The translations under genes and the position numbers were made by a program. Under the pieces are notes generated by a model, which had not been told where the DNA came from, did no database searches, and was given only the letters and a program-made list of their open reading frames with translations. From IMG/VR virus record IMGVR_UViG_3300030102_000779, positions 4,625 to 35,372 of that record: DNA of 30,748 nt; one strand, given 5' to 3'. Positions 1 through 30,748 of this stretch are shown here, in pieces; positions within the stretch are counted from its first letter, which is position 1; each line of letters opens with the position of its first letter. Source of the stretch: a virus.

Positions 1-558
1 TGCAGTAAGTGTAGTATTAGTCATAGCAAGATTTTCATAAATAGTACCACCTACTTGACCACTAGCTGTACTCCAACTTGGCGAAGTATCTACATTAATT
101 TGGTCTGCAAGTGTTCCTGACAATCCACTAGAATTTACAACTCTAACACCATAAGGTTCTTGTGCATTTAAGAAACTAATTTTAGGTGCAACTGCTGTAA
201 TTTGAGTAGCACTATCTACAGTCACAGTTGAAGCATTAAAATTTGTTCCTGCACTTCCAACATAAGTCACAGTAGCACCAGATTGAAAATTTGTGCCTGT
301 AATAACTATTGTTTGGTTTCCACCTGCTTGACTATCAACTTCTGTGACATCAATACTTGAAACTGTTGGTGGACTATCAATAGTTTTAAACGCTGTGCCA
401 GTATAATATTCAGCTAATCCAGTAGTAGAATTAAATCTAAATTGACCTTGCGTAGAGCCACGCTGTGCTGTAGTACCAGAAGCTACTTTAGTACCTTCAG
501 TACCAGTATCGACTATATTCTCGAACTTAAAGTCAGCTATATCTCTAGCTTTTGTCAT
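1..558 (-). CDS. Fibre-type virion protein with IPT/TIG-like domain (3' end outside window)
   Basis: Reading leftwards from an ATG at 558 gives 186 codons without a stop, so the gene runs off the left edge. A good ribosome site (AGGAG) lies 10 bases before the ATG. Residues 1-60 resemble the N-terminal modules of marine phage fibres, including RGSTQGQFRF followed by TGLAEYYTGTAF. From about residue 62 an Ig-like IPT/TIG pattern follows: a PPTVSSI entry, then IVITGTNF, then GATVTYVG, and later GVRVVNSSGLSG. Such beta-sandwich domains are common in surface-exposed phage structural proteins and often contact host glycans. It is the last fibre-like gene of four in a row downstream of the internal virion proteins. 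The structural role is well supported; receptor binding is inference. Confidence 0.75.
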   Translation of the reverse strand, partial: MTKARDIADFKFENIVDTGTEGTKVASGTTAQRGSTQGQFRFNSTTGLAEYYTGTAFKTIDSPPTVSSIDVTEVDSQAGGNQTIVITGTNFQSGATVTYVGSAGTNFNASTVTVDSATQITAVAPKISFLNAQEPYGVRVVNSSGLSGTLADQINVDTSPSWSTASGQVGGTIYENLAMTNTTLTA

Positions 559-594
559 ATTAGTTTTTCTCCTACAATGTATTTGTCATTTTTA

Positions 595-969
595 TTATTC
601 AGCTTTTGGATTATCAGCTTTAACTTTTGCTATAGCGTCTTTCCAAGTAGTAGTACCATCAACTTGGTCGTGGTACATCATATCAAGTTGTTCTTGAATT
701 GATGGATATGCTTTTGCTCTTATTGGTTTATGAGCAATAGAAGTATAATATTCTTCTGCTTGTGTAATAAATGGTTGTAAGTCAGACCAAGATATTTGAG
801 GTTCATCTACTACAATAGATACTCCTGCATTATCTTTTCCATTTAACCATTCAATACTTTCAGAATAATTAGCTTCATTTATTTCATCACCTTTAACAGC
901 AAAGTTGTGTGACCAACCTTGACTATCTTTTGCGTATTTCAATGCTTTTATAATTATATTACTGTCCAT
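595..969 (-). CDS. Tail-fibre-associated small protein (possible fibre assembly chaperone)
   Basis: This 124-aa protein starts one base after the TAA of the preceding fibre gene, and its ribosome site AGGAG lies inside that gene's last codons. The C-terminal half carries AYPSIQEQLDMMYHD, then a tryptophan-lysine segment ending KVKADNPKAE. The pattern YPSIxEQLDMxYHD is one I associate with small phage proteins encoded beside tail fibres and thought to help fibre assembly or attachment. No membrane segment or signal peptide is visible. The protein is acidic and aromatic-rich near the N-terminus (SQGWSHNF, ESIEWLNG). Its placement between two fibre genes supports a fibre-related job; the chaperone role is an inference. 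Confidence 0.7.
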   Translation of the reverse strand: MDSNIIIKALKYAKDSQGWSHNFAVKGDEINEANYSESIEWLNGKDNAGVSIVVDEPQISWSDLQPFITQAEEYYTSIAHKPIRAKAYPSIQEQLDMMYHDQVDGTTTWKDAIAKVKADNPKAE

Positions 970-970
970 A

Positions 971-1822
971 TTATGCTCCTAATTCTATTACTGTGAAATT
1001 TGCTGTTGATGAACTAGCAAAACCTCCGCTAGAAGTTGTGCCATGACCTCTACCAAATCTTAATTCATTATTACTACTGTCAGTTTGTCTAGCAGTCACT
1101 CTAAAATATCTAGCATTTGAAACATCTGCTACTGATACTATCGTGTTTAATGATGCGTGAGCAGTATCATGAGGCGCCTCCCAATTAGCCATATAAGCAC
1201 CACTATGTGACCAGTTTCCATTAGCGTCTGCTCCTGCGTGACCAGAAGTAAAGGCATCATATCTATCTCTGCTTGACCAAGATGAGTTGTCTGTTGAATA
1301 TTCCCATCTCATAGCACAACCTGGGTCGCCAGTATCTTTACCATAAGCAATATTACCTAATAATAATAATTTGTTTCCAGTCGTAGGTGCTGTGTCTAAA
1401 GTGACGTCCAAAGCAGTTATTCTGTATCTTCCATCATTATAATTAATTACTACTGTACTTGTCATTAAAGCATTTTTAGATTGGATTATTCCACCAGAAC
1501 TATCTGCCCAAGTTGGATTAGCACCAGTACCACCAGTTTGTAAAACTTGACCACTTGTTCCTGCACCAAGTCTAACCCAGTCTGTTCCATTGTAATATAA
1601 AATGTCACCTTGTGCTAAACCTGTTAAACTTGTGATGTCTGTTCCACCTTGTGCCATTACATTCCAGTAAGTAGTGTTTGTTGGCAGATTTCCTGTACTT
1701 GCTAAAATGCAAACGTATGACGAACCATTGTACGAAACAATGTCATCAACTGCATAAGCTGTAGAAGCATTATAAGCACCCTGCCAAGTGAACTTAATGT
1801 TTCCTATATTTACTGTAGCCAT
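971..1822 (-). CDS. Fibre-type structural protein with N-terminal carbohydrate-binding-like module
   Basis: The 283-aa product opens with a short module (about residues 10-55) of the form GAYNASTAYAVDDIVSYNG then SYVC and TYW, matching the aromatic-rich repeats found in phage fibre tips and chitin-binding-like modules. Residues 70-105 contain a common fibre linker (GDILYYNGTDWVRLG, then SGQVLQTGG). The remainder is Ser/Thr/Gly/Asn-rich with histidines (SGHAGADANGNWSHSGAY) and a beta-rich ending (STANFTVIEL). Ribosome site AAGGAG lies 11 bases before the ATG. It follows the main tail fibre gene after an 18-base gap and precedes a small fibre-associated gene, so it is probably a second adhesin component or a fibre tip. 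The ligand is unknown. Confidence 0.75.
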   Translation of the reverse strand: MATVNIGNIKFTWQGAYNASTAYAVDDIVSYNGSSYVCILASTGNLPTNTTYWNVMAQGGTDITSLTGLAQGDILYYNGTDWVRLGAGTSGQVLQTGGTGANPTWADSSGGIIQSKNALMTSTVVINYNDGRYRITALDVTLDTAPTTGNKLLLLGNIAYGKDTGDPGCAMRWEYSTDNSSWSSRDRYDAFTSGHAGADANGNWSHSGAYMANWEAPHDTAHASLNTIVSVADVSNARYFRVTARQTDSSNNELRFGRGHGTTSSGGFASSSTANFTVIELGA

Positions 1823-1840
1823 AATTGATTTTTCTCCTTG

Positions 1841-3793
1841 TTATATTGTAGCTATTAGTTCGCCATTTGAATTGAGTGAAAAAGTAAATCCACTCGCACT
1901 AAATAAAACATCATCAAAGTTGGCGTATTGACTTGCTGTGATGTTGTCTACTCCTTGATTAGTAGTTCTTACTCTTAAAGAATTAAGAGCAGGTACAGGT
2001 GTGTTTGCTGTACCACCCATATTACTATGTGCTGTGCAATAGTAGTAAAGTTGTGGTGCGTCTGTAGGAACAACGTAAGTCAAAGTATTTGCTGACGTGT
2101 CTCTAGTCACTCCTGTAGTGTATTCAGAACCACCACCATGTGTACCATTTGCTGTTGTTGATAAAGCAAAAGGGTGAGCTGACGGATAACTGAATACATA
2201 AGTGTTACCCTCTAATAATTCTAAAGTATCTTGTAAAACACCTGCTATATAAAATTTACTGCCACTTTCAGTAACAGCTATATTTATAGTAGATGGTGAG
2301 AAATATTTTTCAAAACCATAAACTTCTGCTGAAGAAGCATTTGCATATTCTAAAGCTGTACCACCAGAGTTTACAACTAAAGCCTGTCCTGCTGTGCCTA
2401 TAGCCGCAGGTGTATCTGTTAAATCATTTACTGATACGTTAGCTAATGAAAATGTACCATAAGCCACTACCATTAAAATATCATTAACACTTGCACCACT
2501 AGCAAGTACAACGCTTGTACCTGAAGTTGCTGTGTAGTCTGCGTTTGCTAATTTTACTCCGTTTAAATACACATCGATAAATCCAGCATCGTATGCCATT
2601 GTTGCGCCATTTGAGTCTGCGCCACTAAATGTTGTCTGATTAGCAGTTGCTGTGTATTCAAATCTGTTTGCTGTTCCGTTTACAGTAGAACCTGCTGCGG
2701 CCCAACCACTTGATTTGTATACTTTTAATTCGTTAGCGCTTGTGTCGAAATAAAGGTCTCCGACATCATTTGATGTGCTTGGAGCACTACTTGCAATTCT
2801 ATATCTTTCTGCAAAAGAGTTTACTCCTGATAGATTAGAAGCAACACTATTAACATTTGTAATATCATTTGCAACGTTATTAACATTAGTAATAGATCCC
2901 GCTACTGTGTTAATGTTTGTTGCGTTTCCTGCGACAGATGTTATGTTGGCGTCGTTAGTCGCGACTGTCGTCACATTTGCGTCATTGTTTGCGACTGTTG
3001 TCACATTTGCAGAAATACCTGCAACGGTATTTACATTTGCAATAGCGTTTCCAACTGTATTAACATTTGCTATGTTATTTGAAACTGTATCAATTTCTGA
3101 AGTTGCTTCATTTAAGTCGTCTGCTACAGTTTCTACTTCTGAAACTGCTTCTGCTAAATCATTAGCTACTGCAATAACTTTTGTAATATCTGTTGCGACC
3201 GTATTGACCGAAGTAATGTTAGTTGCTACGGTATTAATATTTGTCGCATTAGAATTAGTTTGTTGAATATCAGATATATTGCTGTTAACAGTGTTAATAG
3301 CCGCTATATTACTATTAACATTATTAAGAGTTGCTTTATCTGTTGCTGATAACCAAGTATTTTCTAAATAATTTTTAGTAGCAACATCTTGTGCACTTGT
3401 CGGATCTGCTACATTTGTAATTCTTTTATTAAGTGCGTCCCATTGAAAATTTGTATTACTGATTTGTATTGCATCACCAGCATTATCAATAGCTTCTTGT
3501 CCCATAAAGAACGCTTGTTGACTATCTGTATCTAAATCAGACTCTTTTAATACTGAACCTGCTTGATAATCTGTTAATCTTGCAGATTGACTAGTTGTTC
3601 GTCTAAACTCAACAGATGCACCTAAAGCTGGCGCAGAGCTTAAAGTAGCGACTGTGCCACCAGATGACAATGTAAAAGTTGTTGATACACCGTCTACTGT
3701 ACATGCAACGTGAGCTGTCTCGATATAGTCAAAAGTTATTGAAAATTGTGTTGTATTTCCATCTCCTGTATATCGTACGAATGAATTAGCCAT
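1841..3793 (-). CDS. Tail fibre protein, T7 gp17-like N-terminus, decapeptide repeats, cupredoxin-like module
   Basis: A 650-aa tail fibre. Residues 1-110 match the T7 gp17 tail-attachment domain: VRYTGDGNTTQFSITFDYI near the start, then RLTDYQAGS and a QQAFFMGQEA segment. Residues 161-328 are tandem decapeptide repeats (separate entry). A sheet-rich fibre module follows (TANQTTFSGADSNG, then AGFIDVYLNGVKL). Residues 498-600 form a cupredoxin-like domain with H540, C586, H589 and M592 (YYYCTAHSNMGG), the set of side chains that bind type 1 copper in plastocyanin-like proteins. The C-terminus is NGELIATI. Position directly after the gp16-like gene is that of T7 gene 17. Ribosome site AAGGA lies in the last codons of the upstream gene with an unusually long spacer. 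The fibre role is firm; copper binding is a prediction. Confidence 0.93.
   Translation of the reverse strand: MANSFVRYTGDGNTTQFSITFDYIETAHVACTVDGVSTTFTLSSGGTVATLSSAPALGASVEFRRTTSQSARLTDYQAGSVLKESDLDTDSQQAFFMGQEAIDNAGDAIQISNTNFQWDALNKRITNVADPTSAQDVATKNYLENTWLSATDKATLNNVNSNIAAINTVNSNISDIQQTNSNATNINTVATNITSVNTVATDITKVIAVANDLAEAVSEVETVADDLNEATSEIDTVSNNIANVNTVGNAIANVNTVAGISANVTTVANNDANVTTVATNDANITSVAGNATNINTVAGSITNVNNVANDITNVNSVASNLSGVNSFAERYRIASSAPSTSNDVGDLYFDTSANELKVYKSSGWAAAGSTVNGTANRFEYTATANQTTFSGADSNGATMAYDAGFIDVYLNGVKLANADYTATSGTSVVLASGASVNDILMVVAYGTFSLANVSVNDLTDTPAAIGTAGQALVVNSGGTALEYANASSAEVYGFEKYFSPSTINIAVTESGSKFYIAGVLQDTLELLEGNTYVFSYPSAHPFALSTTANGTHGGGSEYTTGVTRDTSANTLTYVVPTDAPQLYYYCTAHSNMGGTANTPVPALNSLRVRTTNQGVDNITASQYANFDDVLFSASGFTFSLNSNGELIATI
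2810..3313 (-). repeat. Decapeptide (30-bp) tandem repeats inside the tail fibre gene
   Basis: Translated residues 161-328 of the tail fibre fall into ten-residue units with consensus N-x-I-x-N-V-N-T-V-A: five units at 161-210, then two longer 14-residue units (211-238, both ending in a TVA/TVS-type triplet), then nine further units at 239-328. Clear copies include TNITSVNTVA, GNATNINTVA and NDITNVNSVA. The DNA copies have diverged, so conservation is at protein level. Repeats of this kind plausibly form the shaft of a trimeric fibre. Unequal recombination between copies could change shaft length. Confidence 0.85.
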
Positions 3794-6700
3794 TTAATAT
3801 AATAAAATCCTTTGTAAAGTGTCTTGTTCCTTATCTAAACGTGTACCTGAGCTTTTTGTGTTCTCTGGTTTAAAGAATTGATACTTGTCTTTTTCGTCTT
3901 GAATGATTGCCTTTTTAACTTCTGGGTACTTTTTGAGCATTTGAGCATAAGCTTTTTGTTTAAATGCATCATACCATTGTTGAGCTAAATACTCTTTACC
4001 ACCTTGACGTTTTTTGCCATCTACAATTTGAGTTTCTTGCATTCGACGCCATTTACTACTTTTCATATTTCTTTCAAAATATTTCTCAATAGTAAGACCA
4101 TTAACTGTAACTACACCAATTTGTTCTCTCCAATAATCTAATGCAGATTGGCCATTTAATTCAAATTCAGCTAAATCTACCTTACCTTTCATTTGTGTAG
4201 GTGGCGATAAAGCTACTTTTAATGCCGCTAATTCTAATAAAACTTTATTATTGTCAACAAACTCTGATACTTTACCAAATAATGCTGGTCCTTGTATTAT
4301 TCCACTATAACCATCTGGATTTATAAAAAATGCTGTTTCATTCTTTTCTACTTCTTTACCAAATATATCTCTTTTCTTTTCTAAGCTACCTGTAAATGGT
4401 GTTTTTGACAAAATTTGGTCATAAAAAGATCTTGTATCAAACACATCTTTTGGTTGATCTAACATAAATGGAATACCTTGGTTTCTTAAACCAGTGTATG
4501 GAATAACATTACCAGCAACATTACCAAAGAATTTTCTAAAGTTTTGTTGAGTAGGTTCATTCATAAATTCCATAACTTCTGCAATTCCTTGTGTATAAGA
4601 TTTATCAGTTAAGTTTCTCATAACTGTTAATGGTATTGCAGACCATAATGCAAACTTTTCTTCTTCATTCATATTAGTTACACCTTCTTTTAAGTCTGCT
4701 GCTAAACCATAAATGAAAAATCTTGGATCCATTCTGTTGTATGCTTTGTAATAAAACTTACCATTATCGTCTTTAACTAAAATTGAATATGGTTGCCAGC
4801 CAGTCATTCTCCATATTCTTTGTATATTTGGATCTGACGGACCTTTACCTGTAATTTTAGGAAGTCTTACCGTTTCTACAACATTACCTTTTGCATCTTT
4901 TATTTCTACAGCTTCGTATGATGTAACATAATCAAATGCAATAAATGCTGCAGATGTGCCAAAGAATTGTCTACCTATTACTTCGGCTCTAAGTCTTGGG
5001 TCACCTGATTTCCACATATCTCTCATTTGTTTTGTAAACAAACCAAGACCTGGAATTCTAGTACCAAAATGTCTCCATATATTTGTAGGTGTTCTAATAA
5101 ATGGTGCTATAAATCTAAATTCTGGTGCTTGATTAAAAAATGACTCAATATTACTTGCCCAATCTCTATATGATCCACCTTTTATTTCGTTTGTAAAATT
5201 ACTAATTCTAGCGTCATCTAAAGCTTTTTGATTTATGACTCCAAATTCTTTGTCTTTGACATTGGCAGCACCTTTTTCATCAAAACCTTTATTCATGATT
5301 TTTGTAATATTTTCTTTGCCTTCTTTAGATTTAATATCGATGTTTCTAGTCATTGTATCATCTAAAGCATTAGCATACAAACGACCTCTATAATTAAGTT
5401 GTTTTAATAACTCATCACCACCTATTAATAATCTTGATGGAAATTCTAAAAATACACCAATCCAATCGACAACTGTGCCTGGTAGACCTTCTAATTCTAA
5501 ATTTTCAGCACTAATAGGTCTAATTGCTTTTCCATTTCTGACAGTTAAATTATCTTGTGTTTTCATTTTAGTATCTAAAACTGCGTCGCCTTGTTTTAGA
5601 GATAAATAAACCATTCTAAAACTTTCCTTCATATTTAACAGCATACCTTGATATTGTGCAAATCCAAGTCTTATAGATCTCTTATCTGCTCTAGCAAGTC
5701 CACCTGCCATTAATTCTAATGGTCTGATAACTGTTTCATGTAAACCAGATGTTAAGTTAATAGCATTTGTAAATATACCAGATAATAAAGAATTAATGTA
5801 AAGTGAGTTAAATATCTCTACACCTTTTTGCATTCTAGTTTTACCTAATGTATTATAAACTTGTTCTATTGTTTCATTTTGTGAAACTTTTGTAGCGATT
5901 GCAAATGCATCACCATTATATTGTGTAACTGTGTCTGACAATTCATTGACATTAATTGTTTTGCCACTTTTACCTACTTTAATTCTACCTGCTTGTGTTG
6001 TTCTTGCTGCACCACGTATTTGTTCTTTTAAGAAAAATGTAGTATCTTTAATAAGATTAGATAATCTGTTAAGTTCTGCTAAATCAGCACCACCTTCTTT
6101 GTATGCTTTAGCTCTATCAGCACCAAACTTTTTAATAATTTTGTTTGACAAAGCTTTGTGTTGAAAACCTAACTGTTGTAATACCATTTTAGACGCAAGC
6201 ATTCTAACAGTTGATTGTTTTGCTGCTTCAGCTGCTTTTGGCATTGCTTTTAAAATTTCATCTGTATCTCTAGCAAGTATCTCAGCTAATTCTTTTGCAA
6301 CTTTATTTTTTAATACATTATTTTGTAAATATTCTTTTGCATTATCATCTAAAGTTTCTAATACATCATCAATTGTTTTTAATACGTGTCTTGCACTTTT
6401 TAATTTAGATGTATTTAAAATTCTTTTTATAAATCTTTCAGCATCTTCTTGTGCTGTTTTTTGACCAATTTTTACTGCTTTTTCTACTTTATTAACATTA
6501 ATTGCTTTGTTGCCTTCTACAATCTTTTTTCTAACTCTTAATGTTTTGCCTTTGCCATCTACTAAATCTTTTATAGCTTTGCCGTGGTCAGCAATAATTT
6601 CTTCTTTTTGTTTTAAATCTTTTACTTTACGTGCTTTTTTCATACCTTTAATACCAATAAGTATTTCTAAAGGTCCACCGATTAACATACCTTCTAGCAC

Positions 6701-7342
6701 ATTTTTAAGTCTGCCTTCCATCTCTGTGTCGTCTTCATCAATAGCTAAATATCTAGTTACTGCATTATTTAAAACTGGTGAGTCAAATTCTGTTAACATA
6801 TTAGATAAGTTACCTTCATTAGGATCTAACACAGTCAAATCAGCAACAGCTCCTGCTGTCATACCTCTTGCTCCTGCTTTTACAAGTGTTCCACCTACTC
6901 CTACACCTTTTAAGAATTTAGATGGACCATACATACCTGTAATAAATCTTGAGACTGCCTCAGTAAACTGGCCAGCTTGAGTTTCTGGCTTATGAAAATC
7001 AGGCATAGTTTTCTTTTCTATATAACCGCCTTCTCTCCATTCTTTTGGCGATATATATTCTGGTTTTAAATCAGACCATTCGAATTCGCCATCGCCGTCT
7101 CCAAACTTTAAACCACCTAAACCTATTACGTGTTTTTCTAAAAAATCACCTTGAGCTTCGATACTATTAACTATACCTTGAGGTACACTCATTGACATAT
7201 CTGCAACTGTTTGCCAAAAATTATGATCTTGTTCGTCTGGATCAGTTACTAATCCATTATTTTTAGGCTGAATTTTTTCTCTTTTAAATTCTGGATTTGT
7301 ATCTATTTCTTTAAAAATATCTTCTAAAGTTTTTTCTGCCAT
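3794..7342 (-). CDS. Large internal virion (ejection) protein, T7 gp16 position
   Basis: At 1182 aa this is the largest product and occupies the T7 gene 16 position between a gp15-like gene and the tail fibre. T7 gp16 (about 1318 aa) is ejected into the cell envelope and carries an N-terminal transglycosylase. I see no transglycosylase-like motif here: the N-terminus is charged (TLEDIFKEIDTNPEF), followed by a glycine-rich hydrophobic stretch near residues 135-165 (ITGMYGPSKFLKGVGVGG). The middle is long, helical and lysine-rich. A hydrophobic segment near 510-550 (INSLLSGIFTNAINLTSG) could insert in a membrane. It starts in a TAATG overlap with the upstream gene, with AAGG nine bases before. 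Role by synteny is firm; envelope function is inferred. Confidence 0.85.
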   Translation of the reverse strand: MAEKTLEDIFKEIDTNPEFKREKIQPKNNGLVTDPDEQDHNFWQTVADMSMSVPQGIVNSIEAQGDFLEKHVIGLGGLKFGDGDGEFEWSDLKPEYISPKEWREGGYIEKKTMPDFHKPETQAGQFTEAVSRFITGMYGPSKFLKGVGVGGTLVKAGARGMTAGAVADLTVLDPNEGNLSNMLTEFDSPVLNNAVTRYLAIDEDDTEMEGRLKNVLEGMLIGGPLEILIGIKGMKKARKVKDLKQKEEIIADHGKAIKDLVDGKGKTLRVRKKIVEGNKAINVNKVEKAVKIGQKTAQEDAERFIKRILNTSKLKSARHVLKTIDDVLETLDDNAKEYLQNNVLKNKVAKELAEILARDTDEILKAMPKAAEAAKQSTVRMLASKMVLQQLGFQHKALSNKIIKKFGADRAKAYKEGGADLAELNRLSNLIKDTTFFLKEQIRGAARTTQAGRIKVGKSGKTINVNELSDTVTQYNGDAFAIATKVSQNETIEQVYNTLGKTRMQKGVEIFNSLYINSLLSGIFTNAINLTSGLHETVIRPLELMAGGLARADKRSIRLGFAQYQGMLLNMKESFRMVYLSLKQGDAVLDTKMKTQDNLTVRNGKAIRPISAENLELEGLPGTVVDWIGVFLEFPSRLLIGGDELLKQLNYRGRLYANALDDTMTRNIDIKSKEGKENITKIMNKGFDEKGAANVKDKEFGVINQKALDDARISNFTNEIKGGSYRDWASNIESFFNQAPEFRFIAPFIRTPTNIWRHFGTRIPGLGLFTKQMRDMWKSGDPRLRAEVIGRQFFGTSAAFIAFDYVTSYEAVEIKDAKGNVVETVRLPKITGKGPSDPNIQRIWRMTGWQPYSILVKDDNGKFYYKAYNRMDPRFFIYGLAADLKEGVTNMNEEEKFALWSAIPLTVMRNLTDKSYTQGIAEVMEFMNEPTQQNFRKFFGNVAGNVIPYTGLRNQGIPFMLDQPKDVFDTRSFYDQILSKTPFTGSLEKKRDIFGKEVEKNETAFFINPDGYSGIIQGPALFGKVSEFVDNNKVLLELAALKVALSPPTQMKGKVDLAEFELNGQSALDYWREQIGVVTVNGLTIEKYFERNMKSSKWRRMQETQIVDGKKRQGGKEYLAQQWYDAFKQKAYAQMLKKYPEVKKAIIQDEKDKYQFFKPENTKSSGTRLDKEQDTLQRILLY

Positions 7343-8796
7343 TATTTTATACCTTTAAGAGCTGCTACATATGCTTCATAAGCATCTGCAATTTGTTGTG
7401 CACCAACATTACCTTCTTTATCTACAAAGCCATTTAGCTTTGCAATTGTAAATAAGAAATTATAAGAAGTGCCTTTTGTATCTTGCTTTGTCGGATCAGA
7501 AAACGAAAAATTACCAGAGTCTATATCAGCTCTTAAATCAACAATAGCATTTTGCACATTATTTTTTAATCTAGAAACATTGTAACCAATGTCTTTATCA
7601 AATGCTCTAATATTATCGATTTGTGCTTCTTCATATTTATCTTCTAATAGTTGTCTTAATTCTATAGATTTATTTTTTAATTGTGTAAGTGTCGCTGCTG
7701 GATACGCATTAACAAATGCTTTCATACGTTGTTTGTATTCGTCAGTCGCAAACGCTGCTTTTTGTCTACCATCGGTTTCACCAGCTAAATTGTTAAGTCT
7801 ATTAAAAAATTTATTTTCTAATATTGAGTTTTGTTCGTTATAAAAAGCATTAAATTCTACATTAGTAGATACTTGTGCCATAAATTTTTCGTGTTCTACT
7901 TTTTCTGCGATTAATGATTGTTTAAAATCTGACCAAGATGCTGCACTTTTTGCATTAAGAAAACTAGAACCATTTGCTCTTTTATAAGTTTCTAATTGTT
8001 CTGCAAGTCTAATAGCTCTATCGTAGTCTGCATTTTCATCACCTTTTACAGCAATTTTAGCAATTACATTTTTGTATGCTGTAACAACTAACTCGTTGTA
8101 TTTTTCGTTACTAACAAGTTTTGATGTTTTTACTAAAGCATCAACTCTATTAATTTCATTTGGTGTAATTACAAGTGTTAATGGCTCACCTTCTTTTTGT
8201 TCTGGTTGTGCAATTGGCTCTTGTTGTAAAACTGACTCAAGCTTTTTTAGTATGTTGTTTTCTGCTAATACTTTCATTTTTTCTGCATTAGCAGATGCAT
8301 ATTTTTGTCCTAAATTAGTATTAGTACCAGCTATGTACCTTTCTAGTCCTTTGAGATAGTATGGTGTGTTTTGTTTTATTTCAGATAAATACTTTTGATC
8401 ATATTCTGCACTCCAATTTGTAAAAGCTTCACCTGTTAAATCTTCTTGTTCTTTATCTATATTTTCTGCCCACCAGTTTTGAAAAGCAACATTTTTTGCT
8501 GTAGCGTATTCTATACCTGCTGTTTCGCCTTTTATATTATCGTATGCTGCAATCCAAAATTTAGATTTAGTTTTATCAAAACCTTCACTATCTGCTAGTT
8601 CATTATAACTTTTATAATTATCTAATCTTGCAGCTTTTTCTGCTTCTGCTTTTTGTTTTTCATCATATTCTTTTTTAAAACCTTTACCAAAACTATCTAT
8701 ACCAGATGCAACTTCTTTTAATGCTCTTGACAATTGTAGTGCTTGTGAGTCACCACCTACTCTAACTGGTTGTATTACATTTTTTTGATATGCCAT
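7342..8796 (-). CDS. Internal virion protein, T7 gp15-like
   Basis: A 484-aa, strongly helical, alanine-, lysine- and glutamate-rich protein in the T7 gene 15 position. T7 gp15 (747 aa) forms part of the internal core and ejects with gp14 and gp16; this version is notably shorter. The N-terminus MAYQKNVIQPVRVGG followed by a charged coiled-coil-like stretch (KKEYDEKQKAEAEKAARL, residues 40-58) is typical of marine podovirus core proteins. Tryptophan motifs occur near 110 (FQNWWAENIDKEQEDLTG). Start chosen at a TAATG overlap with the gp14-like gene and a GGAG ribosome site. Sequence similarity to T7 gp15 is not obvious; the assignment rests on synteny and composition. Confidence 0.8.
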   Translation of the reverse strand: MAYQKNVIQPVRVGGDSQALQLSRALKEVASGIDSFGKGFKKEYDEKQKAEAEKAARLDNYKSYNELADSEGFDKTKSKFWIAAYDNIKGETAGIEYATAKNVAFQNWWAENIDKEQEDLTGEAFTNWSAEYDQKYLSEIKQNTPYYLKGLERYIAGTNTNLGQKYASANAEKMKVLAENNILKKLESVLQQEPIAQPEQKEGEPLTLVITPNEINRVDALVKTSKLVSNEKYNELVVTAYKNVIAKIAVKGDENADYDRAIRLAEQLETYKRANGSSFLNAKSAASWSDFKQSLIAEKVEHEKFMAQVSTNVEFNAFYNEQNSILENKFFNRLNNLAGETDGRQKAAFATDEYKQRMKAFVNAYPAATLTQLKNKSIELRQLLEDKYEEAQIDNIRAFDKDIGYNVSRLKNNVQNAIVDLRADIDSGNFSFSDPTKQDTKGTSYNFLFTIAKLNGFVDKEGNVGAQQIADAYEAYVAALKGIK

Positions 8797-9329
8797 TATA
8801 CTTCTCCGTATTTTCCACCTTTATAATCACCATATGTTCCTGTTGCTGAACCACCTATTTTTAAAGCTAATCCAAGTTTTGATGGAACAACTGGTGTTGG
8901 TAATTTTGCATAATTGGCTGACATCGCATTATATGCGTCTTCGTAGCCAAACAATGTTTGTGTATTTACATCTTCGATTTTGCCACCGAATAAATTAAAT
9001 TCGTCTTTAAAATCAAATCCAATATCTCTTAGCACTGCTTCGACATTAGCATTACCAGACTCTAATCCTTTTAATTCACCTTTAGCTTGTTCTTTTATGA
9101 CATCACGTTCTGCAGCTTCTTTTTTAATAGCAACATCTCTAAGTTCTTTTTGTCTTTTACGATCTAATTCTGCTAAATCAGCTAAATATTGTTTATTATA
9201 ACTTTTTCTAGCTTCTTCATTACGTTGTCGTTGTAATGCTGCGACACGTTTCTGATCATCATATTCAGCTTTTGCTGATGCGACCTGAAACGCAAACTTA
9301 GACACTGCTATTGCTTCTGGTGTACACAT
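8796..9329 (-). CDS. Internal virion protein, T7 gp14-like
   Basis: A 177-aa protein with a Met-Cys start (MCTPEAIAVSKFAFQ), a central charged helical region (about residues 25-90, rich in Arg, Lys, Glu and Ala) and a Gly/Tyr-rich tail (YGDYKGGKYGEV). T7 gp14 (196 aa) likewise begins Met-Cys and is an Ala/Gln-rich helical core protein that enters the outer membrane on infection. The order gp13-, gp14-, gp15-, gp16-like is kept. The ATG lies inside the last codons of the upstream gene (overlap 22 bases) with AAGGA 12 bases upstream. Call rests on synteny, length and composition. Confidence 0.8.
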   Translation of the reverse strand: MCTPEAIAVSKFAFQVASAKAEYDDQKRVAALQRQRNEEARKSYNKQYLADLAELDRKRQKELRDVAIKKEAAERDVIKEQAKGELKGLESGNANVEAVLRDIGFDFKDEFNLFGGKIEDVNTQTLFGYEDAYNAMSANYAKLPTPVVPSKLGLALKIGGSATGTYGDYKGGKYGEV

Positions 9330-9811
9330 ATTTCTTCGTTATCCTTTACTATTAAATAAAAATTTTTTTTATATGGTCCTACTTTTAATTTTTTAGCTAC
9401 AGTAAAACCTGATAACTGCAGCCATTTTAAAGCTAACCAATTTTTTTCGTATACAAAATTATATATTGAGTCATAATCTTCTGCTAAATGATTTATCCAT
9501 GATTTACATTCTCTATAAAAAGAATTAGGAATTGATTTTATAAAGTCAGAACATAACAACCAAACAACACCTTGTCTAGGTTGCATTGGACAATCACTAA
9601 CACCAAACATACCATATATAACACCATGGTCATCTGTAATTGTATAATTTTTTGCATTTTTTAAATTAAAACAACTCATTACAGCATCTAATGGTTCGAT
9701 ATTATGACTATATTTAATTTCTAATTTGTCTAATTTTCTCATATCTAAAGCCAAATACACAGCATCTTTTGGCACTGCTTTTCTGACATAAGGCATATCG
9801 ACATTAGACAC
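9308..9811 (-). CDS. T7 gp13-like protein with GNAT-like fold
   Basis: A 167-aa protein whose core resembles T7 gp13, a virion-assembly protein with an acetyltransferase-like fold. Visible elements are a beta strand with GVIYGMFGVSD, a VVWLLCSDFIKSIP segment, the helix SFYRECKSWINHLAE, and the closing strand-helix YNFVYEKNWLALKWLQLSGF, as in N-acetyltransferase folds where a W-L-GF motif ends the domain. No clear acetyl-CoA P-loop (Q/RxxGxG/A) is visible, so an enzymatic role is doubtful. The start is a GTG, seven bases after AAGG and overlapping the end of tail tube B by 8 bases; the in-frame ATG five codons later has no ribosome site. Confidence 0.8.
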   Translation of the reverse strand: MSNVDMPYVRKAVPKDAVYLALDMRKLDKLEIKYSHNIEPLDAVMSCFNLKNAKNYTITDDHGVIYGMFGVSDCPMQPRQGVVWLLCSDFIKSIPNSFYRECKSWINHLAEDYDSIYNFVYEKNWLALKWLQLSGFTVAKKLKVGPYKKNFYLIVKDNEEICVHQKQ

Positions 9812-12230
9812 GTTGAGACCTTCTGTAGTAGAAACCTTCTACATCTGCTGATACTATACTTGCAGGCAAATACGAGCTTGATCTAAATGAAACTGTATGT
9901 TGTGTATTTTCTGCTTGTACAGGTACTCTAAAAACTCCTGACGTAACAACAGGCGAGTCAATAACAGAAGTTGGATTATCTATTATATAACCATTAAAAC
10001 TATACGTTTTATCTGTTCTTGTATTGTGTGTTACTACTACTTGAAAGAAACCTGAGTTTACATAGTCAAATGTAATTGTTCTAATCTGAAATCTACCAGT
10101 TGTTACTGCTAATAAACCACCGCCTTTGCTTGGTTCTCTTACATATTGTGTTGACAATGTATAAAGTGTTGTAAATGGAAAACCAAAATAAGCTGATGTT
10201 ATATTTCCTTTTACTGTTGCTGTTGTGCCTGTTTGACTGTTAATTGTTAAATCTGCACCAGTTGTGGCATTAACACATTGTAAATTTGTGTTGACTTCAT
10301 AAGGCAATGTAAATGTTGTTAAATCAGTTGCAGAGTTATAAGTACCATTAACTTTGACACGTTGATCTAAATATACATTCATTCCTAATGTACTATCTTC
10401 TAAATTTCTTAAATCAATTCTATACAAATGTGCTTTAGTTCTTTCGTTTGCAATTATATAAATAAAACTTTCTAATGCAAATCCACCTATTATTTGTATG
10501 CCTGTAAAATCCCAATATGACCAAGCACTTTGTACTTTTTCATTACCATTCCAAAAATATTTGTATACATACATACGATTTGCAAATGTCGGAGCAACAT
10601 TAGTACTTATTGTATAAGGTGCACTATTACTATCTGGGCCATCGTCTACTAAAGTGACTAATGTATCTTCAATTGTATTCGAAATAATTTTGTATGCATT
10701 ATCTGGTATTAGACTTGGTACTGCAACAGTAATATCTATTGCATCATTATTAGTTGTGTCTGGTTCTACAAAATATTCTCTCATTGCAGAATTGACACCA
10801 CGTTTTTGTGTAAAATAAATATAGTTACCTGCACCTGTTGGTGCAACTGCAGGATCGTGTTCAAATCTTGTTGATAAACTTATCGCTGTATCTGTTGGTG
10901 ATAATCCAGTTGCTGGAGACTCAATCTTAAATTGAGCTCTATCAGAAAATAATAATAATTCTTCATTAAATGGTATTGCGTGTTTTAATATACTAACTTC
11001 GTTAGAAGTCGCCGCTAAGTCTACTGGATCTGTTGCTAATGCAGATGCTACAGTAGTCGCAAAGAAATTAAAATATGCACCAGCTTCACTAAATATAATA
11101 TTTTCATCTGCTAGTATTCCAAGTCTATTTTTATAAAATGTAATATTATTTATTGCAAAACCTATAAAACTTGGATCTGGATTAGTATCATCATCTCCTG
11201 ATTTTTTCTCGTCCCATGATACTTGTGAAAATGTAAAATTACCTGTTGCAGCGTCTCTTACTAATTTATGTGGCATTGTACTTGCGTCAAGTTGTGTTTT
11301 AACACCTGGTCCAACAGTTTCTGTCCAGACACCATTACCAGTAAAATTTACATAATAATCTGTATCTGATGTTCCTTCATCACCAGATATTTTTATGATT
11401 GTACCTATACCTGCATAATATGGTAGTTTAGTAAAATCGTTGACTTCGTCTCGTATAGAATACATTGCAGAGTCACCAGCACCATCTGATGTTGTTATTG
11501 TATATCCTGAGTTATTACCAGCAGGTCTTATATCTATTACTGAGTCATATCTAGTAACAGTAAAATTTGACATCGAATTTAAAGCAGTGCCTGAAAAAGT
11601 ACCTGGTGAACCACCAGATCCAGTTACAAGTATTTCTGCAATTTTTGCAGTATCTCTTAAAAAACCTTGAGTTGCGACATCGTCACCTGCAGGCATTTGA
11701 AAACTTGCAGTTCCACCACCGCCGTTTGGGTGTGTTAATGTAATACTATAAGTTCTACCATAATTACTTGTTTTTACATAAACTAATGATTGTTCTACTT
11801 TTGCTGCACTAGTTGTCGAGCTCATCGCTGGCGTAATGCTTTTATTAGCAACAAAAGTTGTATCTCCTACTGATACAAATTTAAAATCATCTTTTGGATT
11901 TGTTGTAGTCAAATAACTTGACCCACTAGAAATAGTTACAGTTTTCTCTGTTCCGTCGACTTCATATGCTTTAATACCACCATTGTATGCCGCAATAAAA
12001 TATTGATTATTGCCATCTCTAATAAATGGATGAATAGCTGTATTTGTGGAAAATATTTGCGAAGATAAAAGATTACTCACGTGTTCTAATGGTGGTCTTC
12101 TTGATAGACCATTTACAATAGATGATTGAGCATTTATCTGCGCTTCACCTTGAGTAAGGTTACGTTGTGTGGCATTCTGTTCAGAAATACCATTAACTAG
12201 ATTTGGTATAGTCGTTGATATAACGGGCAT
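9804..12230 (-). CDS. Tail tubular protein B (T7 gp12-like)
   Basis: At 808 aa it matches T7 gp12 (794 aa), the protein that forms the tail nozzle and anchors fibres. The N-terminus is diagnostic: TIPNLVNGISEQNATQRN, then GLSRRPPLEHV. The remainder is beta-rich with many Thr, Asn and Gly residues, and includes KNRLGILADENIIFSEAG and TRFEHDPAVAPT segments typical of the family. The C-terminus ends YYRRSQRV. It begins in a TAATG overlap with tail tube A, with AAGG eight bases before the ATG. Assignment is secure by N-terminal motif, length and position. Confidence 0.95.
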   Translation of the reverse strand: MPVISTTIPNLVNGISEQNATQRNLTQGEAQINAQSSIVNGLSRRPPLEHVSNLLSSQIFSTNTAIHPFIRDGNNQYFIAAYNGGIKAYEVDGTEKTVTISSGSSYLTTTNPKDDFKFVSVGDTTFVANKSITPAMSSTTSAAKVEQSLVYVKTSNYGRTYSITLTHPNGGGGTASFQMPAGDDVATQGFLRDTAKIAEILVTGSGGSPGTFSGTALNSMSNFTVTRYDSVIDIRPAGNNSGYTITTSDGAGDSAMYSIRDEVNDFTKLPYYAGIGTIIKISGDEGTSDTDYYVNFTGNGVWTETVGPGVKTQLDASTMPHKLVRDAATGNFTFSQVSWDEKKSGDDDTNPDPSFIGFAINNITFYKNRLGILADENIIFSEAGAYFNFFATTVASALATDPVDLAATSNEVSILKHAIPFNEELLLFSDRAQFKIESPATGLSPTDTAISLSTRFEHDPAVAPTGAGNYIYFTQKRGVNSAMREYFVEPDTTNNDAIDITVAVPSLIPDNAYKIISNTIEDTLVTLVDDGPDSNSAPYTISTNVAPTFANRMYVYKYFWNGNEKVQSAWSYWDFTGIQIIGGFALESFIYIIANERTKAHLYRIDLRNLEDSTLGMNVYLDQRVKVNGTYNSATDLTTFTLPYEVNTNLQCVNATTGADLTINSQTGTTATVKGNITSAYFGFPFTTLYTLSTQYVREPSKGGGLLAVTTGRFQIRTITFDYVNSGFFQVVVTHNTRTDKTYSFNGYIIDNPTSVIDSPVVTSGVFRVPVQAENTQHTVSFRSSSYLPASIVSADVEGFYYRRSQRV

Positions 12231-12832
12231 TAGTAGTACCTTCGAGTTGACCCACGATACATAATACGATTAGATAAATCGTTTTCTAATATATTTAGTT
12301 TTTCATTCGCAGCGTCTAATTGTTGACAAGCAACTCTTGCTTCTAATTCGTCTTGAGCACTAAATCCTGCTAATTCTTTAGAACCTAAGTATCTTGCTTG
12401 AAACCTTCTGCCTGCTGTTGTTACAATATATCTTCTTGCAAACTGAGGTAACTCAGTAAAAGGTAACAATATAATCATATCTACTTTTAATGTATTAGAA
12501 AATATATCTGTATTTTTATCCTTATCGTATAAAAATGCATTTCTAATTATAACATTTTTTGTAGAATTATGAGGTCTTGTTGTAACCCATACAGCATTAG
12601 ATGGCACAGGAATTTTGCTGTTCGAGTCTAGTGCAAGTGGAAAGTCTTCTTGTGTATTAAAGTTCCAACCTTGTGTTTGTACATCTACACTAGTTTCATC
12701 TAAAATTTGTTTTGCAATAGCAACATCTGTACCAGTAGTTGATGTTATTGATGAAACTGGAGCTTCACCAATAATTGACAACATAGTATTAATTGCTTGC
12801 AATTCTGTTGTTAAAGTAATTTGAGTAGCCAT
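12230..12832 (-). CDS. Tail tubular protein A (T7 gp11-like)
   Basis: A 200-aa protein like T7 gp11 (196 aa), the adaptor ring between portal and nozzle. Family hallmarks are ELQAINTMLSIIGEAPVSSI at residues 10-29, TQGWNFNTQEDFPLALD at about 54-70, and an Arg/Tyr-rich C-terminus (MYRGSTRRYY). It is the first gene after the capsid terminator. Its leader contains AGGA 12 bases before the ATG in a very A/T-rich stretch. The stop overlaps the start of tail tube B (TAATG). Confidence 0.95.
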   Translation of the reverse strand: MATQITLTTELQAINTMLSIIGEAPVSSITSTTGTDVAIAKQILDETSVDVQTQGWNFNTQEDFPLALDSNSKIPVPSNAVWVTTRPHNSTKNVIIRNAFLYDKDKNTDIFSNTLKVDMIILLPFTELPQFARRYIVTTAGRRFQARYLGSKELAGFSAQDELEARVACQQLDAANEKLNILENDLSNRIMYRGSTRRYY

Positions 12833-12858
12833 TATTATTTAATTCCTAATTAAGTTAA

Positions 12859-12890
12859 ACTAGGCGGTTCAGTCTCCCTCGCCGCCTAGT
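12859..12890 (-). terminator. Stem-loop terminator after the major capsid gene
   Basis: A perfect 9-bp inverted repeat: ACTAGGCGG, a 14-base loop, then CCGCCTAGT (read on the minus strand), beginning 22 bases after the capsid stop. A T-rich run (TTTAACTTAATT) follows the stem, partly fitting an intrinsic terminator. T7 has its major terminator at the same place, after gene 10, so capsid is expressed far above the tail genes. The loop contains GGGAGA, which equals the first transcribed bases at T7 promoters; I see no promoter upstream of it and treat that as chance. Confidence 0.8.
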
Positions 12891-12912
12891 CCTTATAAGT
12901 ATAAAGAAACTA

Positions 12913-13893
12913 TTATGCTTCTTTAATTCCTACTGCTGCTTCTGGTCTTAATACACCATGTCCCATAGCGTATTTAGCAACCATTAATGTACCTTGTCTT
13001 CTGATGTCATATTCTGACTCAACAGCCAAGTCCATTAACTTCACAGTTCCTACCGCAGATGGGTGACAAACCAAAGCAACAAAGTTAGATAAGTCAACAG
13101 CTTGTGGAGTTGAACCACCTTGTGTTGCACTACCTGCGTCTGCGCCTGTTGTCACATTAGAAGATACAAAGTGAGGTACTGGTATTAAATCAATTCCTGC
13201 TATTCTTTGTACTCTACCTTCTGCAATCGAACCATTACCACTGAAGTCAACGTTGATTGCGTTTGTTGCATTAGCTAGCTTGTAATATTCTTCTGTTCTT
13301 AAGAAGCATTTTCTGCCTTCTTTTGGAACATAATTATCATCAAGCGTTTTAGCTGCTGAAAACAACTCTTCAATCATCGCGTTAGCTGCAGTTGCGTCTG
13401 TTGCTGAAGCAATGTTTGTATTTGTTAATACAGTTCCTGTTGGGTAATTTGTATCACCAACATTTGCTGTAGTAGTTTTTGCTGCTTGACCAATAGTCTG
13501 TAAGATATGCTTATCTTTTTGGAAAGCTAATGCTCTTCCAATCTCTGAAGAATAAGCGCCTCTCACGTCATAATGGTTTTTAGCTTCTTCAATATTTGAT
13601 AAGAATACTGAAGATATTAAAAGATCATTAATTGTAATGACCTTCTCGTTGTGGTTTACATCTGAACCAGTGATCTCAGTTCCTGGTGTATGGTATGCCG
13701 CTGAAATTCGGCCCATCACTGGGAATTGTGCTGACTTACCTGATGCGATTGCTCTCACCATGTCAGCTCCCTCTGTTGCTGATGCTCTTTCGAACGAAGT
13801 TAATACTTCGCCAGCGAACACTTTAAGAAACAGAGCGTCTTCTGAACCACCGGCATTGACTTTACCCACACTTACTGGGCTTGCGTTTGCCAT
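12913..13893 (-). CDS. Major capsid protein (T7 gp10-like)
   Basis: A 326-aa protein in the T7 gene 10 position, close to the 345 aa of T7 gp10A. Recognisable features are the early FLKVFAGEVLTSFERAS segment, GKSAQFPVMGRISA at about 50-63, YHTPGTEITG just after, DLLISSVFLSNIEEAK at about 91-106, and a C-terminal MAKYAMGHGVLRPEAAV-type segment (read VAKYAMGHGVLRPEAAVG here). These fit the HK97-fold capsids of T7-like phages. Preceded by an AAGGAG ribosome site six bases from the ATG and a roughly 130-base leader with stem-loops, and followed by a strong terminator, consistent with high expression. No frameshifted gp10B-type extension is apparent. Confidence 0.95.
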   Translation of the reverse strand: MANASPVSVGKVNAGGSEDALFLKVFAGEVLTSFERASATEGADMVRAIASGKSAQFPVMGRISAAYHTPGTEITGSDVNHNEKVITINDLLISSVFLSNIEEAKNHYDVRGAYSSEIGRALAFQKDKHILQTIGQAAKTTTANVGDTNYPTGTVLTNTNIASATDATAANAMIEELFSAAKTLDDNYVPKEGRKCFLRTEEYYKLANATNAINVDFSGNGSIAEGRVQRIAGIDLIPVPHFVSSNVTTGADAGSATQGGSTPQAVDLSNFVALVCHPSAVGTVKLMDLAVESEYDIRRQGTLMVAKYAMGHGVLRPEAAVGIKEA

Positions 13894-13999
13894 AGTTTTC
13901 TCCTTTGACGTTATTGTTAATTAAAGCCATCACATGCATAAGTTCACAGCCAGATTGTCTTCCGCAGAAGGTCTTTAGTTATTTTAATTATGTTAAGGC

Positions 14000-14027
14000 A
14001 GTTGCTTCCTAAATAGGAAACACAACT
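14000..14027 (-). other. Stem-loop in the capsid leader
   Basis: On the minus strand this reads AGTTG, a TG bulge, TTTCCT, loop ATTT, AGGAAG, CAACT: eleven paired positions with a two-base bulge and one G-T pair. It starts at the stop codon of the upstream 84-aa gene and lies about 105 bases before the capsid ATG. No T-run follows directly, so a processing site (RNase III type) or an mRNA-stabilising element seems likelier than a terminator. A second small hairpin (CTTC, TGCG, GAAG) lies at about 13961-13972. Confidence 0.45.
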
Positions 14028-14280
14028 ATGATTTTTTATGACGATTAGCAAAGGCACGTGCAGACGATGCATTTCTAAATCCCCACTTACGCAAAGCTAA
14101 TGCTTTACGAGTAGGACGGCCTTTGCTGTCTTTCATTGGTCCTTTCATTCCACCAAATCGTGCTGCAAAAGAAACTCTTCTAGGATTAGTTCCTTTTCTA
14201 ACTGGTGCTTTTAAACCAAATTTTTTTCGTCCTTTAGCATTAAGCCCACCTGATGGGCTTTGATACTTTTTTGCTACCAT
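14026..14280 (-). CDS. Small highly basic protein upstream of capsid
   Basis: An 84-aa protein rich in Lys, Arg, Gly and Ala, with segments SPSGGLNAKGRKKFGLKAPV, GTNPRRVSFAARFGGMKGPM and TRKALALRKWGF. I recall closely similar short proteins encoded near head genes in marine podo- and myoviruses, where their function is unknown. The high positive charge suggests binding to DNA or RNA, or a minor head component packaged with DNA. It immediately follows another basic ORF: its ATG (14280) abuts the stop of the 49-aa gene (14281), with no space between them. No enzyme motif is visible. Confidence 0.8.
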   Translation of the reverse strand: MVAKKYQSPSGGLNAKGRKKFGLKAPVRKGTNPRRVSFAARFGGMKGPMKDSKGRPTRKALALRKWGFRNASSARAFANRHKKS

Positions 14281-14430
14281 CTACTTTTTCTTTTTCTTCT
14301 TTTTAGGAAAACCTGCTTTCATATTTGCATAAGCAGATTTTGAAATTGTAGATTTAGATTTAGGTCTTGATATACCAAGTCTTTTTCGTCTATTTATATT
14401 GGCATACAATCCACGTTTTTTAGCCGGCAT
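14281..14430 (-). CDS. 49-aa lysine/arginine-rich protein
   Basis: A short ORF: ATG at 14430 overlapping the stop of the preceding gene (TAATG), stop at 14281. The protein begins MPAKKRGLYANINRRKRLG, has a Ser/Lys-rich middle and ends in a run of seven lysines. Net charge is extremely positive. It is sandwiched between two other small basic ORFs with no gaps, and the ordered N-terminal part (RGLYANINRRKRLGISRPKS) looks like a real conserved peptide rather than chance. Function unknown; nucleic-acid binding during DNA packaging is a guess. Confidence 0.7.
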   Translation of the reverse strand: MPAKKRGLYANINRRKRLGISRPKSKSTISKSAYANMKAGFPKKKKKKK

Positions 14431-14549
14431 TATCTTTTAGCCTTTTTTATTTTCTTTTGCAATGACATCGGCAAAGTTTTTTGCTTTTTAGTCAATGCTT
14501 TTTTAGGTCTACCTTTTTTAGAACCATATGTTCCTTTTCCCATTGGCAT
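14430..14549 (-). CDS. 39-aa lysine-rich protein
   Basis: An ATG at 14549 is preceded by AAGGAG with a six-base spacer (AAGCTT), a strong ribosome site, 11 bases after the scaffold stop. The product begins MPMGKGTYGSKKGRPKK and continues with Lys/Leu/Gln-rich sequence ending KKIKKAKR. Its stop forms TAATG with the next small basic gene. The GTYGSKKGRPKK motif resembles AT-hook-like basic stretches (a GRP core flanked by lysines), suggesting contact with AT-rich DNA, but this is speculative. Confidence 0.7.
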   Translation of the reverse strand: MPMGKGTYGSKKGRPKKALTKKQKTLPMSLQKKIKKAKR

Positions 14550-14560
14550 AAGCTTCTCCT

Positions 14561-15325
14561 TTATAAGTTACTGTTTGATATTTTTTGTTGTACTTCAGCT
14601 TGATAAGCTGGGTCTTTTCCGTATCGTGGATCTTTCATCGCTTCTGTGACTTGAGCCCACGACTCATATGTAGCGACAGTATTAGATTGTCTACCACTTA
14701 TAAGTTCTGGTTCACCTTGATCAGTTTTCATTTGTGCATTTAAACCTGCTACTGCGACTTTAATTGCATCAACATCTCTGCCATTTACAATTCTGTTGTA
14801 AGCATCAATTTGATCTGGTGACATATTTTCTTTTGCCCATGACATCATGCTAGTATAGTTCTCTTGGCCACCAACAATTCCTTTTATTTCTGTTTCTAAT
14901 TGTTGTGCGACAGCATTTTGTCCTTGAATATAACCATCTACAATATCTTTTGAGATACCAACTTGAGCTAATTTATTTAAAGAGTCATTAGACAACTCGC
15001 CATTGTCATCATATTCTTTTTGTAAACTAGCCATATCTAAACCAGCAGACTCAACAACTTCTTCAGCTTTAGTATCTTGTTTTATTTCAAGACCTTCTTC
15101 TTTTTTAGTCTGTTGTGCTTGTTTAGTATTTTTTGCTTCTAATTCTTGATAAGCTTTTATTAAATCTTCTTGACTATTAAATTTACCAAGTATTTTTTCA
15201 GGTTGCTGTTGTTCAGATTTATCTGTTGTTTCAACATTTTCCTGTTTAGTTTCCTCGACTTTTGTTTCTTCAACAGGCTTTTCTGAGGTTGTTTCTTCCT
15301 GTTGTACTTCTACTTTATCTACCAT
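14561..15325 (-). CDS. Capsid scaffolding/assembly protein (T7 gp9-like)
   Basis: A 254-aa acidic protein between portal and capsid, the T7 gene 9 position (gp9 is 307 aa). Residues 1-45 are dominated by Glu, Gln, Thr and Lys, followed by KILGKFNSQEDLIKAYQELE (about 43-62), a helix typical of marine T7-like scaffolds, and a region with DMASLQKEYDDNGELS and SWAQVTEAMKDPRYG near the C-terminus. The last residues (AYQAEVQQKISNSNL) are helical and probably contact the capsid. Start in TAATG overlap with the portal gene, GGAG eight bases upstream. Confidence 0.9.
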   Translation of the reverse strand: MVDKVEVQQEETTSEKPVEETKVEETKQENVETTDKSEQQQPEKILGKFNSQEDLIKAYQELEAKNTKQAQQTKKEEGLEIKQDTKAEEVVESAGLDMASLQKEYDDNGELSNDSLNKLAQVGISKDIVDGYIQGQNAVAQQLETEIKGIVGGQENYTSMMSWAKENMSPDQIDAYNRIVNGRDVDAIKVAVAGLNAQMKTDQGEPELISGRQSNTVATYESWAQVTEAMKDPRYGKDPAYQAEVQQKISNSNL

Positions 15326-16908
15326 TAGTTATTCTCCGTATAATTGTTTAATTGTTTTTCAACACTTTGCATATCGATATCGCCATTTCTAATACCATCA
15401 ACCATACCTTGTGCTACTGGTCCAGCTGCAGCGTCTACCATTTTATTGCCCATTTCAGCTTGTTGTTGTTGTTGCATTTCTGCAGCAATTTGTTCTTCGT
15501 CTTTTAACAAGCCTTCTGTGTCGATACCATGACTAGTTGCTATTCTAGTAATTAGATCACTTACATTTATTAATTTAGTAGCTTCTGGATTTATTTGTGC
15601 TAGACCTGCAATGTCTGACACAAACTCTCTAAGTTTTACTAAATCATTACCACGACCTAATGCCTCTACGCCAGTGATGATAGTAGGTGAAACGGAACCT
15701 TTTGGTAATTTAGGTATTTCACCTTTTATTCCTAACTGTTTCATTAATAAGTTTACTAATGGAACCTGGAATTCTTGTGATAACAATGAATAGATACCAC
15801 CTAATGCAGCTTCTAATTCATTTGCTAATTTTCTTATTTCTTCTGCTGTTACACGTTCTGCATCTCTAGTTACTGCTGATTGAAGTAAAAATACATAACC
15901 TAATCTTTCAGTTAAACTTTTGATAGAACGTTCTACAACTTGTAAATCATAATATTTTTCTGCTTGCAATACATCAACATCTTCTTTTGATCCTGTAATA
16001 ATATCACCATTTTGTGACTCTACTAAATCTCTTTTCTTTGTTGTCGCATTTGGTCTTACCATAAATACAACTTTTGACATTGCTGCTGATGCTTGTAATA
16101 AAGCTTTTGATAAACCTTCTAATGATTTTAAGTCTCCTAAAAATTCTTCTACATAAGATCTACCATAATCTTCATTTTCAATTCTAATCATTCTTAATGG
16201 CATAAATGGTAAGTCTTCTGATTTAAAAGAACCAATACTTTTTGGTATTGTTACCATATTGCATTGTTGTTCTGTATGATATTTGCCATCTTTTTGTAGT
16301 TGTATATTTGTATATAAATCTACATCTTCACTATTATCTGTAATTTGACAAAGCATTCTTGTTTCTTCATCAAACGTCAATGGCGACACTGACTCTTTAA
16401 TAACTATTTGTAATAAATTTCCATATGCATCTCTATTAACTACATATTGTTCTATATTATACAATTTCATTTTAGAGTCTTTTGACATATGCAACAAAAC
16501 ATTACCTGTAATAAGAAGATGTTTTAATGCTTCGAATACTGGTACTCGTATTGCATTTTCTTCTATAAATTTCATCACTCGTCTTTCAAGTTTTGCTAAA
16601 GACTTTTCGATATCTGTTTTTAATTCAGGTTGTGTTTCTAATTCTTGTTGTGTTTTACCAGATACACTTAATCTAAAAAATGGTTGATTAGGTGGAAGTA
16701 ACAATAATAATAATTTGCTTGCTAAGTTATTGACGCCGCGTGCACCTACACTTTGAAATGGTGTATATAATTGCGATGATGAGCTAAAGCCATCATAAGG
16801 CAATACTGCAGGCAAAGTTAACTCTGCACATTCCTCAGCTCTGTCACAAAAATTATCTCTTTTGACAGCGAGTTTATCGTACATTTTGCGTATACTTTGT
16901 TCAGTCAT
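15325..16908 (-). CDS. Portal protein / head-tail connector (T7 gp8-like)
   Basis: A 527-aa protein, near the 536 aa of T7 gp8, the dodecameric ring through which DNA enters and leaves the head. Family features: RDNFCDRAEECAELTLPAVL (about 17-36), QSVGARGVNNLASKLLLLLL (52-71) followed by PPNQPFFRL, a central VTRDAERVTAEEIRKLANEL helix, and a Gln-rich C-terminal region. The ATG has no visible Shine-Dalgarno sequence: the 20 bases upstream are almost all A and T, unlike nearly every other gene here, so initiation may depend on an unstructured A/U-rich leader or on coupling to the gene that ends nine bases earlier. Confidence 0.95.
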   Translation of the reverse strand: MTEQSIRKMYDKLAVKRDNFCDRAEECAELTLPAVLPYDGFSSSSQLYTPFQSVGARGVNNLASKLLLLLLPPNQPFFRLSVSGKTQQELETQPELKTDIEKSLAKLERRVMKFIEENAIRVPVFEALKHLLITGNVLLHMSKDSKMKLYNIEQYVVNRDAYGNLLQIVIKESVSPLTFDEETRMLCQITDNSEDVDLYTNIQLQKDGKYHTEQQCNMVTIPKSIGSFKSEDLPFMPLRMIRIENEDYGRSYVEEFLGDLKSLEGLSKALLQASAAMSKVVFMVRPNATTKKRDLVESQNGDIITGSKEDVDVLQAEKYYDLQVVERSIKSLTERLGYVFLLQSAVTRDAERVTAEEIRKLANELEAALGGIYSLLSQEFQVPLVNLLMKQLGIKGEIPKLPKGSVSPTIITGVEALGRGNDLVKLREFVSDIAGLAQINPEATKLINVSDLITRIATSHGIDTEGLLKDEEQIAAEMQQQQQAEMGNKMVDAAAGPVAQGMVDGIRNGDIDMQSVEKQLNNYTENN

Positions 16909-16917
16909 AATTAATTA

Positions 16918-17139
16918 TTATTTTGGAACGTTTAATGATGAAGTACCAGGTAGAGTAACGTCTGTTCTTAAAGACTTTTTACCTACTCTTTTCTTCTTCT
17001 TTTTTAGTTGCTCTTCTTGACCTTCCGTCTCAATTGCCAAATCTAATTCTGGAACAGCTGAGTCAGTCACCGGAGTTGTAGTAACAACCGGAGCTGGAGG
17101 TGGAGGTGGCGGAGGAGCACTCCTTCTGGGTGCGCACAT
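16918..17139 (-). CDS. Small proline-rich protein upstream of portal
   Basis: A 73-aa protein starting Met-Cys, with a run of seven prolines (residues 9-15), then Thr/Val-rich sequence, an acidic middle (ELDLAIETEGQEEQ) and a run of five lysines (KKKKKRVGKKS). The C-terminus (TLPGTSSLNVPK) is Ser/Thr-rich. Similar Pro-rich Met-Cys proteins precede the portal in other marine T7-like phages as I recall, but I know no function. A minor head component or assembly factor is plausible from position. Preceded by AAGGAAG about 11 bases before the ATG. Confidence 0.75.
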   Translation of the reverse strand: MCAPRRSAPPPPPPPAPVVTTTPVTDSAVPELDLAIETEGQEEQLKKKKKRVGKKSLRTDVTLPGTSSLNVPK

Positions 17140-17140
17140 A

Positions 17141-17320
17141 TTATTTCACTTCCTTAAGTTTAGTTTTTAAAAATTCGACAACATCTCGCTGACCTGCTTT
17201 AAAAAATATTTCTCTTTCAGAGTCGTTAATATTAGGACTTTTTAAAGGGTATATTTTTTTATCTAAATCTTCGATTAATTCTTCGATTTTAACTGGTAAA
17301 ACATAATCATTTGTTGCCAT
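17141..17320 (-). CDS. 59-aa hypothetical protein
   Basis: An ORF from ATG at 17320 to TAA at 17141, ending one base before the next gene. The product starts MATNDYVLPVKIEELIEDLD, has a charged helical middle (NDSEREIFFKAGQRDVVEFL, about 32-51) and a lysine-rich end. The ribosome site is weak (AGATAAG). Its codon usage resembles its neighbours and it fills the gap between the DUF3310-type and Pro-rich genes, which supports a real gene. No function recognised. Confidence 0.65.
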   Translation of the reverse strand: MATNDYVLPVKIEELIEDLDKKIYPLKSPNINDSEREIFFKAGQRDVVEFLKTKLKEVK

Positions 17321-17336
17321 ATCTTATCTAAACATG

Positions 17337-17555
17337 TCACTGTTTGTGATCTTTTTGTTTATCCTCTGCGTCTTTTATTAAATAATCTATATAATTCTTT
17401 GCTTTTTTAAGATCTTCTATACCATTTTTTAGTTTCCAGCGAGTCACATACTTAATGATATTGCCTTCATTATATCCTAAATTATTAGATGTGATATAAT
17501 CTCGCGGTTGTATTTTAAAAACATTATAGTGTTTTGGATCTATTTTATCGGCCAT
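17337..17555 (-). CDS. DUF3310-type protein (related to T7 gp1.7 C-terminal motif)
   Basis: A 72-aa protein with the compact motif of DUF3310: KHYNVFKIQPRDYITSNNLG followed by EGNIIKYVTRWK and KNGIEDLKKAKNYIDYLI. This signature occurs in many phage proteins, including the nucleotide kinase gp1.7 of T7, and in stand-alone small proteins like this one. Whether the small form is catalytic is unclear; a role in nucleotide metabolism is an inference from the family. It overlaps the exonuclease gene by 11 bases and has a GGAG ribosome site seven bases from the ATG. Confidence 0.85.
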   Translation of the reverse strand: MADKIDPKHYNVFKIQPRDYITSNNLGYNEGNIIKYVTRWKLKNGIEDLKKAKNYIDYLIKDAEDKQKDHKQ

Positions 17556-18291
17556 TTGGTCTCCATAATTTTACTTTTTTAGATTTAAAATCATAGTCTT
17601 TATGTTGTAAAATATAACTAAGTCTAGCTTGCAATAAAGCATCATCTTCAGTCAATTTAGCTTTTATAAAAGTTTCTGTAATAGCTTTCCAATAGTCTTT
17701 TGGTTTATGACCTTGCAATATTCTATTTGCACTTACAGGCCCAATACCTGGACAACCAGGAAAATTATCCGTACTATCGCCAACAAGTGTTTGCATTGCA
17801 TGATTATATTGTGCTTTAGCTTTTGTTATTTTTAATAAAGACGAACCATCTTCACATATATTTGTAGGTATAGTTTTTAAATCTTTATCAATAGAAACAA
17901 TAATTTTTGTACCTTTTATTGATGGATCTGTCGCATATATACCCATTAAATCATCTGCTTCTAATCTCGGTTCACTCATTGCTTCATGTTCTTCAAATAA
18001 CCATTTACGCATCTGTCCTAAACATACAGGTTTACGTTTGTTTATTCTATTTAATTTATAATCCGGATATATTTGTTTCCTAAAATTATTACTATCTGAT
18101 AAAAATATTAATACTTTTTTTGCATTAAAATTTTCTGTAAGTGTTTTAATATAACTTTTATATTTATCTTTTGCTGTATTAAAATCACTGTGCAATGTCC
18201 ACATATCATCACCCCAATCTATTGCTTCTTCTATACCTGATGAGATCTGATAACATAGAATATCGCCATCTATTAACAATGTATTTGACAT
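17545..18291 (-). CDS. 5'-3' exonuclease (T7 gp6-like)
   Basis: A 248-aa FEN/5'-nuclease family enzyme. Metal-binding acidic residues are visible in order: D8 and D10 (LLIDGDIL), E111, D113, D114 (LEADDLMG), D135 and D137 (SIDKDLKT), D172 and D175 (VGDSTDNFPG). The helix-hairpin contact motif CPGIGPVSANRIL follows at 180-192. In T7, gp6 removes RNA primers, degrades host DNA and aids concatemer processing. It starts in a TAATG overlap with the HNH gene, with GGAG upstream. Length is somewhat below T7 gp6 (300 aa). Confidence 0.95.
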   Translation of the reverse strand: MSNTLLIDGDILCYQISSGIEEAIDWGDDMWTLHSDFNTAKDKYKSYIKTLTENFNAKKVLIFLSDSNNFRKQIYPDYKLNRINKRKPVCLGQMRKWLFEEHEAMSEPRLEADDLMGIYATDPSIKGTKIIVSIDKDLKTIPTNICEDGSSLLKITKAKAQYNHAMQTLVGDSTDNFPGCPGIGPVSANRILQGHKPKDYWKAITETFIKAKLTEDDALLQARLSYILQHKDYDFKSKKVKLWRPNGR

Positions 18292-18773
18292 TATTTGTTC
18301 TCCATTTGTTTTACTAAAAATCTTGCTAACCGCATTAGCTCGTATGGGTGTGCATTATTTTTTAGTGTGTTTGCTTTCATACTTATCCATTGCACATTGC
18401 CAGGCACATATCCTATATTTGGATCTATTCTGTCAATTGATGCAGATCTATTCCTATCACCTAAAGCAAAACCCATTTGTGTATTAAACACAGGGCATAT
18501 GCTATCTGTAGGATAAATTTTTTCTAAATACTCTTTTGTGATCGTACACTCTACATTTCTTCGTCTTGCTCTTTTTCGACATGCACGCAATACTTCTCTA
18601 ATATTAAGAGAAAACCAAGCTTGTTTAGTACACCATTTTTCTCGTATACCACTTTTACGATATACATAACCTATAAATATAAGATCATTTACACAATCAC
18701 CTTTTTTATATGTTTTATTTGTTTTTAAAACATTAATGTATTTCTGCCCAGTTTCTACCAATTCTTGACTCAC
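18291..18773 (-). CDS. HNH endonuclease, free-standing
   Basis: A 160-aa protein with an HNH nuclease C-terminal half: ICPVFNTQMGF (about 92-102), ASIDRIDPNIGYVPGNVQWI (111-130), then SMKANTLKNNAHPYELMRLA (131-150). Residues D114, R115, N126 and N135 occupy usual positions, although the canonical first His is not evident. The N-terminal half is basic (RACRKRARRRNVEC). The GTG start lies within the DNA polymerase gene's end (41-base overlap) and has no clear ribosome site, so the start is uncertain. T7 has an HNH gene (5.3) in the same place between polymerase and exonuclease, suggesting a recurrent homing-type insertion site. Confidence 0.8.
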   Translation of the reverse strand: MSQELVETGQKYINVLKTNKTYKKGDCVNDLIFIGYVYRKSGIREKWCTKQAWFSLNIREVLRACRKRARRRNVECTITKEYLEKIYPTDSICPVFNTQMGFALGDRNRSASIDRIDPNIGYVPGNVQWISMKANTLKNNAHPYELMRLARFLVKQMENK

Positions 18774-20469
18774 CTGTTAATGGCACTCTTAAATTAATAC
18801 GTTTTTGAATGCGCTCGATTGCTTTTACTGCTTCTATTTTTGCATATTCTGCTTTGTCTTCTGTTACTTCTAAAATAATTTCATCGTGTATCCACCCGAC
18901 TAATTTTATATCATCACATAAAAACGAGCCACATTCGTCAATCCAGTATTTAGAACATATTGCGCCACCACCTTGTAATAAAGAATTTAGTGATGTATGC
19001 TCTGCTCGTATATGAATTTTACGACCATCTAAACCTTTTATAAAACCATTTGTTTTACCAACTTCTTGTACTCTTTGTATTAATTTTTTTAAAGCAGGTA
19101 TTTTATTTAAAAATTTTTCTTTTAATTCAAAACCTTCTTGTGTTGGTCTATTCATTACTTCCGCTAATCTTTTGCCACCACCTCCATATAAAAATGTATA
19201 CATAAATCTTTTAGCAAGCCATCTTTCTTCTTGTTTTAAATCTAGTGCTTGTAAAGTTCTTGTGTGTATATCGCCATTAATAACATCGTTTGCATATTCG
19301 CCATTGTCGTATGGGTACATATAATGACCAAGCATTCTTAATTCTAATTGCGACATATCTGCACCTACTAATACTTTACCTTTAGGTGCACAAAATAATT
19401 CTCTACATTCTTTGCCAAACTCAATAATAACTGCAGGTACTTGTGCTAAGTTTGGCGATGCATGCGTGCATCTACCAGTAACAGCACCATTAGTATTTAT
19501 TGAGCCATAAATTCTATTATTCTTTTCTAATTTTAACCAAGCATTTTTGCCTTCTGCAACTTGACCAATTCTTTTTTGTATCATAAAATATCTAGATAAT
19601 ATTTTTGCTTCTGGCCATTCTAATTCAGCAAGTACTTCGTCGTCTACTCTTGCTTTACCATCTGGTGTAAATTTATTTGGTTTCCAGTTACGATGTATTT
19701 TTAATCTATATGCGATATGTTCTCTAGAATTAGGATTAAATTCTATTGTTTTTCTTTTTATAAATGGCACACCAGCCTTATATCCCATTTTTTTGTTGTC
19801 TCGTTTAGGTATAAATTCTGATGTTTCTTCCCATGATGGAAAGTATTTTTTTATATCTTGTTCTAACTTTTCACGTTCTGCTGATAAATTACTATAAAAT
19901 TTTTGGGCAGTTATTGTATCAAAACCAATACCATTTGACATCATTTTTACACATTTGTTTTGTACTTTGTGTTCTAGATCTAAAGACTCATCACTATAAT
20001 TAGTTGACAATATTTTATTATATAATTTATGCGATACTTCAACATCTTGTTTACAATACTCTAACATCTCTGGTGTAAACTCAGTCCAGTCTCCTGGTTT
20101 TTCTCCTTTATAACAACCAAGTCTATGTCCCCAAGACTCTAATGTATGTCTACCTATTAATTTACCAGGAAAACCTTTATGCATATTTTTAAAATCTATT
20201 TCTTTTATATGTGCCCATATTAGTCGTGTAGCAACAAGTGTATCAAATAGTTCTGCATTTGTTTCTACATTTAAAACTTTTTTAATTACTGGCATATCGA
20301 AAGCAACAATATTGTGGCCAATAATTAATTTAGCATCTTTTATTTTTTCAATTGCTTTATCTAAATCAGTTATAAATTCATTTGTGTTTATGTCTTTTAA
20401 TACAATGCAATGAATTTTAGTTACTTTGTCTAATAAATTATCACATTCTAAATCTAATATATAATGCAT
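18733..20469 (-). CDS. DNA polymerase, family A (T7 gp5-like)
   Basis: A 578-aa replicative polymerase with 3'-5' exonuclease. Exonuclease residues: D6, E8 (LDLECDNLL), D58 (GHNIVAFDMP) and D142 (YCKQDVEVS). Polymerase motif A is ADMSQLELRMLGH (D371), motif B AKRFMYTFLYGG (K420, Y424), motif C IHDEIILEV (D529, E530). Y424 matches T7 Y526, the tyrosine that governs sugar discrimination. T7 gp5 is 704 aa; much of the difference lies between residues 213 and 244, where T7 carries the thioredoxin-binding loop and this protein has only about 30 residues. Processivity must therefore arise differently. It ends overlapping the HNH gene and starts one base after the 55-aa gene's stop. Confidence 0.97.
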   Translation of the reverse strand: MHYILDLECDNLLDKVTKIHCIVLKDINTNEFITDLDKAIEKIKDAKLIIGHNIVAFDMPVIKKVLNVETNAELFDTLVATRLIWAHIKEIDFKNMHKGFPGKLIGRHTLESWGHRLGCYKGEKPGDWTEFTPEMLEYCKQDVEVSHKLYNKILSTNYSDESLDLEHKVQNKCVKMMSNGIGFDTITAQKFYSNLSAEREKLEQDIKKYFPSWEETSEFIPKRDNKKMGYKAGVPFIKRKTIEFNPNSREHIAYRLKIHRNWKPNKFTPDGKARVDDEVLAELEWPEAKILSRYFMIQKRIGQVAEGKNAWLKLEKNNRIYGSINTNGAVTGRCTHASPNLAQVPAVIIEFGKECRELFCAPKGKVLVGADMSQLELRMLGHYMYPYDNGEYANDVINGDIHTRTLQALDLKQEERWLAKRFMYTFLYGGGGKRLAEVMNRPTQEGFELKEKFLNKIPALKKLIQRVQEVGKTNGFIKGLDGRKIHIRAEHTSLNSLLQGGGAICSKYWIDECGSFLCDDIKLVGWIHDEIILEVTEDKAEYAKIEAVKAIERIQKRINLRVPLTGESRIGRNWAEIH

Positions 20470-20470
20470 G

Positions 20471-20638
20471 TTAATGTATTCTGTGAAATTTTACAGAAAT
20501 CCTCTCTATGTTTGGGTTAAAAAAATATAGTGCAGATAGTATTTCGACACACATATCTCGATCATCTTCAGTGTGTACATCAATCCTTGCTACACCTCCA
20601 CTATTTACTGTTTGTAATGCGTCGACAATAAGTTCCAT
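20471..20638 (-). CDS. 55-aa hypothetical protein
   Basis: I place the start at the ATG at 20638, after the helicase stop and seven bases after a TAGG ribosome-like site; an in-frame extension to 20671 would overlap the helicase without a ribosome site. The product begins MELIVDALQTVNSGGVARID and has an alternating helix-strand look (CVEILSALYFFNPNIERISV). No known motif. Position directly between primase-helicase and polymerase suggests a replication accessory role, but this is only context. Confidence 0.6.
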   Translation of the reverse strand: MELIVDALQTVNSGGVARIDVHTEDDRDMCVEILSALYFFNPNIERISVKFHRIH

Positions 20639-20648
20639 AATATACCTA

Positions 20649-22190
20649 TTATAATAATCCATGTTCAGCAAGCCTACCAGTAGTTGGGTCGTAATTTAAT
20701 TTACATGCCACACCAGTTTCTCCACTGAAACGATTTTTTAAAATTCTAACAGTCGTTGTTGTAGAATTTTTTTCTGATTGTTGGTTTCGTTCTAAACCAA
20801 TTACCATGTCTGAAAGTTGACCAATACCAGCACTTCCTCTTAATTGTGACAATGTTGTATGACCACCTTCTTCGTGTCCTTTTTCTGTCAATGCTCTTCT
20901 TAAATGAGATACTAATATTAAACCAATATTTGTTTCTTCTACTAATGATCTTAAACCTGTCATTACATTGTCAATCGAACGTCTTTCGTCACCACTTTCT
21001 AAACCAGAAACAACAATCGAAATATGATCTAATACAATATATTCACATTTTAGACCTTTAGCTAAATATCTAATCTTTGATAATAAATTACCAAATTCTA
21101 ATGAACCAAAATGATTATAAAATAAAACATTATTACTACTAAATAATTTATCAAAACTTTTTTTAATTTTATTTTTATCTATTTCTTCTGTTGACAAATG
21201 CAAAGGCGTATTAATATCTATACTTACTAATCCTTCTGCTGATTTTCTTAAATTTTCTTCTAATGCTATGTAACCAATTTTTTTATTTTGTAATATAAGA
21301 TGATATGCAAGCTCTCTACAAAATTGACTTTTACCAATACCTGTACCTGCAGTAATAGTTAACAATTCACCTTTTCTTAATCCATGTGTTTTCTTATTTA
21401 TTGACGCAAACGGATATGGTATTGAGTCTATTTTAGGTTGATTAACAACTGCATCAAATAATTCATATGCGTCAACAATACCATCTGGTCTATATACTTT
21501 TGCGTCCCATAAACAATTAAGTAATTCTTTTGTTTTACCAGCTACAAGCATTTCATTAGCGTCTTTTAAAGGTAGTCTTGCAATTTTAGCTTGTCCTGGT
21601 TGAAATAATTCTGCAACAGCTTTTGCAGCTTTTTTGCCAGGTTCATCTTGATCAAAACAAATTATTACTTCTGTAAATCCTTGTAAAAATTCTAATGATT
21701 TAGCTACATCTTTTGCAGCAGAGTGTGCGCCATTTTTTAATGATACAACTGGCCATTGATTACCATATACTTGACTAACACTTAAACAATCTAATTCTCC
21801 TTCGACTATTGTAATTCGTTTGCCTTTATCTCTAAATAAATTTTCTCCAAATAATCCGACTTGTTTTGCATCACCTAACCATGCAAAAGTTTTATCTTTA
21901 AATCTTAATTTAAGATTATTATTACCGTAATCAGCAACATGTACTAATTGACTATTGTAAGTCGCAAACTTATAGTTATACTTTTTGCAAGTATCAAGAT
22001 TAATCTTACGACTTACAATAGGTCTATATTCAATGTTACTTAAGTCACTATGCATTACCTCCTCCAATTTTTTTGCGTGCTCGTAATATTCACAACCAAA
22101 GCAATAGGCATGTCCATCTGTGTAACGAGCAAGATTGTCTTTACTTCCACAAGATGGGCAAGGTTCATGTTGTAAAAATTCACTTTCCAT
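20649..22190 (-). CDS. DNA primase-helicase (T7 gp4-like)
   Basis: A 513-aa bifunctional enzyme. A zinc ribbon opens the protein (C11, C14, C30, C33), recognising priming sites. The TOPRIM primase core follows with E130 (TIVEGELDCLS) and D180/D182 (CFDQDEPGKKAA). The helicase domain has Walker A AGTGIGKSQF (281-290), catalytic E311 (ALEEN), Walker B YIVLDHISI (D388), and a late LRGSAGIGQLSDMVIGLERN segment with the sensing arginines. Domain order and length match T7 gp4 (566 aa), except that the acidic C-terminal tail that docks T7 polymerase appears short (AEHGLL). The start overlaps the upstream small ORF by 11 bases. Confidence 0.96.
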   Translation of the reverse strand: MESEFLQHEPCPSCGSKDNLARYTDGHAYCFGCEYYEHAKKLEEVMHSDLSNIEYRPIVSRKINLDTCKKYNYKFATYNSQLVHVADYGNNNLKLRFKDKTFAWLGDAKQVGLFGENLFRDKGKRITIVEGELDCLSVSQVYGNQWPVVSLKNGAHSAAKDVAKSLEFLQGFTEVIICFDQDEPGKKAAKAVAELFQPGQAKIARLPLKDANEMLVAGKTKELLNCLWDAKVYRPDGIVDAYELFDAVVNQPKIDSIPYPFASINKKTHGLRKGELLTITAGTGIGKSQFCRELAYHLILQNKKIGYIALEENLRKSAEGLVSIDINTPLHLSTEEIDKNKIKKSFDKLFSSNNVLFYNHFGSLEFGNLLSKIRYLAKGLKCEYIVLDHISIVVSGLESGDERRSIDNVMTGLRSLVEETNIGLILVSHLRRALTEKGHEEGGHTTLSQLRGSAGIGQLSDMVIGLERNQQSEKNSTTTTVRILKNRFSGETGVACKLNYDPTTGRLAEHGLL

Positions 22191-22305
22191 AATTTAATTT
22201 GAACTTGGTCAGATCATATTTTTTATTTGAACCATCTATCGATGCAGCCATTATGTCAGTAATGAGATCGAGGGTTAAATAATGACGCGTGATCTGCCAA
22301 GTCAT
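22180..22305 (-). CDS. 41-aa hypothetical protein
   Basis: The frame is open back to an ATG at 22413, but that start has no ribosome site, whereas the ATG at 22305 is preceded by AAGGAGAGGA, among the strongest sites in the window. I therefore choose 22305, giving MTWQITRHYLTLDLITDIMA plus 21 more residues rich in Lys and Asp. It overlaps the primase-helicase start by 11 bases and may mainly serve to couple translation of that gene. No motif recognised. Confidence 0.55.
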   Translation of the reverse strand: MTWQITRHYLTLDLITDIMAASIDGSNKKYDLTKFKLNYGK

Positions 22306-22414
22306 TCCTCTCCTTAGCACAAGTGCTAGCGGCAGGGTTGGTCCCACTTCAAACGCGCCTCTTACCAATTTTAGTTTAGTACTAATGAAGGCATAAAGTT
22401 TCTGACAAAACATA
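22306..22414 (-). other. Structured, G+C-richer leader before primase-helicase
   Basis: About 109 bases between the hydroxymethylase-like gene and the 41-aa ORF. It is visibly richer in G+C than its surroundings. It contains a 10-bp palindrome TTAGTACTAA (22376-22385), a TTGGT...ACCAA pair (22338-22342 with 22364-22368), and an inverted repeat TAGCAC-tt-GTGCTA (22315-22328) abutting the ribosome site. It could be a phage promoter plus regulatory hairpin, or part of a replication origin. It does not fold as a tRNA by eye. Confidence 0.4.
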
Positions 22415-23197
22415 CTAAACTATCCCCGGCAAAACTTGTTGTTTGTGTTCATCATAATTTTCATTTGCTTTACTCCACAAATAATCAATTAATTGTTGTC
22501 CATCTTTAAAATCTAATTTTGTTTTTTCTGGTGTAAATTGGTTGCCAAAAATACAATCAGTTGCTTTTTGCCAATGTTGTTTATAAAGATGTTGTGAACC
22601 TGCTGTTAATATTAAATGACCTAATTTTAATTTAATATTGTATTGTGCTTTTAATTGCAACAATACATATAAAGATATTTGTGAAAAATTAAATACATCA
22701 TAAACCCAACCAAGCCAAGCGTCACTAGAACGCATTGTTGCATTACAATACAAAATATTTTTTCTAATTATAAATTGTAAAGTTAATGTACACGGAATGT
22801 CTTTACTAGGTCTTGGATTTTCTCTCCATATACTAATTATAGCTTGTCGACTTGACTCGTCATTTGCAAGTGTTTCGATAACATATGGTAATTGATCAAC
22901 AACTTTTACTCCATAAGAACCAAAATAACGTACGCCATCGTCACTAAATTTATGTATCATTTTAGAATAAGGTGAGATTGTTGCTACACGATTGTCACCT
23001 GACAATATCCAAGCAGCTTCTGCATATCTAAATTTGTGACCAATATCTCGTTCTTTAATAGATACCATTGGTTCAGTCATCGATACTCTTGTTTGATAAC
23101 CTAACAATTCTTTTGTTTCCATTTTTCTTGGTGCAAATACTGGTGCAAATTCTAAATCTTTCAGCATTTGTACCCATACACTAGTCGCGCTGGCCAT
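22415..23197 (-). CDS. Thymidylate-synthase-fold enzyme, probable dCMP hydroxymethylase
   Basis: A 260-aa protein with the ThyA-type active site: E60 (AEAAWILSG), nucleophile C136 (DIPCTLTLQF), R156 and D159 (MRSSDAWLG), H203 and Y205 (GSQHLYKQH). In thymidylate synthases a conserved Asn follows the LG motif and reads the uracil ring; here that position is Asp (D167, GWVYDVFNF). T4 dCMP hydroxymethylase has Asp at this position, and this protein shares with it the CTxT-Q pattern after the nucleophile, MRSxD, and GSxHxY. It would thus make 5-hydroxymethyl-dCMP from dCMP and methylene-tetrahydrofolate. ThyA or dUMP hydroxymethylase activity remains possible. It overlaps the upstream kinase gene by 17 bases, a clear pathway link. 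Confidence 0.7.
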   Translation of the reverse strand: MASATSVWVQMLKDLEFAPVFAPRKMETKELLGYQTRVSMTEPMVSIKERDIGHKFRYAEAAWILSGDNRVATISPYSKMIHKFSDDGVRYFGSYGVKVVDQLPYVIETLANDESSRQAIISIWRENPRPSKDIPCTLTLQFIIRKNILYCNATMRSSDAWLGWVYDVFNFSQISLYVLLQLKAQYNIKLKLGHLILTAGSQHLYKQHWQKATDCIFGNQFTPEKTKLDFKDGQQLIDYLWSKANENYDEHKQQVLPGIV

Positions 23198-23651
23198 AAA
23201 TCTCCCTCTTTACAAATTCTTCTGTGTTGTGTTCTGCATAATTGTATAATGTCCAATAAGGGTACATGTTTTTAAACAAATGATATGCATCATAAACTTT
23301 AGAAACATCTTCAAAATCTTCGTGTTCTTTACGTTCTAAAAATCTTTTTAATACTAAATCTTTAGGTGGCAAACACAATATGTATTTTGTAGTCGCATGT
23401 TTTTTGCATTCTTGTTCCATTGAATATACATTATAAGATGGACCTGCTCTAAATGTCGTTCCGTACACAAGCTCGCTTGGCCAATGTCGATCAATAATTA
23501 CATTATCTAATTTTAAACAATCCATATGTGGCTTGTAGGCTTTAGAATAAATACCATTATGTATATATAAATAATCAGTTAATTTTTGTTTTAATAAATT
23601 TGCAAGTGTTGTTTTACCTGCACAATCTGGTCCTTCTAATATAATTTTCAT
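23181..23651 (-). CDS. P-loop (deoxy)nucleoside monophosphate or DNA-base kinase, thymidylate-kinase-like
   Basis: A 156-aa kinase with Walker A EGPDCAGKTTLAN at 6-18 (K13), a DRHWPSELVYG motif (D54, R55, S59) equivalent to the DRY region of thymidylate kinases, and a basic lid (KRFLERKEHED). It is shorter than cellular Tmk (about 210 aa). Possible substrates are dTMP, dCMP or the hydroxymethylated nucleotide made by the adjacent enzyme; small P-loop kinases also act on hydroxymethyl bases already in DNA in hypermodified phages. Its ATG overlaps the stop of the lysozyme-like gene (ATGA), and its end overlaps the hydroxymethylase-like gene, so the two are probably co-expressed. Substrate cannot be decided from sequence alone. 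Confidence 0.85.
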   Translation of the reverse strand: MKIILEGPDCAGKTTLANLLKQKLTDYLYIHNGIYSKAYKPHMDCLKLDNVIIDRHWPSELVYGTTFRAGPSYNVYSMEQECKKHATTKYILCLPPKDLVLKRFLERKEHEDFEDVSKVYDAYHLFKNMYPYWTLYNYAEHNTEEFVKREIYGQRD

Positions 23652-24022
23652 TTTAACTCCTGTTCTATGTCTTTACTTGATGTTTCAATAATTAATTTTC
23701 CATATTTTTGTTGTAAAGTTTTTATTAAATTTTTTAATGAGCTAACTTGATGATATGTAAAATTAGTAGACCCAGCTAATTGTATTCCAATTGCCTCGTC
23801 ATTATGTAAACCTAAACCAAAACCAATTGCATCATCAGCTCTTCCTTTTTCGACTTTGCCATCAAGTGTTATAAAATAATGATATTTATAACCTAACACA
23901 CCTTCTTTGCGATGTTGCATTTCGACTTGGTGCTTAGTAATATCCAAGTTTGATGGTGTATTAGTATGATCAATAAAAATTGAATTAGTTTCTTTTCTAG
24001 TTCTTAATCCGACATTTCTCAT
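23648..24022 (-). CDS. T7-lysozyme-like protein lacking amidase zinc ligands
   Basis: I choose the ATG at 24022, seven bases after GGAG; an upstream in-frame ATG at 24088 lies deep inside the endonuclease gene. The 124-aa product aligns with T7 gp3.5 (151 aa): SIFIDHTNTP with AIFVHCSAT, HRKEGVLGYKYHYFI with the GYHF region (Y47 for Y46), GKVEKGR, and AIGIQLAG. T7 gp3.5 binds zinc through H17, H122 and C130. Here the H17 position is Asp18 (with His19 next to it), and the protein ends at about the place where H122, K128 and C130 would follow. Amidase activity is thus unlikely; the second role of gp3.5, binding and inhibiting the phage RNA polymerase, could remain. Confidence 0.8.
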   Translation of the reverse strand: MRNVGLRTRKETNSIFIDHTNTPSNLDITKHQVEMQHRKEGVLGYKYHYFITLDGKVEKGRADDAIGFGLGLHNDEAIGIQLAGSTNFTYHQVSSLKNLIKTLQQKYGKLIIETSSKDIEQELK

Positions 24023-24455
24023 TAATCCACTCCGTAGGTATTGTTTCCTTTGCATATTTAAAACCGTTTGTTTCACACCATTTAGCATATGTTGTTTTAG
24101 ATATTTTGCTTATACGTTGCATTGGATTTGAAAACACAAATCTTATATCTAAATGCGGGTGTTGTTCTTTAATCATTAAATGTTTTTGACGATCTTTTGT
24201 AAAAAATATTCCTTTCGCTTCTATAATTATACCATTTGGTAATTTAAAATCTGGTGTATATCTTGTTGCTTTTGCTGGTTTCACAAATTTTACCGTTAAC
24301 GTTTCATACTCAAAAGGAACGCCTAGCTTTTTTAATTGCATAGCTATGCGTTCCTCTAAGCCACTTCTATACGAAGTCTTCTTGTTGCGAAGGTTCGACG
24401 TTGTCTGTCTCTTCTTTCGCCACAAGTTGTTCTTCTTCCGTATGTACATAGCCAT
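23997..24455 (-). CDS. Endonuclease I, Holliday-junction resolvase (T7 gp3-like)
   Basis: A 152-aa protein matching T7 gp3 (149 aa). Catalytic residues are present: E34 (RSGLEERI), D69 (RYTPDFKLPNG), E79 and K81 (IEAKG), followed by KHLMIKEQHPHLDIRFVFSN, almost the T7 sequence. The enzyme resolves branched DNA and breaks down host DNA. The N-terminus is about 13 residues longer than T7's and very basic. The first 89 bases overlap the end of the SSB gene in another frame; GAAGAAG before the ATG is the only visible ribosome site, so the start is moderately certain. Confidence 0.93.
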   Translation of the reverse strand: MAMYIRKKNNLWRKKRQTTSNLRNKKTSYRSGLEERIAMQLKKLGVPFEYETLTVKFVKPAKATRYTPDFKLPNGIIIEAKGIFFTKDRQKHLMIKEQHPHLDIRFVFSNPMQRISKISKTTYAKWCETNGFKYAKETIPTEWINEKCRIKN

Positions 24456-24963
24456 CTTCTTCTTTAAAACCTAACGAGTCCATAGACGGCATCGCACGAG
24501 ATTGTAATTTAAGTATTTGTACTCCAATTAATCTCAATGAAATACCAGCTCCATTCGCTGGCACATAATAAGGTATAAGGTCTGCAGATACTTTAACTTC
24601 GCTGCCACCAAAAATATCTGTATTGATAATTGGTTGACCTTTTGCATCAACAACATGCGGTCTAATTGCCACATCGCCAATTTTAGCTTTAGTTTTAATT
24701 TTAAATAAAACTTTATTGCCTTCTTGTTCATCATATGGTTTAGCCGCAAGCTTGATTTTCTTATTAGGTGCTTTGGCTTTTTCTGATGCTATGTTGTCAT
24801 CGTAAGCCTTGTCGATGATAGTAATAAGTTTTTGTGCCTTATCCTTATCGACAATTATGTTACAACTATACAACCCATCTGGATTAAACTTCGTATCTGG
24901 CTGTTTAAGCCATGGATAAGACGCATTTCCGACAGGCGTTGTAACTCGTACATATTTAGCCAT
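24367..24963 (-). CDS. Single-stranded DNA-binding protein (T7 gp2.5-like)
   Basis: A 198-aa OB-fold-type SSB, compared with 232 aa in T7. The N-terminus reads MAKYVRVTTPVGNASYPWL, followed by KFNPDGLYSCNIIVDKDKA; the centre contains KIGDVAIRPHVVDAKGQPI; then SADLIPYYVPANGAGISLRL. The acidic C-terminal tail (EEEQLVAKEETDNVEPSQQE, ending DFV) carries the penultimate aromatic residue typical of gp2.5, where it contacts polymerase and helicase. AGGAGG lies close before the ATG, and an SP6-like promoter candidate lies just upstream. Confidence 0.93.
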   Translation of the reverse strand: MAKYVRVTTPVGNASYPWLKQPDTKFNPDGLYSCNIIVDKDKAQKLITIIDKAYDDNIASEKAKAPNKKIKLAAKPYDEQEGNKVLFKIKTKAKIGDVAIRPHVVDAKGQPIINTDIFGGSEVKVSADLIPYYVPANGAGISLRLIGVQILKLQSRAMPSMDSLGFKEEDGYVHTEEEQLVAKEETDNVEPSQQEDFV

Positions 24964-24984
24964 GTTGTCCTCCTATGCTAATTG

Positions 24985-25003
24985 TTCTATATGTGTTACT
25001 AAT
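24985..25003 (-). promoter_or_regulatory. Candidate phage RNA polymerase promoter before SSB
   Basis: On the minus strand the gap between RNAP and SSB reads ATTAGTAACACATATAGAA. This resembles the SP6 promoter (ATTTAGGTGACACTATAGAA) with small gaps: ATT-AG, ACAC and TATAGAA are shared. Transcription would start near 24987. T7 also has a promoter before gene 2.5. The similarity is suggestive only; the RNAP here has a specificity loop of different length, so its true consensus is unknown. Confidence 0.35.
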
Positions 25004-25011
25004 ACACTCCA

Positions 25012-27456
25012 TTATGAAAAGAAATACGTTGCTTTGTTAATCTCTTCAATATCAAGTGTCCCTTTTTTTGGAAGTGGCTGCATTTTTACTCTAAGTTTGT
25101 CGGGCAACAAAGTATAGATTTGTTCTCTAAAATGGTCTAATGGATCCATTTCAGTATACATTTGTATAAACGCAGATCTGGTACATTTATTTAGTATATC
25201 CATATCCGCTGGTAAAGTCGCATATGAGTCATGTACCATTCCAAAATCTTTTATGCCATGTTGTATGCAATGATCTATTGTAAGCAACATCGCTGTTGCG
25301 TCAAGACTATGCACAAAGTTTGGCGAAATACCATTTGCTTGTTTTCTTCTATTTATTTTTTCTGTATTTGATTTTATTCTTATACGACCCATCATTTTAG
25401 TTTTGACAACCATATCTTTTTGGTCATAATAAGCTTGTTGTACTGGAAAACCTAAAGGAGAAACCCAGTGTACAGGTGTTTTAAGTGTTGCACAAAGTCT
25501 TGCAGCGTGTTGTAGCCATGCCATTGCTTCTCGTGCTTTAATCACTGTATCACCAATAGAGTCCCATATTATATGTGCTAAAAATAAATTGGCATTTGTT
25601 CTATTCATAAATGGAACACGATCACCACGTTCTTCTCGTTCTTCTACATAATCATCGACAAAATCAACGCAAGAATATCTAGTACCACCATATGGCAAAA
25701 CCATTACAGATCGTTTTGTTGTTTTACGATCAACACCAAAATCTAACCATTGTTTTGCGTATGGATTATCAGATTGTTTTAATTTTAAATTAACTTTATC
25801 AGCAACTATTTGATAAATATCTTGCGGATCATTTGTGTTTGTTAAATTTACTGCATGTCCACCAACTTCATCTCTCAACATTGCTGAAAAATGTTGCAAA
25901 CCATTACAACTACCATCGATATTAATAGGTAAACTACATTCGTAAGCTCTACCATGTTTTATAAACTTATCAAATTCCATACACGCAGCAAGAAATTGCC
26001 ATGGTTTATCTGCTTGTTCCCAAAAATTACAAGTAAAAGGTGATTGACTACTTGCAATAATATCTTCTTTGTGTTTCATCGCCCATTGTTGTCGTTCTTG
26101 TAAAGGCACTTTATCATAACCATACATGTTTGCTAAATGTATACACAAGTAACGTTCACCAACTTCACCTAATGGTTTACTATTAGAAAATTTTAATAAT
26201 GCTTTAGACAAATCAGGTCCTTGTGGATTTAAATATGCTGGAACAGGGTACATACGACCTCTAAAATCAAACTGATGTGGAAAACCAATTTCAGTTTCAT
26301 CTTCAAACTTTTTACCAAGCCATATTGTTTTAGCAGTCGCTAATCTTTTACTTCCTAATTTTTTATTAAGTGTATAAACAGCAGCAGCTTCGCCTTTCCA
26401 TCTTTTTAATACTTGTTTTTCGTCATCATTTAAAGTTGTTTTATTAATAATAGCTGAAGGTTTATTAGGTAAATCTAATAATTTACTTGTAACTAAACCA
26501 CCTCTATTTCTGTCATCATTATCAAACACAGTTTGTGCAACTAACAAAATATTTTTGTTAACTTTCCACATTGTATCTTGCACAGCATTAATACCTTGAT
26601 AAACACCAGGCATATCGTATTGATGTAATTCTTTTAAATAAGTTCTATGCGAAGTAATATTATGACCTGTAACAAGAAACATCGGCGATATATGTCTTGA
26701 TATATAACCACCACCAATAGGTCTTTTCCAACGTCTTGGTCTTATCAGCATTGGAAAATTTTCTGCATTTAAAAACTCATTAAAGTCTTTTACTTTTTTA
26801 ATCCACTCTAAAGTTTTTTCAGTTGGTTGTATTACAAAATAAGATCTTTTTCTTTTTATTTCTTTTGATACTTTACAAAGATTTGTTGCTTGTATAAATA
26901 TTGAGATTAACTTCTCGCCAACTAAAAGTTTTTCTCTTGTTGTCCATTTAGTCCATTCAAAGCCTTGTCTTTTACTACTAATTAATTGTTTCCATCTACG
27001 ATATTCATAATGTGATGTACGCTTGTTTAAATCTTCTTCTATTTTATCAAACAAAAAACCATGTGTTTCACAAAATTTACGAAAATATAATTCATCTTCT
27101 ATTTTACCACCTAAAGATATTGCTTGTGCTGTAAACTTACGTATAGTTGTTATGCCATCAATAATTCTTTTTGCTGCAATAACCGCTATAGTCTTTGTAT
27201 CTAATTGTGACAAAAATTGTGTTGCAACAAATTTAGGTCCTCTGTTTACATCTTGTAAAAACAAGTCTAATTCACGCTCATAATTTTCAATACTTGTTTT
27301 TAATAATTTTTTGCCATGTATTGTTAATGACTCATTTTCTTTTTCTATTACTTGTGCTTGTCTTATCTTTGTTTTATGCGCACCTCTATTACGCATTTCT
27401 TCTTCTAATGCTATTTGTTTATCTATTAAGTTTTTTATATCGCGATACCCAGCCAT
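25012..27456 (-). CDS. Single-subunit phage RNA polymerase (T7 gp1-like)
   Basis: An 814-aa polymerase of the T7/SP6 family. Catalytic residues: D514 (NIDGSCNGLQHFSAM), K581 and Y589 (KRSVMVLPYGG), D743 (GMVHDSYATLPAD). The segment before PNFVHSLDATA, at about 688-706 (MMGRIRIKSNTEKINRRKQ), corresponds to the promoter specificity loop and is several residues shorter than in T7, so promoter sequence should differ. Length is below T7 (883 aa), mostly in the region between the first two motifs and in the N-terminus. The ATG overlaps the integrase end by 22 bases and has GGAGG six bases upstream. It would transcribe all genes to its left. Confidence 0.97.
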   Translation of the reverse strand: MAGYRDIKNLIDKQIALEEEMRNRGAHKTKIRQAQVIEKENESLTIHGKKLLKTSIENYERELDLFLQDVNRGPKFVATQFLSQLDTKTIAVIAAKRIIDGITTIRKFTAQAISLGGKIEDELYFRKFCETHGFLFDKIEEDLNKRTSHYEYRRWKQLISSKRQGFEWTKWTTREKLLVGEKLISIFIQATNLCKVSKEIKRKRSYFVIQPTEKTLEWIKKVKDFNEFLNAENFPMLIRPRRWKRPIGGGYISRHISPMFLVTGHNITSHRTYLKELHQYDMPGVYQGINAVQDTMWKVNKNILLVAQTVFDNDDRNRGGLVTSKLLDLPNKPSAIINKTTLNDDEKQVLKRWKGEAAAVYTLNKKLGSKRLATAKTIWLGKKFEDETEIGFPHQFDFRGRMYPVPAYLNPQGPDLSKALLKFSNSKPLGEVGERYLCIHLANMYGYDKVPLQERQQWAMKHKEDIIASSQSPFTCNFWEQADKPWQFLAACMEFDKFIKHGRAYECSLPINIDGSCNGLQHFSAMLRDEVGGHAVNLTNTNDPQDIYQIVADKVNLKLKQSDNPYAKQWLDFGVDRKTTKRSVMVLPYGGTRYSCVDFVDDYVEEREERGDRVPFMNRTNANLFLAHIIWDSIGDTVIKAREAMAWLQHAARLCATLKTPVHWVSPLGFPVQQAYYDQKDMVVKTKMMGRIRIKSNTEKINRRKQANGISPNFVHSLDATAMLLTIDHCIQHGIKDFGMVHDSYATLPADMDILNKCTRSAFIQMYTEMDPLDHFREQIYTLLPDKLRVKMQPLPKKGTLDIEEINKATYFFS

Positions 27457-28451
27457 TGTGTGCCTCCATTGTGTGTACGTTTATCTAATACTTCTCTTGC
27501 TATTGTCACATTATGTGGTGCAAGATGAGCATATCTTAATGTAGTTTTATAATTCTTATGACCTAACCAAGCTTGCACTGTTTGTATTGAAATACCTTTT
27601 TGTACTAGTCTTGATGCGCAAGTGTGTCTTGTCATATGAAAAGTAAACTCTTTGTCATCTGCAAGTCCCATTTGTTTTCTTGCATTATTCCATACTAATC
27701 TAAAATCTTGCTCTGTTATATTTGCAAATGGTTGCGATGATAGTGAACGCAATATTTGTAAAGCCACAGCAGTTAATTCAATAGTACGAAACTTTTTATT
27801 TTTACTACGATATATAGTTAAATATCTACCATTAAGATCTTTGTCTGTATTTATCTTTTTAAGTTCATTCTTTGTCATACCAGTCTCAATCGCAAACATT
27901 ACTAATTTCGCAAACAACAATTGATTTGATTGACACAATATATTTATAAACTTGTTTTCTTCTTCATAAGAAAAATATCTTAATCTACCTGGTCCTTCAT
28001 CAAACCATTCAAACTCAGGCATTGTTTTAATAAAGTTTCTTTTGTGTGCATGTCTTAACATCAAAGACAAACAAGATAATTTACGATTACAAGTAGAACC
28101 TAAATTACCTTTTGCTTGCCATTTATTTATTAAGTTATCTAATGTAGTTTCTTTTATACTATTTATTTTAGTATCATGACCTATATCATCAACAACATTA
28201 GAACAAGTTTTATCTGCTGTATTAAATTTATTTCGAGTACGATCATACAATTGTTTTATTGTTAAATCATATTTTTCAGCATCAATTATTTTGCAAGTCT
28301 CTTCCCATGTGTTACCTGCTTTTAACAATTCTAAACATTGTTTTTCTGTTTGTCTTGCGTCATGCTCATCACCATTGATTTGTAAACGATAACGTTTATT
28401 ACTAAAAAGCAAATCAATTTGGTAACCTTTATTTCTTTGGCGATATGCCAT
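27435..28451 (-). CDS. Tyrosine integrase with first catalytic Arg replaced
   Basis: A 338-aa site-specific recombinase. The N-terminal part (residues 1-155) contains an arm-type and SAM-like core-binding region (NLINKWQAKGNLGSTCNRKL). The catalytic domain has K217/K219 (YRSKNKKFRTIEL), H272 and R275 (FHMTRHTCASRL), H298 (WLGHKNYKTT) and the nucleophile Y307 (LRYAHLAP). The motif holding the first catalytic Arg, normally TGMR, reads TGMTKNEL: codon 27875-27873 is ACA (Thr193), one base from AGA (Arg). Integrases at this location, upstream of RNAP, are known in SAR11 podoviruses and allow lysogeny. The ORF is otherwise intact, with an AAGGAGG ribosome site. Activity is doubtful. Confidence 0.92.
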   Translation of the reverse strand: MAYRQRNKGYQIDLLFSNKRYRLQINGDEHDARQTEKQCLELLKAGNTWEETCKIIDAEKYDLTIKQLYDRTRNKFNTADKTCSNVVDDIGHDTKINSIKETTLDNLINKWQAKGNLGSTCNRKLSCLSLMLRHAHKRNFIKTMPEFEWFDEGPGRLRYFSYEEENKFINILCQSNQLLFAKLVMFAIETGMTKNELKKINTDKDLNGRYLTIYRSKNKKFRTIELTAVALQILRSLSSQPFANITEQDFRLVWNNARKQMGLADDKEFTFHMTRHTCASRLVQKGISIQTVQAWLGHKNYKTTLRYAHLAPHNVTIAREVLDKRTHNGGTQWLGIAI

Positions 28452-28605
28452 TGTTTACCTCCTTATTTATATAATATGGTTTATTTTTTTTACCGTCAAT
28501 CGTACAATTAGGACAATTAACTAACGCGCCTTCTTTGTGTACATAATGATTGCCTTTGCAGTCATCACAATACTTTTCTATTTGTTGATTAATCTCCTGC
28601 GACAT
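28429..28605 (-). CDS. 58-aa zinc-ribbon protein
   Basis: Start chosen at the ATG at 28605, with AAGGAG 12 bases upstream; a longer frame to 28701 lies wholly inside the PLP-enzyme gene. The product carries two CxxC pairs: KYCDDCKGNHYV and ALVNCPNCTIDG (C13, C16, C31, C34), a zinc ribbon like those of small transcription or DNA-binding factors. It then ends in a basic Asn/Lys-rich tail. It overlaps both the upstream gene and the integrase. A regulatory role for the integrase or early genes is possible but not shown. Confidence 0.7.
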   Translation of the reverse strand: MSQEINQQIEKYCDDCKGNHYVHKEGALVNCPNCTIDGKKNKPYYINKEVNNGISPKK

Positions 28606-29398
28606 TCCAAAACAAAGCTCCTTTCGATGCATGTTGTTTAATATAACGCCAAGCTTTTGCATCATAAGCTTTTGCGCTTGCAAATGGTGGTAACTCTTCA
28701 TCTTTTTCTGCTTTTAAAAAAGGATACGGATGAGAGTAAACATTGCCATGACCGACTTCACCACGTTTCATATTACGTGCAACAGCAACACCATGAAATA
28801 CAGCATTTGGCCATGCAATTTGTAATGCTCTATGTAATACACCAGTCGATAACACTGTCCATACTTCTTTTGGTTCTGGTATTTGACTTGCGACTTTTAC
28901 AATTGATGCAGTTACATATGGATCGTTCTTAAAACCCATCTCTATATAATGTGCATTGTATATAATTGCATGGTCTCTTGCATGTTTTCTAAGTCCTGAC
29001 ATACCATATATTTTTTTAGCATGCAACTCTGCACCTAAATCTCTACATCGCTCTTGATGCTCAGATAATTCTTTTGCAAGTGGAATAAATAAACTTACAC
29101 GTTTATGGTATCGTTTAGCAACAGCACATAAAGATATACCTGCATAACCTTGTCTTGGTTGTGCATACACAATCTCATCAGCTGTAAGATTTTTTATAGT
29201 ATAATCTATAAATCTCATTTTGCTGCCGTATTTTAAATAGTCTTCTCGTACTACTTGAATACCATCATGTTCTTCAATTATTGGTTTTGGATTTGGATCT
29301 TGCCAGTTTTCTACAAGTCTAAGATATGCTGATTTATTTGGATATAAAAGATTTTTATCTTTGTTTAAATGATCTATTACATGTTCATTATGCGGCAT
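28589..29398 (-). CDS. PLP-dependent enzyme, fold type II (ACC deaminase / cysteine desulfhydrase-like)
   Basis: A 269-aa protein with the layout of the tryptophan-synthase-beta (fold type II) PLP enzymes. VREDYLKYGSKMRFIDYTI (50-68) holds the Schiff-base lysine K60, as in the GNKxRK motif of ACC deaminase. QPRQGYAGISLCAVAKRYHK (80-99) is the usual Asn/Gln-Gly helix that contacts the carboxylate, and STGVLHRAL (184-192) is the phosphate-binding Gly loop, here less Gly-rich. The protein is shorter than cellular homologues (about 330 aa). The substrate is unknown: an amino acid, either free or attached to a modified base. PLP enzymes recur in phage base-hypermodification loci, which fits the hydroxymethylase-like gene in this genome. 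It overlaps both neighbours, indicating a coupled operon. Confidence 0.8.
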   Translation of the reverse strand: MPHNEHVIDHLNKDKNLLYPNKSAYLRLVENWQDPNPKPIIEEHDGIQVVREDYLKYGSKMRFIDYTIKNLTADEIVYAQPRQGYAGISLCAVAKRYHKRVSLFIPLAKELSEHQERCRDLGAELHAKKIYGMSGLRKHARDHAIIYNAHYIEMGFKNDPYVTASIVKVASQIPEPKEVWTVLSTGVLHRALQIAWPNAVFHGVAVARNMKRGEVGHGNVYSHPYPFLKAEKDEELPPFASAKAYDAKAWRYIKQHASKGALFWNVAGD

Positions 29399-30392
29399 AT
29401 GTTTTTCTCCCTGGATGTGAATGAATTAAACTTGTGTTTTTTAGATAATGTAAACCTTTGTCTAAATATTCTTGCGGAATATAATTCTCTACATATCTAA
29501 TATAATCACAACAAACATCTTCCATGTTATACGGAAAGTTGCCTAATTGCTGACACAATTGCACCATACAATAGTCATAAAATTTTTTATCTCTTCTGCC
29601 TTTTCCTGGTACAAACATCAAGTCTAATGCTTCAAAACAATTTTTACCATAATAGCAATGGCTACTTCTATCTACCAAAGAGGGAAAGTATTCCGCGATA
29701 TCCATAACCATTGCAGTCATCACAAATTTGTACCTTTTAAAACCATGTGATGTCAACCAATCTAGAACCCAGTCAACTGTCTCACGCTGTTCTTGCAATT
29801 GGTTTTTTGATTTTAAATAATTGTACAAATCATGTGCAAGTTTGGGCGCATGCTCACATAAAAACTCTCGGCCACCTTTGTCATAACAACCCGTAGGTTT
29901 ATTAAAGGGAGGTATTTGGTTACCGATCGAGGTAAAAAAAGGAGCTTGATATCGTTTTATAAACTCTACCATTTGCTCAATCGTGCACAATCCGGCATTG
30001 TATATTGGTTTTAATATTGTATTACGATAACCGTGGTCAGACTCAAACGATGCGCCTGAACCTGTTATACGATGTACAATAAATAAATAAAACCATGTTA
30101 CATCACTACAATCTAATCTTGTTGGACAAACTTGTTGTGTCGTACAAGTCTCTTGTGTTTTACCATACCACAGATCTTCTAGCATATTTGCAAAACCTGC
30201 ATATCGTCTCCACACTGTGTCATATATAGTTACAACGTCCATTAATTGATCACCACATTTAAAGCTACGTGGATATTTACCAATATTACGTTCATTTAAA
30301 CTTTTAGCCAAACCATAGTATCTTACAAAGTCTACATGATAAGGTGTTATTTTAAGTTCTTCTGATATTCTTTTTGTCATCATGTTAGGCAT
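29388..30392 (-). CDS. 334-aa early protein of unassigned family (candidate DNA-modification transferase)
   Basis: The protein is largely helical and cysteine-rich. A striking central motif is FIVHRITGSGASFESDHGYR (104-123), followed by NTILKPIYNAG; another is TGCYDKGGREFLC. The C-terminal half (GFKRYKFVMTAMVMDIAEYF, then NCFEALDLMF) recalls the helix-hairpin-helix glycosylase-like folds of base-modification transferases and kinases described in hypermodified phages (the aGPT-PPlase group), but I cannot match a clade with certainty. Immediate coupling to a PLP enzyme (11-base overlap) supports joint function. The start is a TAATG overlap with the preceding gene and has AAGGAG upstream. Treat the functional call as a hypothesis. 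Confidence 0.6.
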   Translation of the reverse strand: MPNMMTKRISEELKITPYHVDFVRYYGLAKSLNERNIGKYPRSFKCGDQLMDVVTIYDTVWRRYAGFANMLEDLWYGKTQETCTTQQVCPTRLDCSDVTWFYLFIVHRITGSGASFESDHGYRNTILKPIYNAGLCTIEQMVEFIKRYQAPFFTSIGNQIPPFNKPTGCYDKGGREFLCEHAPKLAHDLYNYLKSKNQLQEQRETVDWVLDWLTSHGFKRYKFVMTAMVMDIAEYFPSLVDRSSHCYYGKNCFEALDLMFVPGKGRRDKKFYDYCMVQLCQQLGNFPYNMEDVCCDYIRYVENYIPQEYLDKGLHYLKNTSLIHSHPGRKTYAA

Positions 30393-30745
30393 TAAAATCT
30401 CCTTTGCATTGTATCTAAATCAGTTTTGTAACTATCTGTTGACAAATGCACAGATTTAGGCTTTTCCATATACTCAGGTTTTAACTCACCATTTTCATTC
30501 TCAAAATAATCTGGCCATGCGTGTATACGCCATTTCTTTTTCAATGCTAATTTACTTAAATTATTATTAAAAAAGTTTTTGACGTCTGTACGTTCTGCAA
30601 AAGAACCAAAGAACGGCTCTTGTTCATAATAACCACTTTTTGGTATTACACGGTCATCTGCAGGTAATGGCAATGCATGAACCAATGTAACACTTTCAAA
30701 GTTATTTATTTCATTTAGTTTTGTTAGTTGCTCTTCAAGTCTCAT
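30392..30745 (-). CDS. 117-aa early hypothetical protein (5' end possibly outside window)
   Basis: The frame opens at an ATG three bases from the right edge, so the ribosome site cannot be seen and the true start could lie beyond the window. The product contains a Pro-rich turn (LVHALPLPADDRVIPKSGYY), aromatic acidic segments (EQEPFFGSFAERTDVKNFF, WRIHAWPDYFENENGELKP) and ends DTMQRRF. No family recognised. Its stop overlaps the next start by one base (TAATG), and its last codons contain that gene's AAGGAG site, so it belongs to the same early operon. Confidence 0.65.
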   Translation of the reverse strand: MRLEEQLTKLNEINNFESVTLVHALPLPADDRVIPKSGYYEQEPFFGSFAERTDVKNFFNNNLSKLALKKKWRIHAWPDYFENENGELKPEYMEKPKSVHLSTDSYKTDLDTMQRRF

Positions 30746-30748
30746 CGT

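Follow-up and report, generated by a model that had tools for sequence, protein, structure and literature searches.

Thymine hypermodification lets phages hide their DNA from bacterial defences, and to our knowledge hypermodification by amino acid:DNA transferases and PLP enzymes of this kind has been described for thymine only. As far as the accessible text of the reports goes, M6-like cassettes combine a PLP enzyme, aGPT-Pplase2, a kinase and rSAM (PMC9476957), HTVC023P-type pelagiphages carry TS + aG/PT-PPlase1 gene pairs that were proposed to act on thymidine (Wittmers et al. 2022, PMC9599517), and a glycine-bearing cytosine arises via a different route, carboxymethylation and ligation (PMC12783734). 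A cytosine version of the transferase/PLP chemistry was not recognised in the open-access papers searched, and nothing was found there on PaMx11 together with glycinyltransferase.

A sequence-only reading of a 30,748-nucleotide DNA stretch from a small marine phage (the window, meaning the whole stretch that was analysed) had grouped four genes as a possible DNA hypermodification pathway. At the positions given there, all four ORFs were found to be open on the minus strand (260, 156, 269 and 334 aa), and the set proved to be incomplete, a fifth, SGNH-like gene upstream of the 334-aa gene having been overlooked. The features of the locus are as follows:

22415..23197, minus strand: ThyA-fold enzyme of 260 aa, probable dCMP hydroxymethylase (PF00303, E 7.8e-22; residue comparison)
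23181..23651, minus strand: P-loop nucleotide kinase of 156 aa, probably a dNMP kinase for hydroxymethyl-dCMP (Thymidylate_kin, E 4.9e-8)
28589..29398, minus strand: PLP enzyme of 269 aa, phrog_7093 / M6 gp52 family, predicted fold type II
29388..30392, minus strand: 334-aa helical protein with a putative HhH-glycosylase-like fold, probably amino acid:DNA transferase-like (model, PDB comparison)
30392..30748, minus strand: SGNH-fold protein, C-terminal 118 codons (117 from the first ATG), phrog_13881

The SGNH-like gene continues beyond the window, where the record holds a run of N letters, and the last 8.7 kb of the window had no close DNA relatives in the phage collection.

Relatives of the PLP gene were confirmed by a scan in 461 stretches of viral contigs, and the best 80 of the 461 were examined. 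A relative of the 334-aa gene was located beside or near the PLP relative in 78 of these 80 loci (the two exceptions were both truncated by the contig end), so that the set is more than a chance grouping. The order SGNH - 334 aa - PLP was kept in 74/74 viral loci holding all three genes, with the absences at contig ends. Nor is the cassette peculiar to small T7-like phages: 13/80 loci sit in contigs of at least 100 kb. In 34/80 loci, a family of ~370 aa was also observed between the 334-aa and PLP genes or close to them; its eight aligned members showed no more than weak similarity to the 334-aa family and to ADDT. When the window protein and a large-phage relative were used as tblastn queries, no isolated phage with the 334-aa gene was found. 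Three phage records contain the PLP gene, within or next to a ParB/methylase-like gene. We know of no phage with the full cassette whose DNA chemistry has been established. Further searches were performed in 22 cassette records (19 long contigs and three podoviral), which were chosen by us from the 80 loci.

The thymidylate-synthase fold of the first gene was borne out by its PF00303 match, and the catalytic Glu58, Tyr94 and Cys146 of this fold (E. coli ThyA numbering) were all aligned, together with Thr147, Asp169 and Asp177. The comparison set comprised T4 gp42, M6, PaMx11, ViI, an SPO1-like phage and E. coli ThyA. Thr147/Asp177 was common to the window enzyme and T4 gp42 in the alignment, whereas Asn147/Asn177 was found in M6, PaMx11, ViI, P26218, ctpVu19 and the SPO1-like phage. 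At positions 177/147 the window enzyme has Asp/Thr, as against Asn/His in ThyA and Asn/Asn in the dUMP hydroxymethylases; M6 and ViI have an extra residue and are displaced by one at 177 in a single small alignment. The dCMP-type residue that had been noticed earlier, Asp177, is thus present along with Thr147. Judged from these residues, the enzyme is probably a dCMP hydroxymethylase of the T4 gp42 type, and because the signature is that of the T4 enzyme, whereas dUMP-type enzymes have Asn/Asn, cytosine is the likely base. In the accessible text of a comparison of modified versus unmodified contigs, Asp177 is tied to modified cytosine (PMC8670742). Asp177 was observed in 85/85 ThyA-like sequences of the viral-contig loci between L011 and L096, a count that is not independent because 80 of these loci had been retrieved with a pair of patterns, one including that residue. 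A less biased figure was given by the cassette records: a PF00303 homologue was found in 8/22, and seven of these eight had the Thr147/Asp177 type (L184 and L185 share the active-site segment, and the matched stretch of L186 is interrupted by two stops), the remaining one (G004) having the ThyA type only.

The adjacent kinase gene matched phrog_761 (E 1.8e-19) as well as Pfam Thymidylate_kin and also AAA models of Pfam, and its closest solved chain was YorR of SPBc2 (E 7.8e-6). A kinase relative lay at most 0.75 kb from the ThyA-like gene in 71/80 related loci. In HTVC119P and HTVC200P, both the ThyA-like gene and the kinase (67% and 70% identity) are present, and relatives of the PLP, 334-aa and SGNH-like genes were looked for in these two phages and not found; the cassette therefore seems to have been added to a phage that makes hmC. 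The predicted P-loop kinase was found, but its suggested role in phosphorylating the base in DNA was rejected, because the 5-hmdU DNA kinase model PF18748 (HMUDK_HMUD1) gave no Pfam match and the gene travels with the ThyA-like gene, even without the cassette. Its features suggest a nucleotide kinase that acts on the hydroxymethyl nucleotide. As no 5-hmdU-type base kinase was found above the cut-off in the 22 cassette records (a single stray row gave 10.7 bits), the known activation step appears to be missing.

The PLP enzyme that had been proposed was recovered as a match to phrog_7093 (E 1.3e-35), the profile covering most of the length of the protein. M6 gp52 itself matched phrog_7093 at 2.2e-159, and the two proteins were related by hhalign with a probability of 96.7 (E 3.2e-10). 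Weak PDB matches were obtained with cystathionine beta-synthase and cysteine synthase. Lys60 was invariant in 14/14 aligned sequences and, given the predicted fold type, is the candidate PLP-binding lysine; at the place aligned to it by hhalign, M6 gp52 has S-K-x-R. The Pfam PALP model (PF00291) was not matched by the window protein even at E 10, whereas M6 gp52 does match it (39.5 bits). By analogy with M6, the enzyme may perform the trimming step, an assignment made with moderate confidence.

The 334-aa protein had been described as helical and without an assigned family, in agreement with its mostly helical AlphaFold2 model (pLDDT 69.6; five models, 51-70) and with the lack of a Pfam or PHROG match; PDB sequence matches were at chance level only. 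The HMM comparison suggested by the sequence-only reading, against PF18723/PF18724-type families, gave no match, and ADDT (PF18724) was matched by 0/17 members of the family and in 0/22 records, with an hhalign probability of 1.3. Pfam, PHROGs, profile-profile comparison and the 22-record profile search revealed no direct link at sequence level between the family and either ADDT or HMUDK_hel. When the model was compared with the PDB by VIA-align, the PaMx11 transferase gp46 (8z2m) was the best match (Z 9.4, 204 residues, rmsd 3.9), but 8-oxoguanine glycosylase (Z 8.8) and queuosine-salvage DUF2419 (Z 8.7; 8.4-8.7 among its chains) were tied less than 1 Z below it, and such Z values can reflect a mere common helical arrangement. 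Foldseek against the PDB listed nothing significant. In BFVD, the model matched proteins named amino acid:DNA transferase domain-containing (E 1.4e-17 and 7.1e-6); Foldseek also listed, as weak matches, the SP10 5-hmdU DNA kinase (E 0.025) and the PhiW-14 helical domain protein (E 0.11). Near the C-terminal helix, E291/C295 of an E-x-x-x-C motif was invariant in 17/17 family members, and the motif was found in 78/78; the counterpart in PaMx11 gp46 is E243/C247, an offset of 48 that equals that of the alignment ends (305/257). In our reading of eight aligned members, the motif may mark the amino acid:DNA transferase family. On the strength of the model, the 334-aa protein is assigned, with moderate confidence, as a putative amino acid:DNA transferase-like enzyme.

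The window fragment of the SGNH-like gene matched phrog_13881 (E 7e-18), and an intact copy of 349 aa was available in L001. The model of this copy (pLDDT 82.6) has an SGNH/GDSL esterase fold, with Z 15.1 to 2hsj. Ser166, Asn211 and His332 were invariant in 18/18 sequences (the L001 copy and relatives), but the Block V Asp, three residues before the His, was absent, position 329 being Lys or Gln in 18/18. In Aeromonas phage 44RR2.8t, ORF233c (phrog_17781) contains the SGNH-like domain inside a 795-aa fusion, whose partner domain has a weak HMUDK_hel match (17.2 bits; cut-off 25); 44RR2.8t also carries a T4-type Thr147/Asp177 enzyme, and a T4-type dCMP enzyme is likewise present in Aeromonas phage 25. 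SGNH-like phage proteins of this family, with no function assigned, are present in cultured Aeromonas phages, and the cytosine reading offers a direct test for them.

The ThyA-like enzyme and the kinase might make hmC only, with the SGNH-like, 334-aa and PLP genes forming an unrelated cassette (salvage, small-molecule, or a QNG1/DUF2419-fold nucleoside hydrolase), and this we consider unlikely. The cassette-free HTVC119P and HTVC200P, the DUF2419 chains among the matches of the 334-aa model and the 14/22 cassette records, many of them fragments, in which no ThyA-family gene was found all fit such a division. It is opposed by the family relation between the PLP protein and M6 gp52, which comes from a hypermodification cassette, by the dCMP type in 7/8 ThyA-positive records, and by the SGNH-like fusion in an Aeromonas phage having a T4-type dCMP enzyme.

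That thymine is hypermodified as in M6, PaMx11 and ViI, Asp177 being incidental, appears quite improbable. In the accessible text of the sources, PLP/transferase relatives whose products are known have 5-hmdU as their substrate (M6, ViI, phi W-14, PMC6449724; M6-like, PMC9476957), and HTVC023P-type pelagiphages are interpreted that way (PMC9599517). However, Thr147/Asp177 was also found in cassette records obtained without selecting for the signature, and phage AXL3, which has relatives of the ThyA-like gene (41% identity) and the kinase (31% identity), is reported, in the text available, to have DNA cut by 2/37 restriction enzymes, both with A/T-only sites (PMC7504290). Residues 147/177 and the AXL3 digest both speak against thymine as the target and for cytosine, as suggested earlier, and hmC is strongly indicated as the substrate of the cassette.

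It is also very doubtful that the 334-aa protein is a base-flipping helper, like the 5-hmdU DNA kinase helical domain, for an SGNH-like enzyme that sets an acyl or other group: the weak SP10 and PhiW-14 matches, the upstream SGNH-like gene in 74/74 loci and the 44RR2.8t fusion would suit this role, but the best solved match of the model is a glycinyltransferase, and the presence of a PLP enzyme in the cassette suggests that the substrate is an amino acid.

The general logic of hypermodification is supported by the M6 gp52-family PLP gene, the predicted transferase-like fold of the 334-aa protein and the conserved cassette. From the observed genes, family relations, Thr147/Asp177 signature and three-gene order, it seems rather likely that hmC is made, incorporated and later modified within the DNA. 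The ThyA-fold enzyme would make 5-hydroxymethyl-dCMP, the adjacent kinase would raise it to the diphosphate, host enzymes would complete the triphosphate, and the phage polymerase would place hmC in DNA. After replication, the hmC in DNA would be the target of the SGNH-like, 334-aa and PLP proteins; the 334-aa protein would flip the base out and join an amino acid or similar amine to the 5-methylene carbon, and the PLP enzyme would trim the attached group afterwards. The probable benefit would be protection from restriction enzymes. Much more tentatively, an SGNH-fold enzyme, rather than a P-loop base kinase, might activate 5-hmC, with a divergent HhH-fold transferase substituting and an M6 gp52-type PLP enzyme trimming; the three genes would then be a portable add-on common to T7-like and large marine phages, and the route to an amino-acid- or amine-bearing cytosine would be one not described before. 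A cytosine version, if true, would widen known DNA chemistry, provide new enzymes to label or protect hmC, and account for the resistance to restriction that many marine phages may have.

Among the known systems, the Aeromonas T4-like phages share a homologous SGNH-like domain (32-34% identity among the matches listed), which in 44RR2.8t lies in the 795-aa fusion, unlike here; no PLP or 334-aa relatives were found for 44RR2.8t-type Aeromonas phages in the phage collection. The HTVC023P-type phages, likened by description, are pelagiphages too, and a ThyA-like gene and a gene of a helical transferase family have been put forward there for DNA hypermodification, but their pair is related to M6/PaMx11-like proteins, and no PLP or SGNH gene is named in the text available. 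The locus resembles T4 in the Thr147/Asp177 signature and in a partner kinase gene, here beside the hydroxymethylase gene; T4 gene 1 encodes a dNMP kinase. No glucosyltransferase was found when 19 window proteins were scanned with PHROGs; in its place the locus has a PLP / transferase-like / SGNH cassette. With the thymidine cassette of M6 and PaMx11 (5-NedU in M6), the locus shares a ThyA-fold hydroxymethylase, a position near replication genes, a putative amino acid:DNA transferase-like fold and, with M6, a PLP enzyme in the same PHROG (M6 gp52). No radical SAM gene was found among the same 19 proteins. Unlike in the M6/PaMx11 cassette, the kinase has no PF18748 match and the 334-aa protein no PF18724 or PF18723 match, an extra SGNH-like gene is present, and the hydroxymethylase is of the dCMP type here and of the dUMP type there.

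The window spans positions 4625–35372 of a 37,137-base virus record, and a run of N (35373–35382 of the record) lies directly at its end. The genome is T7-like, with genes for a single-subunit RNA polymerase, a gp2.5-like SSB, endonuclease I, a primase-helicase, a DNA polymerase and an integrase. The four open reading frames proposed by the sequence-only reading as a base-modification pathway were confirmed in the sequence at the positions claimed, and a fifth gene was found whose end coincides with the start of the 334-aa gene:

22415–23197, minus strand, ThyA-like enzyme
23181–23651, minus strand, kinase
27435–28451, phage integrase family protein (PF00589, E 5.2e-24), neighbouring the cassette
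28589–29398, minus strand, PLP enzyme
29388–30392, minus strand, 334-aa protein
30392–30748, extending past the window, C-terminal part of the SGNH-like gene (phrog_13881 match)

The integrase gene adjoining the cassette (the SGNH-like, 334-aa and PLP genes) suggests that the phage is temperate. In the Pelagibacter phages HTVC119P and HTVC200P, the integrase gene likewise lies immediately ahead of the RNA polymerase gene. A 90-aa ORF (28429–28701) between the PLP and integrase genes contains a Cys-rich stretch and gave Pfam matches below the cut-off only; a 99-aa protein upstream in the record showed a weak sub-cut-off match to DUF1599 (nucleotide modification associated domain 1).

When viral contigs were scanned for the PLP family, 461 relatives were confirmed, and the best 80 loci were retained. 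Among these best 80 of 461, a 334-aa relative was present in 78 and the SGNH-like gene in 74, and where one cassette gene was missing, the contig end fell at that place. The order SGNH–334 aa–PLP was kept in 74/74 loci carrying all three genes, with no ORF between the SGNH-like and 334-aa genes in 59 loci and one in 15. Grouping at 95% PLP identity yielded 29 groups, with the 334-aa gene in 29/29 and the SGNH-like gene in 28/29. A DUF6378 gene (63/80 loci) and a gene represented by a scanned member that matched dUTPase_2 below the cut-off (65/80) were also observed, as were family B-like DNA polymerase, ribonucleotide reductase and UvsX-like genes near the cassette (43 to 64 loci per family, labelled from one member per family named by PHROGs); contigs of at least 100 kb accounted for 13 of the 80. 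A conserved family of ∼370 aa, one scanned member of which had no Pfam match, was located close to the 334-aa and PLP genes, or between the two, in 34/80 loci (for example, L124:3893–5017).

The window kinase matched Thymidylate_kin (E 4.9e-8) and phrog_761, and its closest solved chain was YorR of SPBc2. Given that the 5-hmdU DNA kinase model did not match it in the Pfam search, the earlier claim that it phosphorylates the base in DNA was abandoned, and it is predicted to be a nucleotide kinase that acts on the hydroxymethyl nucleotide. In a set of 80 loci with the ThyA-like gene, a kinase relative was found no more than 737 bases from it in 71, and in HTVC119P and HTVC200P the kinase gene lies directly ahead of the ThyA-like gene. 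About 29 of the listed kinase relatives, AXL3 gp29 (L006:11019–12002) among the loci concerned, are ORFs of 320–359 aa with an extension absent from the 156-aa window kinase; as read from sequence, it is C-terminal in some examples, and in others it is N-terminal and MazG-like.

The window PLP protein falls in phrog_7093, a family that also contains gp52 of the thymine-hypermodifying phage M6; in M6, gp52 carries out a decarboxylation. Profile comparison of the PLP family with M6 gp52 gave a probability of 96.7 (E 3.2e-10, 222 columns). As outlined in PMC9476957, the M6-like cassette comprises a pyrimidine hydroxymethylase, Nmad5, aGPT-Pplase1, a nucleotide kinase, rSAM, a PLP enzyme and aGPT-Pplase2. 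In Erythrobacter phages, a PLP relative is interposed between two parts of a ParB/DNA-methylase-like protein (domains read from sequence), and relatives were located as follows:

L008:2326–4764, Erythrobacter phage ZS04, PLP relative in ParB/methylase context
KY006853 gp1, PLP relative in ParB/methylase context
L004:8384–10702, Microcystis phage Mae-JY30, PLP relative beside split methylase genes

A ThyA-family gene was looked for in R6L and Mae-JY30, and none was found.

The 334-aa protein had no sequence match in Pfam or PHROGs and PDB rows at chance level, and profile searches with 17 aligned family members likewise gave chance-level rows only. An HMM check proposed with the sequence-only reading ended in a failed test with PF18724, the amino acid:DNA transferase profile, so the protein was left out of that family. 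With the AlphaFold2 model (mean pLDDT 69.6; five models 51 to 70), Foldseek returned four matches below E 0.001 in BFVD, two of which, at 38% and 17% identity, bear the name amino acid:DNA transferase domain protein; weaker rows were an aGPT-Pplase1 protein (E 0.0092), the SP10 5-hmdU DNA kinase (0.025) and a PhiW-14 helical domain protein (0.11). Foldseek against the PDB gave no significant entry. VIA-align ranked the PaMx11 gp46 glycinyltransferase (8z2m) first at Z 9.4, followed by HhH DNA glycosylases and DUF2419 queuosine-salvage enzymes at Z 6.4–8.8 and thereafter by 4.1, where rows within 1 Z are tied and such Z may reflect a mere shared helical arrangement. An invariant E-D-V-x-C is present close to the C-terminus of the family (E291/C295); its counterpart in PaMx11 gp46 is E243/C247, and the offset of 48 is that of the structural alignment ends (305 and 257). 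Together, the fold matches and the E/C motif at the matching offset make an HhH-like fold likely and a putative transferase role plausible.

The model of the intact SGNH-like copy from locus L001 (mean pLDDT 82.6) had the fold of an SGNH/GDSL esterase, scoring Z 15.1 against 2hsj. Ser166, Asn211 and His332 were invariant in 18/18 sequences, and the block V position, usually Asp, is Lys or Gln in this family. The 43 phage records found to hold a relative comprise 38 from Aeromonas, 3 from Tenacibaculum and 2 from Stenotrophomonas phages. ORF233c of the T4-like Aeromonas phage 44RR2.8t (L199:5953–8340) is a 795-aa fusion containing the SGNH-like domain; its C-terminal part matched HMUDK_hel, the helical domain of 5-hmdU DNA kinase, weakly (17.2 bits, cut-off 25) and has an AGPGA stretch in common with M6 gp55, and its profile comparison with three HMUDK_hel proteins gave a probability of only 1.2. 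Aeromonas phage 25 has a stand-alone SGNH-like protein of 348 aa, to which HMUDK_hel had no match. In SP10, the helical domain forms part of the 5-hmdU DNA kinase. The boldest proposal is that the SGNH-like domain may substitute for the kinase.

In the pathway judged most likely, dCMP would be hydroxymethylated, phosphorylated and incorporated into DNA, and the resulting 5-hydroxymethylcytosine (hmC) would subsequently be altered by the SGNH-like/334-aa/PLP cassette. HTVC119P and HTVC200P resemble the window phage in their integrase-polymerase backbone and in having both the kinase and the ThyA-like gene. Phage-collection searches found none of the three cassette genes (PLP, 334-aa, SGNH-like) in either of them, as would fit a module added onto an hmC-making phage. 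PF00303 was searched in 22 cassette-bearing records (19 of at least 70 kb and 3 shorter podoviral ones), with a match in 8 and none in 14, often fragments; 7 of the 8 had a Thr147/Asp177 enzyme, and one record, G004, had only the ThyA type. 44RR2.8t and Aeromonas phage 25 each encode one ThyA and one T4-type Thr147/Asp177 enzyme.

Thymine hypermodification by such kinds of enzymes is already known; no cytosine counterpart involving an SGNH-like protein was recognised in the open-access literature searched. A 2022 report (PMC9599517) had already described pelagiphages that carry TS and aG/PT-PPlase1. Aligned to E. coli ThyA, the window enzyme has Glu58, Tyr94, Cys146, Thr147, Asp169 and Asp177, and its nearest relatives among the phage records searched are those of HTVC119P and HTVC200P (64% identity). 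According to PMC8670742, most enzymes from modified-cytosine contigs have Asp177, and position 147 is the second discriminating site. The ThyA-like enzymes of AXL3 and PW916 also have Thr147/Asp177; AXL3 gp28 (L006:11983–12792) is annotated as a thymidylate synthase, yet carries these dCMP-type residues. According to PMC7504290, only TasI and Tru1I (both with A/T-only sites) among 37 enzymes tried digest AXL3 DNA, the phage also encodes a complementing-type thymidylate synthase as its second such enzyme, and the ThyA-like gene is read as serving dTMP synthesis; its Thr147/Asp177 residues call that reading into question and suggest a different role. E. coli ThyA has His147/Asn177, and M6 gp58, PaMx11 gp51, ViI ThyA, P26218 gp16, ctpVu19 and an SPO1-like phage share Asn147/Asn177 (position 177 of M6 and ViI was displaced by one residue when fewer sequences were aligned), whereas the window enzyme has Thr147/Asp177, identical to T4 gp42, the dCMP hydroxymethylase.

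Follow-up and report, generated by a model that had tools for sequence, protein, structure and literature searches.

A clade-wide T7 lysozyme homolog without an amidase site in Votkovvirus-like SAR11 podophages, probably retained to regulate the phage RNA polymerase

In T7, the gp3.5 lysozyme combines two functions in one protein, lysis and control of the phage RNA polymerase (RNAP). A phage gene that encodes a gp3.5 homolog stripped of its amidase residues therefore raises the question of what keeps it. The stretch of DNA in which such a gene was found, here called the window, is 30,748 nucleotides long and comprises positions 4625-35372 of a 37,137-base IMG/VR virus record. Its RNAP, its gene order, and its closest isolates, HTVC200P and HTVC119P, place the phage near the genus Votkovvirus of the Autographiviridae, as a podophage of SAR11, bacteria that are abundant in the ocean. 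A first-pass annotation, made from the sequence of the window, had described a T7 lysozyme homolog with a damaged zinc site, retained by selection for an RNAP-binding role, and had proposed structure prediction and a check of close relatives for full-length versions. Our analysis suggests that gp3.5 of this Votkovvirus-like SAR11 podophage has lost its amidase and has been kept to bind and damp the phage's own single-subunit RNAP, a reading to which we give a probability of roughly 0.6. A literature search turned up no earlier account of an amidase-dead gp3.5 in these phages; it did not bring up the 2019 study of integrating pelagiphages that PMC10134795 cites, which might contain such a remark.

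A T7 lysozyme fold without an amidase site

The gene lies on the minus strand (Table 1), with its ATG at 24022, a GGAG 7 bases upstream, and a TGA stop that ends at 23648; the plus-strand reading of 23648-24022 contains many stops. The homology of its product to T7 lysozyme is far above chance, with matches to Amidase_2 in Pfam (E=7e-11), to the amidase family phrog_822 in PHROG (1.3e-25), and to T7 lysozyme 1ARO (7e-12). An AlphaFold2 model, computed from a 20-sequence alignment of window and IMG/VR sequences, has a mean pLDDT of 84.5, with residues 1-5 ill-defined, and its best matches among solved structures are T7 gp3.5 itself, 1LBA and 1ARO chain L (TM 0.82 and 0.83 over the query, rmsd 1.4 Å, ~30% identity). 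The gene also stands where gp3.5 stands in T7, directly after endonuclease I and downstream of the genes for RNAP and the single-stranded DNA-binding protein (SSB). By sequence, predicted fold, and position, the protein thus belongs to the T7 gp3.5 lysozyme family and keeps the core of its fold, as the first-pass annotation had held, and the model of the protein alone predicts that the fold outlasts the truncation, which comes after the last core strand.

What the protein lacks, compared with T7 gp3.5, is the zinc site, the catalytic Lys, and the C terminus. T7 retains H17, Y46, H122, K128, and C130 (numbered without the Met). In the window protein D18 aligns with the first zinc ligand, H17, and the alignment stops short of H122, K128, and C130, none of which has a counterpart; the three-ligand site is thus reduced to an Asp at its first position, just as had been noted from the sequence at the outset. 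Of the catalytic pair Tyr46 and Lys128, the Tyr is retained here, although it varies in related phages, and the loop that bears the Lys in T7 is absent; one alignment sets a Lys near the protein's last residues in the K128 column, but within an unrelated stretch. A loop of ~9 residues ahead of the long helix (T7 84-93) has also been deleted. Restoration of the C terminus by a downstream frame was considered and rejected, as no zinc motif occurs in any of the three frames over the 120 bases that follow. The first-pass annotation had argued from the ATGA overlap with the next gene that the truncation is not a sequencing frameshift, and this is sustained, because sequences identical to the window gene occur in two other IMG/VR contigs (L005 and L006) and all relatives share the same ending. 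On these residues, the amidase function of the window protein is almost certainly dead, and database entries that call these phage genes "lysozyme" or "N-acetylmuramoyl-L-alanine amidase" very probably misstate what their products do, which bears on endolysin counts in ocean viromes.

Table 1. Features of the window discussed in the text
Feature	Coordinates	Strand	Evidence
T7 lysozyme (gp3.5) homolog, almost certainly amidase-dead, 124 aa	23648..24022	-	Pfam, PHROG, 1ARO match, predicted fold
Basic N-terminal tail MRNVGLRTR, codons 1-9, aligned with T7 MARVQFKQR	23996..24022	-	
D18 codon, aligned with the first zinc ligand (H17) of T7 lysozyme	23969..23971	-	
ATGA stop/start overlap with dTMP-kinase-like gene	23648..23651	-	
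dTMP-kinase-like gene, first of a nucleotide-metabolism block starting exactly at the truncation point	23181..23651	-	
Endonuclease I (T7 gp3 homolog), directly upstream, overlapping	23997..24455	-	
Single-stranded DNA-binding protein (T7 gp2.5 homolog)	24367..24963	-	
Single-subunit phage RNA polymerase (T7 gp1 homolog), presumed partner	25012..27456	-	
ITSH insertion, RNAP residues 267-270	26647..26658	-	RNAP comparison
Tyrosine integrase (temperate potential)	27435..28451	-	

Extent, selection, and origin of the truncation

HTVC200P, HTVC119P, and S28C10 carry the Asp and the truncation of the window protein. The wider extent was assessed by searching viral contigs with RNAP, a scan blind to the lysozyme sequence; an earlier lysozyme-based scan, whose patterns included the Asp motif, was not counted on the question of recent loss, and some of the loci recovered with RNAP are the same contigs. 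The scan added 29 loci that contain the gene; one of these runs into a contig end and the other 28 are all truncated at the same place, while the fetched loci without the gene stop before its place. The exception is L149, with an RNAP of only 33% identity. In the RNAP tree, the truncated loci make up a single clade (SH-aLRT 100), separate from Pelagivirus, CRP-125, LUZ100, BB8, and T7. The proposed check for full-length close relatives thus found every relative in the clade truncated, and a recent loss in the window copy alone is rejected by all 28 informative loci. As far as the compared sequences go, the truncated, amidase-less state is old and clade-wide, and not an error.

Once catalysis has been lost, a metal ligand is expected to vary freely inside a conserved fold, as is seen here. 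The first-ligand column holds D in 7 of the 18 clade proteins, Y in 4, V and H in 2 each, and E, A, and R in 1 each, versus H in 22/22 sister-genus proteins; it is the 15th most variable among the clade's 106 ungapped columns, and, mapped on the RNAP tree, the position has changed at least six times. At Y46, Tyr is present in 9/18 clade sequences, the window protein included, and S, T, or D are among the replacements. The gene itself is under purifying selection, with a dN/dS of 0.055-0.16 in ten clade pairs outside the overlaps, comparable to or slightly higher than that of the RNAP gene; the pair L116-L117, an eleventh, shows one change of each kind and is uninformative. This agrees with the earlier claim that selection has kept the gene, and low dN/dS, along with the identical contigs and the shared truncation, leads us to reject a frameshift or a pseudogene. 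The related SAR11 podophage HTVC120P (L163, 6700-9600) has no gp3.5 gene between endonuclease I and primase; the gene is therefore dispensable, which makes its retention elsewhere meaningful.

The arrangement of the locus suggests how the truncation might have arisen. The truncated gene's place after RNAP, SSB, and endonuclease I is fixed. Pelagivirus has the genes for endonuclease I, lysozyme, and primase in succession, with no nucleotide-metabolism block, and in the clade the truncated gene is followed by an ATGA join, the coupling being found in the window phage and three relatives, and then by a dTMP kinase/thymidylate synthase block, ahead of which S28C10 has a pyrophosphohydrolase. An ancestor may have been truncated at the junction with this block, presumably when the block arrived, and so have lost its C-terminal 25-30 residues, which included the catalytic Lys and two of the zinc ligands. 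The first zinc ligand would then have drifted, while the fold core and the basic tail stayed under selection.

The N-terminal tail and the RNA polymerase

All 18 clade representatives have a basic tail of ~8-10 residues ahead of an invariant Arg (T7 R8), and in all 18 the tail columns hold Gly at T7 Q4, K/R at K6, Arg at R8, and Thr at T11. The basic tail of T7 gp3.5 is of similar length, and sister-genus proteins begin only 4-5 residues ahead of the Arg; the tail is absent from these and from the LUZ100 and CRP-125 proteins, and the clade may have gained its own tail independently of T7. In most lineages the tail-bearing starts are backed by start signals, with GGAG or AGGAGTGG shortly ahead of an ATG or TTG start codon; S28C10/L017 and L129 have no standard start codon at the tail start, and their starts are uncertain. 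In the window, the endonuclease gene extends through tail codons 1-8 and into codon 9. Across the clade, the endonuclease stop lies anywhere within 6 codons on either side of the Arg, and the gp3.5 tail pattern holds despite this shift. Because the endonuclease ends at differing places with a variable tail sequence of its own, we judge it unlikely that the tail is conserved as a by-product of the overlap, although the window copy taken alone is less clear. The deposited starts of three "lysozyme/amidase" genes (L001:7567-7860, L003:7558-7854, and L002:5076-5360) look too late and omit the first strand and the tail; in HTVC200P and HTVC119P, TTG codons farther upstream are a better fit, and the S28C10 start is uncertain.

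In T7-like lysozymes, the N-terminal tail sets RNAP inhibition (PMC10138996). In T7 lysozyme, residues 2-52 interact with RNAP, and the amidase requires zinc, whereas RNAP inhibition does not (PMC5445346); in the K128Y variant, the amidase is absent and RNAP inhibition is full (PMC5732464). The truncation takes nothing from the RNAP-interacting domain. Since fold, tail, and position have been kept but the active site is gone, action on RNAP would be expected: the truncated protein, presumably devoid of enzyme activity, would bind the phage's own RNAP and inhibit transcription.

The polymerase itself gives a mixed picture. PMC5445346 lists 17 T7 RNAP residues as lysozyme contacts, of which only 3 are identical in the window RNAP. 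The T7 fingers loop that carries two lysozyme-contact residues is absent from it, as it also is from the RNAPs of LUZ100, BB8, and CRP-125, phages whose gp3.5 proteins are complete. Within the clade the contact positions are no more conserved than usual, and surface positions are seldom unusually conserved. Transfer of RNAP binding from T7 by way of the contact residues is not supported by these comparisons. The clade RNAPs do carry an ITSH insertion six residues ahead of the T7 lysozyme-contact segment 307-312, which is invariant in 16/16 of them and absent from 17 other RNAPs compared; because the clade is one lineage, this proximity is a single coincidence and not statistical proof. A search for phage promoters in the window's intergenic stretches yielded nothing usable.

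The engineered, amidase-dead K128Y T7 lysozyme of Lemo21(DE3) has a natural counterpart in the window protein. The predicted function of the window protein is likewise control of RNAP without amidase; the difference is that K128Y is one laboratory substitution, and here the whole site has been lost naturally across a clade. The clade represents a natural separation of what T7 combines, with the active site free to vary and the tail and fold constrained, and it makes testable whether polymerase control alone suffices to keep gp3.5. If the action on RNAP is confirmed, the clade proteins might find use as natural brakes on the polymerase that are not toxic.

Lysis of the host cell and other possible roles

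The suggestion that lysis has been left to another protein fits what lies beside the terminase genes. The window's own record has a T4-type (GH24) lysozyme there, outside the window (G000:1345-1785; Pfam 1.7e-12), in which the Glu, Asp, and Thr of T4 lysozyme are in place, and GH24 lysozymes also occur in HTVC200P, HTVC119P, and G001-G003. In G005, the terminase-side slot is held by a complete T7-type amidase (HYHKC), ~50% identical to T7 gp3.5, which begins near T7 residue 12 and lacks the tail, and the same genome has a truncated, tailed copy in the gp3.5 place (L151:3507-3935 and L151:16923-17294, respectively). A small phrog_2524 protein, holin-like by eye, lies near both terminase-side endolysins. 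A separate endolysin would thus be a candidate replacement in the lysis slot, the T4-type lysozyme in the window phage and the tail-less T7-type amidase in G005; in the clade member S28C10, no second endolysin was recognizable in the genome. An S28C10 gene annotated as an N-acetyl-anhydromuramyl-L-alanine amidase (L012:22584-22892) has the look of a small membrane protein and no amidase match. A tentative extension, to which we would give rather less than even odds, is that a dual-function endolysin was split in two, into a tailed, dead RNAP regulator that co-evolved with ITSH and a separate endolysin in the late slot; if so, G005 carries both halves as T7 lysozyme homologs in one genome.

Three roles without RNAP were weighed, along with decay. 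The protein could be a scaffold that binds some other partner, such as endonuclease I, SSB, or the replication or packaging machinery; the conserved fold, the fixed neighborhood next to endonuclease I and SSB, and the poor conservation of the T7 contact residues would all suit this. We know of no other established partner for the gp3.5 family. The conserved tail, moreover, is precisely the segment through which T7-like lysozymes act on RNAP (PMC10138996), and we consider a scaffold unlikely. Binding of murein fragments or tuning of lysis by a non-catalytic, PGRP-like protein is a distinctly poorer prospect. PGRP-SA and PGRP-LC share the Amidase_2 fold without zinc ligands, and among PGRPs the receptors differ from the amidase forms by lost ligands with the fold retained (PMC8124813), but these are animal immune receptors of weak sequence similarity, the clade's residues at or near the cleft (H36, G45, Y46, and R52) are variable or replaced, and the gene sits in the early/middle block, away from the lysis genes. 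Continued cleavage of peptidoglycan, by another metal arrangement or without zinc, is very improbable: single ligand mutants of PGRP-LB do retain some activity on some substrates (PMC8124813) and Tyr46 persists in half of the clade, the window protein among them, but the other half has replaced it, and the ligand positions and K128 have been lost together. A decaying remnant heading for loss, for which the absence of the gene from HTVC120P might speak, is as hard to credit and is refuted in the main because dN/dS (~0.1) is well below 1, the frame being open in every member across a wide divergence, with start signal, tail, and, in four phages, ATGA coupling preserved.

Retention of the truncated protein for RNAP control, which we prefer to these roles, does not imply that its tail-less sisters are intact enzymes. 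The Pelagivirus gp3.5 proteins (HTVC168P, HTVC019P, HTVC109P, and Eistla) come from the same locus and the same kind of host and are 30-36% identical to the window protein, but they are full length, always retain the first-ligand His, and lack the tail, with the other catalytic residues partly eroded. In 0/11 Pelagivirus genomes are H17, Y46, H122, K128, and C130 all present (e.g., L013:6164-6589, L014:7902-8327, and L015:8432-8866), and the idea that all tail-less sister proteins are good amidases was rejected on this count. Y46F is common, and H122 is often replaced by Cys; where C130 has become Ser/Ala, a His usually follows two residues on (SPHF/APHF), which is perhaps a ligand swap.

Two other parts of the window merit mention. 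The four early genes of a cluster at 28589-30745 and L009:460-1179 are mostly without a Pfam match. One resembles threonine dehydratase (phrog_7093); judged by eye, three look alike in G005, and the cluster is possibly concerned with nucleotide modification. An endonuclease VII/HNH-like gene lies at 18291-18773, between the DNA polymerase and exonuclease genes.
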